A DNA stretch of 64,000 bases from contig NZ_FOPH01000011.1 of the NCBI RefSeq assembly GCF_900113415.1, positions 1-64,000 on the forward strand, in the 5' to 3' direction. Below are positions 1-64,000 of this stretch, in pieces. Below the pieces are notes generated by a model that made no database searches, had not been told where the DNA came from, and saw only the letters and a list, made by a program, of their open reading frames with translations. How positions within the stretch are numbered: the first letter of the stretch is position 1; every line of letters starts with the position of its first letter. The translations under genes and the position numbers were made by a program. This stretch comes from Oribacterium sp. WCC10. Its GTDB lineage: Bacteria > Bacillota > Clostridia > Lachnospirales > Lachnospiraceae.

Positions 1-115
1 CTTCCGAGTTCTTTCGAACTCTTCCGCTCTGAATTTTCTTTTTCAAAGAATCTTCAGGGTCTGTGTATTAATCGATCTTTGATTTTCAAGGTTCTGTTGA
101 GATAAAAATCTCAAA

Positions 116-201
116 CGCAGAGGGTGGGGTTCGAACCCACGTGCCCTTGCGGACAAACGGTTTTCAAGACCGCCTCGTTATGACCACTTCGATACCTCTG
201 C
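116..201 (-). tRNA. tRNA-Ser (anticodon UGA)
   Basis: Read on the minus strand, a 7-bp acceptor stem GCAGAGG / CCTCTGC closes an 86-nt class II tRNA with discriminator G. The anticodon loop is CTTGAAA, giving anticodon TGA. A long variable arm (TTTGTCCGCAAGGGCA region) and the T-arm GGGTTCGAACCCC are present. The long arm, G73 and the UGA anticodon fit tRNA-Ser for UCN codons. CCA is not encoded. A strong promoter lies just upstream at 265-293, and a short hairpin (97-114) follows the gene. Confidence 0.96.
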
Positions 202-264
202 ATAATTAAATTTTGACTTAAAATAAATGCTTCTAAGTTGTCCCTCGCTTTTGGCGACTTGCTT

Positions 265-293
265 AATATATACTATCCCTCATTTTCCGTCAA
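265..293 (-). promoter_or_regulatory. sigma-A promoter for tRNA-Ser
   Basis: On the minus strand TTGACG (288-293) and TATATT (265-270) are separated by exactly 17 bases. The expected start point is about 55 bases before the tRNA. This is a near-consensus housekeeping promoter, and no other gene lies between it and the tRNA. Confidence 0.75.
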
Positions 294-685
294 GCTTTTT
301 TTGAAAAATTTCACATTCATATTCTACATTCTACTTCACAAATACTATAATATCTTCCATTTAGCCTGAAATAAGAATCAACAGTGTTTCAATGCTACTG
401 GGCATCGTATAGTATATCTGATTCATGAAAGTATTAATACTTTATGTGATTAATAGCAAATTGAAATGTTTTTACTTTTACTATTCATATATTAATGCCT
501 TTTAGCTACTGGAATATTTGACACGTGAATTCATATCTATACTGTTATAAAAACTAACTGGTCTTCACTATTATTTACTCTATCTCTTTGTATTTATGAA
601 TTACTAAAAACATTAATAGTGGTTTTAGTTTTTGTGTAAATTTAGTTTTGGGGTAAATAATTTATTACAGGCATGCGTATACTTG
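294..685. other. AT-rich intergenic stretch, no gene seen
   Basis: Both strands are interrupted by stops and I see no ribosome binding site followed by a convincing frame. It lies between the tRNA promoter and the terminator of the purine operon. Confidence 0.6.
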
Positions 686-733
686 AAAACCCGATTACAC
701 GTAAGATATAAAGTAAACTTTGTGTAATCGGGT
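686..733 (-). terminator. intrinsic terminator of the purine operon
   Basis: On the minus strand the 11-bp perfect stem CCCGATTACAC / GTGTAATCGGG has a loop of about 21 nt and is followed by TTTTC. It starts about 30 bases after the xpt stop codon. Confidence 0.8.
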
Positions 734-761
734 ATAATGATAAGATTGTATTATTTTTTGA

Positions 762-1352
762 TCAATAAAGTTTTTGTTCTCTGAACTCGATTGTTCCGGT
801 AGAAGCATCCATCGAGTCTACAATAGCAAGTGACTCCAGTTTATAGCCCATATTTCGTATTATCTGTCCACCGTTCTGGAACCCTTTTTCGATAGCTATA
901 CCTATTCCTGCAACTGAAGCTCCGGCCTGGTTTATGATGGAGATAAGTCCTTGCAATGCACATCCGTTTGCCAGGAAATCATCAATGATAAGTACCTTGT
1001 CATCATTGTTCAGGAATTTCTTTGATACTATCACCTGATTCTTGTTTTTATGGGTAAATGATTCAACCTCTGCTGTATACATATCGCCATCGAGGTTCAC
1101 ACTGTGGGATTTTTTGGCAAATACTACAGGTACATCAAACTGTCTGGCTACAACGCATGCTATACCTATTCCTGAGGCTTCTATGGTAAGAATCTTGTTT
1201 ACCTCTACATCCTGAAATCTCTTAGCCCACTCAATTCCCATTTGTTCGAATAGGGATACATCAAGCTGATGATTAAGAAAACTATCTACTTTGAGAATGT
1301 TTCCTTCTTTTACTATTCCGTCTTTTATTATTCTTTCTTCAAGAAAATTCAT
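762..1352 (-). CDS. xpt: xanthine phosphoribosyltransferase
   Basis: 196 residues, the usual length of the family. It transfers ribose-5-phosphate from PRPP to xanthine, giving XMP for purine salvage in the cytosol. The PRPP-binding loop [13 protein letters not shown] near residues 120-132 and the N-terminus [12 protein letters not shown] are characteristic of Xpt. Start ATG at 1352 follows AGG at a normal distance. It is the last gene of the riboswitch-controlled unit, 42 bases after the second permease, and a terminator follows. Placement with a nucleoside/purine importer under a guanine-type riboswitch supports salvage of imported purines. Confidence 0.95.
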
Positions 1353-1394
1353 ATTTATACCTGCCTGTTGATAATATGGTGTATTGGGAGTAAT

Positions 1395-2387
1395 TCATCG
1401 CTCTTCTCTGAAATAATTGGTTCCAAGACTTCTTGGAGGCTGATTTTCACGTTTATTATGCATACTTGTGATGACTAGAACAACCAGTGTGACTATATAG
1501 GGAATCATCTTATAAAGTTCCTTATATTCTGTATGGGTTCCTGAAGGAAGATACAGGTAAAGTATATATAATCCTCCAAACAGAATTGATGAGAATATGC
1601 CTACATCGGTTTTCCAGATGGTGAAAATCACGAGAGCGATGGCAAGCCAACCTCTGTCACCGAATGCATCGTTTGACCATACTCCGCAGGCATAGTCCAT
1701 GACATAATACAGTCCGCCGAGACCCGCTATCATACAACCCAGACAGGTTGATATATACTTATATTTAGTAACATTAATTCCAGCGGCATCGGCTGTTGCG
1801 GGATCCTCTCCCACTGCACGAAGCTGGAGACCGGTTCTTGTTTTCTTGAGGATAAATGCAGCAATCAGTGAAATTATTACAGCTGCATAGGCAAGAAATC
1901 CATATGAAAGAAAAATCTTACCAAACCAACCTGTTTTATAAGCCAAAGGTAATGTTTTGCTGAAGTATGCTGAGGTTTGTGATAATGAAATCGACGGTAC
2001 ATCAGCACCTGCAAGTTTGATAAGGGAACCACCAAAGAAATTTCCGAAACCTATTCCAAAGGTAGTCATGGCGAGACCCGTTACATTTTGGTTTGCACGA
2101 AGGCTTACAGTCAGAAAGCAGTACAATAGTCCCATTAAAAATGATCCTGTAAGAGAACAGATCAGAGGTATCATAACAGCAAGCACCCCATTCAGATTAC
2201 CTGAAGATACAGACTGCTCATAAAAAAATGATCCTATAACACCACTTATGGCTCCAACATACATGACACCCGGGATTCCGAGGTTCAGATTTCCTGATTT
2301 TTCAGTTATAGTTTCACCGGTACTTCCGAACAAAAGCGGGATGCCCTGCTGTACGGCTCTTGGAATAAAAGCAACCAGACTAAACAT
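1395..2387 (-). CDS. nucleoside ABC transporter, permease 2 (NupQ/YufQ-like)
   Basis: 330 residues with about eight to ten hydrophobic segments. The N-terminal stretch TEKSGNLNLGIPGVM is typical of BPD_transp_2 permeases in BMP-type nucleoside importers. It forms the membrane channel with the preceding permease. Its start codon overlaps the stop of the upstream permease (TAATG), which implies translational coupling. Substrate is inferred from the purine riboswitch and the neighbouring xpt. A related sugar permease (RbsC-like) is less likely because the binding protein is BMP-type. Confidence 0.9.
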   Translation of the reverse strand: MFSLVAFIPRAVQQGIPLLFGSTGETITEKSGNLNLGIPGVMYVGAISGVIGSFFYEQSVSSGNLNGVLAVMIPLICSLTGSFLMGLLYCFLTVSLRANQNVTGLAMTTFGIGFGNFFGGSLIKLAGADVPSISLSQTSAYFSKTLPLAYKTGWFGKIFLSYGFLAYAAVIISLIAAFILKKTRTGLQLRAVGEDPATADAAGINVTKYKYISTCLGCMIAGLGGLYYVMDYACGVWSNDAFGDRGWLAIALVIFTIWKTDVGIFSSILFGGLYILYLYLPSGTHTEYKELYKMIPYIVTLVVLVITSMHNKRENQPPRSLGTNYFREER

Positions 2388-3487
2388 TATGCATCCTCCT
2401 TTCCGGTATTTGTACGAAACCTGACGTCATATCTTATAAAAAATTCGCAGCCGATGATAAAGAAAAGGATTATTCCTGTCAGAATATCCGCAAAACTCTG
2501 GTTTAATTCAAAAGCTGTAGAGATCTCACTGGCGCCTCTGTCCATAAAGATGATGAGGAGGCTTGTAAAAATCATTCCGATAGGATGAAATTTGGCGAGC
2601 CATGATACCATGACTGCTGTAAATCCCTGTCCATTGGTTATGGTTGTGGTAATGGTGTGATTGATACCGCCTACAAGAAGCAGTCCGGCAAGTCCGCAGA
2701 GAGCTCCGGATATAAGCATTGTTCTGACAACCACTTTTTCAACCATGATACCAACGTATCTTGCGGTATTAAGACTTTCGCCTACTACAGAGATTTCATA
2801 GCCGTGCTTTGTGTACTTAAGGTAGATGTACATACCGGCTGTTACGATCATTGCTACGATTATACTGAGAAGATATTTATTGCCTATGTTCGGAAGCCAC
2901 CCGATATTTGAATTCTGGTTGATAATTCCGATTTTTCCTGATCCCTTCGGTACCTCCCAGACTATTGTAAAGAAGGCAACAAGCTGAGTTGCGATGTAAT
3001 TCATCATGAGTGTTGAAAGGGTTTCATTTGTATTCCAAAGCGCTTTGAAAATCGCAGGGATGACACCCCATACTGCACCTGCAAGTAAAGATGTTACTAT
3101 CATCAGAAGGATCACTACCCCGTTTGGAAGCTTGTTTTCCAAAGTAATCATACATGCGGCAGCTGCAAGACCTCCCATCAGTACCTGTCCTTCGCCGCCG
3201 ACATTCCAGAATTGCATTTTGAAAGCCGGAGTAAGAGCCAGGGATATGATAAGCAATACGGCAACATACTGGAGAGTTATCCAGGTTTTTCTTTGAGTTC
3301 CGAAAGCACCTTTGAAAATTGTTGCGAATATAGATATGGGATTATCACCTGTACAGATCATGGTTACGATTCCGCATACAATAAGTGACATCACAATAGC
3401 GATAATCCTTATTATCCAGGCTTTTTTTCTATCAACCGCTGCTCTCTTTGAAATATAAAAATGAGGCTCTTTACTTTTTACTGACAT
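2387..3487 (-). CDS. nucleoside ABC transporter, permease 1 (NupP/YufP-like)
   Basis: 366 residues, with a basic N-terminus (about 20 residues) and then multiple membrane helices; the stretch LMMNYIATQL and the segment around NVGGEGQVLMGG are typical of BMP-associated permeases. GGAG precedes the ATG at 3487. It lies three bases after the ATPase stop codon and overlaps the next permease by one base. The two permeases differ in sequence, as expected for a heterodimeric channel in this importer class. Confidence 0.9.
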   Translation of the reverse strand: MSVKSKEPHFYISKRAAVDRKKAWIIRIIAIVMSLIVCGIVTMICTGDNPISIFATIFKGAFGTQRKTWITLQYVAVLLIISLALTPAFKMQFWNVGGEGQVLMGGLAAAACMITLENKLPNGVVILLMIVTSLLAGAVWGVIPAIFKALWNTNETLSTLMMNYIATQLVAFFTIVWEVPKGSGKIGIINQNSNIGWLPNIGNKYLLSIIVAMIVTAGMYIYLKYTKHGYEISVVGESLNTARYVGIMVEKVVVRTMLISGALCGLAGLLLVGGINHTITTTITNGQGFTAVMVSWLAKFHPIGMIFTSLLIIFMDRGASEISTAFELNQSFADILTGIILFFIIGCEFFIRYDVRFRTNTGKEDA

Positions 3488-3490
3488 TAC

Positions 3491-5017
3491 TTAAGCCTCT
3501 CCTTTCTGTGTCATCATGGAACCTAAAGTATATTTATCGGTAGTTCTTCCATCTACAATTCCTGTCACTCTGCCTTCGCAAAGCACAAGAATTCTGTCAC
3601 AAAGCTCTACAAGTACATCCAGGTCTTCACCTACGAATATTACAGCTGCGCCATGTGCTTTCTGCTGATTGATGAGATCATAAATCTGATAGGAAGAATT
3701 AATGTCCAGTCCTCTTACGGCATAGGCTGTCAAAAGAACTCTTGGTTTGGATGCAATCTCACGTCCAACCAGAACTTTCTGAACATTACCGCCGGAAAGC
3801 TGTCTAACCGGAGTATCAACACTTGGAGTTGCCACCTGAAGCTTATCTACAACCTTTTCTGCCAAAGCTCTCGGGGACTTTTTATCCGTAAAAAATCTTG
3901 AACTGCCGTTTCTGTAGGATCTGAGCATCATATTGTCGGCGATATTCATATTTCCAACAAGCCCCATGCCCAATCTGTCTTCGGGAACGAAAGATAGTTT
4001 TACACCGAGCTCGGAAATTTCCCTCGGAGTCATTCCGATCAACTCTTCTGTTCGGCCGTCTTTGTGAATATAGGTGACCTTTCCGTCTTTCACTATTTCA
4101 AGACCGGCAATGGCACGTAGAAGTTCCTTCTGTCCGCATCCGGAAATTCCTGCGATACCCAGGATTTCTCCTGTATTGGCAGTGAATGAGACATTATCCA
4201 GTTTGACAACCCCCTCTTCATCCAGAACGGTGAGGTTTTCTACACGAATGCGTGGTTTTGGATCAACAGGGTCCGGTCTTTCGATATTAAGTGAAACTGC
4301 ATGACCTACCATCATGTCTGTCATTTCCTTGATGGTGGAATCTGAGGTTTTCATATCACCGATGAACTCTCCGTGGCGGAGAACCGCAACTCTGTCGGAA
4401 ATGCTTTGAATTTCGTTGAGCTTATGAGTAATGATGACAATTGATTTGCCATCATTTTTCATGTTTCGCATGACCTTGAAAAGATGTTCTGTTTCCTGAG
4501 GCGTAAGTACGGCTGTGGGCTCATCCAGTATAAGAATTTCAGCACCTCGGTACAAAACTTTGACGATCTCCACTGTCTGTTTTTCGGATACGGACATATC
4601 ATAGATCTTTTTGCTGGTGTTGATTTCAAAGCCATATTTGTCGCAGATTGCTTTAATCTTTTTTTCTGATGCAGAAAGATCAAGCTTTCCTTCAAGTCCC
4701 AATATGATATTCTCTGTTGCATTGAAAATGTCTATGAGCTTGAAATGCTGATGGACCATTCCTATACCAAGGTCAAATGCATCCCTCGGAGAATTGATTG
4801 ACACTTCTTTACCGTTAATCATGATCTGGCCTGCATCCGGGTGATATATACCTGAAAGCATGTTCATGAGGGTAGTCTTTCCACTTCCGTTTTCTCCAAG
4901 AAGAGATAATATCTCTCCTTTTCTTATATCGAGATTAACATTATTATTGGCTGTTACTTTTCCGACAAAAGTCTTTGTTATATTACGAAGTGATACTGCT
5001 ATTTCGTTGTTATTCAC
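3491..5017 (-). CDS. nucleoside ABC transporter, double ATPase (NupO/YufO-like)
   Basis: 508 residues from a GTG start at 5017, chosen because AGAAAGG lies nine bases upstream and the length then fits the family; an upstream in-frame start would add 33 unconserved residues. It has two ABC domains. The first has Walker A GENGSGKTT, signature SVSEKQ and Walker B ILDEPTAVL. The second has a divergent P-loop GISGCGQKE and a good signature LSGGNVQK, but its Walker B region reads VLLTAYAVRGLD where relatives usually have a form like AAQPTRGLD. It energises uptake by the two permeases. Confidence 0.92.
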   Translation of the reverse strand: MNNNEIAVSLRNITKTFVGKVTANNNVNLDIRKGEILSLLGENGSGKTTLMNMLSGIYHPDAGQIMINGKEVSINSPRDAFDLGIGMVHQHFKLIDIFNATENIILGLEGKLDLSASEKKIKAICDKYGFEINTSKKIYDMSVSEKQTVEIVKVLYRGAEILILDEPTAVLTPQETEHLFKVMRNMKNDGKSIVIITHKLNEIQSISDRVAVLRHGEFIGDMKTSDSTIKEMTDMMVGHAVSLNIERPDPVDPKPRIRVENLTVLDEEGVVKLDNVSFTANTGEILGIAGISGCGQKELLRAIAGLEIVKDGKVTYIHKDGRTEELIGMTPREISELGVKLSFVPEDRLGMGLVGNMNIADNMMLRSYRNGSSRFFTDKKSPRALAEKVVDKLQVATPSVDTPVRQLSGGNVQKVLVGREIASKPRVLLTAYAVRGLDINSSYQIYDLINQQKAHGAAVIFVGEDLDVLVELCDRILVLCEGRVTGIVDGRTTDKYTLGSMMTQKGEA

Positions 5018-5144
5018 AATTTTATGCCTTTCTGTAAGAAAATGAGGTGGATTAAAATGGTGTTTCAGGGCTTCTGAGTCAGGATTGAGTCCGGATAATA
5101 AGCGAACGTTATACACTGATATCCACCTGAAAGGTTCTTTAAAT

Positions 5145-5201
5145 AAAAATGGGAAAACCTTGCAGTCGGCAGAATATAAACCTTTGCTGGAGATTTTCCC
5201 A
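5145..5201 (-). terminator. hairpin with T tract between the binding-protein and ATPase genes
   Basis: On the minus strand TGGGAAAA / TTTTCCCA arms enclose a long loop and are followed by TTTTTATTT. The position suggests partial termination after the binding-protein gene, which would give more binding protein than membrane subunits. Confidence 0.5.
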
Positions 5202-5244
5202 TGTATAGTGTTTCTTAGTAGTTATTCCAATGTTGTTTAATATT

Positions 5245-5361
5245 TTGAGCGTTCAGCCACGTGCTTTTGAGCGCTTCAAAGGAATCTGTAAGGATTCCTG
5301 CTCATTGCACAAGAATGTGTGCGTTGGCACTAATCGGTGAGTGGCAAACACTTTTGACATG
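5245..5361 (+). repeat. intergenic palindromic element, right half
   Basis: This matches the right half of the full element at 16635-16907 (segments GAGCGCTTCAAAGGAATCTG, AAGGATTCCTGCTC and GAATGTGTGCGTT). It ends in a degenerate version of the hairpin, GTGAGTGGCAAACACTTTTG. It lies between the binding-protein and ATPase genes. Confidence 0.8.
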
Positions 5362-5365
5362 TTAA

Positions 5366-6652
5366 TTAATATGCTGTATCAAGAAGTGAAATACCGTCGA
5401 TCTTTAAATCAAAGTATGGAGCTGAACGGAATCCCTCTCCGGACTCTGAGAAGTAACCATCCTTGATAACTTCTGTATCAGGTGTATAGTCAGCATCTGT
5501 ATCTACGTCAGCCATGTAAGATGAAAGAGTCTCACCGTCTACAGTGAATGTACTCACATCAAATACATGGAGAGAACCTGACTTCATTTCTTCCTCAGTC
5601 TTTGCGATGGCATCTGCTGTTCCTTCAGCTGCGGCTGTTCCAAGATCTGTAAGAACTACAGAACCTGTTTCAAGAGTTCCTGTCCAGTCAGTAGCGATCT
5701 CTGTTCCATTTTCAACTGAATCAATGATGTATGCAAAGTAAGGAGCCCAATCGATCTTTGATGAAACGATAAATGTGTCAGGACAAGCAGAAGCAGTGCT
5801 TCCGTTATATGAAACATCAGGAACACCGGCCTTTTCACAAGCAGTAGGAGCACCCATGGAATCAGCATGCTGTGAGATAAGAACGCAGCCATCTTCGATA
5901 AGCTTGTTTGCGCCTTCCTTTTCCGCAGTTTCATCATACCATGAACCTGTGAATGTAACTTCCATGGTTGCTGATGGACAGATTGAACGGGCACCAAGGA
6001 AGAATGATGTATATCCGGAAATAACCTCGGCATATGTATAAGCACCAACGTAACCCATCTTAGCCTGATCCGCAGTGATGTCACCGCTCTCGATCATCTC
6101 ATTGAGCTTCATACCTGCGGCAATACCTGCAAGATAACGGCCTTCATAGATTGTGGCAAATGCATTGTGATAGTTTGAAAGTCCCTCAGTATGTGCCTTT
6201 GTTCCTGTAGCGTGGCAGAACTGAACTTCAGGATATTCCTTGGCAGCCTCTATCATATAATCTTCATGACCAAATGAATCGGCAAAAATGATACTGCATC
6301 CGGCGTCTGCAAGTTCGCAGGCTGCCTCATAACACTCCTGTCCTTCTGGAATATTGGTCTTGAACATATAGGTTACACCTGCTTCATCACAGGCTTTTGT
6401 AGCAGCGTCAATAAAGTTGAGGTCGTATGTTGAGTTTTCATCGTGTAAGAATATAAAGCCGACTTTAATGTCTGAAACCGCTTTCTGGTCAGAGCTGTTG
6501 GCCTCTGCAGCCTTCTCATCAGAAGTGTTCGTTTCTGCTGCATTTGTTGCATTAGCAGAAGTTTTGTTCTCACTTTGGCTTGAACATGCAACTGATGACA
6601 TCATAATGGATGCGAGCAGGACAGATGACATAATTTTTTTGAATCTTTTCAT
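5366..6652 (-). CDS. BMP-family purine nucleoside-binding lipoprotein
   Basis: 428 residues from ATG at 6652, chosen because AAGGAG precedes it and it yields a proper lipoprotein signal (KRFKK, hydrophobic core, SSVAC with Cys23 as lipidation site). A Ser/Asn/Glu/Ala-rich linker (about 25-60) is followed by a periplasmic-binding fold starting IKVGFIFLHDENSTYDLNF, typical of BMP/PnrA proteins. It captures nucleosides at the cell surface for the ABC transporter encoded downstream. It is the first gene after a guanine-type riboswitch. Other BMP proteins bind autoinducers or sugars, but the context favours purines. Confidence 0.93.
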   Translation of the reverse strand: MKRFKKIMSSVLLASIMMSSVACSSQSENKTSANATNAAETNTSDEKAAEANSSDQKAVSDIKVGFIFLHDENSTYDLNFIDAATKACDEAGVTYMFKTNIPEGQECYEAACELADAGCSIIFADSFGHEDYMIEAAKEYPEVQFCHATGTKAHTEGLSNYHNAFATIYEGRYLAGIAAGMKLNEMIESGDITADQAKMGYVGAYTYAEVISGYTSFFLGARSICPSATMEVTFTGSWYDETAEKEGANKLIEDGCVLISQHADSMGAPTACEKAGVPDVSYNGSTASACPDTFIVSSKIDWAPYFAYIIDSVENGTEIATDWTGTLETGSVVLTDLGTAAAEGTADAIAKTEEEMKSGSLHVFDVSTFTVDGETLSSYMADVDTDADYTPDTEVIKDGYFSESGEGFRSAPYFDLKIDGISLLDTAY

Positions 6653-6822
6653 GGGTACTTCTCCTTTGTAAAAACTCGAAACACAGACCATTTAACATGA
6701 TGTAATTGCGTTGATTCCACAGATTTTTTAAATCAGGCAGAGGAATGTCTCTTCGCTGCCTAAACGCAGTCCGGATGTCTGAAATGCAGACATCTTCTTT
6801 TGAGTAATCCTGTGAGGATAAT

Positions 6823-6854
6823 AAAAAAAGGCGTAGAATCAATGCTTCTACGCC
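6823..6854 (-). terminator. riboswitch expression-platform terminator
   Basis: On the minus strand GGCGTAGAA / TTCTACGCC with a 7-nt loop is followed by seven T residues. It lies between the purine aptamer and the lipoprotein start, the expected position for guanine-dependent transcription termination. Confidence 0.88.
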
Positions 6855-6910
6855 TTCTCAATCCTTAATTTTATATACTGAAAAAATATCAGCTAAAACT
6901 GAATCGAAAA

Positions 6911-6980
6911 TTCGATAGTCCGGTAATTTACGGCAACCGGGTAGAAACATCAAATCCATATTATTTGACCTATATCGATA
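6911..6980 (-). promoter_or_regulatory. purine riboswitch aptamer, guanine type
   Basis: On the minus strand the conserved core elements are all present: P1 TCGATA / TATCGA, P2 CAAAT / ATTTG with loop AATATGG, junction GTTTCTACC, and P3 CGGT / ACCG with loop CCGTAAA. The residue that pairs with the ligand is C (GGACTAT, the position equal to C74 of the B. subtilis xpt aptamer), which specifies guanine/hypoxanthine rather than adenine. It controls the lipoprotein-ABC-xpt operon, most likely switching it off when guanine is abundant. Confidence 0.95.
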
Positions 6981-6991
6981 AAATCCAATTT

Positions 6992-7020
6992 ATGGTATCA
7001 AAGTAGAAATATTAATTCAA
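6992..7020 (-). promoter_or_regulatory. candidate promoter of the purine operon
   Basis: On the minus strand TTGAAT (7015-7020) and TACCAT (6992-6997) are separated by 17 bases, a few bases before the aptamer. It is the only reasonable match between the ispD terminator and the riboswitch. Confidence 0.5.
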
Positions 7021-7037
7021 GTGGATTTTTAAGAATA

Positions 7038-7076
7038 AAAAAGATGTCATGGCCTTTTAAAACCTGACATCTTTTT
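7038..7076. terminator. terminator after ispD
   Basis: A 12-bp perfect stem AAAAAGATGTCA / TGACATCTTTTT has T-rich flanks on both strands. It sits about 100 bases after the ispD stop codon and insulates the purine operon. Confidence 0.75.
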
Positions 7077-7173
7077 AAAAAATATCAATTATCTGAGATT
7101 TTTAGTTTAAATCTACGCATGTATTGATATTTAGACATTTAAAAATTATAAAAAATGATGAAAATTAAAGTGA

Positions 7174-8010
7174 TCAGTTATTCCTAAGATATAATTCTGC
7201 AATTTTTACATCTTCAGGTGTTGTTACTTTAATATTTTCATATGTACCGGCAACGACTCTGACTCTGGCGCCGGAGAAAGATTCCACAACCATTGCGTCA
7301 TCTGTTACGGGTATCATGAGACGACCTTCTTTCTCCTGAGCGATAAGTTTGGAATATGCACCGTATATCAGTGAAAAATCAAAGCTTTGAGGAGTTTCCA
7401 TTAGCCATACCGAACTTCTCTCCGGAGTTGACTTGACGAAATGCTCATCGTCAATGATCTTGATGGTGTCCTTGACAGGCATACCTATAACTGCGGCATG
7501 GTATTTGAATGCATAACGAATTGCATCGTCTATTATAGCGGAATTGACCATAGGACGGGCGCAGTCGTGTATAAGAACTATAGGTTCTGAAAAGGTTTGC
7601 ATAGCTGAAAAACTGCCTTTATCCGAGGTCCTTTCAGATGTTACATTGTCAGTAGTAGCAATATGTTCAATCTCCCTAATGGCATCAAGACCGTTGAATA
7701 CTGAATTGTAACGTTCTTTTCCGCCTTTGACGATAGCCTTTATCTTCTGAAGAGGATAAGTTTTTTCATGAGTATCCTTATCTCCGGTGATATCATTAAA
7801 GCAGGTTAATGTCTTCATGTACGGAATATCCTCATCTGCTGTTGTTATGATGATTCCGTCTATAGAAGGGTGGGAATCGAACTTCTCCGCACTCCAGCAA
7901 AAAAGCGGCTTATCAAGAATCTTCATAAACTGCTTCTTTTCTTTGCTGTGCATACGTCTTCCGCTTCCTGCAGCCAGAATTATGGCATAAACCTTTCTTC
8001 CTTCGTACAT
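7174..8010 (-). CDS. ispD: 2-C-methyl-D-erythritol 4-phosphate cytidylyltransferase
   Basis: 278 residues from ATG at 8010, which has GGGAGG upstream. It makes CDP-methylerythritol in the non-mevalonate isoprenoid pathway. The N-terminal nucleotide-binding motif AIILAAGSGRRM (residues 9-20) and the substrate region LIHDCARPMV are diagnostic. The family is usually about 230 residues; the extra length is mainly a Ser/Thr/Asp-rich insertion (TTDNVTSERTSDKGSF) just before LIHDCARP, and a second small one (GDKDTHEKTYPLQ). These look like surface loops, since all motifs are intact. It is a single gene with its own terminator. Confidence 0.92.
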   Translation of the reverse strand: MYEGRKVYAIILAAGSGRRMHSKEKKQFMKILDKPLFCWSAEKFDSHPSIDGIIITTADEDIPYMKTLTCFNDITGDKDTHEKTYPLQKIKAIVKGGKERYNSVFNGLDAIREIEHIATTDNVTSERTSDKGSFSAMQTFSEPIVLIHDCARPMVNSAIIDDAIRYAFKYHAAVIGMPVKDTIKIIDDEHFVKSTPERSSVWLMETPQSFDFSLIYGAYSKLIAQEKEGRLMIPVTDDAMVVESFSGARVRVVAGTYENIKVTTPEDVKIAELYLRNN

Positions 8011-8164
8011 AATTACCTCCCGTTTTGTCTTATAGAGTAGATTATACATCAAAAACAAGTGGAGATGTCAGAGTTAATTGCTCTCAGCTGTAAATGTATG
8101 TTTCAGTAAATTAATTCCCTGAACACAGCTTCAGATCTAACCGGATATATCAACTGCACTTTTA

Positions 8165-8200
8165 TAAAAAAACAGGACTCTGCGGAAAGCAAAGTCCCTG
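8165..8200 (-). terminator. terminator after tsaD
   Basis: On the minus strand CAGGGACTTTGC pairs with GCAGAGTCCTG with minor mismatch, and seven T residues follow. It ends the prfB-to-tsaD gene run. Confidence 0.8.
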
Positions 8201-8204
8201 AAAT

Positions 8205-9224
8205 CTATCTTTCGCCCAGCTTAAGGTTCGGGCATGCATTGAGATTTAAACCATCACGTCTGCCTTTCAGATATTCATAATATCCTGCGCAGCCGATCAT
8301 GGCAGCATTATCCGTGCAGAGTACCGGACTTGGACGATAGAATCTGATGTCATTTTCTGCACATTCTGCTTCAAGTCTGGCGCGGATATGAGAGTTTGAA
8401 GCTACACCACCTGCGATGGCAAGTTTTTTGAATCCTCTCTCTTTGCACAGATTGATAGCTCTGGATACCAGAGAATCGGTAACAGCTTCCTGAAATGAAG
8501 CGCATAGATCAGGAATATTGATCTCCTCTTCCTTCATCTTTGCCTTGTTGATGTAGTTAAGTACGGCAGACTTGATGCCGGAAAATGAGAAGTCGTAGGG
8601 ATTTCCCGCAACTACACCGCGAGGAAACTCGATAGCATGAGAATCACCGTTTCTGGCGGCTTTGTCCACCTTGGGGCCTCCGGGATATCCAAGCCCCACA
8701 GCCCGGGCAACCTTGTCAAATGCCTCTCCTGCTGCATCATCACGGGAACGTCCGACGATCTCATACTTGCCATAATCTTCCACAACCACAAGGTGTGTGT
8801 GACCCCCGGAAACTATGAGACACGCAAATGGCGGTTCAAGATCCTTATTCTCAATGTAGTTTGCACTGATATGTCCCTCGATATGATGAACTCCTACCAA
8901 AGGTTTATCTAAAGCAAAGCTTAAGGCCTTTGCCTCTGCTACGCCTACAAGAAGAGCGCCGACAAGTCCTGGACCATAGGTCACGGCGATTGCGTCAATA
9001 TCATCGAATGTACATTCAGCTTCTTTTAAAGCCATGGATATGACATCATCAATTTTTTCAATATGCTTACGTGAAGCAATCTCAGGAACCACTCCGCCAT
9101 ACTCGGTATGGATGGCGATCTGAGATGAAATGATATTGGAACGTACTTCACGACCGTTACGTATAACCGCTGCGGCCGTCTCATCACAGCTTGATTCAAT
9201 TCCTAAAATATTTATATCAGACAT
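8205..9224 (-). CDS. tsaD: tRNA N6-adenosine threonylcarbamoyltransferase
   Basis: 339 residues, normal for the family. It transfers threonylcarbamoyl to A37 of tRNAs reading ANN codons, working with TsaB and TsaE encoded upstream in the same run. The ASKHA start [16 protein letters not shown], the metal-binding HIEGH motif (His114, His118) and the segment SGGHTHLV are visible. The start codon overlaps the rnz stop (TAATG). Confidence 0.97.
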
Positions 9225-10141
9225 TATTTCTCCTCTTCATCAAAGGTAAGATCTTTAGTCCAGCCATCGCGGGCAAATTTAACAGGATAAATCTGCCATA
9301 TATCATCCTTATAGATATCAGGACGCATCTCACTTGGTGAATAATGTGTGAACCACATCTCTTTTGGTTTTGCTTCGGCTCCAATCGTTGCAGCCTCATA
9401 CATCATCATGTGTTTATTTTTTTTGGCATTTTCAAGCTTTTCGCGCTCTCCGTACATGCCTTCACAGATAAACAGATCTACATCTCTCGCCATCTCAGTG
9501 ATGGTCTGAGTAGGACGGGTGTCTGTACAGTAGGTTACGCTAAGACCGCGTCGTGCTTCACCCATAACCATATCAGGGGTGTAAATAATTCCGTCATCCG
9601 CCGTAATGGTCTCCCCGTGCTGAAGGCGGTTCCAGAATCTCAGAGGGATGTTCTGAGCCTGGGCCTTTGCTGCATCGAATTTGCCGAGACGACGGATACT
9701 CACACGATAACCGTAACAGGTTACCTTGTGGTTGACTTTGAACGCATCAATGACAAAAGGACCGAACTCAAGCTGCTGCACAGATTCTTCAAGCTCGTGA
9801 TAAATGATTTCGAAAGGAAGCTCGGGAGCAACAACACGAAGGCTGTCTGCAACACGGCGGAGTCCTTTAGGTCCTATAATGTGTATAGGATTTGTGCGGT
9901 CTGCATTGGCGATGGAAAGCAGCATTCCGGGTAATCCCGAAATATGATCTGCATGATAGTGCGTGAAACAGATCACATCGATAGGCTTGGGAGACCAGGA
10001 TTTTTCCTTCATGGCGATCTGAGTACCTTCACCACAATCGATAAGCATATTGCTTCCGCTGCAGCGGAGCATGAGGCTGGTAAGCCATCTATTTGGAAGC
10101 GGCATCATTCCGCCGGTTCCCAGTAAACATAAATCAAGCAT
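9224..10141 (-). CDS. rnz: ribonuclease Z
   Basis: 305 residues, like B. subtilis RNase Z. It trims 3' trailers from tRNA precursors, especially those without encoded CCA, as for the tRNA-Ser in this window. A metallo-beta-lactamase fold is indicated by LGTGGM at the start and by the zinc motif THYHADH (residues 60-66), with later ligands in TYCTDTRP and [10 protein letters not shown]. It is placed between rimI and tsaD and coupled to tsaD. Confidence 0.9.
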
Positions 10142-10252
10142 ATATTCTACCTTTCTATAAAAGGTTTCTGGTTATAAAAACGATGTTGTTTTGTAGATTA
10201 TGAAACAGCAAAACCGTCTCTGGAAACGCTGATTAAAACAGTATCATCTGTG

Positions 10253-10744
10253 TCAGGGTGTTAATTTAAGAGACATGATAATGGCATCATCCACCGGATC
10301 TCTGTAGTAAGCTTTACGAATGTAAGATTCTGTAAAGCCCATTTTGCTGTATAGCTTTCTGGCGGCCTCATTGCAGGAACGAACTTCAAGAAATATCGTA
10401 GCGGCATCGTGTTCTATGGCGGTATTGATCATATGATGCATAAGCTTTTCCCCTATACCGCATCTTCTCATGTCACCGGAAACACAGATATTTTCCACTT
10501 CTGCTTCCGGACCTAAAAGACGAAGAATGCTGTAGCCGGCAAGATTACCGGCATACTGCTCTTCATCATCAGCATTTCCGACAGGATGTCTGTGTATAAT
10601 GAACGGAAAGTCATAGGATGATACGATGGCAGATTCAAAGTCATTGGACCTCCATGCCATGCTCCCGAAGGCTTTGCGTTCAGCTTCCAATACGTCAGGT
10701 ATATCGTATGGAACCATCATTTCTATTTCATTATTGTAATTCAT
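10253..10744 (-). CDS. rimI: ribosomal protein S18-alanine N-acetyltransferase
   Basis: 163 residues forming a GNAT domain. The acetyl-CoA loop is DMRRCGIGEKLM, and LEVRSCNEAARKLYSKMGF is the RimI-type C-terminal signature. It acetylates the N-terminal Ala of S18 in E. coli; the target here is inferred. It starts six bases after tsaB, an arrangement often seen in Firmicutes tsaE-tsaB-rimI-tsaD operons. Confidence 0.92.
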   Translation of the reverse strand: MNYNNEIEMMVPYDIPDVLEAERKAFGSMAWRSNDFESAIVSSYDFPFIIHRHPVGNADDEEQYAGNLAGYSILRLLGPEAEVENICVSGDMRRCGIGEKLMHHMINTAIEHDAATIFLEVRSCNEAARKLYSKMGFTESYIRKAYYRDPVDDAIIMSLKLTP

Positions 10745-10750
10745 AATTGA

Positions 10751-11584
10751 TCAAAGATTTTCCGGTAAAGACTCGTCTTCGTATCCGGCATCTGTTCCTA
10801 TCTTATAGTTACGGGCTTCAAGGACATCTGCAGCCTTTGCCTTTTTAAGTTTTTCAGGGTCATCGTGAGTGATGTCATACTCGCGAAGTCCGGCCTCTTC
10901 TTTTTCACGCTCTGCCTGAGGCTTGCGAATATAGCTGAGTTTGAAATCAGGTCCGGATACTGATTGTCCGCGCTGATACTTTTCTGCACCGATGATAGCA
11001 ACTGATGAAGCACGCTGAAGCGTATTCTGGGGACCAGCAAAACAATATGGAACAGTAAGGTTCCCGATCAGATAGTCACGATATACAGGTACAGCATCAC
11101 CCAGGAACATATGTCTTCCGCCGAGAGCATTGATGTGCTGAACCAGATGATCTATGCTGATAGCCTCTTCCTCACCAACAAGTTCTTCATTGGCAAAGGC
11201 TGCTGTATATACCTGATTGCGTCGTGCATCCATGATGGGATGAATGTATAAAACATCACCCGGAATCTGAACGGAGACATTACGCGCAAGAGCCTGAAGA
11301 GTGCTGACTTCTATAAGAGGGATTTTATATCCCAGTGCCAGACCCTTTGCGGTTGATGCACCGATACGGAGGCCGGTGAATGAGCCGGGACCTGCACTGA
11401 CAGCTATAGCATCGAGATCTCTGACCTCTCTCCCGGTACGTGAAAAAATCTCAGCCACCATAGGTAATAGTGTCTGAGAATGTGTGAGGCCTATATTTGT
11501 CGAATATTCTGCAAGGACAACGCCATCCTCCAAAAGAGCGCAGGAAGCGGTGTGTCCTGATGAATCAATACCTAAAATAAGCAT
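10751..11584 (-). CDS. tsaB: tRNA threonylcarbamoyladenosine biosynthesis protein TsaB
   Basis: 277 residues from ATG at 11584, which gives the typical start MLILGIDSSGHTASCAL. An upstream in-frame start would overlap tsaE and add 16 residues. ASKHA fold; the stretch SAGPGSFTGLRIGASTAKGLA is the TsaB signature. It is the non-catalytic partner that scaffolds TsaD and TsaE. The C-terminus after about residue 225 is charged and less conserved (KPQAEREKEEAG and on). Confidence 0.94.
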   Translation of the reverse strand: MLILGIDSSGHTASCALLEDGVVLAEYSTNIGLTHSQTLLPMVAEIFSRTGREVRDLDAIAVSAGPGSFTGLRIGASTAKGLALGYKIPLIEVSTLQALARNVSVQIPGDVLYIHPIMDARRNQVYTAAFANEELVGEEEAISIDHLVQHINALGGRHMFLGDAVPVYRDYLIGNLTVPYCFAGPQNTLQRASSVAIIGAEKYQRGQSVSGPDFKLSYIRKPQAEREKEEAGLREYDITHDDPEKLKKAKAADVLEARNYKIGTDAGYEDESLPENL

Positions 11585-11606
11585 AATAATAATCCATTTC
11601 GTTAGT

Positions 11607-12020
11607 TCAATACTCAATTTTTCTGTAGTCAAAGCCCTTTTCGAGATCCTTTTTGATGCGGATCCAATGAGCTTCTTCAGGGATCAGTTCTTCTATAAGC
11701 TCAGGCCATTCTATGATAGTGACGCCTTTGCCATAGAAATACTCCTCATATCCTATCTCTTCCATCTCGGATGGATCACCGATACGGTATACATCAAAAT
11801 GATAAAGAGGAAGACGACCTTCATACTCCTTGACTATGGTGAAGGTTGGAGAATTAACATAATCGTTTATGTCAAGTCCGGCAGCAAATCCCTGTGTAAA
11901 AACAGTTTTACCAACTCCAAGATCACCATCAAGGCAGATGATATCTCCGGGCTTTGCGGCTTCTCCAAGTTTTTTTCCGAATGCGAATGTCTCATCCGCA
12001 GAATTGCTTTCAAAAAACAT
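11607..12020 (-). CDS. tsaE: tRNA threonylcarbamoyladenosine biosynthesis ATPase TsaE
   Basis: 137 residues. The Walker A DGDLGVGKT (31-39) and the segment SPTFTIVKEYEG are characteristic. TsaE hydrolyses ATP to reset the TsaBD complex after each t6A reaction. It lies between the ACT-domain gene and tsaB with short spacers, so the three t6A assembly genes are transcribed together. Confidence 0.95.
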   Translation of the reverse strand: MFFESNSADETFAFGKKLGEAAKPGDIICLDGDLGVGKTVFTQGFAAGLDINDYVNSPTFTIVKEYEGRLPLYHFDVYRIGDPSEMEEIGYEEYFYGKGVTIIEWPELIEELIPEEAHWIRIKKDLEKGFDYRKIEY

Positions 12021-12053
12021 CAGTTATGTCCCTTCCCAAGTGTAAATGAACGA

Positions 12054-12509
12054 TCATCCAGGTGTGTTTTCCTGTGATAATATCTTCACATATTGAATAT
12101 TAGACCATGATTCTATCTCATGAATCATGGTATTTATGTCAGAGGTATCTTCCCTTACTTCTATAGAAACTGTAAGAGTGACTATAGAATTGATAGGGAT
12201 TGATTGGTGTATGGTGAGTATATTTGCTCTGTACTCCGATATCTTGGAGCATATCTTTGAAAGATACCCAAGCTCATCACGCATCTCAATAACAAGAGTA
12301 ACGGTCTTACCTTTGGAACTGTCGTAAAAAGGAAATATGTCATCCTTGTACTTGTAGAAGGAACTGCGGGAAATACCTGCTTTTTCAGTTGCCTCGGCAA
12401 TCGAAATACCTTTTTCGGACTCAAGTATACTCTTTACCTCAGCAACCTTCTTCAAAACTGTTGGTAATGCCTTTGTTCGAACAACAAAATAATCTGATTC
12501 GTTATTCAT
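12054..12509 (-). CDS. UPF0735 ACT domain-containing protein (PheB-like)
   Basis: 151 residues. An N-terminal helix-turn-helix-like part (about 35-60, EKAGISRSSFYKYKD) is joined to a C-terminal ACT domain (about 70-145, VTLVIEMRDELGYLSKICSKI). This matches the UPF0735 family, called PheB in B. subtilis. ACT domains usually bind amino acids; its target here is unknown. It lies 43 bases after prfB and 33 bases before tsaE. Confidence 0.88.
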   Translation of the reverse strand: MNNESDYFVVRTKALPTVLKKVAEVKSILESEKGISIAEATEKAGISRSSFYKYKDDIFPFYDSSKGKTVTLVIEMRDELGYLSKICSKISEYRANILTIHQSIPINSIVTLTVSIEVREDTSDINTMIHEIESWSNIQYVKILSQENTPG

Positions 12510-12552
12510 CAGAAAGCCTCCATAAATATCATGATGTCAGGCCATCATCCTG

Positions 12553-13692
12553 TCAGTCATCTCCCTGAATTCTTCTGTCAGGGCATCCAAGCTGCATCCA
12601 CTTAAGGTAAGCAGTGATGAAACGGTCGATATCTCCGTCAAGTACTGCATCTGTGTTGGAAGACTGCTCTCCTGAGCGGAGATCCTTTACCATGCGGTAT
12701 GGCTGCAATACGTATGAACGAATCTGAGAGCCCCATCCGTTATCCTTTACTTCTCCACGGATACCGGCGATCATCTCTTCCTGCTCTGCCTTTTCCTTGA
12801 GGTAAAGTCTTGCCTTCAACATCTGCATAGCCTTGGCACGGTTCTGTACCTGAGAACGCTCTTCCTGACATGCTACAACGATACCTGTAGGGATATGGAT
12901 GAGACGTACTGCGGATGAAGTCTTATTGATGTGCTGTCCGCCGGCACCTGATGAACGGAATACTTCCATCTTGATGTCTTCAGGACGTACTTCGATGTCG
13001 ATATCTGTTTCGATATCAGGCATGATGTCACAGGATACGAATGATGTCTGTCTCTTGCCCTGAGCATTGAACGGGGAAATACGTACAAGTCTGTGAATTC
13101 CTGCTTCTGAACGAAGATATCCGTAAGCATACTGACCGTCAATTTCGATAGTGGCTGACTTGATACCGGCTTCATCACCCTCAAGATAGTCAAGGATCTT
13201 ATAAGTGAAACCATGACGCTCTGCCCAGCGGGTATACATACGGTAAAGCATACCTGCCCAGTCGTTGGATTCTGTTCCGCCGGCTCCGGCATTGAGACGA
13301 AGGATAGCGTTCATGGTGTCGTACTCACCTGAAAGAAGTAGTCTTGTAGACATGGAATCAAGCTTTTCTGTGAACTCGTCAAGCATTTCCTTGACTTCGT
13401 TAACGCTATCCATATCTTCTTCCTCTTCAGCCATCTCGATAAGTGCACCAATGTCTTCGTATGCCTGAGTGAGATCTTCATATGCCTTAACATCATCCTT
13501 GAGACGACGTGCTTCTGTGGAATATTTGTTGGCTGACTCGGGATCTGCCCAGAAAGTCGGCTCTTCCATCATACGGTCAAGCTCAACGATTCTTTTCTGC
13601 TTATTTTCAAGGTCAAGAGAGGCACCGAGGTCCTTAAGAGACTGCTCCTTGCCGTTAAGTTCAAATTTGTATTGCTCTAACTCTACGATCAT
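12553..13692 (-). CDS. prfB: peptide chain release factor 2, no programmed frameshift
   Basis: 379 residues in one uninterrupted frame. It ends translation at UGA and UAA. The SPF recognition motif (206-208) and the catalytic GGQ (251-253) are present. In most bacteria prfB contains an in-frame UGA near codon 26 that demands a +1 shift (CUU UGA C). Here the same place reads CTT GAC (Leu26-Asp27, 13612-13617), as if the extra T had been lost, so autoregulation by frameshifting is absent. The C-terminal extension (KWMQLGCPDRRIQGDD) is slightly longer than usual. Confidence 0.97.
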   Translation of the reverse strand: MIVELEQYKFELNGKEQSLKDLGASLDLENKQKRIVELDRMMEEPTFWADPESANKYSTEARRLKDDVKAYEDLTQAYEDIGALIEMAEEEEDMDSVNEVKEMLDEFTEKLDSMSTRLLLSGEYDTMNAILRLNAGAGGTESNDWAGMLYRMYTRWAERHGFTYKILDYLEGDEAGIKSATIEIDGQYAYGYLRSEAGIHRLVRISPFNAQGKRQTSFVSCDIMPDIETDIDIEVRPEDIKMEVFRSSGAGGQHINKTSSAVRLIHIPTGIVVACQEERSQVQNRAKAMQMLKARLYLKEKAEQEEMIAGIRGEVKDNGWGSQIRSYVLQPYRMVKDLRSGEQSSNTDAVLDGDIDRFITAYLKWMQLGCPDRRIQGDD

Positions 13693-13780
13693 AGTTTTTC
13701 CTTTTATCTAATGGTTAATGGGTGTTGATATCATAAAGCTTAACCGAAAAGATGTCATGTATATCTTGGAAAACTTTATG

Positions 13781-13849
13781 AAAAATGCCGCGAAAATTAA
13801 TATTTCGCGGCACAGGTCAGGTGGCGAATCGTTAAATACTCCACCTGAC
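13781..13849 (-). terminator. double hairpin terminator after secA
   Basis: On the minus strand GTCAGGTGG / CCACCTGAC comes first (13816-13849). It is followed by TGCCGCGAAA / TTTCGCGGCA (13786-13812), whose stem runs into TTTTT. This separates secA from prfB. Confidence 0.85.
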
Positions 13850-13857
13850 GATAAATA

Positions 13858-16503
13858 TTAATCTTTATCTGCTGTGCTCTCAGGCTTGTCAGAAACAGCA
13901 ATCATGTCCTGATCGCTCATAGACTTGAGATACTCATTACGTCCATGACACTGCTTGTACTTCTTGCCTGAACCGCATGGGCATGGATCGTTAGGATATA
14001 CTTTGCGGATATCACGCTTCTTAGGTGCCTGAACTGCACTGTCATCACGGTTTGTGCCGGTAACCTGTGCAACCTGCTCACGTTCTACCTTCTGCTCTAC
14101 CTTGATATGATAGAGGATGCGGATGGTTTCTTCCTTGATAGCTGTAGTCATCTCCTCGAACATGGCAAAGCCCTGAATCTTGTACTCAACGAGAGGATCC
14201 TTCTGACCATAAGCCTGAAGACCGATACCGTCACGCATCATGTCCATATCGTCGATGTGGTTCATCCACTTCTGATCGATGACACGAAGAAGGATAACTC
14301 GTTCAATCTCACGCATCTGCTCAGGATTTGCGAAATCAGACTCCTTCTGCTCATACAGCTTGATAGCTTCTTCCTTGAGGAGCTGTTTGAACTCGTTCTT
14401 AGTCATTGAGTTGTACTGCTCTTCTGTCAGCTTTATCTTAGGGATAGGGATGATGCTCATGAGAGTATCATTGAGTCCGCTGAGATCCCAATCCTTTGCG
14501 GTTGTATCTTCGCCGACATTGGCATCAACATAACTCTCGACGATGTCCTGGATAAAGTTAATGATGAGAGAACGAAGGTCGTCACCATTCAGAACCTTTG
14601 CACGCTCGTCATAGATAACATCTCTCTGCTCGTTGTTTACTTCATCATACTTTAAGAGGTTCTCACGGATACCATAGTTGTTAAGCTCTATCTTCTGCTG
14701 TGCCTTCTCAATGGCATTGGAAAGCATCTTGTGATGAATCTGCTCACCCTCAGGTACGCCCAAAGCTTCAAACATGCTCATGAGACGATCAGAACCGAAG
14801 AGTCTCATGAGATCATCTTCAAGAGAGATGAAGAACTGAGACTGACCGGGGTCACCCTGTCTGCCGGCACGTCCACGAAGCTGGTTGTCGATACGTCTTG
14901 ACTCGTGACGTTCTGTACCGATGATATGAAGACCGCCTGCAGCAAGTGACTCAGGGTCAAGCTTGATATCAGTACCACGACCTGCCATGTTAGTTGCGAT
15001 AGTAACCGCACCATGCTGACCTGCGTCCGCAACGATGGCAGCTTCCATCTCATGGAACTTGGCATTCAGTACATTGTGCTTGATACCGCGACGCTTGAGC
15101 ATGCCGCTGAGAAGCTCGGATGTATCGATATTGATAGTACCTATAAGGACAGGGGCACCGGTCTCGTGTACTCTTACTGCCTCGTCTACTACGGCCTGGA
15201 ATTTCTCTTTCTTTGTCTTGTAAACGGCATCATCAAGGTCGATACGCTGAACAGGACGGTTTGTAGGAATACAGATAACATCCATGTAGTAGATGTTACG
15301 GAACTCCTTCTCCTCTGTCTGTGCAGTACCGGTCATACCAGCCTTTTTGTCGAACTTGTTGAAGAAGTTCTGGAATGTGATGGTGGCAAGAGTCTTTGAC
15401 TCACGCTTAACCTTAACGTGCTCCTTGGCCTCGATAGCCTGATGGAGACCATCGCTGTAGCGACGGCCCGGCATGATACGTCCTGTGAACTCATCAACGA
15501 TGAGGATCTCATCATCCTTTACTACATAATCCTTGTCACGATGCATAAGGTTGTTTGCACGGAGTGCAAGGATGACACAGTGCTGAATCTCAAGATTCTC
15601 AGGATCTGCAAGGTTCTTGATATGGAAGAACTGCTCAACCTTCTGAACACCGTCCTGTGTCAGGTTAACAGTTTTCTCTTTTTCATTTACGATAAAATCG
15701 CCGGTCTCTTCAATCACTTCGCCGAGGATGGCATCGAGCTTATTGAACTCTGCTGACTCCTCGCCGCGCTGAAGCTGCTTTGCAAGAACATCACAAACCT
15801 CATAAAGCTTTGTGGACTTTCCTGACTGACCGGAAATGATAAGCGGTGTACGTGCTTCATCGATAAGAACCGAGTCAACCTCATCGATGATACAGTAGTG
15901 GAGCCCGCGAAGAACCTGCTGGTTCTTGTAAACCGCCATGTTATCACGAAGATAGTCAAAACCAAGTTCGTTGTTGGTTACGTATGTGATATCGCAGTTG
16001 TATGCTTTCTGACGCTCCTCTGTTGACATATTGTTGAGTACAACACCAACTTTAAGACCAAGGAACTCATGGATACGACCCATCCATTCAGAGTCACGCT
16101 TTGCAAGATAATCATTGACTGTAACGATGTGAACGCCCTTGCCCTCAAGTGCATTCAGGTATGCAGGTGCGGTAGAAACAAGAGTCTTACCTTCACCGGT
16201 TCTCATCTCTGCAATACGGCCCTGATGAAGTACTACTCCACCGATAAGCTGTACAGGGAAATGTTTCATGCCGTTGACACGCTTACCTGCTTCACGAACA
16301 GTCGCAAATGCTTCAGGAAGGATGTCATCCAGAGTCTCGCCGTTAGCAAGACGCTCCTTAAACTTAGGTGTCTGTGCTTTAAGCTCCTCATCGGACATGG
16401 CTGTCATCTGCTCGTCATATGACAGGATTTTTTTGATAATCGGATCAATTCTCTTAAGCTCACGCTCAGAGTGGGTACCGAAAACCTTCTCTAATAAACT
16501 CAT
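13858..16503 (-). CDS. secA: preprotein translocase ATPase SecA
   Basis: 881 residues, standard length. It drives secretory proteins through SecYEG. The nucleotide-binding site MRTGEGKT (Walker A, about 100-107), the [15 protein letters not shown] box, and [10 protein letters not shown] motif VI are all visible. The C-terminus carries the zinc and SecB-type tail [17 protein letters not shown] at 16503 is preceded by AAGGAG. Upstream is a clear promoter (16578-16606) and then a 273-bp repeat element. Confidence 0.98.
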
Positions 16504-16577
16504 GTATATACTCCTTAATAACAGTGCGCAGACGTTTGACGCACAGATTTAGTCCTACTTTCAGCTATAACTATGAA

Positions 16578-16606
16578 ATATTATCACTAAACACCTTTTT
16601 ATTCAA
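16578..16606 (-). promoter_or_regulatory. promoter of secA
   Basis: On the minus strand TTGAAT (16601-16606) and TAATAT (16578-16583) are 17 bases apart, giving a leader of roughly 70 bases before secA. Confidence 0.6.
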
Positions 16607-16634
16607 GTCGGCACAGGAACTTTAAATTTATTTC

Positions 16635-16907
16635 ATGATGTAAGGGTCAAAAGTACCAAATCACGTGCCTGCACGTTGATTTGAGACTTTATGACCCGCC
16701 CGAACACGAATAACGTAGTCGTTTTGCATAGCAAAAGGACCTAAGTTTGAGTGTTCAGCAGCACAACTGCCTTCGATTTTTAATCGAAGGAGCCACGCGG
16801 CTTTGAGCGCTTCAAAGGAATCTGCAAGGATTCCTGCTCTATGCACACGAATGTGTGCGTGCTGTGCATCATCAGTGAGTGGCAAATACTTTTGACACTC
16901 ACGTCAT
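16635..16907 (+). repeat. complete MITE-like palindromic element (type copy)
   Basis: A 273-bp element whose ends are imperfect inverted repeats: left ATGATGTAAGGGTCAAAAGT, right (reverse complement) ATGACGTGAGTGTCAAAAGT. From left to right it holds the following modules. Module A (16635-16700) contains CAAATCACGTGC and TTTGAGACTTTATGACCCG. Module B (16701-16757) contains AACGTAGTCGTTTTGCATAG and ends GAGTGTTCAG. A linker palindrome follows, CTTCGATTTTTAATCGAAG. Module C runs to the end, with hairpin GCACACGAATGTGTGC and end hairpin GTGAGTG...CACTCAC. It has no credible open frame. Related copies are listed separately. Confidence 0.85.
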
Positions 16908-16921
16908 TTCATATTTTGAGC

Positions 16922-16958
16922 CAAAAAAATTAAGAGGAGATCTGTATAAGTCTCCTCT
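16922..16958 (-). terminator. terminator of the metal P-type ATPase operon
   Basis: On the minus strand AGAGGAGA / TCTCCTCT is followed within a few bases by seven T residues, just after the 32-residue ORF. Confidence 0.8.
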
Positions 16959-16975
16959 CAATCATTAAACCTGTT

Positions 16976-17074
16976 TTAGTGTTTTGAAACCATTTTATGT
17001 CCGGTCCAAAGACAGACGATTCCCGCGATCACCATAATGATCGCACTCCATTTATGCCATTTGAAATAATTCAT
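16976..17074 (-). CDS. 32-residue single-pass membrane peptide
   Basis: Sequence begins MNYFKWHKWS, then a hydrophobic helix (about 11-25) containing a Gly, and ends TGHKMVSKH. ATG at 17074 is preceded by AAGGAGCAGCTT, a strong site; a longer in-frame reading lacks one. It lies about 175 bases after the P-type ATPase stop and before the terminator, so it is probably the third gene of that unit. His and Lys in both tails could contact metal, but that is speculation. I do not recognise a named family with certainty. Confidence 0.6.
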   Translation of the reverse strand: MNYFKWHKWSAIIMVIAGIVCLWTGHKMVSKH

Positions 17075-17109
17075 AAGCTGCTCCTTATTCTGATTCAAAC
17101 ACCGATCAT

Positions 17110-17187
17110 ATGACGTGAGTGTTAAAAGTAATTGCAACTCACTGATTAGCGCCAACGCACATATTCGCGTGCAATATGCGTACATCA
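17110..17187 (-). repeat. palindromic element, right half, inverted
   Basis: Begins with the end sequence ATGACGTGAGTGTTAAAAGT and continues with ACTGATTAGCGCCAACGCAC and a GCACAT...ATGCG hairpin, which is module C in reverse orientation. It lies between the P-type ATPase and the small membrane peptide. Confidence 0.75.
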
Positions 17188-17248
17188 TCGTATAGTAAAG
17201 CAGTCCCGATTATGATCGGGAAAATGCTTTGGTTTCTGATTATTATAC

Positions 17249-19330
17249 TTAATCTGACAGCGGAGTCATACTATGAAGTCCTATGCCGATGGTGGACAGA
17301 TTGTGAAGTAATGATGCCGATGAAGGAGTCAGAATACCCATGGCACCGAGTCCTATGAGTATACTGTTAAAACTCATGATGCTACGGTAATTGCCATTAA
17401 TTCTTTTTGTAAGAGAATCTGCAATCCGACGCATACGGACTATCTCTTCAAGTGAACCGTTGGAAATCACAATATCCGCAACTTCCTGAGCAATCGGTGC
17501 TCCGTTTGAAACGGCAAGTCCGACGTCGGCTTCTGACAGTGCAGGTGTATCATTGATGCCATCTCCTACCATGATAACCTTACGTCCCTTTTGATGCTCT
17601 GAACGTACAAATGCCGCCTTATCTTCAGGCAGAACTTCCGCATGGAATTCATCAAGACTCAGCTTTTTTGCCACAGCTTCAGCAGTCTTGCAGTTATCTC
17701 CTGTCATCATGCATATCTTATTTATGCCCATATGATGAAGATGTTTGATAACATCCGCAGCTTCTTCTCTTATAGGATCTTCTATGCAAAGAACGGCCGC
17801 AAGCTTTCCGTCTACTGCGAGATACAAAGGAGAATACTGCACCGGAATGGAGTTGTATTTCTCCTGTTCGACATCGTTGACTTCGATTTTTTCGTCTTCC
17901 ATTATGAAATGATGACTTCCGATAACGGCACGTTTTCCGTTTATGGTGGTCGCTATACCGTGGGCAACAATGTACTCTACCTTCGTATGGAATTCGTCGT
18001 GGCTAATGTTTCGATCAGCTGCTTCCTTCACAACTGCATTGGCAATGGAATGAGGGAAATGCTCCTCCATGCATGCGGCGAGCCTGAGAGCCTCTGTCTC
18101 AGACCATCCGTCAAAGGTGATGATGTCTGCAACCTTTGGTGTGGCATGAGTCAGAGTTCCGGTTTTGTCAAATACTATAGTTTCCGCTTCTGAAACCGCC
18201 TCAAGGAATTTGCCACCCTTAACAGAGATGTCGTGCTTACCTGCATCGCGCATGGCTGACATCACAGACAGCGGCATGGACAGCTTTAGTGCGCATGAGA
18301 AATCAACCATAAGGAATGACATGGCACGGGTAATGTTTCTAGTCAGCAGATATGTGAGGCCCATACCGATGAAAGCTCCCGGAACGAGCTGATCTGCAAG
18401 ATGATATGCCGCCGTGACAGTATTGCTCTTCAGCTTCTCGGAGTCTTCGATCATTTTAACTATCTGATCATACTTTCCTTTGCCGGCCTTTTGGGTGACT
18501 TTGTAAACAAGTTCGCCCTCATTAAGTACTGTTCCGGCAAAGACAGAAGCTCCTTCTGTCTTGAACACAGGGGCTGACTCCCCAGTCATGGATGCCTGAT
18601 TGACACTGGCTTCACCGGAGATTACCACACCATCAAGAGGTATGACATTGGAGGTACGTACGATGACCATATCTTCTGTGTTGACCTCATTGGTATTGAC
18701 TAATACTTCCTCGCCATCAGGACATTTGATCCAGACGCGGTCTGCGTGAAGGCTCATCATCTCCGCCAGGTCATCCACAGATTTCTCACGGGTCCAGTCT
18801 TCAAGGATATCGCCGATACCCTGCAGGAAGATGACATTGCCCGCTGTGTCAGGATCACCGCGTAAGAGGGATGCGCCGATGGCAGCTGCATCAAGAACTG
18901 TAACCTCGATTTTGCCATGAATAAGAGATCGTAATCCTTTGGCAAAATAAGGAACAGCTGTTATCACTGTTATGGCGGTGTTCAGTACAGCTGGGAAAAA
19001 CAAGGTTCGAAATCCCTTATTGAGTATGCTGAAAACCAGTTTTTCCTCGTATTTGTTGCGCATCTCACGCCCTGTATGTTCAGGAACGAGAGCGCGTATT
19101 TTTTCGTCCTCATAATCCAGCTCGGAAAGTGCCTGTATAACGGCGCGACGATTGCCGCGTTTATACTTGATGATGGCGTTGCCTGTTCGCTCATAAACAC
19201 GAACATCATCCACACAGCTTAAGTTTCGGATGGCATATTCTGCCATATCTGCCTGCTGGGCAGTCATACGGAACCTGTCGATGTGGACACGCATACGACC
19301 GGAGGATTCATGTAAAATTCTGCAATTCAT
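17249..19330 (-). CDS. P1B-type metal-transporting ATPase with SCA motif (P1B-6-like, FezB-like)
   Basis: 693 residues. Visible: N-terminal domain with HESSGRMRVHI (7-17) and no CxxC metal site; TGES (249-252) of the actuator; DKTGT phosphorylation site (388-392); MTGDN and GDGINDTPALSEADVG in the catalytic domain. The key transmembrane metal motif is SCA (345-347, in DFSCALKLSMP), not CPC, SPC or CPH, so copper, zinc/cadmium or cobalt specificity should not be assumed. From memory of P1B subgroups, SCA marks P1B-6, the class including FezB of iron-storing ferrosomes. The HP motif region reads EEHFPHSIANAV. It follows a glycine-zipper protein gene by 36 bases. Confidence 0.85.
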   Translation of the reverse strand: MNCRILHESSGRMRVHIDRFRMTAQQADMAEYAIRNLSCVDDVRVYERTGNAIIKYKRGNRRAVIQALSELDYEDEKIRALVPEHTGREMRNKYEEKLVFSILNKGFRTLFFPAVLNTAITVITAVPYFAKGLRSLIHGKIEVTVLDAAAIGASLLRGDPDTAGNVIFLQGIGDILEDWTREKSVDDLAEMMSLHADRVWIKCPDGEEVLVNTNEVNTEDMVIVRTSNVIPLDGVVISGEASVNQASMTGESAPVFKTEGASVFAGTVLNEGELVYKVTQKAGKGKYDQIVKMIEDSEKLKSNTVTAAYHLADQLVPGAFIGMGLTYLLTRNITRAMSFLMVDFSCALKLSMPLSVMSAMRDAGKHDISVKGGKFLEAVSEAETIVFDKTGTLTHATPKVADIITFDGWSETEALRLAACMEEHFPHSIANAVVKEAADRNISHDEFHTKVEYIVAHGIATTINGKRAVIGSHHFIMEDEKIEVNDVEQEKYNSIPVQYSPLYLAVDGKLAAVLCIEDPIREEAADVIKHLHHMGINKICMMTGDNCKTAEAVAKKLSLDEFHAEVLPEDKAAFVRSEHQKGRKVIMVGDGINDTPALSEADVGLAVSNGAPIAQEVADIVISNGSLEEIVRMRRIADSLTKRINGNYRSIMSFNSILIGLGAMGILTPSSASLLHNLSTIGIGLHSMTPLSD

Positions 19331-19366
19331 TTTTGCTCTCCATAGTCAGGTATGGTTCGGAAATGA

Positions 19367-19702
19367 TCAGTTTTCAGCATCTGCTTCATCTGCTTTTTTG
19401 GCAGCCTCAAGCTCTTCAAGGTGAGCCTGTGCTTCCTCAATCTTTGCCTTTGCGTCGATGATAGCCTTCTCTTCTGCTTCCTTTGCGCGCTTCTCGTTAA
19501 TGTCTAATGCATCAGCATAGATATCGTCACAGTTCTCACGGATTGTAGTTCCGGTTTTCATAACTGTATCTTTGCATCTCAGAACAGCAGCTGTGCAGTG
19601 AGTATAAGCCTTCTTGAGGTCATTGCTCTTGAGAATGCTGATACCTGCTGTACCAAATAAAACTCCGCCTGCAAAACATGCAACTTTTTTCCAACTAATC
19701 AT
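19367..19702 (-). CDS. glycine-zipper membrane-anchored coiled-coil protein (DUF6110-like)
   Basis: 111 residues. The N-terminus has a short hydrophobic segment with a glycine zipper (Gly12, Gly13, Gly17, Gly20 in FAGGVLFGTAG). A conserved-looking middle follows (KKAYTHCTAAVLRCKDTVMKT, ENCDDIYADALDINEKR), then an Ala/Glu/Lys-rich coiled coil (about 72-108). I recall such proteins as DUF6110, found beside P-type ATPases in clostridia. It is the first gene of the metal unit, divergent from an AraC regulator. Role inferred: membrane partner of the ATPase; compare FezA-type proteins of ferrosome loci. Confidence 0.75.
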   Translation of the reverse strand: MISWKKVACFAGGVLFGTAGISILKSNDLKKAYTHCTAAVLRCKDTVMKTGTTIRENCDDIYADALDINEKRAKEAEEKAIIDAKAKIEEAQAHLEELEAAKKADEADAEN

Positions 19703-19870
19703 GGTTTATATCCTCCATTCATCACTTATGGGAATTCTACGGAAGGTAATCCGGTAGAACTCTTAAATACTTTTACTTAAAATAGAAATATATCATATAA
19801 TCATTGTGGAAAATTGCCCATATGTCCAGATTTGCGAAAATGTCTATTTTACGTTAAAATGGGTCTTATT

Positions 19871-20944
19871 ATGAAGATTGTAGAAAAACTAAAAAAAGAA
19901 CTTTGTAGTTTGCCGGATGGAAGTTATCGGGAAGAGGAAAAATGTTTCAGGTCAGATATAGATTCAGGCGGAATGATAATCATGTATCCACTGTTCCCCG
20001 GGATAGTTCTGTCATGGATAAAGATACGCCCGCAGGAACTCAAGGTTCCGGAACAGGTGGAACACTCTCTCGTTAAAAATCATATAATCAAGCTTAACTG
20101 GTGCCGAAGCGGACGATGTGAAATGATTACGGAGAACAATAATTTCATATACATAAAGTCCAATGAGATATCCATTTCTACTGAGCAGGCCAGGAATAAG
20201 TTTCGCTATCCTGCGAAGACCTATACGGGAATAGAAATATTTCTGTCAATAGATGAAATAGTGGAAAATGGAGAAACATTTATACCCTATGATATAGACT
20301 TTTCGAATTTTGAACATCGATTTATGAATGGCAGTGATACACAGATCTCTGCTGTTCCTGAGAAGGTCAGAAATATATTGAATTCGATGTATCAGTCTAT
20401 AGAGCAAAAGGTCGAAAGCAAACTTTCAAACTTAACTGGCGGGTCAGTTACGAGTCCGAATGAATCGGACCAGTTTCTGATAAATGGAAATGATAATAAT
20501 GATGTTTTAGTGCCAAGGCTTCGTGTGCTGACTGTGGAGTTGTTTTTTCTGCTGATGCATGATGTACTTCTGAAAGAGACAGCTACACATCCGCATCTCC
20601 TGCCAAAGCAGGTTAAAGTGGCTCGTATGGCTGAAGAAATTCTTACCCTGGATTTGTCAAAGCCGGTATCCATCTCTACAGCGGCCGCACAGCTCGGTAT
20701 CAGTGCAACAACTTTGAAGAGATTCTTTTATAATGTCTATGATATGAATGTTTCGGAGTATATGAAGAAAAAACGTATGGAAAAAGCTTCGGAACTTCTG
20801 AAAGACAGGTCGGTATCAGTTGCTTCCATTGCTTCAGCTGTCGGGTACAGCAGTACCGGACATTTTTCCAAAGCTTTCAGGGAATATTACGGGGAGACAC
20901 CGCTTAATTACCGTAATTTCAGAAAAGTGACGATAAAGGACTAA
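19871..20944 (+). CDS. AraC-family transcriptional regulator
   Basis: 357 residues from ATG at 19871, with GGG about eight bases upstream; an earlier in-frame start adds 19 residues of doubtful value. The C-terminal double helix-turn-helix (about 260-355) has the AraC signature VASIASAVGYSSTGHFSKAFREYYGETPLNYR. The N-terminal 230 residues form an uncharacterised sensing part. It is transcribed away from the metal ATPase operon and shares its 168-bp control region, so control of that operon is the likely job. Confidence 0.88.
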   Translation: MKIVEKLKKELCSLPDGSYREEEKCFRSDIDSGGMIIMYPLFPGIVLSWIKIRPQELKVPEQVEHSLVKNHIIKLNWCRSGRCEMITENNNFIYIKSNEISISTEQARNKFRYPAKTYTGIEIFLSIDEIVENGETFIPYDIDFSNFEHRFMNGSDTQISAVPEKVRNILNSMYQSIEQKVESKLSNLTGGSVTSPNESDQFLINGNDNNDVLVPRLRVLTVELFFLLMHDVLLKETATHPHLLPKQVKVARMAEEILTLDLSKPVSISTAAAQLGISATTLKRFFYNVYDMNVSEYMKKKRMEKASELLKDRSVSVASIASAVGYSSTGHFSKAFREYYGETPLNYRNFRKVTIKD

Positions 20945-20970
20945 AAAAGGACAGCCCACAGGGCTGTCCT
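20943..20970 (-). terminator. terminator shared by hpf and the AraC gene
   Basis: A 10-bp perfect stem AGGACAGCCC / GGGCTGTCCT with a 3-nt loop has TTTTTT after it on the minus strand. It lies between two convergent genes and overlaps the end of the AraC gene. Confidence 0.85.
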
Positions 20971-20999
20971 AAAGTTTTGTTATAATCAGGATCCAATCA

Positions 21000-21533
21000 T
21001 CAATACTCCGGCTCGATGAGTCCGTAGCTGTTTCCCTTTCTCTTATAAACTACGGCAACATTTCCTGTATCGCCGTTCTGGAATACGAAAAATGCATGAC
21101 CGACAAGATCCATCTGGAGACATGCCTCCTCAGGGGTCATAGGCTTTAAGTCAAAATGCTTTGTACGAACGATGTTGATTTCTTCTTCTGCGATATCATC
21201 ATCCGGTTCATCACCGAAAGCATCTGAGAATGAACCTGCTGCGAGCTTACGGTTCATGAGTTTTGTGCGGTGTTTACGGATCTGGCGTTCAATTATATCA
21301 ACAACAAGATCCAGCGACTGGAATTTGTCTGAAGTTGTTTCCTCCGCGCGGATAACACCATCTCTGATCGGAATGGTGACTTCCACCTTATACATGTTTT
21401 TCTCGGTTGAGAGAGTGACATTGCAGATGGTTTCCTCTTTAAAGAACTTTGACAGTTTTCCGAGCTTTCTGTCAATCTGATCCTTCATGCCATCCGATAC
21501 GTTAATGTTTCTACCCGTGATATTAAACTTCAT
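21000..21533 (-). CDS. hpf: ribosome hibernation promoting factor, long form
   Basis: 177 residues. The N-terminal S30AE/RaiA domain (MKFNITGRNINVSDGMKDQIDRKL, about 1-100) is joined by an acidic linker (FGDEPDDDIAEEEI) to the C-terminal dimerisation domain (VRTKHFDLKPMTPEEACLQM..., 124-177). The long form joins two 70S ribosomes into inactive 100S dimers in stationary phase. A strong extended -10 promoter precedes it. Confidence 0.95.
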   Translation of the reverse strand: MKFNITGRNINVSDGMKDQIDRKLGKLSKFFKEETICNVTLSTEKNMYKVEVTIPIRDGVIRAEETTSDKFQSLDLVVDIIERQIRKHRTKLMNRKLAAGSFSDAFGDEPDDDIAEEEINIVRTKHFDLKPMTPEEACLQMDLVGHAFFVFQNGDTGNVAVVYKRKGNSYGLIEPEY

Positions 21534-21587
21534 GGAATCACGCTCCCTTTTTTGGATTTCTCAAACACTATCGTTTAAGATAAGTAG

Positions 21588-21617
21588 ATTATACCACTCC
21601 TTGGAAGATAATTCCAA
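21588..21617 (-). promoter_or_regulatory. promoter of hpf
   Basis: On the minus strand TTGGAA (21612-21617) and TATAAT (21588-21593) are 18 bases apart. The -10 is perfect. Confidence 0.65.
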
Positions 21618-21675
21618 TTTTTCAATAAGCCAAAAATGAAATTTTGGTGAATTTTTATATGGATGCTGACAGAAA

Positions 21676-22656
21676 TCAATTATTCAGGAATCTTCCGTAT
21701 GCATAAGGCTCACGGTAATCATATCTTCCGGTGCAGATTCCTGTACGTTCGTTTGCTGCATGTATGATGACTCCGTCACCTGCGTATATAGCCACGTGGT
21801 TGACATAATCACCAGAAGCGTAGAATACGAGATCTCCCGGCTGAAGCTGATCAAAGCTTATGCTCTCTGCATTATCAATCTGATCTCTGGAAGTTCTTCC
21901 TGTTGTTATGCCGAAGTACTTGAAAACCTGTTGGACAAATCCGGAGCAGTCGGCACCGTCAGTAAGTGAAGTTCCACCAAATATATATGGATTGCCAAGG
22001 AACTGCTTTGCATAGCTGATGAGAGCCTGACGACTTGCTGTGGTTGCGATAGTCGGAAGCGAAGCAGTATTAACAGCTGTTTTCACTGCAGCGGATACAA
22101 CAGAGACAGTCTCGGAGGATGGCGCTTCGTTTACAGCAATGGCACTGTCATCGGATGCTGAACCTGTACCTGTACTCTGTGCACTGTTTATAATCGAAGA
22201 TACCATGTTGCTGACGCCCTGCGCCACTGTGGTGATGTTTGTCTTGAAAACACTGAAATCATCTACATCATCCACAACCTCCAAAAGGCTCTCGCTTTCG
22301 GAAGACCCCGCAGTTTCTTTCAGTGTCTCTCCGGCGCTTGAGGTTTTTGCTTCGGTGTACTGTTCGGTAACGACATTGGACCTGGTCTCGTCGATACTTG
22401 TGATGTTGTATTCGGGTATCATGGATCCGTCTGTCAGAGCAGATACATCTTCATCTGATGTGATACCGAGCTCGGAATCATCTACAGGAACATCTCCTAT
22501 CTCGAGTAAAAGCTCATCCTCGGAAGCTGCGGTTGATGATGCAGCTTCCGAGGATATCGCTTCATCGGCGTAAGCAGTAAATCCCGGAGTCACGGTTCCG
22601 GCGGATATGGTTATTGCTGTACATAAAGCTATATATTTATATGTAAATTTTTTCAA
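21676..22656 (-). CDS. secreted NlpC/P60 peptidoglycan endopeptidase
   Basis: 326 residues: signal peptide (1-30, ending FTAYADE), a Ser/Glu/Ala-rich low-complexity region (about 32-215), and a C-terminal NlpC/P60 domain. The catalytic Cys is in DCSGF (Cys237), the His in NHVAIY (His287), and the third polar residue is near His299. The family cleaves gamma-D-glutamyl-diamino acid bonds of stem peptides. No SH3 or LysM domain is visible, so the Ser-rich stretch is presumably a wall-spanning linker. It follows the amidase gene, from which it is separated by a terminator. Confidence 0.92.
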   Translation of the reverse strand: MKKFTYKYIALCTAITISAGTVTPGFTAYADEAISSEAASSTAASEDELLLEIGDVPVDDSELGITSDEDVSALTDGSMIPEYNITSIDETRSNVVTEQYTEAKTSSAGETLKETAGSSESESLLEVVDDVDDFSVFKTNITTVAQGVSNMVSSIINSAQSTGTGSASDDSAIAVNEAPSSETVSVVSAAVKTAVNTASLPTIATTASRQALISYAKQFLGNPYIFGGTSLTDGADCSGFVQQVFKYFGITTGRTSRDQIDNAESISFDQLQPGDLVFYASGDYVNHVAIYAGDGVIIHAANERTGICTGRYDYREPYAYGRFLNN

Positions 22657-22682
22657 AGTCTCTCCTAATGTAAATAATTAAA

Positions 22683-22750
22683 AATAAAAGTGGCGAATGT
22701 GCAAATAGTAAATGTTTTAATTACATTACTATGGTAGCACACTCGCCACT
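22683..22750 (-). terminator. terminator after the amidase gene
   Basis: On the minus strand AGTGGCGAGTGTGC pairs with GCACATTCGCCACT (one mismatch) across a loop of about 34 nt, and TTTTATTTTT follows. Confidence 0.7.
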
Positions 22751-22801
22751 GACTAATCTCTGTTAATTGTTTACGTTTTGTTTACCGGACTTATACTGCA
22801 C

Positions 22802-24082
22802 TCATGAATAGAACGAATCTATACCGTCTGCTATGCCCTTTGCCAGAACAGAGACTGTAGCATCGCTGTAATCTGATACTCTGTCACCGAGCTCAAGATC
22901 GATGGAAGGGATCTTTGAGTAGCTGGTCTGGGTGAGATCCATCTGCATGGAACCGCCGCTGAATATCTTCACGCCGTTTGAAGAAAGTCCGTTTATGACA
23001 TTGGTTCCAAGACGGTCACTCTCCTGCCATATGGTTGAAACAGGATACATACTCTTTATACCGTCGGCAACACTCATAAAGAAAGCACCTTTATCCTTCT
23101 CTGTGGAGTCGTAGTGGATCGCGATATGGCAGTTTGCGATTTCATTGGCCATGACAGTACGGGCAATGTTATCGAGCTGAACGTCATCACTCTCTCTTAT
23201 CATGAGAACATTGTAGCCTCTTTCAAGAAGTATAGGCTTCAGGGCCATTGCAACTTTGAGGTTTACATAAGCTTCTGATGTACCGTCTTTCATAGTGGTT
23301 CCTGAGGATACTGCGGTTGCCGAGGTACTGCCTGCTGCGGTACTTCCACCGGTAACTTTGGCTGTTCCGTCAGGGTGACAAAGAGTCTTTACTTTTTCTC
23401 CGCCCTTTGTACCGTGTCCTGCATTGACACAGATGGTTCTGCCTTTCTTATTGCTGCCGGTTGCGTAGTAAAGAGTTGCTGTGCCGGAATTAATCTTTGA
23501 ATTGCCGCCGAATTCCCATCCGGTGTTGAATGCAACAGCTTCAGAAGTCTTCTTCTCAACTACTGTAGTTGTAGTGTAATCGGAACTTATAAATGCAGGC
23601 TTTCCGTTGTATTCAATACGGCTCCACTCATCACTGCAGCCTGTGCGATGGAAGCTGTCACCTGTTGAAGCTGTGCCGAGTACCGTACCATCGGTGCCGG
23701 CGGTCTCTCTTATATTTACGCCATCTGTCGTAATATAAACTGTCTCATCACGATCCTTAAACACTACAGGAGCTGCGGTTGCTGCTACCGTAGTTTCTGC
23801 AACTGCAGCAGTCGTTTCCTGCCCTGCATTGGATGATGCAGAGACGTTAGCAGGCTCTGTGTTTGCAGGTACTGTCGGACCGATGCTTGATGTAACAGAA
23901 TCAAGAGTTGCAGAGGCATTGTTTGACTCACTGTCTGAGAGACTGCCCTCTTCTACAGAAACGGAAGTCTCTGTTTCCGCAAATTCTGATTCATAGGACT
24001 TCTTACAGGAACTTAAAGAGACTGTAAGTGCGGCACAGGCAACTGCCGACAATACAATTGTTTTTTTAAAATGTCTTTTCAT
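22802..24082 (-). CDS. lipid-anchored N-acetylmuramoyl-L-alanine amidase with SH3 domain
   Basis: 426 residues from ATG at 24082 (GAGG upstream), which gives a lipoprotein signal ending SLSSC. A Ser/Thr/Ala linker follows, then a bacterial SH3 domain (about 115-175, GVNIRETAGTDGTVLGTA). The Amidase_3 domain has zinc-binding His in NAGHG, Glu in SEAYVNLK and His in IAIHYDST, and the catalytic Glu near DLELGDRVSD. It cuts the amide between muramic acid and the stem peptide. A Gly/Ser/Thr/Ala-rich insertion (TGGSTAAGSTSATAVSSG) lies between the first His and the Glu. Confidence 0.92.
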   Translation of the reverse strand: MKRHFKKTIVLSAVACAALTVSLSSCKKSYESEFAETETSVSVEEGSLSDSESNNASATLDSVTSSIGPTVPANTEPANVSASSNAGQETTAAVAETTVAATAAPVVFKDRDETVYITTDGVNIRETAGTDGTVLGTASTGDSFHRTGCSDEWSRIEYNGKPAFISSDYTTTTVVEKKTSEAVAFNTGWEFGGNSKINSGTATLYYATGSNKKGRTICVNAGHGTKGGEKVKTLCHPDGTAKVTGGSTAAGSTSATAVSSGTTMKDGTSEAYVNLKVAMALKPILLERGYNVLMIRESDDVQLDNIARTVMANEIANCHIAIHYDSTEKDKGAFFMSVADGIKSMYPVSTIWQESDRLGTNVINGLSSNGVKIFSGGSMQMDLTQTSYSKIPSIDLELGDRVSDYSDATVSVLAKGIADGIDSFYS

Positions 24083-24331
24083 ACTTAACCTCACTCTAAT
24101 ACGCTTAAACAGCGGAATAAACAGATTTAATCGTCCGGAATGCAGTGTGGCACAGGTTGTGTCTGCTGTATCGTCGTCGGCTGGGAATGCATAGCCATCC
24201 GGATCATAAAACAGTTTTGGATGAAAACTACTATAACGATGTTTGCTGTTATCGGGCAATAAATAAAGAATTAAAGTTTTCTGTCAATTGTTCATAGAAA
24301 ATATCTGATTTATGGTTTGCAATGTGCTTCG

Positions 24332-24375
24332 CATCATCAGTGAGTGGCAAATACTTTTGCCACTCACTGATGATG
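24332..24375. repeat. perfect 20-bp palindrome of the repeat family; likely terminator
   Basis: Two perfect 20-bp arms (CATCATCAGTGAGTGGCAAA and its complement) flank the loop TACT. It lies 22 bases after the SDR stop codon. The core matches the end hairpin of the 273-bp element, but here both arms are extended and identical. Confidence 0.85.
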
Positions 24376-24396
24376 TGGGAATCAAAAATTCACTGC

Positions 24397-25221
24397 TTAA
24401 ATCCATCCGCCGTCGAACTGGATAATCTGTGCTGTCAGGTAAGCCGGCGCCCGGGCAATAAGATATACAAACTCTCCTACTTCTTTCGGAGTCGCCATCC
24501 TGCCATAAGGTATCTCGTCTTCAACTGCCGCCCGGTCTTCTTCTGCCATCCATCCGTTCATGTCTGTATCCACACAACCGATGGCGACTGCATTTACAGG
24601 TATATGGTTAGGCGCAAGCTCCTTGCCAAGTGCCCTGGTAAAAGCATTAACAGCGCCTTTGGTGAGACTGTAAACCGACTCCATGGAGGCACCGCATACT
24701 CCCCATACGGAAGAAATGTTTAAAATGCGTCCGCTGCCGGTTTTGAGCATATATGGAATAACCGCACGGGTTAATCTGAACATATCGGAAACATTGGCAC
24801 TCAGCATGGTACTGAGTTCATCGTCAGTTACGTCCTGGCAGAGATTGAAGGTGGAAATGCCGGCATTATTTACAAGTAGGATTTCATCGGAATCCTGCTG
24901 TGTTTCTACGGCCGGGTTATGACTATCGCCAGAGGTATCACGAGAGGATTCATCAGAATGTTTATTCGAGATATCATCTTCTGTCAGAACCGGTACAGAG
25001 GCATCCAGATCTATCTTAAGTGCCGACTTCAGAACTTCATCGGTGATTGCTCCGTGAACCGTTGTGACTTCTGTAAAGTTTCGAAGCTGCCCGGCAACTT
25101 CTTCCAAAAGGTCAAAATTGGAGCGACAGTTAATGATGAGTCTGTAGCCTTTTTGTGCCAATATATCTGCCGTTGCTCTTCCCACTCCGCGGGACGCACC
25201 GGTTATGATAGCTGTTTTCAT
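24397..25221 (-). CDS. SDR-family oxidoreductase (FabG-like)
   Basis: 274 residues. The Rossmann start TGASRGVGRATA (8-19), NNAG, and the catalytic Ser...YSLTK set are present, and the C-terminus QIIQFDGGWI is FabG-like. Between the second beta strand and NNAG lies an insertion of roughly 45 residues that is Ser/Asp/Glu-rich (NKHSDESSRDTSGDSHNPA) and absent from usual relatives. The substrate is unknown. It is a single gene; the palindrome at 24332-24375 probably ends its transcript. Confidence 0.88.
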   Translation of the reverse strand: MKTAIITGASRGVGRATADILAQKGYRLIINCRSNFDLLEEVAGQLRNFTEVTTVHGAITDEVLKSALKIDLDASVPVLTEDDISNKHSDESSRDTSGDSHNPAVETQQDSDEILLVNNAGISTFNLCQDVTDDELSTMLSANVSDMFRLTRAVIPYMLKTGSGRILNISSVWGVCGASMESVYSLTKGAVNAFTRALGKELAPNHIPVNAVAIGCVDTDMNGWMAEEDRAAVEDEIPYGRMATPKEVGEFVYLIARAPAYLTAQIIQFDGGWI

Positions 25222-25377
25222 ATATAATCTCCTACGTTCATGACATCGGCCCGTTGTGATATCGATTCATCCCGGGGCGACATTACGTGTCAGGGGTTAA
25301 TGGAAAGCCTGACACAAGAATCATTTCGTTTCAGTGTATATAATAGCACATGATGAAAGTCACAAAAGTAGCAAAGC

Positions 25378-25412
25378 AGCAAAAAAGACGCCGGCCTGAG
25401 AGGTCAGCGTCT
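25378..25412 (-). terminator. terminator of the TRAP operon
   Basis: On the minus strand AGACGC...GCGTCT with an inner GACCT / AGGCC pairing is followed by TTTTTT. Confidence 0.8.
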
Positions 25413-25445
25413 GTATCTTTGAGATAAAATATGGATTATGGATAA

Positions 25446-27431
25446 TTATGACTGCGTTGCACCTGCGACCTCAACAGTTTTTTTATCGGACTTGGCATTA
25501 ATGAAAAGAACTGCAACTCCGATAACTACTCCTACGATTGAGCTTGCGATATCAGGGAAGATAAAGCACATAGCTGCAACGAAGGATACTGCTCTCTGCC
25601 ATGCCGGCATGGTTGTGTGGAAGTATCCCGATACTGTGATGGCAAGGAAGAATGTTCCAACCAAAAGCTGTGTACCGGCGATAAGGATCTCCACAGGTGT
25701 TCCGATGAGCAGAACTGCAGGGTTGTAAACAAATACAAATGGTACAAGGAAACCAACAAGTGCGAAGAGCATTCCCTTGAGACCTGTCTTCATGGCATCA
25801 CCGTCTGCGATACCTGCTGCTGTGTATGAAGCTACGCAGACAGGAGGTGTGATCTGAGCCATGATACCAAAGTAGAATACAAACATATTGGCAACGAGTG
25901 GCTCGATTCCAAGTGAACGAAGTACCGGTACGAAGAGGATAACACCTACAAGGTAAGCCGCAACTGTAGGAAGAGCCATACCGAGAAGCATACATCCGAT
26001 CATAGCGATAAGAAGTGCAAGGAAAAGATAATTTGTACCAAGTGAACCGATCAGTGAAGAAAGGTTGGTTGCAAGTGATGTCTGTCCTGTTACAACATTG
26101 ATGATGATACCGCATGCTGCAGTAGGAATGGCGATCTCAGCAGCCTGCTTTGCACCGTTGATGCAGCACTTTCCAAGCTCTCTGATGCCGATAAAGTTTC
26201 TCTTGTTCGCTACGAAATAGCTTACTACATTACATACAAGGCAAGAGAAGATTCCAACCATACCTGATCTCATAAGTGATGAACCACGGATGATCCAGAA
26301 AACAAGAAGTATAACCGGGATAAGCAGGTAAAGTCTTGGAAGGATAGGCTGGTCGATAGAGATCTTTACATCCTCAGAACCACCGGCTTTACTTGCTCTC
26401 TTCTTTGCCAGATAAGTTACGAGTACGAATACGCCGAAATAGTAGGCAACGGCAGGAAGAATAGCTGATGATGCAACCTTGAAATAGCTTACGCCAAGCA
26501 TTTCAGCCATGATAAATGCACCAACACCCATGATAGGAGGCATGACCTGTCCACCGGTTGAAGCTACAGCCTCAATGGCACCGGCTTCTTCAGGTTCATA
26601 ACCGATCTTCTTCATCATCGGGATGGTCATAACACCTGTGGTGGAAACATTGGCAACGGCAGAACCTGAAACCATGCCCATAAGTCCTGATGAGATAACG
26701 GCTGCCTTTGCAGGACCGCCTGATGACTTGTTGGAGAACTTCATACCGATATCGATAAGAAGCTGTCCACCGCCGCACTCACTGAAGAATACGCCGAATA
26801 CGATAAAGTAGAAAAGTGATGATGCAGATGTATAAAGAGGTGTTCCGAACACACCTGCTTCTGTCATGGTCATTCCGGTTGTGAACTGGTCAAGCATCTG
26901 CTTGAAAGACTTACCCTTTGTGAAAAGGATTCCCGGAAGGTAAGGCGCTGTCCATGCGTAAAGGATAAATACGATGATGAAGCCAAACAGTATATTTCCT
27001 AGAGTTCTTCGTACTGCTTCGAGAAGAAGTATGATTGTGATGACCATGGCGATCTTATCAACAGTAGTTACAGGGCTTATGAACTGTACGAAGTCACGAA
27101 GTCTTGAATACTGAGATACGGTGTACCAAAGCATATAGAAGATTCCGGCAAAAGAAAGAACATCGATGTAATTGAGGAATGCCCATTTATTAAGCTCTTT
27201 TTCATCAGGTGTTCTTCCTGCTGCCTCAGCCTTCTTTGTAACAGATTTACGATATTTTTTATCGATAGGGTTGTATAAAAATACAACAAACAGAGCGAGC
27301 ACCAGGTGCAGAGGGCTTTGAAGCATAGGTGTGAGCTGCTTAATGAGCGCCAGATACATCTGAAAGCCGAAGAACGCTATAGTAACTATAACTATGGCGA
27401 TTTTGCGTAAGTCAATCTTATGTTCCGTCAT
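25446..27431 (-). CDS. TAXI-type TRAP transporter, fused small and large permease
   Basis: 661 residues from ATG at 27431, with AAAGG upstream. The first part (1-170) corresponds to the four-helix DctQ subunit and the rest to the twelve-helix DctM subunit (segments GLMGMVSGSAVANVSTTG and MALPTVAAYLVGVILFVP). Such fusions work with TAXI binding proteins and use an ion gradient to import organic acids; the substrate cannot be read from sequence. It follows the binding-protein gene. Confidence 0.93.
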   Translation of the reverse strand: MTEHKIDLRKIAIVIVTIAFFGFQMYLALIKQLTPMLQSPLHLVLALFVVFLYNPIDKKYRKSVTKKAEAAGRTPDEKELNKWAFLNYIDVLSFAGIFYMLWYTVSQYSRLRDFVQFISPVTTVDKIAMVITIILLLEAVRRTLGNILFGFIIVFILYAWTAPYLPGILFTKGKSFKQMLDQFTTGMTMTEAGVFGTPLYTSASSLFYFIVFGVFFSECGGGQLLIDIGMKFSNKSSGGPAKAAVISSGLMGMVSGSAVANVSTTGVMTIPMMKKIGYEPEEAGAIEAVASTGGQVMPPIMGVGAFIMAEMLGVSYFKVASSAILPAVAYYFGVFVLVTYLAKKRASKAGGSEDVKISIDQPILPRLYLLIPVILLVFWIIRGSSLMRSGMVGIFSCLVCNVVSYFVANKRNFIGIRELGKCCINGAKQAAEIAIPTAACGIIINVVTGQTSLATNLSSLIGSLGTNYLFLALLIAMIGCMLLGMALPTVAAYLVGVILFVPVLRSLGIEPLVANMFVFYFGIMAQITPPVCVASYTAAGIADGDAMKTGLKGMLFALVGFLVPFVFVYNPAVLLIGTPVEILIAGTQLLVGTFFLAITVSGYFHTTMPAWQRAVSFVAAMCFIFPDIASSIVGVVIGVAVLFINAKSDKKTVEVAGATQS

Positions 27432-27453
27432 TTGTGTAACCTTTCTATTATTA

Positions 27454-27494
27454 ATGTCAGCCCGTTGGAATTTCGCTTCGCGAGGGGCTGACAT
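27454..27494 (-). terminator. intercistronic hairpin between TAXI binding protein and permease
   Basis: Perfect 10-bp arms ATGTCAGCCC / GGGCTGACAT with an inner AT/GC loop and no T tract. A hairpin here commonly protects the upstream binding-protein mRNA rather than ending transcription. A sequence related to one side occurs at 25240-25300. Confidence 0.5.
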
Positions 27495-27548
27495 TATTTG
27501 TCAGGATTTATAAAAACCTGAAATATAGAGATCAAATCTGATGATATA

Positions 27549-28673
27549 TCAGTCTACAGAGTAACCCATCTCCTCATAGTAGCGACGTGCGCCCTCGTGA
27601 AGCTGAACACCTGTAAGTGTTGATGTGCCTGCTGTCTCAGGGTTGAAGTAAGACATAGAAGCTACTGCATCACCAAGCTCTGAAGCATTTTCACAAACAG
27701 CCTTTGTAAGAGCGTAAGCAAGATCAGCGTCCATTGATGCTGGAACAAGGATGCACTGCTGTGAACCAACAGTCTTGATGTCTGTGTCCTGACCGTTCCA
27801 TGTGCCGGCATCTACTGTGATGTAGTCATAACCCATGCCTGCAAGCTTCTCAAGAGTTGAATCTGCAAGCTGAATGTCTACCATGTCGTGTGTAAGGCAA
27901 AGCTCTGTTGTGTTTGACTGACCTGCACCGATGTGGTCGATGGTCATATCATAGATATCATCCTGAAGACCTGACTTGATAGCGTCTCCACCTGTCTTCT
28001 CAACAGTGCCGCCCCATGACTGGATATCGTCAAATGTAACGCCGAGAGCCTCGAATACCTTCTCTGCTGAAAGCTCACCAAGAGTACCGTCTTTCTTGAT
28101 AACGATCTTTACAGGATACTTCTGCTCTACAAGCTCCTCGAGTGTGCTGATGCCTGTCTTATCAACGAATGCCTTTGTGAACATAACATTGATGAAGTCA
28201 TGACCAAGACCACCTGCAAGACATGCGATGTCTTCTGTCTTCTCGTTGCCGAGGATTCCGTCCTCGAATGACCACTTGGCAGGTGCTGAGTTTGACATAA
28301 CGATATCGCACTGTGCACCGCCGTTAACGATGATAGGAGCACCAACGCCTCCCGGTGAAGTTGTTGTGATGTTAATGGTTGAGTTTGCAGGAAGACCCTT
28401 GAGCATTACTGTCTGAAGTGCTGCTGCATAGTTGTAAGCTGCTGTTCCGACTTCCTGAGCTGCAAATGTAAGCTGTACAGGATCTGTAAGCTCTCCGCCG
28501 GCAGTTGCTGCTGCTGTTGTCTCAGCTTCCTTGCTCTCGGCAGCTGCCTCTGTAGCCTTCTGCTCTGCAGGAGCTGCTGTAGTTGCGGTTGTGCTTCCGG
28601 ATGAACCGCATCCTGCAAGTCCCATGGTCATCATTGCTGCAAGCCCTAAAGCCAACATCTTGTTCAGTCTCAT
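27549..28673 (-). CDS. TAXI-family TRAP solute-binding lipoprotein
   Basis: 374 residues from ATG at 28673, preceded by AAGGAGG; a longer frame reading upstream has no signal. Signal peptide with lipobox MGLAGC (Cys22). An Ala/Thr/Glu linker (23-60) is followed by the TAXI domain (VQLTFAAQEVGTAAYNYAAALQ, SPGGVGAPIIVNGGAQCDIVMSN). It binds the substrate outside the cell and delivers it to the fused permease encoded next. Confidence 0.93.
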   Translation of the reverse strand: MRLNKMLALGLAAMMTMGLAGCGSSGSTTATTAAPAEQKATEAAAESKEAETTAAATAGGELTDPVQLTFAAQEVGTAAYNYAAALQTVMLKGLPANSTINITTTSPGGVGAPIIVNGGAQCDIVMSNSAPAKWSFEDGILGNEKTEDIACLAGGLGHDFINVMFTKAFVDKTGISTLEELVEQKYPVKIVIKKDGTLGELSAEKVFEALGVTFDDIQSWGGTVEKTGGDAIKSGLQDDIYDMTIDHIGAGQSNTTELCLTHDMVDIQLADSTLEKLAGMGYDYITVDAGTWNGQDTDIKTVGSQQCILVPASMDADLAYALTKAVCENASELGDAVASMSYFNPETAGTSTLTGVQLHEGARRYYEEMGYSVD

Positions 28674-28889
28674 AATAGTGTTTCCTCCTTGGGTTTTCCC
28701 CACACGTTTTCTTAATTTGATACAAGAATTGTATTGGTATTTGAACATTGCAACAACAAAGTGCACAAAACATCGAGTTGCAAAATGAAACAAAAATTGG
28801 AAATAAATAAAATCACACAAAAAAACAGCCAAAAATGTTTCAAATGGAAACAGATTGACTGTTTTATCACAAACATAAAGATAATTTGT
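28674..28889. other. AT-rich leader region of the TRAP operon
   Basis: No gene seen. It presumably carries the promoter of the TAXI-TRAP operon, but I could not pick one convincing -35/-10 pair. Confidence 0.4.
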
Positions 28890-29018
28890 AGATGCAAGGG
28901 TTAAAAGTACCAAATCACGTGCTTGCACGTTAATTTGAGACCTTATGACCCTACCGAACACAAATGTGTGCGTTGACGTTAATCCGTGAGTGGCAAATAC
29001 TTTTGACACTCACGGCAT
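28890..29018 (+). repeat. palindromic element, short form with both ends
   Basis: A 129-bp copy. Left end GATGCAAGGGTTAAAAGTAC, then CAAATCACGTGC and TTTGAGACCTTATGACCC (module A). It joins directly to AATGTGTGCGTT and the end hairpin CCGTGAGTGGCAAA...TTTTGACACTCACGG. Module B and the linker are missing, so internal deletion or modular assembly is implied. Confidence 0.85.
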
Positions 29019-29063
29019 TACATGTTGTTTATTTAGTCGGGAAGGAATAGAAGCAGTGCTTCA

Positions 29064-30164
29064 TCAGAAAACAAATCCGAAGTCGAACTTATCTCCTGCC
29101 GCAAGAATACTATCCCCGGCTTCCGTTACCTCGAAGCTTGCTCCATCCCAGCCTTTTATACGGATGATGCCTTTGATGGTTTCGTCATTTGATTCAAATG
29201 AATATTCATCGTTGGTCTTTTTTGTAAAAGTTCCGAAAATCTCTCCCACTCTGTAAAGTGAGACGATGGCTTCATCCTCGTTCTCCCAGCCCTTTCTCAT
29301 GATAAGTGAACTGTAGACATTTCCTGTACCCTGATTGTCAACATATGTTCCGTAAATGTTTCTTTCAGGCATATTGAAGTCCTCCCCCTTTATCCGGGCG
29401 AGCTCAGAAGCAAGAATAACGCATCTGTTTTCTGTTATTTCCCGAAGGAAAGAATTCTCAAGCATGGGATACATACTGCCGCCATCTTCTCGGCGACCTA
29501 AGTTGTCTATTACAACCTCTTCCTTCATGGAAATCCAGTTTTGCTCATCCTTGAGAACCCGTTCTTTAGTAGATGCGTCTGCAGAAGCAGAAAACCTTTT
29601 CCACAAGCTGTTGAGTTCCTCATCCCAAATCATATATGTGTACCCGGCTGCCATATTGAGCTCAAGCTGAGCCTCACATACTTTAAAAAGTTCATCGTAC
29701 TTTTCCGTGACCTTTTGAACTTGAGAAAGTTCTTCATTTAGAGATGATGAAGAGGCTGAAGCTCCGGCAATATCCTGCTTGATGTCATCAGTGAAATCAT
29801 GGTTAAAGATCAGATCCCGGTCCTTGGAATTCCATATGTCTGTGGAATCAGAATCCACATCCCTTTCACTATCAGATGAGTCATCTTCAGAAGAATCCGC
29901 TTTGTCATTGTCAGAATCGGTTTCCGTACTCACGTTTTTATTTCCGGTAGATGTATTTGTTCCAATGTTTACATTTTCACTACTGCTCTTTTCACTTTCG
30001 GTAACAGTTATGTTAACAGTCTTTTCCTCGTCAGGTTCCGATGCGGATTCCGTTTCCTGTGCGGAAGAATCCGGCGCAGCAGTACTTCCGGCATTTGTTC
30101 CGCAGCCTGAAAGAGCCACGGCATTTAACAGAAGACATCCTATAATTATATTTCGTAATCTCAT
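29064..30164 (-). CDS. LprI-like lipoprotein
   Basis: 366 residues with a lipobox ALSGC (Cys21). A very acidic, Ser/Asp-rich stretch (about 25-110) precedes a helical region with WDEELNSLWKRF and LKDEQNWISMKEEV, which resembles the LprI/DUF1311 fold (lysozyme inhibitor LprI N-terminal domain). The C-terminal 100 residues (NIYGTYVDNQGTGNVYSSLI...) look like a separate beta-rich domain. Function is unknown; the LprI resemblance comes from motif pattern only. Confidence 0.75.
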   Translation of the reverse strand: MRLRNIIIGCLLLNAVALSGCGTNAGSTAAPDSSAQETESASEPDEEKTVNITVTESEKSSSENVNIGTNTSTGNKNVSTETDSDNDKADSSEDDSSDSERDVDSDSTDIWNSKDRDLIFNHDFTDDIKQDIAGASASSSSLNEELSQVQKVTEKYDELFKVCEAQLELNMAAGYTYMIWDEELNSLWKRFSASADASTKERVLKDEQNWISMKEEVVIDNLGRREDGGSMYPMLENSFLREITENRCVILASELARIKGEDFNMPERNIYGTYVDNQGTGNVYSSLIMRKGWENEDEAIVSLYRVGEIFGTFTKKTNDEYSFESNDETIKGIIRIKGWDGASFEVTEAGDSILAAGDKFDFGFVF

Positions 30165-30363
30165 ATTCCCCTCCCGATTTCAGACACAAGACGGATCATT
30201 CTTGGACGTGTCTGCCACACTGCTATTCTCATCCTCAAAAGGGATGTTACATTTACCATCAAAGTAAGTATGACACCCGAACAACCATTAGTCCATTTTT
30301 TCAATTCGATTTAAGAATAAGTTTTTAAAACGAAAAAATTCTTACTATTTGTGAATTACTTCA

Positions 30364-30395
30364 AAAAAAGTGGCGCCATGTGGCGTCACTTTTTT
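30364..30395. terminator. terminator after the TRIC-type channel gene
   Basis: AAAAAAAGTGGCGCC pairs with GGCGTCACTTTTTTT around a 4-nt loop, with T-rich ends on both strands. Confidence 0.8.
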
Positions 30396-30409
30396 AAATA
30401 ATCAGGAGT

Positions 30410-31048
30410 CTACATCACTTTGGGCAGATTCCACTCATATTTCATCGCAAGGTATCTGAGGATGACAATCAAAACAAATCCTGAGATCACAGAGATGCTT
30501 TCATCGGAAGTTAAACCGAATATAAAGGCCATGAGGATACCGCCTGCGATGGAGGCTACGGCGTAAACATGTTTTCTGAGTATGTCCGGCATCTGGTTCG
30601 CCATGATATCACGAAGTGCTCCTCCACCGACACCGGTTATGAAGCCGAGAAAAACTATAAGAAACATATTATCCTTGTGACCGGCTTCGATGCCTATCCA
30701 TATTCCGTCTGCGGTAAATGCAGCAAGACCAAGAGTATCGAACCAGAAAACCAGGGTATCGTACCACTTTACGATCTTCTCCGGTATATGCTTATGCATG
30801 GAGAGCCAGATGAACATCACATTGGCAACTATAAAGGCGATGCCTACATAGAACGGATTTCTGAAGGCTCTTGGCGGGATGTCTCCTATGATGATGTCCC
30901 TGAGTATTCCTCCACCGCAGGCTGTTGTGATGGCAAGAATGTTTATGCCGAAGATATCCATCTTCTTTTTTACGCCTAAAAAGGCACCGGATATAGCAAA
31001 GGCTATGGTACCGACAAGGTCCATTAAGCCAAGGATGGTGATATCCAT
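30410..31048 (-). CDS. trimeric intracellular cation (TRIC) channel family protein (YadS-like)
   Basis: 212 residues with seven hydrophobic segments. The repeats FAISGAFLGVKKKMDIFG and GFITGVGGGALRDIMANQMP are typical of the YadS/UPF0126 (Gly-rich TRIC) family; prokaryotic members can conduct cations or transport amino acids such as glycine. GGAGG precedes the ATG at 31048. Confidence 0.9.
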   Translation of the reverse strand: MDITILGLMDLVGTIAFAISGAFLGVKKKMDIFGINILAITTACGGGILRDIIIGDIPPRAFRNPFYVGIAFIVANVMFIWLSMHKHIPEKIVKWYDTLVFWFDTLGLAAFTADGIWIGIEAGHKDNMFLIVFLGFITGVGGGALRDIMANQMPDILRKHVYAVASIAGGILMAFIFGLTSDESISVISGFVLIVILRYLAMKYEWNLPKVM

Positions 31049-31084
31049 TGGTAGTTCCTCCGAAAGATAGTATCGATTTCAGTA

Positions 31085-31115
31085 ATGGAGCAAATACTTT
31101 TGACACTCACGTCAT
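31085..31115 (+). repeat. palindromic element, right end only
   Basis: GCAAATACTTTTGACACTCACGTCAT-type end sequence without its left arm, in the gap between the TRIC and UPF0597 genes. Confidence 0.6.
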
Positions 31116-31188
31116 AACATGATTTTTACATGGAGTCATTTTAGTAAGTCTTATTTTAGGTTCATCGAGAAATGAAATCAATTGTGGT

Positions 31189-32454
31189 TTAGTTGCCGAG
31201 CATTATATTCAGGATTTCTTCATCGGTCGAACGCATGCCTTCTCTTCCCATGCGGCCCACTCTTGCGATAGTTTCCTCGATGTCACTTACAACGAGACCC
31301 TCTCCATCCTTGAAATTAAGCCTGTTAACAGCAAGGTCGTACGCCAGGAAGCCCATTGAGATAGATGCTGCAATCTTTGCTGCGCAGGATGACTTGGCTC
31401 CGTCGCATACCATTCCGCCAATGGTAGAAATGGAGTTGACAACTATGTTGCCAAGAACTTCCAAAGGCTGCCCTTCGATGTAGGCTATACCTGAAACTGA
31501 TGCACAGCCTGCGCAGGTGGCACCACAGTAGGCTGAGAGATCTCCGATATATTTTTTCTGAAGAAGTGCGATGAGGTCGGCAAATGCAAGACCTCTTATA
31601 AGCTGCTCTTTGCTAATGCCTTTTTCTTTGGCATATACAATGATAGGAACACTGATGGCTATACTCTGGTTGCCTGAACCTGAATTGATAACAACAGGAA
31701 GGGCACAGCCATTCATTCGTGCATCACTGCCGGCAGCAGCGTAGGCAACAGCCTTAAAGCGGTAATCATGCTCTCCATACATCTGAAGGTATCTTCTTCC
31801 AATCTCAGAGCCGTAGGGATTCTTTATGCCCTCTTCTGCTATTTTGATATTACATTCAATCTGTCTCTCGATGAGTTCATGTACATCCTTCATGTCGAAA
31901 CAGTTTACAAACTCATAAATTGACTTTAAGTTGAGAATGGAATTGTCGTTCTTAAGAAGGTTGAGAGAAGGATTGGATACAAGAACTTCACCATTCTTCT
32001 CGATTCTTGTTATATAGGTATGCTTCTCTGAAATTTCTACAAGAGCGCTATCGGAACCTGCGAAAACTTCTGCCCTTATGTAAAGATTGTCCTTGCCGGT
32101 TACGAGATGGCAGTGACAGAGATCCTGCTTGAGAAGACCGTCAAGCTGTGCGATCTCATCCTCTGTGACTTTGCTTACAACTTCGAGTTCCAGAGAAGGA
32201 TCGCCGAAGGCTGCACCAAGGATGGATGCAACTTCAAGCCCTCTTCTTCCACCGGAATTCGGAACCGTAACGGCTTTTACATTTTTAATGATATTGCCGC
32301 TGCAATAGAGCTCAATCCTTTCCGGCATCCTGCCCAGAACTTCACGGGCCTTTGCATTGGCATAAGCAACAGCGATTGGCTCGGTGCATCCCATGGCAAG
32401 TCTGAGTTCTGATGTAAGTAATGTTATAAAAGCGTCATAAATTTTCTTTTCCAT
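31189..32454 (-). CDS. UPF0597 / L-cysteine desulfidase family protein (CdsB/YhaM-like)
   Basis: 421 residues. N-terminal RLAMGCTEPIAVAYANAKA and the C-terminal cysteines in YCGATCAGCASVSG and MVCDGAKSSCAAK match the UPF0597 (serine dehydratase alpha-like) family, whose characterised members use a 4Fe-4S cluster to desulfurate L-cysteine. The substrate here may be another amino acid. It is the last gene of an operon with a GATase-like hydrolase and an amino acid permease, consistent with uptake and breakdown of an amino acid. Confidence 0.85.
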   Translation of the reverse strand: MEKKIYDAFITLLTSELRLAMGCTEPIAVAYANAKAREVLGRMPERIELYCSGNIIKNVKAVTVPNSGGRRGLEVASILGAAFGDPSLELEVVSKVTEDEIAQLDGLLKQDLCHCHLVTGKDNLYIRAEVFAGSDSALVEISEKHTYITRIEKNGEVLVSNPSLNLLKNDNSILNLKSIYEFVNCFDMKDVHELIERQIECNIKIAEEGIKNPYGSEIGRRYLQMYGEHDYRFKAVAYAAAGSDARMNGCALPVVINSGSGNQSIAISVPIIVYAKEKGISKEQLIRGLAFADLIALLQKKYIGDLSAYCGATCAGCASVSGIAYIEGQPLEVLGNIVVNSISTIGGMVCDGAKSSCAAKIAASISMGFLAYDLAVNRLNFKDGEGLVVSDIEETIARVGRMGREGMRSTDEEILNIMLGN

Positions 32455-32493
32455 TTATTATCTCCATTAGCGGAATGTTAGCTCATTGATATT

Positions 32494-32600
32494 ATGAGTC
32501 AAGGTACAAATGCCTATCCCACAAATCAAGCTTGCTTGAGAGTGGGGGAGAGACTCTATGATCCGCATCATCAGTGAGTACCAAAAGTATTTGCCACTCA
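32494..32600. repeat. palindromic element, variant
   Basis: Left part is a module A variant (ATGAGTCAAGGTACAAATGC, CCCACAAATCAAGC, GAGACTCTATGATCCGC). The right part is GCATCATCAGTGAGT followed by an inverted hairpin TACCAAAAGTATTTGCCACTC. A second module A variant occurs at 53471. Confidence 0.65.
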
Positions 32601-32622
32601 AAAAAAATCTGTGTTTAAGGGG

Positions 32623-32656
32623 AGCGTCAGTCCCATGAAATATCAGGACTGACGCT
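32623..32656 (-). terminator. hairpin after the amino acid permease gene
   Basis: Perfect 11-bp arms AGCGTCAGTCC / GGACTGACGCT just after the permease stop. The T tract is not immediate, so it may be partial or protective. Confidence 0.5.
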
Positions 32657-32672
32657 TATATCAAATATTGAA

Positions 32673-34055
32673 TTATTTCTGTTTTTTAGCGTAGAAGTAA
32701 ACAAGGATAGGAATAATAACATATCCGATGAACATTGATACTATTGCAAAGTAGTTAAGGCTTGTGCCGGCCTCTGTAGTTGTCGAGAAGCTGCCTGCCC
32801 AGTTGAACTTGAAAAGAAGAAGTGCTGTAAGTACAAGTGAAAGTACAGAAACCACAACATCGGTTGTGAAGTTCTTCTTTGCTGTCTCAACAGTAGGATT
32901 CTTGGTATTTCCGTAGTAGAACATGATAACCGCGATAGGTACGAGAATGAACTGTACGAAACGTGCAATGGTTGAAATGATCATGATACCTTTCATGTCA
33001 TAAGCAAATGCCATAGGAATCACGATTGCGAATAATGTTGTAATGATGAAAGCATTAACAGGGATATCCTTTGCGTTTCTCTTTGCAAATACTGAAGGAA
33101 CCTGCTTTCTGTGAGCCATAGCCTCGAGAAGTCTTGGTGTGTGGAATGAAGAAGCCACGTTGATACCGAACATTGAAACAAATGCACCGATGACAACGAT
33201 ATTCTTGATGACAGGATTCTGGAAAACGTCTGCAAGGACAACTACTGATGAACTTGTCACCATGGCAACAGGATCGATCATCATGGCTGTAAGGATGATT
33301 CCGAAGTAGATGGCTGCAACTATTCCAATGGCAACAGGGATAGCTCTTGGAAGGTTTTTCTCAGGCTCTTCCATATCTTCTGCTCCACTGGCAACACTCT
33401 CAAATCCTGTGAATGCATAGAAAGCAGCAACAAGTGCTGTTACGAAATTGGTTGTTGTCATCTCAGGTACAACCTTGATGCCGTCAGCATTAACAAGAGC
33501 ATCAACTTCTGCCATGTGGTTACCTGTCATCATGGCAATAACTATGCCGGCAAGAATTGCGATTACGAGAGCAACGCATTTACCGATGGTTGAAAGGTTT
33601 GAAACCAGTGAGAAAATCTTAGTTCCCATGACATTTACAATGAAGAGAACGATCATAAGGATAATGAATCCGACGGTCTGCATGCCGAAAGTGATATCAG
33701 CTGACGAATATCCGAAGATCTGAAATGCTGTCTTGATAACGCCGGTTGCCATAACGCCCCATGCGATACTTGCAGAAACAAATCTTGTGATTCCTACATA
33801 GAGACCTGCATCATCTCCGAAAGCTGTTCGTACATAAGCGTAGGCAGCACCACTCTCTTTTGTGTACTTACTTGCACTTGCAAAGGTGAGAGCAAGGATT
33901 ACAGCGAAAATAGCGGCACATATATAAATGAACGGTGCCATACTTCCTGACTGCTTTGCGACTCCTCCGGGTGAAAGGAATATACCCGTTCCGATGATTG
34001 AGTTGATGGTCAGCATAACAATGGACCAGAATTTAAGTTTTGTTTTTTGTTCCAT
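32673..34055 (-). CDS. APC-family amino acid permease
   Basis: 460 residues with about twelve membrane helices. The N-terminal INSIIGTGIFLSPGGVAKQSG is the APC superfamily signature, and the helix 6 region AFYAFTGFESVASGAEDMEEPEKNLPRAI is also typical. It imports or exchanges amino acids; substrate unknown. ATG at 34055 has AAGGAG seven bases before it. The 5' untranslated region is unusual: a 46-bp unit with this same ribosome binding site is present three times in tandem (34054-34191). Confidence 0.92.
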   Translation of the reverse strand: MEQKTKLKFWSIVMLTINSIIGTGIFLSPGGVAKQSGSMAPFIYICAAIFAVILALTFASASKYTKESGAAYAYVRTAFGDDAGLYVGITRFVSASIAWGVMATGVIKTAFQIFGYSSADITFGMQTVGFIILMIVLFIVNVMGTKIFSLVSNLSTIGKCVALVIAILAGIVIAMMTGNHMAEVDALVNADGIKVVPEMTTTNFVTALVAAFYAFTGFESVASGAEDMEEPEKNLPRAIPVAIGIVAAIYFGIILTAMMIDPVAMVTSSSVVVLADVFQNPVIKNIVVIGAFVSMFGINVASSFHTPRLLEAMAHRKQVPSVFAKRNAKDIPVNAFIITTLFAIVIPMAFAYDMKGIMIISTIARFVQFILVPIAVIMFYYGNTKNPTVETAKKNFTTDVVVSVLSLVLTALLLFKFNWAGSFSTTTEAGTSLNYFAIVSMFIGYVIIPILVYFYAKKQK

Positions 34056-34191
34056 GACTATCTCCTTGAAAAATTTCTATACTATCAGGTTGAAGGGCGA
34101 TGACTATCTCCTTGAAAAATTTCTATACTATCAGGTTGAAGGGCGATGACTATCTCCTTGAAAAATTTCTATACTATCAGGTTGAAGGGCG
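34054..34191. repeat. three perfect 46-bp tandem repeats containing a ribosome binding site
   Basis: Units at 34054-34099, 34100-34145 and 34146-34191 are identical. On the minus strand each ends with AAGGAGATAGTCAT, the site that serves the permease. Only the copy next to the gene is followed by G to give ATG; the other two read ATC. Each also contains the segment GATAGTATAGAAATTTTTC. Confidence 0.98.
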
Positions 34192-34311
34192 ATGTTCTGT
34201 CCTTTTATTTCGATGAGCGCACATTGTTCGAAATGTGTGCAGGGTTTTGCTCAATCAGAGCAGTTTCAATACAAAGAATTATGTGTCTGATGTCCGCATA
34301 AAACAGATATA

Positions 34312-35034
34312 TCACTTGCACTGCTCAACCAGTGTCTTGAAGAGATTGAGCATATGTTCGTTAGTTGCATGCATCATTTCAGGATGCCACTGTACTGCCA
34401 CGATGAACTTCGCGTTCTTGTGCTCAAGTCCTTCGATAGCGCCGTCCGGAGCCGTTGCGGATACTATGAAATCCTCTCCGACACTTTTAATAACCTGATG
34501 ATGGAATGAATTGACTGCGATACGGTCTTCGCCGAAGATTTTGTGAAGCTTTGTTCCTTTTGTGATAGTTACATGGTGACTTGGCATGTCAGGAGTATGT
34601 CCCTGATTGTGCTTTAAAGCGTTATCCATTTCACTTAAATCCTGATAAAGCTTTCCGCCCTCTGCGGTGGCTATTATCTGGGATCCTCTGCAGATACCGA
34701 GAATCGGCATGTCTTTTTCTTTTGCCTCTTTGTAAAGGGCGTAATCAAATTCGTCACGTTCGGGACATACACCGCCAAGTCCTCGGTGAGGCTCTTCACC
34801 GTAGTTTAACGGATAAACATCCTGTCCTCCTGAAAGAATCAATCCATCGCAAAGAGAAAGAGCTGTTGATACTGCTTCTTTATCTCTGGACATGGGAATC
34901 ATGATAGGGATTCCTCCTGCTGCAAGAACTGATCTTACATAATCCCTGTTAACATAAGATCTGTGATATCCCGGAAACATTCCACCTTCATCTATGATAA
35001 TGCTGGTAGAAATACCGATAATTGGTCTGTTCAC
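34312..35034 (-). CDS. gamma-glutamyl-gamma-aminobutyrate hydrolase family protein (PuuD-like)
   Basis: 240 residues from a GTG at 35034, chosen because AAAGGAG lies eight bases upstream; an in-frame TTG six codons earlier sits on that site and is unlikely. Class I glutamine-amidotransferase fold with nucleophile Cys115 in GICRGSQ and catalytic His in QWHPE. GLILSGGQDVYPLNYGEEP is the PuuD family mark. It hydrolyses gamma-glutamyl compounds. It is the first gene of the operon with the permease and the UPF0597 protein. Confidence 0.9.
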   Translation of the reverse strand: MNRPIIGISTSIIIDEGGMFPGYHRSYVNRDYVRSVLAAGGIPIMIPMSRDKEAVSTALSLCDGLILSGGQDVYPLNYGEEPHRGLGGVCPERDEFDYALYKEAKEKDMPILGICRGSQIIATAEGGKLYQDLSEMDNALKHNQGHTPDMPSHHVTITKGTKLHKIFGEDRIAVNSFHHQVIKSVGEDFIVSATAPDGAIEGLEHKNAKFIVAVQWHPEMMHATNEHMLNLFKTLVEQCK

Positions 35035-35175
35035 TGTTTTATCTCCTTTCAACGTATGATGTGAGATTCAAAGGTATCCTTACAGGAATTTTGTCAGGAT
35101 AGACCCTTGATTTCTACATCTTTGGATATGTTTAAGACTATACATATCCTTTCGTGTTCACAAACAATTGAATGT

Positions 35176-35204
35176 AGTGTATCAGAATAAAAACAGATTG
35201 ACAA
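35176..35204 (-). promoter_or_regulatory. promoter of the GATase-permease-UPF0597 operon
   Basis: On the minus strand TTGTCA (35199-35204) and TACACT (35176-35181) are 17 bases apart, about 140 bases before the GTG start. No better match lies in this divergent region. Confidence 0.5.
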
Positions 35205-35292
35205 AAATATGACAGTTTCATGCGGTGAAACTTTTATGCTAAAAGTATCATGAAAATTGACATAATGGCTTGTGGAGACTATTATTAAGCTT

Positions 35293-35327
35293 ACAATCAA
35301 CGTAATTGCAAAAATTGCGTTGATTGT
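35293..35327. promoter_or_regulatory. inverted repeat, candidate operator of the XRE regulator
   Basis: 15-bp arms ACAATCAACGTAATT and AATTGCGTTGATTGT, one mismatch, 5-bp spacer. It is 50 bases before the regulator start and about 90 bases upstream of the opposing promoter. The position fits an operator; an attenuator hairpin is the alternative. Confidence 0.5.
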
Positions 35328-35378
35328 TCAATTTTGATGAAACAAAATAAGAGCGTGCTATGAAAGGCGCATAAAGAA

Positions 35379-36086
35379 ATGCAGGAAATACTTAATGAAA
35401 TAGGCGAAAAGATCAGATTGTATCGAAAGAAACAAAGGCTGACTCTTGATGATTTGGCTAAAATCATTTGCAAAAGCAAGGCCACTGTTTCCAAGTACGA
35501 AAAAGGTGAGATATCCATCGATATCTCCACACTGTATGACATAGCTTCGGCACTTGAGGTAAACATTGAACAGTTGCTTTATGAAAAGCCGGTACATAAT
35601 AATGAATATAGTGGAAGCAAGATTCCACACTTTTTCAGAGACCTCACACATTTTTACGGTTACTGGTATGACGGACGTTCCAATTCTGTTCTCCGAATGC
35701 GTTTTGATGTAAGTCATTCGGATGTGGAAAATCAGCAGAAACTTATGGGATATCTGAATTTCTCGGATTATGAACATTATCCTATATGTGAGAATACATA
35801 TTACGGAACCATCGAGCATTTTGATGCCCTGAGCAATGTCCAGCTGATAAATAAGCATTTCCCGTTAGAAAAAGTCAGTATTCAGATACTGGCAACGTCT
35901 TTGGATTTTACTTATAAATGGGGACTCTGGCAGGGGCTTTCAACGAGACCTCTTATGCCTATGGCCACAAAGATGATCATCTGCCGGGAAAGGATGAAAG
36001 AGGACGAGGAACTCATAAATATGCTGAAGATATCAAAGGAAGATATACGGCTTTTGAAACATTATAACATGTTGACGGTATTGTGA
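35379..36086 (+). CDS. XRE-family regulator with a novel C-terminal domain
   Basis: 235 residues. The N-terminal Cro/C1 helix-turn-helix (about 8-65) has LTLDDLAKIICKSKATVSKYEKGE. The C-terminal 160 residues are rich in aromatic residues (HFFRDLTHFYGYWYDGRSN) and match no family I recognise. AAAGG precedes the ATG. It is transcribed away from the amino acid operon, so local control is likely. Its stop codon lies inside a perfect palindrome (36084-36118). Confidence 0.82.
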   Translation: MQEILNEIGEKIRLYRKKQRLTLDDLAKIICKSKATVSKYEKGEISIDISTLYDIASALEVNIEQLLYEKPVHNNEYSGSKIPHFFRDLTHFYGYWYDGRSNSVLRMRFDVSHSDVENQQKLMGYLNFSDYEHYPICENTYYGTIEHFDALSNVQLINKHFPLEKVSIQILATSLDFTYKWGLWQGLSTRPLMPMATKMIICRERMKEDEELINMLKISKEDIRLLKHYNMLTVL

Positions 36087-36118
36087 CGTGAGTGACAAAT
36101 ACTTTGTCACTCACGTCA
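36084..36118. repeat. perfect palindrome of the repeat family between convergent genes
   Basis: 16-bp perfect arms TGACGTGAGTGACAAA and its complement around loop TAC. The first three bases are the stop codon of the XRE gene, and the opposing DUF2264 gene ends three bases beyond. It probably serves as a terminator for both. Confidence 0.85.
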
Positions 36119-36120
36119 TT

Positions 36121-38094
36121 TTACAGGTATATGAATTCTGTTTTCAGATGACTGGTTCCCGCCGTGATATCGTAAACACACATCGGTATCGTGGTTTTCG
36201 GATATATCAGGCTGGTGTTAGGTTCAGGAACCAGCAGATCCTCTCTTCCGTTTCCTTCCAAAGAATGAACGGTGCAGAACAGATCATCATATGATGGGAT
36301 GACAACTGAAGGGGCAGATGTCTCCTGACTTTCAACATTTTTCATAGTTTTGTCATCTATAAAATGATGGGGCAGGGATTCCTCTTTGAAGCAGGACTTA
36401 TCGGGAATCGCAAATCCGCAGTCGCAGGCTTTTATCAAAACTCCATCGTAAAGTGTTTTATCAACATCTACTATATGTTCTCTTGTATGCCCGGTTTCTG
36501 TCGGTATCAGCACCGTGGTTACGTTAATTCCTCTCACGGGACTCCATCGCATCTCGATATGTTCTTTATCTATGACGTAGTCCGGTTCAGTCATATTTTT
36601 TGTGTAAACAAAACCGTCTATAACAAATGCCAGAGTGGAGTCCGGAGCATTTTCCTGAAGGTTCATGTTTGATCGGGCAATGCTGAAGCCGAATCTGCTG
36701 CTGTAGGCGAATTTAGAATACTTCTCCACGTTATGACTGTGTCCTTCGTGGTTGGTCTTTCCGGGAACCAGTGCCACCACATGATTGCAGACCCCATCCT
36801 TATATCCCCGCTGCAGGAGCAAGGGAACATGAGGGAGGAATAATGAATCAGCGATGTCTTTAGAATCGGATAAATCCCCGGGGGTCTTTGTGACATTCCA
36901 GAGCTCGTCTTCATCCTTTAGCGAAAGATAGAAAAATGCCTGAAGTCCCCAATATGGTGATCCCGGAGCATTATAACTCTCCGACATCTGAAGATTCGGG
37001 TAGCCGTAGCCTATGGAGAGGATTCCGGCATTATCAAATACCGGACGGTTCAGCCACCAGTGAAGGTTTTTGGAAATCAGCGAAAGCATCTCTTCCTTCG
37101 GGATTGGTTCTACATTGGTCTGCAAACATGTGGCCCAAAAGGCGCTTTGTGCGAAACGGTAGGTCATGGAACGCCCATAGGGGAAGCAGGCACCGTTGTC
37201 ATCAAAGAAGTAACGGTAGTCTTTTCCGAACTTCATGGCACGGTCATAGAAACGCTGGCATCTTTCAGGATCTTCATCCTTCATGAAATCACGGTAGATG
37301 AGACCGAAGCTCAGCATCACAAATGGATTGTAGTAGTCTTTGTCTCCGCCGTTTCCGTCATTGTACCAGCCGCCGCCTGCGTAATAGTCTTCGATCATAC
37401 GCAGTCCTGACTCCATATTTTCCTGACTGTATGTCAGGCCACTGACCTTTAGTGCAAGGTTTGTGATGATCTGGAAGAACTGCCAGTTGCAGGCGCAAAG
37501 GTTGTGACGATTGCATTCGTTAAGCCATTCTGTGAGATTGAGTTTGACATTCTCCGGCAGAGGGTCAAAGAAAAATTCAGGGGCGTAAAGCATAGCGAAG
37601 CCTATAGCCGGCATCTCGCAGAACTTCTGGTCGAAGTCATGACAAATCCCCCAGTATTCAGGTGACTCTGGTTCAGTTCCGGAAGTTATGCCTTTCTGAT
37701 AAATAAAAATCAGTTGAGCTATCTGAGTAAGACCGGAACCGGGCACGTCATGACATGAGTAAGAATTAGTTGTTTTATCAAGTTCTGAACAATCAAACCC
37801 GAGAGAAGATTCATCTGATTTATTATGACTTATCAGATGAATCAGTCTTTTTACTTCTTGCTTCTCTTCTTCTCTGAGGCCGGCAACCAGTGGTACAAGT
37901 CCCCAAAGCGGTCTTGCGAATGCCTCCATTTCCTGAGAAGAAAGCTCGTAGTGAGTTCGTGTATCACCGATACGGAGTCTTGCACATTTCTCGGAATAAA
38001 ATGGGATGAGTGGTTCAAGCATCTTTAAAAGGATGTTCTGAGCTTCTCGCTTATTCATAAAACTGTTTTGTTTGATGTTTTGGAATAGGTTCAT
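36121..38094 (-). CDS. DUF2264 domain protein, probable glycoside hydrolase
   Basis: 657 residues from ATG at 38094 (AGGTGG eight bases upstream). The N-terminal two thirds (about 10-380) match DUF2264, an alpha/alpha-barrel-like family (EAFARPLWGLVPL, YAGGGWYNDGNGGDKDYYNPF). I recall that some members act as exo-beta-glucuronidases (GH154), which would fit the neighbours. No signal peptide, so it acts inside the cell. A Ser/Asp-rich insertion (NKSDESSLGFDCSELDKTTN) lies around residues 110-135. It follows the GH2 gene by 28 bases. Confidence 0.82.
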   Translation of the reverse strand: MNLFQNIKQNSFMNKREAQNILLKMLEPLIPFYSEKCARLRIGDTRTHYELSSQEMEAFARPLWGLVPLVAGLREEEKQEVKRLIHLISHNKSDESSLGFDCSELDKTTNSYSCHDVPGSGLTQIAQLIFIYQKGITSGTEPESPEYWGICHDFDQKFCEMPAIGFAMLYAPEFFFDPLPENVKLNLTEWLNECNRHNLCACNWQFFQIITNLALKVSGLTYSQENMESGLRMIEDYYAGGGWYNDGNGGDKDYYNPFVMLSFGLIYRDFMKDEDPERCQRFYDRAMKFGKDYRYFFDDNGACFPYGRSMTYRFAQSAFWATCLQTNVEPIPKEEMLSLISKNLHWWLNRPVFDNAGILSIGYGYPNLQMSESYNAPGSPYWGLQAFFYLSLKDEDELWNVTKTPGDLSDSKDIADSLFLPHVPLLLQRGYKDGVCNHVVALVPGKTNHEGHSHNVEKYSKFAYSSRFGFSIARSNMNLQENAPDSTLAFVIDGFVYTKNMTEPDYVIDKEHIEMRWSPVRGINVTTVLIPTETGHTREHIVDVDKTLYDGVLIKACDCGFAIPDKSCFKEESLPHHFIDDKTMKNVESQETSAPSVVIPSYDDLFCTVHSLEGNGREDLLVPEPNTSLIYPKTTIPMCVYDITAGTSHLKTEFIYL

Positions 38095-38122
38095 GATATA
38101 ATCCACCTGTTTTAAGACTTTT

Positions 38123-39946
38123 TCAATTATTCTTATATCCGAAATTAGGAATCTTCTCCCATCTTCCCTTCAGGAAATGAGCAGCCATTTTAGGTCGGCG
38201 CTCTCTCGTGAAGACGCCCTTTCTGTTTCCATCAGCCCTGTACACTCCCTGGATAGTGCCGAAATCCGCAAAAGCCCAGCATTGCTCTCCCATGAAGAAA
38301 TCACGCTTGTCGAACTCTGCATCTATACGGCGATAGTACTCTGCCTGAAATTCCTCTGTCCACATCTCAGCGACTGTCCCGTGAAGGCCCGGTAAAGTAT
38401 CACAACCGTACTCAGTCACCATAACAGGCTTTTGCTGTTCTTCCCAGAAATCAAGTTCCTTGTTCCAGGCGTAAATTGCGCTGTCAAGATCTCCCGACAG
38501 GTTGTACCATCCATAATAGCGGTTGATGCACACTACATCCATGGTTCTTGTGACGATGTCGCGGGTGTAGTCATTTTGACAGCAGACGAAGGTCACCGGA
38601 CGATTCTGAGGATCCAGTTCATGGGTGTACTCATAAAGCTCATGCCAGTAGTCGTAGGCAGATTCCGGGAAGTTTTCGGTGTCAGGTTCGTTGCCCATGG
38701 ACCACATGATAACTGAAGGGTGATTCTTGTCCCTTTCCACAAGATCTCTCAGTATCGACTTGTGATAATCCTTTATTGGGAAGGTGTAGGGATCCACAAC
38801 TCCGCCTCCGGCGATACCAACAGCCGGTGTTTCATCAATGATTACGATACCCTCTCTGTCACAAAGCCTGTACATCTCTTCTGCATAAGGATAGTGACTT
38901 GTACGGAAACTGTTGGCGCCGATCCAGTGAAGAAGGCTAATGTCTTTGACATTAAGTCCCTCATTGATGCCGCGACCTGAAATATAGAAGTCTTCATGCT
39001 TTCCAAACCCCTTGAAGTAGAAAGGCTTTCCGTTTATAAGGAATTTTGTGCCGGACACTTCCACGGTTCTGATACCGAATTCTTCAGTATATTCATCATC
39101 CCCGAAAGTCACTTTGAGTCTGTAGAGATAAGGATCTTCCGGCCATGGATTCCAGAGACGGGCGTTTTCGATGCGAAGAGTTCCTTCGGCACCTGTACCG
39201 CCGGTGACAACACTGCCCCCCCGATCGAGAACTTCAACCTTGATATTTGAATCGTGACAGTTTGCCTTTTCTTTTGAAGAAATCTCTACACTATAATGAA
39301 CCACGCCATCTTTCCCGTCGAGTTCCGGGACGATGGTTACATCCTTTATATACTCCATTGGAGTTGTATATACAGACACATGACGATTGATTCCGGCGTA
39401 GTTAAAGAAGTCAAAATTAGGCAGATTTACGATGCCGCGATGCTCCTTTGCCATCTGTACGGCAGGAACCTGAGCATTGTCGGAACCAAAGAAGGCAGTG
39501 CCGTCTTCATTGCCCATGGGGAGGGTGTGATGGTCTACACGGTTGTTGCAGGATACAGTGATGCGGATTTCTTCACCGGGAGTGATAAGGCCGGTAATGT
39601 CTTTTTCAAAAGGAAGAAAACCTCCACGGTGAGACATTATCACGGTTCCGTTAAGCCAGACAGTGCTGTCATGGGCAACTGCATCAAAGCGAAGGAAGAT
39701 ACGCTGTCCCTTGAAGAAGCCGGGAACAGTAAAGGTTTTCTCATAGTAGGCTTCTCCTGTATGATTTCTGTATTTCTGATCCTCACGCTGGTCGTTGTAG
39801 GATGCGGGAACGTAAAGCTCCTCTGCATCATCCGGAAAGCCTGTCTCCCAATGCTCCGAACTGGCAGAACCATCGTCAATTTTGAATTTCCAAAGGCCGT
39901 CAAGCTTCATGACGGCACGGGATTTATTTTCTATAGGATATAACAT
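38123..39946 (-). CDS. uidA: GH2 beta-glucuronidase
   Basis: 607 residues, typical length. It has an N-terminal GH2 sugar-binding domain, an immunoglobulin-like domain and a TIM barrel. The acid/base is Glu420 (WSMGNEP) and the nucleophile is Glu512 (VTEYGCDT). The NxK motif that distinguishes glucuronidases from galactosidases is present (Asn574, Lys576 in ADGNRKGVFTRERRPK). No signal peptide, so it cleaves imported glucuronides in the cytosol. It is in one operon with GH88 and DUF2264. Confidence 0.94.
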   Translation of the reverse strand: MLYPIENKSRAVMKLDGLWKFKIDDGSASSEHWETGFPDDAEELYVPASYNDQREDQKYRNHTGEAYYEKTFTVPGFFKGQRIFLRFDAVAHDSTVWLNGTVIMSHRGGFLPFEKDITGLITPGEEIRITVSCNNRVDHHTLPMGNEDGTAFFGSDNAQVPAVQMAKEHRGIVNLPNFDFFNYAGINRHVSVYTTPMEYIKDVTIVPELDGKDGVVHYSVEISSKEKANCHDSNIKVEVLDRGGSVVTGGTGAEGTLRIENARLWNPWPEDPYLYRLKVTFGDDEYTEEFGIRTVEVSGTKFLINGKPFYFKGFGKHEDFYISGRGINEGLNVKDISLLHWIGANSFRTSHYPYAEEMYRLCDREGIVIIDETPAVGIAGGGVVDPYTFPIKDYHKSILRDLVERDKNHPSVIMWSMGNEPDTENFPESAYDYWHELYEYTHELDPQNRPVTFVCCQNDYTRDIVTRTMDVVCINRYYGWYNLSGDLDSAIYAWNKELDFWEEQQKPVMVTEYGCDTLPGLHGTVAEMWTEEFQAEYYRRIDAEFDKRDFFMGEQCWAFADFGTIQGVYRADGNRKGVFTRERRPKMAAHFLKGRWEKIPNFGYKNN

Positions 39947-39976
39947 AATTGCTCCATTCCTCTAAAAATCATCACT

Positions 39977-41182
39977 TCACCAGTATATATTCCATTCGGG
40001 ATTGCTGAGTCTGGTCAATGCTTCCATATAGTAGTAGTCACCCCAGATGATGCACTCGTCCACACCCTCTTCCGTGCAGGTATTGTACGGAGTTTTTTTG
40101 CTGTAGGTTCCGTGAAGTATCTGACCGTTTGACTGTTCACTGTCAGTCACACGATATCCGTCATACAGTGCCTTCATAAACTTCCTTGCTATGGAGCTGT
40201 AGTATGCGGCATCCTTTTCATTCATATACTTTGACATCTCAAGCATACCGCAGGCTGCGATGGCAGCGGAACTTGAGTCACGTGGTTCTGTAATTTCATC
40301 GCCATCTCCAAAGGTCAGATCCCAAAAAGGAATGATATCCTTTGGAAGATGATTAAGGAAATAGGTAGCTATTCGCTTGAAATATTCGATGTACTCTTCT
40401 CTCCCGGTGTACTTATAGGCTACTGCGGTACCGTAAATTCCCCATGCCTGACCTCTTGCCCAGGCAGATCCGTCTTTATAGCCCTGACAGGTGGAGCCAT
40501 GGGAGAACCCGCCGGTTTCGGGATCGAGGAAAACCGTGTGCCATGTGGAGTCATCCTCACGAAGGATGTACTTCATGGTGGTATGGATGTGCTTTTCGGC
40601 TATATCCCGGTATTTAGAATCTTCGGTGGTTTCTGAAGCCCAATACAGCAGCGGCAGATTCAAAAGACAGTCGATGATGAAACGATAATTCTTAGGATCA
40701 TCCATGGAGCCCCATGCCTGAAGAAATTCACCTACGGGATGAAATCTTTTTACAAGCTGCTCTGCTGCAAGAATGGCAGCTTCCTTTGCCTTTTCGGAAC
40801 CTGTAAGCTTGTATGCCGCAACGCAGGATGGACTGAAAAGAAATCCCATGTCGTGGTTGTCGACATCATATTTTTGTGAAATACGGTTATGGAAAGAATC
40901 AACCTGTGTGAGACCGGCATGTCTGAAAGCAGTCTTGTCTTTCAGCTCAGCTGCATTTTCATAAGAAAGCCATATCTCTCCTGTCCAAAAACCCGTGGTC
41001 CAGTTTTTGTTTTCTCCCGGTTTGTAGAATCCATCAAAGCTTGCGGGACCCGGAAAATGATCTGTGAAATCAGTAAGGTTCTTTTCAACCTGTTTTACAG
41101 AAAAGTCTAAGGCCTGTTTTACTTCTGTTTCTGTTATTTCTTTATATTGAGCGATATCCGCTTCTGTGATCCATCTGGACAT
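39977..41182 (-). CDS. GH88 unsaturated glucuronyl hydrolase
   Basis: 401 residues from ATG at 41182, preceded by AAAGGA. It removes delta-4,5-unsaturated uronic acids from oligosaccharides made by polysaccharide lyases. The two catalytic-type aspartates are in NHDMGF (Asp111) and IIDCLLNLPLLYW (Asp171), and SAWARGQAWGIYG is the GH88 signature. No signal peptide, so it acts on imported oligosaccharides. Its presence implies that a lyase acts upstream, possibly the heparinase-like protein at 51135. Confidence 0.93.
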   Translation of the reverse strand: MSRWITEADIAQYKEITETEVKQALDFSVKQVEKNLTDFTDHFPGPASFDGFYKPGENKNWTTGFWTGEIWLSYENAAELKDKTAFRHAGLTQVDSFHNRISQKYDVDNHDMGFLFSPSCVAAYKLTGSEKAKEAAILAAEQLVKRFHPVGEFLQAWGSMDDPKNYRFIIDCLLNLPLLYWASETTEDSKYRDIAEKHIHTTMKYILREDDSTWHTVFLDPETGGFSHGSTCQGYKDGSAWARGQAWGIYGTAVAYKYTGREEYIEYFKRIATYFLNHLPKDIIPFWDLTFGDGDEITEPRDSSSAAIAACGMLEMSKYMNEKDAAYYSSIARKFMKALYDGYRVTDSEQSNGQILHGTYSKKTPYNTCTEEGVDECIIWGDYYYMEALTRLSNPEWNIYW

Positions 41183-41211
41183 ATATAAGGAATCCTTTCT
41201 TTGTTGTGATT

Positions 41212-41237
41212 TGAGTGTCAAATACTTTTGACACTCA
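41212..41237 (+). repeat. end hairpin of the palindromic element
   Basis: Perfect 11-bp arms TGAGTGTCAAA / TTTGACACTCA around TACT, upstream of the GH88 gene. Confidence 0.7.
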
Positions 41238-41286
41238 TCGATGATGCGCACTGATAGATGATTGCTTTATCTTAAAAAATTCGAAA

Positions 41287-41345
41287 GAAACCGAAGTATA
41301 TCTATACCCTTAAGCAGGTAATGTCTCAGGTATACCTTCGGTTTC
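41287..41345 (-). terminator. terminator after the CUT1 permease gene
   Basis: On the minus strand GAAACCGAAGGTATA pairs with TATACTTCGGTTTC (one bulge) and is followed by TTTCGAATTTTTT. It separates the ABC transporter from the glycosidase operon. Confidence 0.7.
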
Positions 41346-41404
41346 TTTTTGATAGAGGAGAATCTATGAGAAAGCATCAGAGAATGATGCTGTTCTTTTC
41401 GTTA

Positions 41405-42241
41405 TTATCCCTTTACGCCTGAGCTTGCGATACCTGCTACGAAATACTTCTGAAGTGACAGGAATACGATAAGTACAGGGATAAGGCTGATGCAGGATGC
41501 TGCCATGATTAAGCCGTATTCTGCTGAATACTGTGATATGAACATCTTGAGACCGATCTGGAGAGTTTTCTTGTTCTCTGATGTGAGGTAGATCAATGGT
41601 CCAAGGAAGTCATTCCAGGTATTTACGAAAGTGAAAATCGTAAGGGTCGAAAGTGCCGGTTTTGAAAGTGGAAGCATGATGCTTGTATAAATCTGATACT
41701 CGCTCATGCCGTCGATTCTTGCAGCTTCGCAGAGGGAATCGGGTATACCCTCATAGAACTGGCGCATCATGAAAACACCGAAGGCGGTGAAGGCCTGAAG
41801 GATGATGATGGACAGATGTGTGTCTGCAAGTCCAAGCTTTCTCATGAAGAGGAACTGTGGAACCATGTAGGACTGCCATGGGATGGCGATGGTCGCAACG
41901 TATGCAAGGAACAGGAAGTCTCTGCCTTTAAATCTGAGCTTCGCAAATGCATATGCCGCAAAGCTTGATGTTAGAAGCTGGAAGAATGTAACTATAAAGG
42001 TGAGCTTGACTGTGTTTTTTGTAAATATAAGGAGCGGTATCTTGGTCCAGATATCGAGGTAGTTTCTCCACTGAGGTGTGTAGCCCACCCACTGATAAGG
42101 GATAACGAAGATATCCTTGTTGAACTTGAGTGATGCGGTGATCATCCAGATGAACGGTATGAGCATGATACTTGCAAAAACTATAAGGATGAAATATACT
42201 AGAGCCTTTCCGATGGCCTGATTCGTTGATTTGCTTTTCAT
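41405..42241 (-). CDS. CUT1 sugar ABC transporter permease (MalG type)
   Basis: 278 residues, six membrane helices. The EAA loop EAARIDGMSEYQIYTSIMLPLSKPA contacts the ATPase. The C-terminus ends FVAGIASSGVKG, as in MalG-like permeases. Third gene of the transporter unit; no ATPase is encoded nearby, so a shared MsmK-type ATPase from elsewhere is probably used. It is separated from the partner permease by about 200 bases that hold a repeat element. Confidence 0.94.
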   Translation of the reverse strand: MKSKSTNQAIGKALVYFILIVFASIMLIPFIWMITASLKFNKDIFVIPYQWVGYTPQWRNYLDIWTKIPLLIFTKNTVKLTFIVTFFQLLTSSFAAYAFAKLRFKGRDFLFLAYVATIAIPWQSYMVPQFLFMRKLGLADTHLSIIILQAFTAFGVFMMRQFYEGIPDSLCEAARIDGMSEYQIYTSIMLPLSKPALSTLTIFTFVNTWNDFLGPLIYLTSENKKTLQIGLKMFISQYSAEYGLIMAASCISLIPVLIVFLSLQKYFVAGIASSGVKG

Positions 42242-42277
42242 TGTTGGTTTCCTTCTGTTCTATTTGCTTCGGCAGCC

Positions 42278-42342
42278 TGTTGCACACGAACGTATGCGTT
42301 AGCTCTGATCAGTTAGTGGCAAATACTTTGACACTAACATGA
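42278..42342 (+). repeat. palindromic element, right half, between two permease genes
   Basis: GCACACGAACGTATGCGTTAG followed by CAGTTAGTGGCAAATACTTT and GACACTAAC. A further hairpin (ATCCGGTA / TACCGGAT, 42354-42382) lies beside it. Confidence 0.7.
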
Positions 42343-42443
42343 TTTGAACTGTCATCCGGTATAGTGCTTTGTTTACCGGATGGAGTCATTTGCTTCGGCA
42401 GAATGTATAAAAGTGGTAATGTTTCAGGTATTTACAAGTACTG

Positions 42444-43379
42444 TCAGTCGTTTGCATAATTCTTCTCGCCGCTGAACTGTATGATGGTTATAGTCAGGAC
42501 GATGGCGAAAAGTACCAGTGAACCAGCACTTGCGATTCCCAGATTCCAGTTACGGAAAGCTTCTTCGTAGATGTAGTAAACGAGAACTATGGCTGACTTA
42601 TTGATGACACCGTTGCTTCCACCTGCCAGCATGTAGACAATGTCATAAACCTTGAAGCAGTTTATGGTGAGCATGATGATAACGAAGAAAGTGGTTGGTT
42701 TAAGCTGAGGTACTGTCACAAATCTAAACTTCTGCCATACATTGGCGCCGTCAAGGCCTGCCGCTTCGTAAAGCTCGGTGTTGATATTCTGAAGACCTGC
42801 GAGATAGATGACCATGTAGTAACCCATGTTTTTCCATATTGAAAACATGATGATGGTCATGAGTACTGTTTTCGGAGATGCTGCCCACTTGAGAGCCGGA
42901 ATATGGAAAATGTTTATGAGGAGCTGATTGATAACTCCGCCCTTTGCAGGGGTGAAGAGCATATTCCATACTGCTGCAACTGCTACGAGTGATGCTACAT
43001 AAGGGAAGAATGTGACTGTTCTGAAGAAGTTTCTTCCTTTTATCTTCTGATTGAGAAGGATAGCAAGTCCCAAAGCTATGATAAGTGTAAGTGGAACAGT
43101 GAAGACACTGTATACTACAGTATTCTTAAGAGATGCCAGAAAACGTTCATCACCGAAGATGGTTACGAAGTTCTGTATGCCTACAAATTTCCATGGATTG
43201 CTACCATCCCATTGCATAAATGCCATGATCATGGCAAGAATGATAGGCCCCAGTGTAAAGATGGCGAAACCTAAAAAGTTCGGTGCGATGAAGGAATAAG
43301 CTACAAGAGCCTGTCGTATTTTCCTGCGCTTTGCTTCCTGTGCGCCTGTTGCTTCAATAGCTGTTGCGTGTGCTGTCAT
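42444..43379 (-). CDS. CUT1 sugar ABC transporter permease (MalF type)
   Basis: 311 residues from ATG at 43379 with GGAGG upstream; the longer reading has no such site. Six helices, the start AYSFIAPNFLGFAIFTLGPI is typical, and the EAA loop is EAAGLDGANVWQKFRFVTVPQLKP. It pairs with the MalG-type permease and the binding protein upstream. Confidence 0.94.
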   Translation of the reverse strand: MTAHATAIEATGAQEAKRRKIRQALVAYSFIAPNFLGFAIFTLGPIILAMIMAFMQWDGSNPWKFVGIQNFVTIFGDERFLASLKNTVVYSVFTVPLTLIIALGLAILLNQKIKGRNFFRTVTFFPYVASLVAVAAVWNMLFTPAKGGVINQLLINIFHIPALKWAASPKTVLMTIIMFSIWKNMGYYMVIYLAGLQNINTELYEAAGLDGANVWQKFRFVTVPQLKPTTFFVIIMLTINCFKVYDIVYMLAGGSNGVINKSAIVLVYYIYEEAFRNWNLGIASAGSLVLFAIVLTITIIQFSGEKNYAND

Positions 43380-43561
43380 TATGTGCCTCCGTATTAAGGT
43401 ATTTTGATACTGCATTCTGATAAAAGAATCATGGTTAATGTTTACGTTAGACATAAGCATTGAGCGAAGCTCCTTTAAAAGAATCCGGTTTCAAATAATG
43501 GTGTGGTTATGGGATTTAGTGATTTTCAAAAGAATATGAAAAAAGAAAATTTTAGATAGTT

Positions 43562-43591
43562 AGAGCTGTCACACTGTCGTGCGACAGCTCT
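43562..43591 (-). terminator. intercistronic hairpin between binding protein and permease
   Basis: Perfect 9-bp arms AGAGCTGTC / GACAGCTCT about 110 bases after the binding-protein stop, without a T run on the minus strand. It probably stabilises or partly ends the binding-protein message. Confidence 0.5.
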
Positions 43592-43701
43592 TTATACCAT
43601 TATGATATTCGTCTTTTCAGGTTAGAGACGAAAGATTCGAGTGAAAGGATTAGTCTATCTGCAAGTCAAAGATTAGCCTGTATCGTTTCTGATTAGGAGG
43701 A

Positions 43702-45066
43702 TCAGCCGATAACTGCCTGAACACCCTCATTCATAGCCTGAACAGCCTCGTCGATAGTCGAAGACTCTGTCATGATGAGGTCGTGCTGCTCGTTGAGAAC
43801 TGTCTCAATCTCTGATGACTTCTCATTTGCAGGCATCTCGAGGAAAGTATGTGATGTTACGAGAGCTTCCTTTGAATTCTCATCCTGTGGGAATCCGTCC
43901 ATAGAAGCGATTGCGTTAACGATGTTGTCGTTTGTCATAGCAGGAATGTTTCCTGTTTCAGCAAGTACCTGTGCGCCCTGCTCTCCTGTTACGAACTGGA
44001 TGAAATCCCATGCCTCATCCTTGTGAGGAGCTGATGTAGGAAGTGCAAGAGCTGTGATGGTTGCAAGTGTTGAACCAGGCTCCACACCCTCAGCGTGAGG
44101 ATACTTAACCATGCCCCAGTTAGCGCAGTCTGTGTACTCGCCTGAAGCAACCTTGTTGATAAGAGTTGAGATGAACCATGAACCCATGTTCATCATAGCA
44201 ACATTACCCTGAGCAAATGCATCGCTGTAGTGAAGACCCTGGGTCTTGAGTGTTGCATAGTCCATGCATACACCGTCCTGCTGCTGCTTGAGAACCATCT
44301 CGTAGTATGGCTTTGTGAAATCGTAGTTGCCGCCAACGATAGTGTTCTTTCCGTCGAGGATACCATCAAGCTGGATGGTTGAACGCCATGTATGATAGTG
44401 AGCACCGTAAACCTCAGAACCAGGTGTTGTATCAGTTACCTTACGAGCAAGCTCATCGTACTGATCCCATGTCATATCGTTTGTCGGATAGTCAACTCCG
44501 GCCTTGTCAAATACGTCCTTGTTGTAGTAAAGAACCCAGATGTCTGAACGGAAAGGAAGCTCATAGAGCGCATCATTGATCTTTACCTGATCTGTGATTC
44601 CGCCATACTGTGAAAGGTCAATGCCGGCTTCCTTTATCTTGTCATCCAGCGGCTCAAGAACACCCTTGTTTACAAGTGTCATGTAACCCGGAACATCCTT
44701 GATGGTAACTACGTCGAAGTCTGAACCTGAACCTGAAAGCTGTGTTCCGAGAACTGTTGAGTAGTCGGTTGAACCAAGGTCTACCATCTCGATGTCAACG
44801 TTTGGATGCTCTGCCTTGTAAGCATCGATAAGTGGCTGATAATATGTGATGGATGATGCATCCCAAAGAGCCCACTTAAGAGTAACGGCATCACCTGTAC
44901 TCTCCTTTGCGGCCTCTGTGGCAGCGCTCTCCTTGGCTGCTTCTGTAGTGGCTGTTTCCTTTGCTGCGGCAGTTGTGGTTGCAGGAGCAGTGCTGCTTCC
45001 GCCACAAGCTGCAAGTGATGTTGCTGCAAGAGATGCAACAAGTACTGAACTTACGATCTTCTTCAT
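43702..45066 (-). CDS. sugar-binding lipoprotein of the CUT1 ABC transporter
   Basis: 454 residues. Signal and lipobox ATSLAAC (Cys20), an Ala/Thr/Glu-rich linker (21-60), then a family 1 extracellular solute-binding fold (TLKWALWDASSITYYQPLIDAYKAEHPNVDIEMV). Start ATG at 45066 has a GGGAGG upstream. It captures oligosaccharides for the two permeases. The adjacent divergent kinase/regulator pair probably controls it. Confidence 0.94.
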   Translation of the reverse strand: MKKIVSSVLVASLAATSLAACGGSSTAPATTTAAAKETATTEAAKESAATEAAKESTGDAVTLKWALWDASSITYYQPLIDAYKAEHPNVDIEMVDLGSTDYSTVLGTQLSGSGSDFDVVTIKDVPGYMTLVNKGVLEPLDDKIKEAGIDLSQYGGITDQVKINDALYELPFRSDIWVLYYNKDVFDKAGVDYPTNDMTWDQYDELARKVTDTTPGSEVYGAHYHTWRSTIQLDGILDGKNTIVGGNYDFTKPYYEMVLKQQQDGVCMDYATLKTQGLHYSDAFAQGNVAMMNMGSWFISTLINKVASGEYTDCANWGMVKYPHAEGVEPGSTLATITALALPTSAPHKDEAWDFIQFVTGEQGAQVLAETGNIPAMTNDNIVNAIASMDGFPQDENSKEALVTSHTFLEMPANEKSSEIETVLNEQHDLIMTESSTIDEAVQAMNEGVQAVIG

Positions 45067-45428
45067 TTTGATCCTCCCTTGAAAATTGAGTCAGCTTCTT
45101 TTATATGTTGGTTTTTGCTGACGTTTTTTTATCGCACGTTCTCGCTTCTGTCACGTGCATGTAGACATGCTGTAACAATGAATCAATAGTTGTTTCCTCG
45201 AGTCTTCTGTAAATAAATACTCATATTTACCGGAACAGGTATGAATGCTTTGTTACATTTGCCTTAAGTGTGATTTTATTGTAGAATTCAAATGCCCTTT
45301 TCGGAATATAAATTTTTCAAAGTAATTATGTCTTTTTTTAGATGTTTTTTAAAAGATGCACTTTCATTAGATTAAGATGCAAATATTTTATATCCGGAAA
45401 AAATATACCCTATTCTGTGTAATATATG
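45067..45428. other. divergent control region of binding protein and sensor kinase
   Basis: About 360 AT-rich bases without a gene. YesN-like regulators usually bind here, but I could not assign a site or promoter with confidence. Confidence 0.45.
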
Positions 45429-45552
45429 ATGATGCAAGGGTCAAAAGTACCAAATCACGTGCATGCACACTGATTCGAGACTTTATGACCCGCAAGAACA
45501 CGAATAACGTAGTCGTTTTGCATAGCAAAAGGACCCAAGTTTGAGTGTTCAG
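45429..45552 (+). repeat. palindromic element, modules A and B, abutting a kinase gene
   Basis: Left end ATGATGCAAGGGTCAAAAGT, module A, then module B (AACACGAATAACGTAGTCG and GTTTTGCATAGCAAAAGGAC) ending GAGTGTTCAG. It breaks off at the point where the full element has its linker. The next base is 33 bases before the kinase start codon, so it forms the leader of that mRNA. Confidence 0.85.
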
Positions 45553-45585
45553 ATGGGTATATTTCGGGCAGACGACGGGGTGAAA

Positions 45586-47427
45586 ATGAAAAAATCATCA
45601 AATCAAAAGGGCATAAAATTAATAAAGAAAAAACTGAGTTCTATAAGATTTCAGATTGTAATGTATTCCATGGGATTTGCTATCCTGGTATCTGCTCTTC
45701 TTGTCAGTATCTGCTACTTCTATATTAGAGCCAATTTAAGGAGAAATGTTCGTGAGACATCTGAGAGCAGTCTTCAGCTTTTAGGTTCAGAGATAGACAA
45801 GTCTCTTGATAATGCTGAGAATTTTGCCTTGTGGACCACCATAGACAGTACCATAAACACCTACCTTTATAGAATGACTCAGGAGGCAAAGGAAGCAGAT
45901 ACTCTTGATGCCGAGAAGCTTAAAGAGAGAAATGCTGTCGATCGGAGACTGGCATTATCCACATGGGAACATTTCAATAACGAGTACAATGCCATGGGAC
46001 GAACGAGACACATTCAGAGAGTCATCGTGAGTACAGTGGATGGACAGCATTATCTTCAATCCATCCAAAATGCTGCCATAACTTCATCCCAGGGCCTCAT
46101 AGGAAGGATAATGTCTACAAATTACTTCTATCATCTTCTTGAGGCAGAGGATTTTGAGTTTTACGGACTGAAGAATAGTCCTGCAAATCCGTTTTTAACA
46201 GAGCCGGTGATTCCTATGGTGAGACCGATCCAGTCATCATCCTCTTCAGAAGAAATTGGATTTGTGTATATGGAGGTATCACCAACAATTATCACATCAG
46301 TATTCAGCAACTATATTCTGGAATCGGATGAGCGGGTTTTTATCTCTATCGGACGGGGGCACAAATATGAGTTCAAGGACGGGGCTCTCAGCGAGTGTTC
46401 AACATTACCTGACGATATGGTGAGCTATCAGTTTAAGAACAAGGCATTTACACTGTATATTCTGCCATCCCGAAGAGCCATGGATATAAAGATGAACTAC
46501 TATCTCGCCATCATCGGACTGATAGGTTTTTCCATAATATTCATCGGACTTCTGTTGTGGCTTAGACTTGATCATGTCATTTCAGACCCCATCACAAAGC
46601 TCCTATATAAGCTTGAAAAGATAGGTGGCGGTGATTTTTCAAGAGATGAGTCTATCGAGTGGGATACTGAACTTGGGGCCATCGGAGCAGGTATAAATGC
46701 ATTATCCCAGAATGTAGAGAATCTGATGGAAAAGAAAGTGCAGGATGAAAAGAAAAAGCAGGAGCTGGAGTATCAGATACTTCAATCCCAGATCAATCCC
46801 CATTTTCTGTATAACACTTTGAATACCATAAAGTGGATGGCTACGATTCAGGGATCGGATGGAATCGCTGATATGTCCACTGCCCTCTCCCGGCTTCTTC
46901 GAAATATCTCGAAGAGCAAGGAAAATGTCATCCCGCTTTCGAAGGAACTTGATCTTGTGAAGGACTATTTCACAATCATGAAGTACAGATACGGTGGCAC
47001 TATAGAGTTTGATATAGACATTAAGGATCCGGTACTGCTCAGGGCAGGCGTGAACAGATTTTCGCTTCAACCCATCATCGAGAATGCCATCTTCCACGGT
47101 ATCGAACCTAAGGGCGGCGCAGGAAAGATAGTTGTGTCGGTATTTCTCAAGGAGCAGGGAGATGGAACCGGAATTGAGACTCAGGAAAGAAAACTCATGA
47201 TCATCGAAGTCAGGGATGACGGCATCGGGATGACACAGGAACAGATAGAAAAAACTCTTTCGGGTGAGCTTGAGGGGGCAGATGATTTCTTCCGTCATAT
47301 TGGTGTGGCCAATGTTTCTCAGAGGATAAAATACACCTTCGGGGAGGAGTACGGACTGTCCATTGAATCGGAAGTTTCAAAATACACTGTCATGAGGTTT
47401 ACTTTACCTTACATTGAGGCAGAATGA
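45586..47427 (+). CDS. sensor histidine kinase, YesM type
   Basis: 613 residues from ATG at 45586 (GGGGTGAAA upstream); in-frame starts before it lie in or against the repeat element. Two membrane helices (about 20-45 and 305-330) flank an extracellular sensor domain. A HAMP domain follows (VISDPITKLLYKLEKIGGGDFS). The phosphoacceptor His is in QSQINPHFLYNTLNTIKWMA and the ATPase domain has IIENAIFHGIEP and VRDDGIGM. It probably senses an oligosaccharide outside the cell. Confidence 0.93.
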   Translation: MKKSSNQKGIKLIKKKLSSIRFQIVMYSMGFAILVSALLVSICYFYIRANLRRNVRETSESSLQLLGSEIDKSLDNAENFALWTTIDSTINTYLYRMTQEAKEADTLDAEKLKERNAVDRRLALSTWEHFNNEYNAMGRTRHIQRVIVSTVDGQHYLQSIQNAAITSSQGLIGRIMSTNYFYHLLEAEDFEFYGLKNSPANPFLTEPVIPMVRPIQSSSSSEEIGFVYMEVSPTIITSVFSNYILESDERVFISIGRGHKYEFKDGALSECSTLPDDMVSYQFKNKAFTLYILPSRRAMDIKMNYYLAIIGLIGFSIIFIGLLLWLRLDHVISDPITKLLYKLEKIGGGDFSRDESIEWDTELGAIGAGINALSQNVENLMEKKVQDEKKKQELEYQILQSQINPHFLYNTLNTIKWMATIQGSDGIADMSTALSRLLRNISKSKENVIPLSKELDLVKDYFTIMKYRYGGTIEFDIDIKDPVLLRAGVNRFSLQPIIENAIFHGIEPKGGAGKIVVSVFLKEQGDGTGIETQERKLMIIEVRDDGIGMTQEQIEKTLSGELEGADDFFRHIGVANVSQRIKYTFGEEYGLSIESEVSKYTVMRFTLPYIEAE

Positions 47428-47511
47428 GATTTCCTTATTGTGATTATAAATTTCATTTGCGGGTGATTATTCTTAAGTGTTGTAGAATAGTCAGGTATAA
47501 ATACATTTTTT

Positions 47512-47585
47512 ATGATGTGAGTTTCAAGAGTATTTGCCACTCACAGATAAGCGCATCACGCACATAATCGTGCGAAATGTGATTT
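47512..47585 (-). repeat. palindromic element, right half, inverted
   Basis: ATGATGTGAGTTTCAAGAGT, TTTGCCACTCAC, AAGCGCATCACGCAC and the GCACATAATCGTGCG hairpin. It lies between the kinase and response regulator genes. Confidence 0.7.
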
Positions 47586-47658
47586 TATCGTATCAAGAGT
47601 AGTAAAGGTATATCCGTGACTTTTGATGGGATACAATATGGTTTAAGGATGTGGATTT

Positions 47659-49059
47659 ATGTATAGAGTTTTGATCGTGGATGATGAACCACTGGTTCAG
47701 GTGGGACTTAAGTCCATGTTACAGGGTATGGAAAATGTTGAAGTCATGGGCTCTGCGTCCAACGGACGGGATGCCTATGAAATGATAGAAAGCGGACGCC
47801 CGGATATAGTCATCGCAGACATCAAGATGCCTGTGATGACAGGACTTGAGCTTCTGGAGGAGTCCCACAGGCATTTTGGACCGGTGCCTGCATTTATTAT
47901 GCTAACGGCCTACGAAGAATTTGATATGGTGCGTAAGGCTTTGTCATTTCAGGCTGTGGACTATCTTGTGAAGGTGGAACTTGATAAGCAGCAGCTTTCT
48001 GAAGCTATAAAGAAAGCCGTAGTACGTATCGGTCAGGTGAAGAAGCCTGGAGTTAAAGGTTCAGAACAATCGGGACAGAGTGCGGACACGGTACAGCTTG
48101 AAGAGCTGAGACAGCGTTTCATGCTGAAGCTTCTTCATGGGGAGTTCACTGATGAAGGAGCGTTAAAACATGAGGCAAAAAATGTCAGGATGGATTTTAA
48201 ATTCAACAGATATATCGCGGCCTATGCGGAGATTGTGCCGGAATCAGATGACAATAAGCTTTCAAATGTGAATGAAGGATATTCAGCTACAGGATTTCAG
48301 GTGAATGAGGATAAAGCCTGTGATGTTAATAGGAACAAGGAAAAATCAGAAAGTCAGAATGAATCCGAAACAAACAGGATCATAACGCTCTACCGGTCAT
48401 GCCTTTCAATGACGAGAGAAATCGTGGAGAGATATGCGCCGTGCTATCTTGTTTCCAACGATACGGAACATTTCACTATACTCTTCTTCTTTACGGAGAA
48501 TACCCCGGTTGCAGAAAGTATGAATCATATTCAGGAAGCCGTGGAAAATGCTCACACAATGATAAACAATTACTTTAATGTTTCCATCCGCTTTGGTATA
48601 GGAACTGCGGTCTCCTCTCCTATGGATATACATACAACGTTTGAAGAGGCAAGAGACGCTGAAAAAGAGACAGATAAGGACGCTGCTATCAGACTTTTCA
48701 GCCATATAGTCGGAGCAAATCGCCGTTCCGGAAAGGATAAGCTTATCGCGGCCATTCAGGACTATATAGATGAGAACCTGAAGGGAAAACTTCAGCTTAA
48801 TGAAATCGCCGATGCCTTCGGACTTTCACCGGCATACCTGTCAGTTTTGTTCAAGAAGAACACGGATATCGGATTTTCCGAGTATGTCTATACCAGAAAG
48901 ATCGAACATGCAAAGAAGATGCTTCTCTCTGATGATATGAAGGTTTATGAGGTAGCCGATGCTCTTGGTTTTGAGTCTGCGTACTACTTCTCTAAGGTAT
49001 TTAAGAAGGTAACGGGAGTTTCACCGAGGGAATTTATTCAGGCTAAGACTGAAGGATGA
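47659..49059 (+). CDS. response regulator, YesN/AraC type
   Basis: 466 residues. The N-terminal receiver (1-125) has Asp54 in VIADIKMP as phosphorylation site, and the C-terminal AraC helix-turn-helix (about 365-462) has VADALGFESAYYFSKVFKKVTGVSPREF. The middle region contains an Asp/Glu/Ser/Asn-rich insertion (about 200-245, NKEKSESQNESETN). It pairs with the kinase upstream; targets are likely the binding-protein and glycosidase operons. Confidence 0.93.
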   Translation: MYRVLIVDDEPLVQVGLKSMLQGMENVEVMGSASNGRDAYEMIESGRPDIVIADIKMPVMTGLELLEESHRHFGPVPAFIMLTAYEEFDMVRKALSFQAVDYLVKVELDKQQLSEAIKKAVVRIGQVKKPGVKGSEQSGQSADTVQLEELRQRFMLKLLHGEFTDEGALKHEAKNVRMDFKFNRYIAAYAEIVPESDDNKLSNVNEGYSATGFQVNEDKACDVNRNKEKSESQNESETNRIITLYRSCLSMTREIVERYAPCYLVSNDTEHFTILFFFTENTPVAESMNHIQEAVENAHTMINNYFNVSIRFGIGTAVSSPMDIHTTFEEARDAEKETDKDAAIRLFSHIVGANRRSGKDKLIAAIQDYIDENLKGKLQLNEIADAFGLSPAYLSVLFKKNTDIGFSEYVYTRKIEHAKKMLLSDDMKVYEVADALGFESAYYFSKVFKKVTGVSPREFIQAKTEG

Positions 49060-49097
49060 TATTAACCGGAAAAATCAAAAGAGTGAACAATATAATA

Positions 49098-49119
49098 CCC
49101 CTCAGCCTGAGCTGAGGGG
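49098..49119 (+). terminator. hairpin after the response regulator
   Basis: CCCCTCAGC / GCTGAGGGG around CTGA, without a real T tract. Possibly a weak terminator for the two-component operon. Confidence 0.4.
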
Positions 49120-49190
49120 GTGTAACACATCAGTGTACAATGTTTAATTCAAAATAACTTCCCGGAATTTTCACTACTATCCTGTAATCC

Positions 49191-50693
49191 TCAATTAAAG
49201 AAATTGTGATTAAAGAGCTCACCGAACGGATTGAATGGTGAACGTGGGGTCAGGGTTTCTGTGATGATTCTTCGGATGGATTTCATTCTTGTTTCGTCAT
49301 CCTTGATGGCATCCACGTACTTTAACAGCTTGAACTGACCTTCCATATCGATTCCCATGGTTTCGTTGAAACGTTTTGAAATCTTACTGATTGAATCGTA
49401 GGTCTGCCTCAGACTGCTTCTGTTTTCGATGGCTGTATTGATGGTCTTTATGAACTCTCTCTTCGTAGTCATATCAGACAGCTCGTAGATAGCTTCACGA
49501 TTATCAAAAACTTTGTGTGCGATATCTCTTTCTTTTGCAGTCCATCCATATTCCTCTGATAACAAATATACGGTTTCGCTTTCTCCGTAATAATACAGTT
49601 CCTTATCACGGATAATAGCTAAAAGACCGGTATGTGCTTCTGTGAAATAGTTTTTTATCAGAGTCGGATCATTAAAAGGAAGCCTCACGATGCATAATCC
49701 GTTTTCGATACGCTTTGACTTTACGGCCATTGTTTCAAACTCATTCCATCCGTTTTCGTCATAACGATACAGAGCGGCTTCTTTTGCCATGTCTCTGATG
49801 GCTTTCTCGATGACTTCCATGCTGAGAGATCTCTTCTGCCCAACCCTGATCATTTCGCGGGCATGGCCTACTGCCTGAGCTTCCAACAGTTCTTCTCGTG
49901 CATTTAGCGGATTCATAAGAAGAGATGCCGTCTGAGAGATGACACTCTTATCTTCTGTCTGCACTAAAGGAAGAGTATATGACGGTTCAGGACCTTCAAC
50001 TCCCACTCCTATATTGATGACACTTCGATAGATTGATAAATATGAGCCGATGGAATTGTTTTGCCAGGTAATCGGATCACCGGTCTTTTCCGGTTCAATC
50101 TCAAAGAAATGCACATTGGCATAATTTGTATAGGCAGCCTTCAGCATATCGTATGCAATCTGGTTATACAGGCTGTTTTTAGCAATGAAAATATTAACCT
50201 TTTTTCCGACTTGTATGTTCTTTATGAAATCAGTTCGGAGCTTCTTGGTAGTACTGTTTCTGATTTCATTAGCAAGATCATCCATATCAATCTCGATGGA
50301 AGGTCTTGCTTTAATGTATGCGTACAGATCAAGGCCGGTCTGTGGTACTACAAAAAACTTTGCCCCTTTGTTTCTTGACTTTTGCAGATCGGATGATAAT
50401 ACCTCCATCATCTTTTCGATTTCAGTTTTATTATCCTGAGATGTATATTCACAAGATAAGAAATCCGTTACTTCATTATCGCCATCTTTTCTTGTTGTGA
50501 CGGACATGATCAATGTCTTTGTCGGGCCATCGTCTCTTGTGGTTATAGTTGAATGAGAGTCAAAGGAACATAAGAGCCGTCGCTCCAATGAACAAAGTTC
50601 CATTGAGTTTTCCTGATTGGATGCAGTTACGTTCCTGCTGGCGCTATCATCCTTGATTGTTTCATCGCTTTTTTTGTCAAAAATATTTAACAT
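49191..50693 (-). CDS. unrecognised 500-residue cytosolic protein
   Basis: 500 residues from ATG at 50693, with AAAAAGGATACC upstream. No signal peptide or membrane helix. The N-terminus is polar (KKSDETIKDDSASRN), the middle is alpha/beta with a possible strand-helix pattern (GKKVNIFIAKNSLYNQIAYDMLKAAY, GSYLSIYRSVINIGVGVEGP), and the C-terminus is helical, ending FGELFNHNFFN. No catalytic motif is recognised. It sits alone between the two-component system and the heparinase gene, with its own upstream region. It is too well formed, with good codon structure, to be a chance frame. Confidence 0.7.
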   Translation of the reverse strand: MLNIFDKKSDETIKDDSASRNVTASNQENSMELCSLERRLLCSFDSHSTITTRDDGPTKTLIMSVTTRKDGDNEVTDFLSCEYTSQDNKTEIEKMMEVLSSDLQKSRNKGAKFFVVPQTGLDLYAYIKARPSIEIDMDDLANEIRNSTTKKLRTDFIKNIQVGKKVNIFIAKNSLYNQIAYDMLKAAYTNYANVHFFEIEPEKTGDPITWQNNSIGSYLSIYRSVINIGVGVEGPEPSYTLPLVQTEDKSVISQTASLLMNPLNAREELLEAQAVGHAREMIRVGQKRSLSMEVIEKAIRDMAKEAALYRYDENGWNEFETMAVKSKRIENGLCIVRLPFNDPTLIKNYFTEAHTGLLAIIRDKELYYYGESETVYLLSEEYGWTAKERDIAHKVFDNREAIYELSDMTTKREFIKTINTAIENRSSLRQTYDSISKISKRFNETMGIDMEGQFKLLKYVDAIKDDETRMKSIRRIITETLTPRSPFNPFGELFNHNFFN

Positions 50694-50894
50694 GGTATCC
50701 TTTTTGTGTGTGATGAGTTTTACCGGAATGGTAAAAAAGTTATGCTGCAATTTCAAACTGTTATTCTTAAGTGTGCAGTATTGCACTAATTTAATTATAA
50801 ATTCTTTTAAAAATTTTTCAACAATGACAAAATGAAAAGAAGATGAAGAAAAAACAGAAATTAAAATATGAAAAAATGCACAAAAATTTACTGC
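50694..50894. other. AT-rich intergenic stretch before the orphan gene
   Basis: No gene seen. It must hold the promoter of the 500-residue protein gene, but I could not single one out. Confidence 0.4.
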
Positions 50895-50956
50895 ATAAAT
50901 ATAAATAATTAATACCGCAGGTTATGAAATGCTATAAATGCCATAACCTGCGGTAT
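50895..50956 (-). terminator. terminator after the heparinase-like gene
   Basis: Perfect 15-bp stem ATACCGCAGGTTATG / CATAACCTGCGGTAT, followed on the minus strand by TTAATTATTTATATTT. Confidence 0.75.
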
Positions 50957-50957
50957 A

Positions 50958-51078
50958 ACACTCAATCTTGAATCCTTTTGCTATGCCAAACGACTACGTT
51001 ATTAGTTTTCAAGTGGGTCATAAAGTCTCAAATCAACGTGCAGGCACGAGATCAGGTACTTTTGACCCCTTACATCAT
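50958..51078 (-). repeat. palindromic element, modules A and B, inverted
   Basis: Reverse complement reads ATGATGTAAGGGGTCAAAAG, module A with CGTGCCTGCACG and TTTGAGACTTTATGACCC, then AACGTAGTCGTTTGGCATAG and GAGTGTTAT. It is close to the copy at 45429 and ends at the same internal boundary. Confidence 0.85.
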
Positions 51079-51134
51079 CATTCTGTGACTTTCAGATCAA
51101 CCAGTGCGCAGCTTTGAATGGAAATGTCTCAAAA

Positions 51135-53450
51135 TCAAATGAAACTCAAAGTTACATCTTTTTGAGACGCAGTCATCCGGATTCTGTAGCATGAATGCTT
51201 CCATGTTTCTCCGAGACGTGGATCTGCTATGGGAAGCTCTTCTATCGTTATATCAGAGAAACCGCAGGCTTTGATCTTTCCGATAGTTCCAATCCTGATA
51301 ATGTGTTTATCTTCTTTTATATTATGAAGGCTGTTGGCATTATCCTGATGACAGGAACCTGTTTTATCAGGTAAAAAACCGGCATTTTCAGATAATGATG
51401 TATCACGACAGGAATCTTCTGTCTCCGGCTTTTCGTAGCATATTATATTCTCCACTAATGTCAGGTTTCCATCATAATGATCTTCAACCGATACTGCACC
51501 CGATTCAGATAATGTATCAAAAGAAGCATTATCGATATCCGATGAGCCTTTATGGAAACTTATGATGCGGTTAAATACTCCATCAAGTCCGGGGTAGGCA
51601 TTTTGAAGGTCCATGGAAAACATCGAGAGCGACGTGTCCATACTGCAGGAGACATTGGTTGCCCGATACTCCTCGCCGTCGTGCTCCATCAGGAGATTTC
51701 CTTCCGAATCATAGAAACATGGCAGATTATGATATTGTGACTGCATGGTCCAGATGTCGTACCTGTCTTTGGAAAATGTCTTTTTCGTGTAACTTCCGAC
51801 GCCGAGATCGATGATGAATGGGCGATTGTCTTTATAGATTATAAAACTGCCTGCATCGTTATGGTTGTGGGAGTCAGCATTGTCTCCGGCCTTTGCGGCA
51901 AGAACATAGTGAGAGTCACGGGTCACCATGAGACCGGTGCCCGGAAACCAGGCATCAGCCTTGGGGGAATGATCAGCACTGTGCTTCATCATTTTTTCAT
52001 GACACCGGGCGTTCAAAACATGGTACCAGAGGTTCTCTTCATTTACAGAAAGCCGTTCTTCCCAGGTTTCACTTCTGTAGTCCTTTGCGGCGAAATCCAT
52101 CATGGAAGGATCGGAAACAAGGGATCCGAATAGATATTCTCTGGCTCCTCTTCTTCCGGCATGAGGTGAACAGTCGGCAAAATTGATGTAGTAGTCGTCA
52201 CCTACATGAACTTTCATGATATATGTGGCAATGTTATGAATCTTTACTGCATCCGAAGAAAACTCATCCCTGAAACATTGAATCTTAGTTGAAGATGTTT
52301 TCTCACTTGTCTGTTCTTCTGAATCATTAAATCTGTCGCAGCTGATTTCTTTCTCAAAATGATGTTTCGTTCCGGTATAACATCTCTGAAAGGCATCAGA
52401 TATATCGTTCAGGATACTGAGACAACCGAAGAGGCAAAGCCCTGCGTGACTGTAATACTGGGCTCCTTCATCGCAACAACCGTCTTCTGCGTACTCAGAC
52501 AGGAAATGATGAACTGACTTAACTGACGAATCATATATTTTTTCAAGTTCCTGGCGGGTCGGTAAAAGATGTTTTGATTTCCAGTCAGGCGGATCCACTC
52601 TTCCGTCTTTATCAGAAAGACATTCAGCTATCTCTTTTGATGACATGATGCTGTTACTGAAGGCTGATACCGTACCGGAATCAATGTTTAAATCATCACC
52701 GGTATGGTTATTCATAACCGTAATTTTGTTATCTTTAGAATCGGAATCATCACATACCGGTCTGGTAAATGCTGTCAGAAGTACATTCTGTGTGATCCAT
52801 GGTGTCCAGTTGCACATAGGCTCCAGTCCGTTCCCCATCCACCAGAAGTGAAATTTCAGATATGGTGAAAGAACCCTCTCATAAAGAGCATTATCGATGG
52901 CAATGTTTATATAGGGGCTCTGACTGTTCAGCACCGGGCGAAGAAGTTTCTCCGAAACAGAAAGGATAGCTCCCGTTTCTCCGGCAAAAAGATCAACTAC
53001 AGGACGAGATACATCGGGATATGTGTACTGTCTTGTATCCCTTATGTAGCTGTTGTGGGCAGGAAGACACCAGGTTGTTTCGCCCATGATAAGATATATT
53101 CCATCTATGATCTTTGAGAGAAAACGCCCTTTGTTTTCTATACATTCACCCATGACGAGATGAGTCAGCATCCTGCGTCTTTTGAAGAATTTTTCTTCAA
53201 ATAATACACGATTTCCATCTTCTGAAAATCTGAGATAATCTGACATCTGTATCTCACTCCAGGGTTCAGCCAGTGCTTTTTCAGAAAGCTTCAGTCTCTC
53301 TTTTTTATAATCATCAGGGAGGTTTTCCCAAAATCTTCTGTCAGTTATATCCGGTAACAAAAAAGACCTGGTCTGGCCGAGTATACCATTTGACTCCGAA
53401 CGCATTTGTTTTTGATTGTTCGCTATTGAATTAGTTTCTAAAGATGACAT
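51135..53450 (-). CDS. heparinase II/III-like polysaccharide lyase family protein
   Basis: 771 residues. An N-terminal alpha/alpha barrel (about 30-450) is followed by a beta-sandwich with the heparinase II/III mark NADSHNHNDAGSFIIYKDNRPFIIDLGVGSYT. It should eliminate uronic-acid-containing glycans to unsaturated products, the substrates of GH88. No signal peptide is seen, so it would act inside on imported oligosaccharides. Three Ser/Asp/Glu/Asn-rich insertions occur (near residues 230-285, 360-385 and 680-720), which is why it is long for the family. AGGAG precedes the ATG. Confidence 0.85.
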   Translation of the reverse strand: MSSLETNSIANNQKQMRSESNGILGQTRSFLLPDITDRRFWENLPDDYKKERLKLSEKALAEPWSEIQMSDYLRFSEDGNRVLFEEKFFKRRRMLTHLVMGECIENKGRFLSKIIDGIYLIMGETTWCLPAHNSYIRDTRQYTYPDVSRPVVDLFAGETGAILSVSEKLLRPVLNSQSPYINIAIDNALYERVLSPYLKFHFWWMGNGLEPMCNWTPWITQNVLLTAFTRPVCDDSDSKDNKITVMNNHTGDDLNIDSGTVSAFSNSIMSSKEIAECLSDKDGRVDPPDWKSKHLLPTRQELEKIYDSSVKSVHHFLSEYAEDGCCDEGAQYYSHAGLCLFGCLSILNDISDAFQRCYTGTKHHFEKEISCDRFNDSEEQTSEKTSSTKIQCFRDEFSSDAVKIHNIATYIMKVHVGDDYYINFADCSPHAGRRGAREYLFGSLVSDPSMMDFAAKDYRSETWEERLSVNEENLWYHVLNARCHEKMMKHSADHSPKADAWFPGTGLMVTRDSHYVLAAKAGDNADSHNHNDAGSFIIYKDNRPFIIDLGVGSYTKKTFSKDRYDIWTMQSQYHNLPCFYDSEGNLLMEHDGEEYRATNVSCSMDTSLSMFSMDLQNAYPGLDGVFNRIISFHKGSSDIDNASFDTLSESGAVSVEDHYDGNLTLVENIICYEKPETEDSCRDTSLSENAGFLPDKTGSCHQDNANSLHNIKEDKHIIRIGTIGKIKACGFSDITIEELPIADPRLGETWKHSCYRIRMTASQKDVTLSFI

Positions 53451-53470
53451 AAATTACTCCTGATAATTGC

Positions 53471-53510
53471 ATGAGTCAAGGGACAAAAGCCTGTCCCACA
53501 GATCAAGCTG
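53471..53510 (+). repeat. module A variant of the palindromic element
   Basis: ATGAGTCAAGGGACAAAAGC and CTGTCCCACAGATCAAGC, shared with the site at 32494. It lies between the heparinase gene and the gene upstream of it. Confidence 0.55.
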
Positions 53511-53539
53511 TACTATATCGACTTTTGACAAGAACAACC

Positions 53540-54346
53540 TCAAAGTCTGTACTCGGAACTTTCTGTACCAAATACTTTTATCTGTGTAAGAGCCGGGAAC
53601 GGGCTTGGATCGTCAGCCTTTATAAGTTCACCGAGAGTCATCCAGCTTACATTATCCTGAGTGATACAGAACTTCTGAGGGCTTCCGTCCTCCCGCTTCT
53701 CGAGGGTCAATGTCTCCTTCGCTCCGTTTGAGAAACTGAGAGTGCCTTTCACCCACCAGTTATCATGAGGGAAGTCGCTCCGCTCATATATACAGACTTC
53801 GCGGATGTTTACAGGACGTCCGAAATCAAGACGGAACTCCGCGTCATCTCTGCAATTGATGCCCCAGGACTCGTAGGGCCACTCTCCGTGGGATCCGTGA
53901 GCAATGTTTCCGTTGATGGCATTTTGTGCAGCAAAGACTGATTCGCCTCTGGTTTCTACATTGGCACTTGCATGAGGGTATAAACCTATAACATCATGAC
54001 GGTCAAAAGTGTTTTCAGACAGATTCCTGTAAACATTGATTTCGTAGTCCTCAGCCGGACGGATATTTATGACATGGCGATTGCCGACAAAAGCAAGGGG
54101 ATTGAGATTCTCTTTCATCGCATAAAAAGGTATAGGATATAGTATAGTATCGGTTGTGATATAAACGATGGAAGGAGCCATGACTGCGTCTATCTGAACG
54201 ACATAAAACCTCGCGGGAATAAGCTCTGATATCTCTATGATGTCGCCCTTTCGGTACTCTCCGTTAAAGGAAAGTGTCAGCTCAGTATCAGATGTTGCGG
54301 AAATCTTTGGGATATGATCCCAGTCATTATATATTGCGATTTTCAT
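53540..54346 (-). CDS. protein with galactose-binding-like (discoidin-type) domain
   Basis: 268 residues from ATG at 54346 (AAAGGA upstream). The C-terminal half looks like a jelly-roll carbohydrate-binding domain (FRLDFGRPVNIREVCIYERSDFPHDNWWVKGTLSFSNG). The N-terminal half is beta-rich (YITTDTILYPIPFYAM) and not recognised. No signal peptide. It precedes the heparinase gene by 89 bases and is probably cotranscribed, so it may help bind the same glycan. Confidence 0.7.
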   Translation of the reverse strand: MKIAIYNDWDHIPKISATSDTELTLSFNGEYRKGDIIEISELIPARFYVVQIDAVMAPSIVYITTDTILYPIPFYAMKENLNPLAFVGNRHVINIRPAEDYEINVYRNLSENTFDRHDVIGLYPHASANVETRGESVFAAQNAINGNIAHGSHGEWPYESWGINCRDDAEFRLDFGRPVNIREVCIYERSDFPHDNWWVKGTLSFSNGAKETLTLEKREDGSPQKFCITQDNVSWMTLGELIKADDPSPFPALTQIKVFGTESSEYRL

Positions 54347-54375
54347 ATGGGTTATCCTTTGTACGTATGATTCGT

Positions 54376-54415
54376 AAAAAAAGCCTGTCCTTTTATAGTT
54401 TAAAAGGACAGGCTT
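54376..54415 (-). terminator. terminator after the DUF3298 lipoprotein gene
   Basis: On the minus strand AAGCCTGTCCTTTTA / TAAAAGGACAGGCTT with a 4-nt loop is followed by TTTTT. Confidence 0.88.
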
Positions 54416-54518
54416 CGGATACCATGTAATTATTTTGGAAAATTTTGTGATTTATTTATCCTGCCGGTGCAGGTACTTATAAAGCTTACAAAAGACTTAA
54501 ACTGACATCAGATGCCTG

Positions 54519-56216
54519 TTATCCTGCGAATACGATTCCGGTGAAAAGCTCTTCAATATCCATGCCGTTTGTTGTATGCGGCCAATCTGAAGCATCAACA
54601 TAGATTCTTGCATATTTACCGTCTTCTGTCTCGGCATCAACCCATGATTCTTCATCGGTACGTACAGGCTTGAGAGTTGTTCCTTCAGGAAGCTCGGTCA
54701 TGGTTCCGGTATCTGTGCCATCTGCTGTAAGATCATCCATAATGCTGAAGCTTGCTGCTTCGTTAAGCTTAAGTTCGGGCTCGTTATCGATCCACCAGTA
54801 TTCTGTCAGAGCCTTCGGTGATCCGTCCGGCGCAAGGCAGTAATTTCGGGATATACTGTAGGTGCTGATGAGGCCTGATCTTGTATGCATTATAAAGTCA
54901 TCCGGATCAACAGGATCGGTATTGTAGAATGCTATATCGTTGTATTCACCTATCTTCTTGACCTTCGGACCGTTCAGATCATACGCATAGGTTAACTGCC
55001 AGTCATTGTCAGATGTGCAACGAAGGTACAGATAAGAATTATGATTCTTCTCAAAGAGATAAGCATACATGTTGTATACTCCGCCTATGGTTTCCTTGTA
55101 TTCGTTTTCATCCAGGGTGATGGTAAGATCATAGCTGTCACCATATTCGTCTGTCGGATCCGTAGGCTCGTAGTCAACCACCAGTGTTCTGCTGAGACCA
55201 TCAGCCGTCACAACAGTTTGCGGATAAATGAAATCGATCTCTGAGGCATAGTTATCAGTTACGCGAAGGTATTTTTTGTTAAACATATCCTCGTAATCTG
55301 AATAAAGCAAAGTTACAAATTCAGGACCGTAGGCATAGGCAGTGAGATCATATGCTGAGAAGGAGATATCGATCCCGTCATGATACATGCTAAACTCGAG
55401 TTCCATTTCATCCTTGCCGTCATACATGTCACTTAGTGTGGTTTTGAGATCATCGACTATTAAGCCGTCCTTTATATCCGGATATTCCTCGAGAAGCTTT
55501 TTCTCCAATACATCTATAAATGCATCCTTATCTGTGACAATATCCGAAATTTTCAGCACCTTTCCTGTTTTGGAATCGATATTATAGCCTGAAAATACTG
55601 TATTGGGGTGAGGTCCGCCCATGAAGGTATAGCAGGAATTAGCGATACTGAAAACAACCTCATCCGAGCGGTTGATTCTGGAATTCATTTCAACCGAGTA
55701 GTAATAGCTGTAATCATCTGAAGCCCTGACGGCAAGATCCTGATCGTCCTTTGCAAACTCCTCACACTGTTTCATCAGTTCCTGATAGGATGCATAGGTA
55801 TCGTCATTAAACTTTTGGATGGCGTCTGAGAGCTCTTCATACATTCCCTGATACTCCATGAAACGGCCATCTTCATAGAACCCGAGTCTGATAGCAGGAT
55901 AATATCCTGTCGCCCAGAGTTTTGAATCACTTCCGGTTTTTTTGTCTGAGTAGATATCGGTGTAAGTCAGATCAGTTTTGAAACCTATGAAACCAACTGC
56001 TGATTCATCATCGTGTTCATTTCCGGAAGATTCTGTATTCTCTTTAGACTCATTGACCGGAGCTTCTGTCTCTGCCTTTTCTGTGGCAGCTTCTGTTTCC
56101 TTTGCAGCGGTTGTTTCATTTTCCGAATGGGATGGTATTGCGTTTGAGCCGCAGGCTGTGAGAAGCAGCGACATAGATACGGCACAGGCTGTGCCTTTTA
56201 AGATGTGTAACTTCAT
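54519..56216 (-). CDS. lipoprotein with DUF4163/DUF3298 (RsiV-like) region
   Basis: 565 residues from ATG at 56216, preceded by GGAGGGGA. Lipobox LLLTAC (Cys21), Glu/Thr/Ala linker (22-65), then a region with VFSIANSCYTFMGGPHPNTVFSGYNIDSKTGKVLKISDIV, which is the DUF4163 plus DUF3298 pattern found in RsiV-like and PdaC-like surface proteins. The C-terminal part ends with an SH3-like segment (LPEGTTLKPVRTDEESWVDAETEDGKYARIYV). The role is unknown, perhaps a cell-surface ligand-binding protein. Single gene with its own terminator. Confidence 0.8.
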   Translation of the reverse strand: MKLHILKGTACAVSMSLLLTACGSNAIPSHSENETTAAKETEAATEKAETEAPVNESKENTESSGNEHDDESAVGFIGFKTDLTYTDIYSDKKTGSDSKLWATGYYPAIRLGFYEDGRFMEYQGMYEELSDAIQKFNDDTYASYQELMKQCEEFAKDDQDLAVRASDDYSYYYSVEMNSRINRSDEVVFSIANSCYTFMGGPHPNTVFSGYNIDSKTGKVLKISDIVTDKDAFIDVLEKKLLEEYPDIKDGLIVDDLKTTLSDMYDGKDEMELEFSMYHDGIDISFSAYDLTAYAYGPEFVTLLYSDYEDMFNKKYLRVTDNYASEIDFIYPQTVVTADGLSRTLVVDYEPTDPTDEYGDSYDLTITLDENEYKETIGGVYNMYAYLFEKNHNSYLYLRCTSDNDWQLTYAYDLNGPKVKKIGEYNDIAFYNTDPVDPDDFIMHTRSGLISTYSISRNYCLAPDGSPKALTEYWWIDNEPELKLNEAASFSIMDDLTADGTDTGTMTELPEGTTLKPVRTDEESWVDAETEDGKYARIYVDASDWPHTTNGMDIEELFTGIVFAG

Positions 56217-56363
56217 GATAGTCCCCTCCAAACTATTGTGTAAGTTTCGTCCCAAAGCATTATTAATAATGCCACCTTTATTACTATAACATTTGAAGGA
56301 ATGTGGCAAAACGGAAAAAAGTTTAAGATTATATAAATTTACAGAATTATTTTCTTCAAGGAT

Positions 56364-56389
56364 ATAGCCCGCAGTTTCCTGCGGGCTAT
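56364..56389 (-). terminator. terminator after the chemotaxis gene
   Basis: Perfect 11-bp stem ATAGCCCGCAG / CTGCGGGCTAT around a 4-nt loop, 55 bases after the gene. The T tract is poor. Confidence 0.6.
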
Positions 56390-56444
56390 TGAAGAAGGGG
56401 TATATAATTTATGAAAGAGTGGATGTTAGGGCGCATCCGCTTTA

Positions 56445-57398
56445 TCACCGCATTTTTATCTTTGAGATCAACGGGTCAATCTGCTCGAGAGCATTGTTCA
56501 GATCCTCGAAGACGAAACCTTTCTTTGTGATATTTACCATCATAGTATCGATCTCGTTTTCTACCTTGTCATAATAGACTGTGGAATCGCGAACATTGGA
56601 AGCCACAAGTGCAATGTTCTGGTTACAGTCATCAAATACCTGAAGCATCTCCTTGTTTCCGTTTGCGATGTCGTCAGAAACTGCATTGATGCTTTCGACT
56701 ACCGCATCGGTTTCATTTACCTGGTTCTGAGACTCAGTAATGGCAGATCTTGTATTTACTATGGCATCTTTAAGTTTTAAGTTATTGGAATTCAGGTTGT
56801 TCATACTGCTGTCGATGGATCCGACGATTTCCTGAATGTTTTTTGAAAGCTTATTTACTTCGGTTGCAACTACGGCGAATCCCTTTCCTGCCTGTCCGGC
56901 ACGGGCTGCCTCGATGGAAGCATTGATGGCAAGAAGGTTTGTCTGGCTTGCGATTCTATTGATTGCACCGACATTTTTTGAGATATCTGCAAAGCTCTTC
57001 TGGAACTCTTCAAATACCTGCTCCACCGCCGAGATGGTTTCATAAACGTCATCAGATTTCTGACGGACCATGTTCATACTGTCGTGAGACTCCGCTACAG
57101 TTCCAGCCATCTTAGTGATGATAGCTTCAAAGCGGTCCACGATCTCCTGAACTCTTGAGAACTGAGCCTGGAATGAACTTACTGAATCTGATATATCGTC
57201 TGACTTCTGTCGAACAACATCAAATGCATCCTGAATGCCTTTAAGTTCATCAGAGGTTGTGGTCTCTTCTGCCTGAAGCAGATTCTTCTGTCTGATAGCA
57301 TACTCGCCGATGAATCTAAGTCCTTCAAGCTCACCTTCACGAGAAGAGGTGCTTGGAGCAATCATATCTGTATCCTGATTATTTTTTCCGAAAAACAT
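56445..57398 (-). CDS. soluble methyl-accepting chemotaxis protein
   Basis: 317 residues, no membrane helix and no ligand domain. The signalling tip [29 protein letters not shown] is the MCP signature, flanked by long coiled coils. It is preceded by GGAGG and lies 15 bases after a FIST-domain gene. Soluble transducers of this kind can receive signals from a separate sensor, and the FIST protein is the obvious candidate. It would signal to CheA/CheW encoded elsewhere. Confidence 0.92.
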
Positions 57399-57413
57399 AT
57401 CCTGACCTCCTCA

Positions 57414-58508
57414 TCATTCAAATACGGCAACTACCATGGTCTGGTTAACATGCTGATTGTCAACCTGCTCTCCGCCTCCGATGTTTCCGATGTGCGGTCC
57501 GATGGCGGCCATGTTCTGCAGCAATGTGGGATAATATCCATTGCCGGTAAAAAGAAGGTATCTGTAAATACAATTAACTGAAATCATGAGAGACGGGCTG
57601 CTGGTTTCCGACAGAATCTCAGCACAGGTCTCTTTGTTTATCGATGCAAAATCTTTAAGCTGAAGGATACGTACCGCATCGTTGACATTGAGCCTCTTAA
57701 AGAATGTAAGTGAGCCTCCTGACTTCAGCTCCTTCTGAGATGCAATGAAGACCTGATCGCCTACCATTCGTCCGAAAGGATGCTCCAGAGTACTGTCAAT
57801 GACTTTCTCTACAGGTATGTTCATCTCGCGGCTGTAGACATTGGCGATAGGCTGGTGATCCAGCTCCATGACTTCTTTGTCCTTAAGGTTTGCTCTTGTG
57901 ACATTATGTGCAGCATGCCCTTCCATAGGTCCGTAGATGACCTCGGAATATACATGAACTCCTCCGTTTGTGTTCTTTATAAGCATGTATGCACAGGCAT
58001 CCGGATAGAGGATACCGTTTACCGTAACGGCCGGTGTTGCATCGGCAGGGTAGCCGAATTCTGTTCCGCCGACTACATGTATACCGCTCTCGCCCACTGC
58101 CATCTGCAGTGTGGTTGTCAGGCGTTCCTCGTCATTTGTGCAGTACTCGATGAGAACTGTATTTTCGCTGCTGCCGTTTACTATACGCATACTCTCTTTA
58201 AGGTTAATGAGATCTGCGGCAGGACAAGTGGACAGGTTTCGGATGACTCCGGCATGGAGTACAGCTTCGCCTGTGATTGCAGCAATGATCAGATTGCGAT
58301 CCGATGACTGTGTGCCGTAATAGTTGATACCGCTCACACCGATGGATTGAGCCTTAGGATACTTTCTTTTGAGTAATGTTGAAATATCCGCGAGACGTGC
58401 GTGATCGGTCATGATGATAAGACCGATCGGATCGGATATTCCACGAGTTGCTTCCTCTACTGCAGCCTTAACATCAATGCTAGAGCTATAGCCAACTTTA
58501 CTTTGCAT
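57414..58508 (-). CDS. FIST-domain sensory protein
   Basis: 364 residues. FIST_N (about 10-200, GLIIMTDHARLADISTLLKRKYPKAQSIGVSG) and FIST_C (about 205-350) are visible. FIST domains are thought to sense small ligands such as amino acids. No membrane segment. AGGAGG precedes the ATG, and the gene is coupled to the soluble MCP. The candidate sigma-D promoter at 58612 would place both in the motility regulon. Confidence 0.9.
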   Translation of the reverse strand: MQSKVGYSSSIDVKAAVEEATRGISDPIGLIIMTDHARLADISTLLKRKYPKAQSIGVSGINYYGTQSSDRNLIIAAITGEAVLHAGVIRNLSTCPAADLINLKESMRIVNGSSENTVLIEYCTNDEERLTTTLQMAVGESGIHVVGGTEFGYPADATPAVTVNGILYPDACAYMLIKNTNGGVHVYSEVIYGPMEGHAAHNVTRANLKDKEVMELDHQPIANVYSREMNIPVEKVIDSTLEHPFGRMVGDQVFIASQKELKSGGSLTFFKRLNVNDAVRILQLKDFASINKETCAEILSETSSPSLMISVNCIYRYLLFTGNGYYPTLLQNMAAIGPHIGNIGGGEQVDNQHVNQTMVVAVFE

Positions 58509-58611
58509 AGATACCTCCTGATTAGTTTCAGATCCACCCGGATCAACAAAACGAATTTATAAAAAGAATTTAATCCTTATAAGCAACAGGTATATGGAAC
58601 TGTCTTTAGTT

Positions 58612-58638
58612 TTATCGGCACTATTTTATAAATTAATA
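58612..58638 (-). promoter_or_regulatory. candidate sigma-D (motility) promoter of the FIST-MCP operon
   Basis: On the minus strand GCCGATAA (58612-58619) matches the -10 of flagellar sigma factor promoters. The -35 at 15-base spacing is TATT rather than TAAA, so this half is weak. The genes downstream are chemotaxis genes. Confidence 0.5.
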
Positions 58639-58812
58639 CCCTTTTTGAAAAAATATTTTAAAAAAATATGGGTAGAGGGATTGACAAAGCTGAGTTGTAG
58701 GAAAATACAGGGAAACGATGATAAAAGTGTTCCCCGGACGGATTTTCGATGCGAAGCATCAACTTCCTTTGAAAATCCGTGCCATCAACAGAGATTTATG
58801 ATGATTAACGAT

Positions 58813-58852
58813 AAAAGGCAGATGACACTCTCCCTGTGATCATCTGCCTTTT
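58813..58852 (-). terminator. terminator after the yjfB-like gene
   Basis: AAAAGGCAGATGA / TCATCTGCCTTTT, 13-bp perfect stem with a 14-nt loop; the minus strand continues with T residues. Confidence 0.85.
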
Positions 58853-58874
58853 TGTAATAAAGTTCTGATATTTA

Positions 58875-59063
58875 TTAAGCTGTAGCGTCAAAATGTGCGC
58901 CAAGATCCGGATCGGCTGACAGCTCCAAAAGCTTAATCACGCCTTCTCCTTCGCTTTCTGCACCGTCCAATGCTTTCTTGAGTACCGCTGTTCCGATACC
59001 GAAGCCCACCTTGTTCATGGAAAAATTGGAAAGAGCAGACGAGATGCTTGAAATCATATCCAT
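58875..59063 (-). CDS. YjfB-family putative motility protein
   Basis: 62 residues. The pattern of a Met/Ser/Asn-rich start (MDMISSISSALSNFSMNKV), GIGTAVLKKALDGAE, then a short C-terminus fits the small YjfB family linked to motility in Firmicutes. AAAGGAGGG precedes the ATG. It lies next to the FIST-MCP operon, which supports a motility setting. Exact function is unknown. Confidence 0.78.
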   Translation of the reverse strand: MDMISSISSALSNFSMNKVGFGIGTAVLKKALDGAESEGEGVIKLLELSADPDLGAHFDATA

Positions 59064-59143
59064 GAGGGTACCCTCCTTTACGAAACTCCATTCAACTGTA
59101 AAAATTATACACCCGACAACAAAATATGTATATAATTTAAGTG

Positions 59144-59172
59144 TTGAAATATCTATAAAATAATCATATCAT
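59144..59172 (+). promoter_or_regulatory. promoter of the 56-residue membrane protein
   Basis: TTGAAA (59144-59149) and TATCAT (59167-59172) are 17 bases apart, about 28 bases before the ATG. Confidence 0.5.
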
Positions 59173-59199
59173 TCCAGATAATCAATAAAGGAGATTTAT

Positions 59200-59370
59200 A
59201 TGGATATTTTCGGTTTATTAAATCCGGGCAGCAGCCTTACAACACTTGTCATTACTATCCTGGCCTGCATCATAGTCTATAAGATAACCAAAAAGGTTTT
59301 GAATATCATCATCACTATTGCCGCAATCTTTATCACTATCAGTGTGATCAGTTCCCTGGGAATCATTTGA
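59200..59370 (+). CDS. 56-residue membrane protein
   Basis: The frame starts MDIFGLLNPGSSLTTLVITI and holds two hydrophobic stretches (about 13-28 and 35-56) joined by KITKKVLN. ATG at 59200 has AAAGGAGATTTAT upstream, an excellent site, and a promoter at a fitting distance. It lies between two convergent or divergent genes with no other coding option on either strand. No family recognised. Confidence 0.72.
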   Translation: MDIFGLLNPGSSLTTLVITILACIIVYKITKKVLNIIITIAAIFITISVISSLGII

Positions 59371-59440
59371 TAAAGGTGGCCCGGCACCGGATCGGGATTA
59401 TGTTGGTATTCTTAAAGAATCCGGTTCAGTCAAAATCAGA

Positions 59441-59992
59441 TCAGAACTGGTCGTACTGTATTGCTGCTTTAAGCTGCTTTGCGTACTCCGGACTCTTATA
59501 GAGAGAAACCAGACGGAGACCGAGATCAAGAGCGTAGCCTACGCCTCTTGCGGTGGTGATATTGCCATCGGTTACAACTCCGTCACGTACATGTCTGGCT
59601 CCGATGAGCTGTTCCTCAAAGCCCGGGAAGCATGTGGCTTTTCTGTCCTTGAGAAGCCCAAGTGTTCCCAAAACAGAAGGTGCTGCACAGATTGCGGCTA
59701 TTGGCTTCTCCTTTGCGGCATGTGCGAGAAGCATATCCGCAAGTTCTTTGGAATCTTTGAAATTCTGAGTGCCCTGACCGCCTCCAGGCAGGAACAGTAT
59801 GTCTGCGTCTGAAACATTTATGTCAGATATGGTAGTGTCTGCGATGATGTCTATGGCGTGGGCGGTATGTACCAGCTTCTCTTCTTTTACAGCAACGAGA
59901 GTTACATCAAACTGTGCTCTCTTCAGAACGTCTATAACTGCGAGGCATTCGACCTCTTCAGAACCGTCTGCGATAAATGCAAAAACTTTCAT
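59441..59992 (-). CDS. DJ-1/PfpI family protein
   Basis: 183 residues, a complete DJ-1 unit. The Glu in FIADGSEEVE and nucleophilic Cys102 in AAICAAPSVLG form the family active site. Members act as deglycase-like or chaperone proteins; the older name thiazole biosynthesis ThiJ is misleading. Gene lies 23 bases after the AIM24-type gene and is probably cotranscribed with it. Confidence 0.9.
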   Translation of the reverse strand: MKVFAFIADGSEEVECLAVIDVLKRAQFDVTLVAVKEEKLVHTAHAIDIIADTTISDINVSDADILFLPGGGQGTQNFKDSKELADMLLAHAAKEKPIAAICAAPSVLGTLGLLKDRKATCFPGFEEQLIGARHVRDGVVTDGNITTARGVGYALDLGLRLVSLYKSPEYAKQLKAAIQYDQF

Positions 59993-60015
59993 TGTAGTTT
60001 ACCTCAAATAAATAT

Positions 60016-60693
60016 TTACTTTCCCGTAGGTATGTATGGCCTGATGCATGCCGCAACCTGAGGAACCGGCATTGTCTGGAGCCAGATGCGTCCCGGACCG
60101 GTAATGACGGTATTGAAAAGACCTTCACCGCCGAAGAGAACATTCTTTACACCCTTAACGGTCTGGATATCGATAGCGCAGGTGCTGTCCATGGCTGCGA
60201 GGTAGCCTGTATCGATGATCATCTGCTGACCCGGCTGAAGTGTATACTCTTTTACATGACCGTCAAACTCAAGGAACGCGATTCCGTTTCCGGAAAGCTT
60301 CTGCATGATGAAACCTTCACCGCCGAAGAATCCCGTGCCGAGCTTTTTCTGGAAAGCTATAGAAAGCTCAACGCCTGTGGTTGAAGCCAGAAATGCTTTT
60401 TTCTGTGCGACGATTTCATTGCCCGGAGTGATCTCATAAGGACGAATGGAACCCGGAAAACTTGAAGCAAATGCTATGGTGCCCGGACCGCCCTGAGCAG
60501 TGTAGTAGTTAAGGAACATGGATTCTCCGGATACCATACGGCCAAACATCTTTCCGATTCCGCCACCGCTGGTTTCCATATGCATATTGTTTGACATCCA
60601 TGCCATGGCACCTGACTCGGTAGCCATACTCTCTCCGCTTTCAAGCTCGCAGATAACAACAGGTAACGGTTCGCCTTCGATAGAATATCTCAT
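60016..60693 (-). CDS. AIM24-family (TIGR00266) protein
   Basis: 225 residues from ATG at 60693 (AAAGGAG upstream). Contains the typical start MRYSIEGEPLPVVICELESGESMATESGAMAWMS-like pattern and Gly-rich beta repeats (GGGIGKMFGR, LGTGFFGGEGFIMQKLSG). The family forms a beta-helix-like fold of unknown role. Confidence 0.88.
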   Translation of the reverse strand: MRYSIEGEPLPVVICELESGESMATESGAMAWMSNNMHMETSGGGIGKMFGRMVSGESMFLNYYTAQGGPGTIAFASSFPGSIRPYEITPGNEIVAQKKAFLASTTGVELSIAFQKKLGTGFFGGEGFIMQKLSGNGIAFLEFDGHVKEYTLQPGQQMIIDTGYLAAMDSTCAIDIQTVKGVKNVLFGGEGLFNTVITGPGRIWLQTMPVPQVAACIRPYIPTGK

Positions 60694-60728
60694 AATCGGT
60701 ACTCCTTTCAGGATTGTTATGAATGTAA

Positions 60729-60758
60729 TTGCCAAAATAACTTAATTACAAGTATACT
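60729..60758 (+). promoter_or_regulatory. promoter of deoC
   Basis: TTGCCA (60729-60734) and TATACT (60753-60758) are 18 bases apart, giving a leader of about 75 bases. Confidence 0.5.
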
Positions 60759-60841
60759 CTTTAGGTGGTCTAAATACACGCGATTTTTTATTTTTATATA
60801 ATTCTGTAAAAAATTTTCACAATATAGGATAAGGAGAACAT

Positions 60842-61480
60842 ATGAATTTAGCAAAAACCATTGATCATACAATATTAAAGGCCGATGCAACTACAGAGCA
60901 GGTAAAGAAGTACTGCGCTGAGGCCAGGGAATACTGCTTTCACTCAATATGCGTTAACACCTGCCATATAGGAACAGTTGTTTCCGAACTCAAAGGAACA
61001 GACATTACACCTTGCGTTGTGGTGGGATTTCCTCTCGGAGCCATGCTTACAAGTGCAAAGGCATTTGAAGCATCGGAAGCGGTAAAGCTTGGCGCTAAAG
61101 AGGTTGATATGGTCATCAATGTAGGCGGTATCAAGGATGGAAACTGGGATTTTGTCAGAGATGATATCAAGGCTGTGGTTGAGGCTTCAAAGCCGGCTAT
61201 CGTTAAGGTTATCATTGAGACATGTCTCCTTACGGATGAAGAAAAGGTAAAGGCATGTCAGCTTTCTGAAGAAGCGGGAGCCCGATTTGTTAAGACTTCA
61301 ACCGGATTTTCAACAGCGGGAGCCACTGTTTCCGACGTTAAGCTTATGAAGGAAACTGTAGGCGACCGCCTTCAGATAAAGGCAAGCGGCGGAATCCATA
61401 CAAAGGAGTTTGCTGAGGAGCTTATCGCAGCCGGTGCAGACAGAATCGGCGCATCAAACGGTGTGAAAATCGTAAATTGA
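60842..61480 (+). CDS. deoC: deoxyribose-phosphate aldolase
   Basis: 212 residues, normal length. It splits 2-deoxyribose-5-phosphate to glyceraldehyde-3-phosphate and acetaldehyde in deoxynucleoside catabolism. The Schiff-base Lys151 is in FVKTSTGFST; Asp89 (EVDMVINVG) and Lys180 (IKASGG) complete the site. AAGGAG precedes the ATG. No other deo gene is next to it. Confidence 0.97.
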   Translation: MNLAKTIDHTILKADATTEQVKKYCAEAREYCFHSICVNTCHIGTVVSELKGTDITPCVVVGFPLGAMLTSAKAFEASEAVKLGAKEVDMVINVGGIKDGNWDFVRDDIKAVVEASKPAIVKVIIETCLLTDEEKVKACQLSEEAGARFVKTSTGFSTAGATVSDVKLMKETVGDRLQIKASGGIHTKEFAEELIAAGADRIGASNGVKIVN

Positions 61481-61524
61481 TTTATCATATACTCACATTT
61501 ATCTGATTTTTTTACATCAAAAAA

Positions 61525-61568
61525 GTCCTGCGAATGCATCTTTTTATGGTGCACCCGCAGGACTTTAT
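61525..61568. terminator. terminator between deoC and the small minus-strand gene
   Basis: GTCCTGCG / CGCAGGAC around a 23-nt loop, with a T run after the stem on the minus strand (TTTTTT) and GACTTTATG on the plus strand. It serves convergent genes. Confidence 0.7.
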
Positions 61569-61598
61569 GTTTTCAAAATATAAAATGACCGGTAACGA

Positions 61599-61784
61599 TC
61601 ACATAAGATTCTCTTTTACTTCCGGTTCGCTAAACAGGGAAATCTCCTTCCCCTTCTGTTTCTCAAAATAAAGAATTGTTGCGCCATCCCTGTAAGGTAA
61701 TGGACATGCCCCGGTTTCTTCAATAAGACGTTGATTACGCTCGAAGCTTCGTAACCTAAGCTCCTTGTTACTGATAATCTCCAT
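61599..61784 (-). CDS. small uncharacterised protein, 61 residues
   Basis: Polar sequence MEIISNKELRLRSFERNQRL..., without signal or membrane helix. GAGGGG lies about eleven bases before the ATG and a terminator follows the stop. No family recognised, and real coding status is moderately supported. Confidence 0.5.
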   Translation of the reverse strand: MEIISNKELRLRSFERNQRLIEETGACPLPYRDGATILYFEKQKGKEISLFSEPEVKENLM

Positions 61785-62151
61785 AACTACTCTACCCCTC
61801 TATATTCGTTTGTCGCCCCTCATAGTAAACATTATAACTCATTTTTCCTGAAAATAAAAACGAATTTTCAAAATATCACGAAAGAAATATCCTTTTTTTG
61901 TATATAATTACTAAAAATATTCAAATTTTGACTGAATTTAAGATTTTCATAGTGATAAAAAAGTTAGAAAAACTTAAAATATGTGACACTTTTGTGATAA
62001 AGGTAACTGTATATTATTTATAGGTGGAAAACGAGTTGTTTATTTATATGTTTTTTCATCGCATAAAAACACCTTACAAGGCCGGTTGAAGGGAGTTACA
62101 TGCCGGCACATTTATAGGAGGTCAATTTTTTCAAGGAGGAAAAAGGGTGTT
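61785..62151. other. AT-rich region upstream of a lipoprotein gene
   Basis: No gene seen. An in-frame ATG at 62086 would extend the next gene but is not preceded by a good site. Promoter elements are probable but not assigned. Confidence 0.4.
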
Positions 62152-62637
62152 ATGAGGATTAGAAAAGCATATTTATTTGTGTTTGTACTGATTGCCATGC
62201 TTGCAGTGGGATGTGGTGTGATCAGTCAGATTGAGATAAAGAAAGATGTTATAGATAATGCCAGATTCATCAGAGTGGCTGAAGCTTCCGGATTTGCTGT
62301 AAAGGATGATACCGATATGTATGTCAATGTCGGTGGACTCAAGAGTGCGCTTTATGTGTGCAGCAGTGACGGAAAGCTGATCTATCAGTTTTTTGTATTT
62401 GATAATGCAGATATTGCAGACGATGAGTTTGATATATTCAGAAAGACACTGGATGATACATTTGTTACCGAAGACCATTCCAGTTTTACAGGAGACAATT
62501 TCCTGATATATAAGCTTACAGGTGTAAAGGACTATCATCATTTATGTGCGGTAGATAATACTCTCTTCTACGGTAAATCAAGAACTGAAGATATGGATAC
62601 TGTGAAGGATTTCGCAAGAGAATTTGGATATAACTGA
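62152..62637 (+). CDS. small lipoprotein of unknown function
   Basis: 161 residues from ATG at 62152, about 11 bases after AAGGAGG. Signal MRIRKAYLFVFVLIAMLAVGC with Cys21 as lipidation site. The mature part is alpha/beta (VGGLKSALYVCSSDGKLIYQFFVFDNADIADDEFDIFRKTLDD) with no recognised domain. Single gene with a strong terminator. Confidence 0.75.
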   Translation: MRIRKAYLFVFVLIAMLAVGCGVISQIEIKKDVIDNARFIRVAEASGFAVKDDTDMYVNVGGLKSALYVCSSDGKLIYQFFVFDNADIADDEFDIFRKTLDDTFVTEDHSSFTGDNFLIYKLTGVKDYHHLCAVDNTLFYGKSRTEDMDTVKDFAREFGYN

Positions 62638-62660
62638 TAACGAAAGGGTATATAATTTGC

Positions 62661-62696
62661 AAAGGGCAGTTGCTGCGAATGCGGCAACTGCCCTTT
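62661..62696 (+). terminator. terminator after the small lipoprotein gene
   Basis: Perfect 13-bp stem AAAGGGCAGTTGC / GCAACTGCCCTTT, 24 bases after the stop codon. The T tract is short. Confidence 0.7.
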
Positions 62697-62760
62697 GGTG
62701 TAGGAGAAAATCATTATTGTTAACGTCTTACGACGCAGTTCCTGATGGAAATAAACTATT

Positions 62761-62845
62761 ATGATGTAAGTGCCAAAAGTACCAAATCACGTGCTCACAC
62801 GATGATTTGAGACTTTATGATCTGCCCGGACACACATAACTCATG
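62761..62845 (+). repeat. palindromic element, module A
   Basis: ATGATGTAAGTGCCAAAAGT, then CAAATCACGTGC and TTTGAGACTTTATGATCTG, fading into CACACATAACTCATG. It lies between the small lipoprotein gene and the second ABC operon. Confidence 0.75.
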
Positions 62846-62863
62846 TCCTGTTATGCTTTAATG

Positions 62864-63730
62864 TCAGCTCTTTATAGCACCGTCAACAAGACCGCCCATG
62901 ATCTGTTTCTGTGCGAACAGGAAAAGAATGATCATAGGGACGATGGCAAGCATGGCTGCCGTAAGGATGAGATCCCACTGCTTAACATAGGAGCCTACAA
63001 ATGCCTGAACCGCTACAGGAAGTGTTTTTACCTTTCCGTTATGTCCCAGCATAAGTGAAGGAAGCAGATAATCGTTCCATATCCACATACCGTTTAAGAT
63101 TGTTACGGTAACGATAGGTGGTTTAAGAAGCGGAAGGATGATCTTGAAGTAGGTTCCTTCCGGAGAACATCCGTCTATGGCCGCAGCCTCTTCCAGTTCG
63201 AATGGTACTGTTTTGATAAAGCCGGTCAGGATGAATACTGTCATGGCACCGCCGAAACCTAGATATGCGAATATGATTCCGTGAAAAGTCTGAAGCATTC
63301 CTATACCGAGGAACTTTCCGACATCTCTGAAGGTGGATATAAGCGGAAGCATTACCACCTGAAAAGGAATGATCATGGAAGCGATGAATACCATATAGAT
63401 GAATGTTGACCACTTTGTTTTGTTTCTGCAGATGACCCAGGCTGCCATGCCACCGAAAAGTGCAAGCAGGGCAATGGAAAGAAATGTTACCAGTGCAGAA
63501 GTTCCGAAGGCTGACCAGAAACTGAAATTAGTGTTGTTTATGACAGACTTCAGATTGTTGCTAAGGTTACTGAACTTCATTCCCGCAGTGCTTACAGGAT
63601 TGGCTACGATGTCATTTGCGGTTCTGAAGACATTTATCACAACAAGGAAGAAAGGGAACAGAACATATATGGCCAAAGCAAAGAATACAAGTCTGATGAG
63701 AATTCCCGAAAGTGTGAGTTTCTTTACCAT
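62864..63730 (-). CDS. CUT1 sugar ABC transporter permease (MalG type), second system
   Basis: 288 residues, six helices, with EAA loop EEAAAIDGCSPEGTYFKIILPLLKP and C-terminus IMGGLVDGAIKS. The start codon overlaps the stop of the partner permease (TAATG). This is a separate sugar importer from the one at 41405-45066; its substrate is not shown by anything in the window. Confidence 0.93.
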   Translation of the reverse strand: MVKKLTLSGILIRLVFFALAIYVLFPFFLVVINVFRTANDIVANPVSTAGMKFSNLSNNLKSVINNTNFSFWSAFGTSALVTFLSIALLALFGGMAAWVICRNKTKWSTFIYMVFIASMIIPFQVVMLPLISTFRDVGKFLGIGMLQTFHGIIFAYLGFGGAMTVFILTGFIKTVPFELEEAAAIDGCSPEGTYFKIILPLLKPPIVTVTILNGMWIWNDYLLPSLMLGHNGKVKTLPVAVQAFVGSYVKQWDLILTAAMLAIVPMIILFLFAQKQIMGGLVDGAIKS

Positions 63731-64000
63731 TACATTTCTACCTCCCTCTTATTGGATATGTGAACCTGTAACATGGACACGATGGACAGGATGATGAAGA
63801 AAAGCACAGCCTTGGCCTGTCCCATGGAGTAATTGTTCTTTGTGATAGCCGTGTTATAGATGTTGAGTGCCAGCATCTGGGTGCCGTTTGACAGGTACTG
63901 TCCAAGGAATGTTACAGAGCCGGTTCCGTTTGTCAGGGCCATATTGACATCGAACTGCTTGAATGCTGACTGAAGTGTCAGGAAGGTGCATACTGTGATG
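63730..64000 (-). CDS. CUT1 sugar ABC permease (MalF type), 3' part, cut by window edge
   Basis: The frame is open to the window end. It reads ITVCTFLTLQSAFKQFDVN then MALTNGTGSVTF..., the usual C-terminal region of MalF-like permeases (FDxN-ALTNG-MLALNIYNTA). At least 89 codons are present, and the start lies beyond the window. Confidence 0.9.
   Translation of the reverse strand, partial: ITVCTFLTLQSAFKQFDVNMALTNGTGSVTFLGQYLSNGTQMLALNIYNTAITKNNYSMGQAKAVLFFIILSIVSMLQVHISNKREVEM

Follow-up and report, generated by a model that had tools for sequence, protein, structure and literature searches.

A modular MITE-like element of Oribacterium sp. WCC10 with 7-bp target-site duplications and its overlap with the Clostridiales-1 RNA family

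In this study we describe a short repeated element of Oribacterium sp. WCC10 that is in all likelihood a non-autonomous DNA transposon of the MITE type. It lies in positions 1 to 64,000 of contig NZ_FOPH01000011.1 (assembly GCF_900113415.1), the whole stretch analysed here and called the window, and measures 269 bp. A preliminary description of the window, made from the letters alone, had presented the element as MITE-like, mobile and modular. The observation itself is confirmed, and exact 7-bp duplications together with empty sites in relatives bear this reading out. With imperfect inverted ends, an exact 7-bp duplication, an empty site and copies located outside open reading frames, the element behaves as a MITE. 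In addition, related elements with exact duplications frequently hold the RNA family RF01699 (22 of 29), so that in Lachnospiraceae Clostridiales-1 is often the body of a mobile element. As such, an Rfam 'sRNA' family of unknown function can be re-read, in many genomes, as part of a transposon, and its copies should therefore not be counted as independent RNA genes. The Lachnospiraceae at the same time gain a family of repeats suited to presence/absence typing. This raises the questions of why a transposon should retain an RNA structure that covaries, and of what enzyme mobilises it.

Structure, copies and insertion sites

The element had been placed at 16635-16907. It is present there, but this span had swallowed two bases of each flanking 7-bp repeat; the end pair and the exact flanking duplication set the true limits (Table 1). 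Its inverted ends are imperfect, as described before, with a length of 19 bp instead of 20: the left end GATGTAAGGGTCAAAAGTA and the right end read as reverse complement, GACGTGAGTGTCAAAAGTA, are identical at 16 of 19 positions. That the element contains no reading frame of substance agrees with the open reading frames listed, none of which, at 80 amino acids or more, lies inside it. The three internal modules are real as well, and copies composed of modules A and C join query position 137 to position 214. Folded as a single DNA strand the element has a z-score of -9.4 (0 of 200 shuffles were equally good), with predicted hairpins at both ends. The minimum-energy fold further contains a closing stem, GATGT/GCATC, just before the right-end hairpin. 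Because this stem is missing from the centroid fold, and because 9 of 18 copies in the same genome have CTAA in place of the required GCATC, we do not count it as shown for the window element. The right end also bears an outward TTTTGACA at 16890-16897 that resembles a -35 box and might create a promoter at some targets. A recruitment of the end hairpins as terminators, proposed earlier, is not supported for the copies scanned: between 16400 and 17300, a stretch with two copies, the only terminator-like match was an internal stem of 5 pairs on the minus strand, with 0.5 matches expected by chance.

Table 1. Positions of the element, its parts and its further copies in the window
Feature	Position	Strand	Basis or remark
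Mobile element	16637..16905	+	end pair, exact duplication, precise empty site in G015
Left target-site duplication ATTTCAT	16630..16636	.	read directly; single in G015
Right target-site duplication ATTTCAT	16906..16912	.	read directly; single in G015
Left terminal inverted repeat	16637..16655	+	from base 8 also 5' arm of first predicted hairpin
Right terminal inverted repeat	16887..16905	-	within predicted right-end hairpin
Rfam RF01699 Clostridiales-1 RNA match	16636..16786	+	48.7 bits, gathering 48; motifs of last RNA hairpin missing
Module A (left end and Clostridiales-1 5' part)	~16637..16765	+	limit from A+C copies
Module B	~16766..16841	+	missing from 195-bp A+C copies
Module C including right-end hairpin	~16842..16905	+	query 137/214 junction; fold
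C-type element, 75 bp	17112..17186	-	7-mers ATCATAT/ATCGTAT, 6/7 alike; coordinates by eye
Module A copy ending at A/B border	45431..45552	+	query 1-130, 92%
Module A copy ending at A/B border	50957..51078	-	query 7-127, 88.5%
A+C relative, 126 bp, both ends	28891..29016	+	without matching duplication
Partial copy	5255..5359	+	query 163-269 (BLAST)
Left-end partial copy	62763..62840	+	query 7-86 (BLAST)
C-module partial copy	47512..47572	-	BLAST
C-module partial copy	42281..42345	+	BLAST
Palindromic C-end hairpin	24324..24375	.	BLAST; no duplication by eye
Palindrome of right-end sequence	36088..36121	.	BLAST; no duplication by eye
Right-end remnant	31090..31115	+	BLAST
C-end hairpin remnant	32565..32600	.	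BLAST
C-end hairpin remnant	41212..41250	.	BLAST

Fifteen sites in the window had been reported to carry all or part of the element, and 14 of them match it by BLAST at E<=0.01; the site at 53471 gave no match. By eye, the sites at 32494 and 53471 have a different 5' hairpin in common and perhaps belong to another subfamily. Within the 3.64-Mb genome the 19-bp end motif occurs 228 times when up to 3 mismatches are allowed, compared to 5 times for the reversed control, and at least 51 DNA matches to the 284-bp element query were found (40 of 241 candidates scored). The copies are scattered over many contigs, with identities to the focal copy of up to 97%.

To describe the insertion sites we used stretches of this genome that had been picked because they resemble the element or one of its ends, the flanks not being a criterion. 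An exact 7-bp duplication flanks 22 of the 29 nearest convergent end pairs examined (2.0% for mixed partners), and the repeat length is exactly 7 in all 22. Seven pairs have no exact duplication; in two of these (L045, L053) it is apparently shifted by one base, and both were left out of the count. Read on both strands of the 22 sites, the target has A in 42 of 44 cases, T in 40, any base, A or T in 44, any base, A in 40 and T in 42, that is ATNWNAT. The 7-mer varies between copies, yet it is identical on both sides of each. Element sizes range from 34 to 333 bp among the end pairs, with exact duplications around the 266-270-bp and 195-bp forms and around single forms of 333, 146, 126, 47 and 34 bp. 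Of the 22 duplicated sites, 18 were checked for their location and none of these copies lies inside an open reading frame of at least 120 amino acids, whereas 76% of points drawn at random from these loci do.

Sites fixed in all relatives, with no empty counterpart, had been named in advance as the finding contrary to mobility; we saw empty sites for two copies. At the focal site, genome G015 (same genus, ~89% identical here) has one ATTTCAT and no insert. The left anchor of the alignment ends at window position 16636, which is G015 position 11962, and the right anchor starts at 16906, which is G015 position 11956. Both anchors thus use G015 11956-11962 (ATTTCAT), a 7-bp overlap, and 269 bp plus one repeat are missing. 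This empty site was seen in one relative only; elsewhere the locus is too diverged or rearranged. For a 195-bp copy (L029), the insert is missing from G011, G016 and G015 according to the BLAST coordinates, and the alignment to G011 contains just one target, slightly different in sequence. When six more sites of the window were aligned to G015, none proved to be another clean empty site; the rest were without usable anchors. The 75-bp element is missing from G015 at its place, in an alignment that is not a clean empty site. A stretch with a P-type ATPase gene (16639-20999) is missing in G011 and G016, directly beside the insertion point.

Public genome contigs were scanned for the target followed by the left end, which gave at least 119 stretches, and 80 loci were taken. 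Among the matches listed, many titles read Lachnospiraceae, and most of the other genera named presumably belong to this family too; two of the loci listed (L179, L193) are close relatives of the element from Oribacterium. At 29 of the 68 sites with room for it, an RTC end lies within 30-400 bp and is followed by an exact repeat of the 7-mer (null 0.6%), and 39 had no exact duplication; with one mismatch allowed the number rises to 36 of 68 (null 5.5%). As ATNNNAT on the left side was a criterion in selecting these sites, the public sample cannot confirm the target motif independently. A strict pattern was found in 3 of 146 genomes of the order (22 times each in the own genome and in G146, once in G057) and never for the reversed control. 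Two elements of G146 (L325, L331) are 245 bp long, 51 longer than the 194-bp form. An additional hairpin module, in which both have GACCGAAGCGGAGCGTA, sits at a different internal position in each and is possibly a nested repeat.

Relation to the Clostridiales-1 RNA

The preliminary description recognised no named family, whereas we found that the left half of the element matches RF01699, Clostridiales-1, barely over the cut-off. Rfam types this family as sRNA. Its table entry in Weinberg et al. (2010, PMC2864571) reads 'y n n', Clostridiales, human gut, RF01699. Among the entries listed from the open-licence literature on Clostridiales-1 (RF01699), and on MITEs together with Lachnospiraceae, Butyrivibrio or Rfam, none presents these as mobile elements. 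The window copy aligns with model positions 1-166 and has 5 of 7 closing pairs standard; it keeps the first RNA hairpin. Since only 17 bases stand opposite 32 model positions, and since nothing in it matches the last hairpin's motifs within the allowed mismatches, we read it as a hybrid and not as a full family member: it retains both ends and the first RNA hairpin, and modules B and C stand where the last hairpin would be.

At E<=0.001 the family was found in 29 of 61 genomes (the own genome, 13 of 16 of the same genus, 13 of 20 of the same family and 2 of 24 from other families of the order) and in none of 14 control genomes. Matches above the Rfam cut-off were present in 20 of the 61, and the maximum per genome was at least 38, which equals the number of candidates scored there. 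Its structure covaries strongly. For 30 aligned sequences taken from 15 genomes, pairing is seen in 92.3% of cells, compared to 69.7% in shuffles. Changes on both sides occur in 23 of the 24 pairs, and the cells concerned number 163, where shuffles give 40.3 (sd 6.8); the argument here is the size of the excess and not a p-value, because the alignment tested is also the source of the structure, and the shuffles do not preserve relatedness. The pairing is destroyed when the partners are slid. Among 34 distinct cases the closing stem, which stands outside this count, forms 6-7 of its 7 pairs in 33 (mixed partners 19%).

Of the 22 matches inside public elements with exact duplications, 17 score above 100 bits; the remaining 7 of the 29 elements are 37-161 bp long and have no RF01699 match. 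Because the Rfam model stops before the right end, a duplication becomes visible only when this end is set ~18-33 bp further out. By eye, duplications were then recognised at L031, L033, L087 (ATAGTAT on both sides) and L097 (ATGATAT), and among 50 RF01699 copies inspected not all show one. Fifteen of the 34 distinct cases do not begin with the GAT end, a few of which (L068, L032, L090) look decayed or offset. Hence RF01699 exists also outside these elements, in places with tandem partial repeats. At six loci (L040, L075, L081, L092, L093, L101) RF01699 copies are followed by tandem partial units that either have no 5' arm of the first hairpin or consist of the last hairpin alone. The own genome holds three copies of another type (L346, L347, L348) which start with TAAGTC and are without the described ends; in L348 about 17 of the first bases are repeated just past its end.

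Could the repeats simply be an ordinary multi-copy family of small-RNA genes that does not move? The Rfam match and the strong covariation would fit this, and some copies without these ends differ in sequence yet keep their pairs. A promoter-like box lies just upstream of RF01699 in 9 of 21 copies that lack these ends (control 2 of 21). The corresponding boxes of copies with the terminal repeats (18 of 29, control 1 of 29) were not used as evidence, as the control is expected to fall mostly in coding DNA and ATNWNAT itself resembles a -10 box. Against immobile genes stand the exact 7-bp duplications and empty sites, the position of the RNA inside 22 of 29 exactly duplicated elements, and a window copy from which the last RNA hairpin's motifs are missing. 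Where these ends are present such a reading is already contradicted, and overall we consider it very unlikely. Elements without an RF01699 match also bear exact 7-bp duplications, which suggests that the ends are sufficient for movement and that the RNA is probably a passenger in transposition. It is conceivable, if rather unlikely, that Clostridiales-1 is instead a working part, its folded RNA or strand being recognised by a host-borne transposase, a domesticated enzyme that would keep orphan elements moving across Lachnospiraceae. The covariation of the stems, the closing stem of RF01699, in which the left end pairs with bases shortly ahead of the right end, and a sample without autonomous copies would all be compatible with this.

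Possible modes of transposition

A fixed 7-bp duplication at varied sites, combined with inverted ends, is the footprint of DDE transposases. For the MITE reading, a DDE-type transposase supplied in trans may bind the ends, make staggered cuts 7 bp apart and paste the element in; shorter copies might derive from internal deletion. We infer action in trans because no copy seen carries an enzyme. Sizes down to 34 bp are hard to accommodate in a paired-end complex unless deletions came later.

No autonomous copy was found at the 80 sampled public left-end sites (57 with at least 1.5 kb to the right), at 21 sites of G146 (14 with more than 3 kb), or in the own-genome stretches examined, among end pairs 0.7-5 kb apart and small or edge contigs. 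A few distant end pairs or 7-mers were noted (L028, L175, L200, L204, L211, L223, L242, L247, L335). They were rejected as autonomous copies; at the first eight of them the intervening reading frames are, by eye, ordinary genes with no transposase. The transposase search covered DDE_Tnp_1 in the own genome and Y1_Tnp in 61 genomes. None of the four DDE_Tnp_1 genes of the own genome (IS1634- and IS4-type) has a matching pair of ends. In 63 stretches of viral contigs, each with one end-motif match, none had a second end with a duplication, and phage records gave no match to the element.

Other ways of moving, or of losing, the element have to be weighed. A REPIN-like or IS200/IS605-like element, whose hairpin single strand is moved by a Y1 transposase, would account for the predicted hairpins at both ends and for palindromes of 34-47 bp with exact duplications, and Y1_Tnp is present in 31 of the 61 relatives, including a few where RF01699 is abundant (G015, G019, G024). 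However, the own genome has no Y1_Tnp match, nor do G005, G007 and G018, with at least 30-38 RF01699 matches each. The 7-bp duplications also speak against it, as Y1 insertion to our knowledge makes no target-site duplication. The tiny palindromes, rejected as a mobile form in their own right, do not exceed the reversed control in frequency (2 of 37 genomes), and altogether a Y1 element seems highly improbable. A length of 7 bp is a possible overlap for tyrosine recombinases and could point to a cassette integrating with such an overlap, but a 7-mer that varies from copy to copy and is equal on both sides fits staggered cutting and repair, which makes a cassette less probable still. Least probable of all appears a loss from the relatives by deletion without any gain here. 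A deletion between 7-bp repeats can restore the site, and the focal empty site is known from one relative only; on the other hand, three relatives are without the 195-bp insert, and in this genome many contigs hold copies, whose identity with the focal one reaches 97%.

Related systems and further features of the window

The element shares with RF01699 its 5' part, aligned over the gathering threshold, and most of the related duplicated elements contain a match to the family. In Rfam the family is an sRNA gene, whereas here it forms part of an element that has inverted ends and duplicates its target. Correia/NEMIS, RUP and bcr1 elements are likewise short, numerous, intergenic and without reading frames, with inverted ends and a duplication of fixed length. 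Their target duplications are TA or 5 bp, in contrast to the 7-bp ATNWNAT found here, where moreover no partner IS was found in a partial search and many members hold a covarying RNA. Pneumococcal BOX elements, likened here by description, are also modular, rich in hairpins and intergenic but differ in host group and ends. REPIN/RAYT systems resemble our element as hairpin repeats possibly moved in trans; here the own genome is without a Y1 gene and the 7-bp duplications are clear.

Two further features of the window were noted. Three identical 49-base copies with a 46-base spacing lie at 34054-34194, at the start of a minus-strand reading frame (32673-34055), and Rfam places a purine riboswitch at 6896-6997 on the minus strand.
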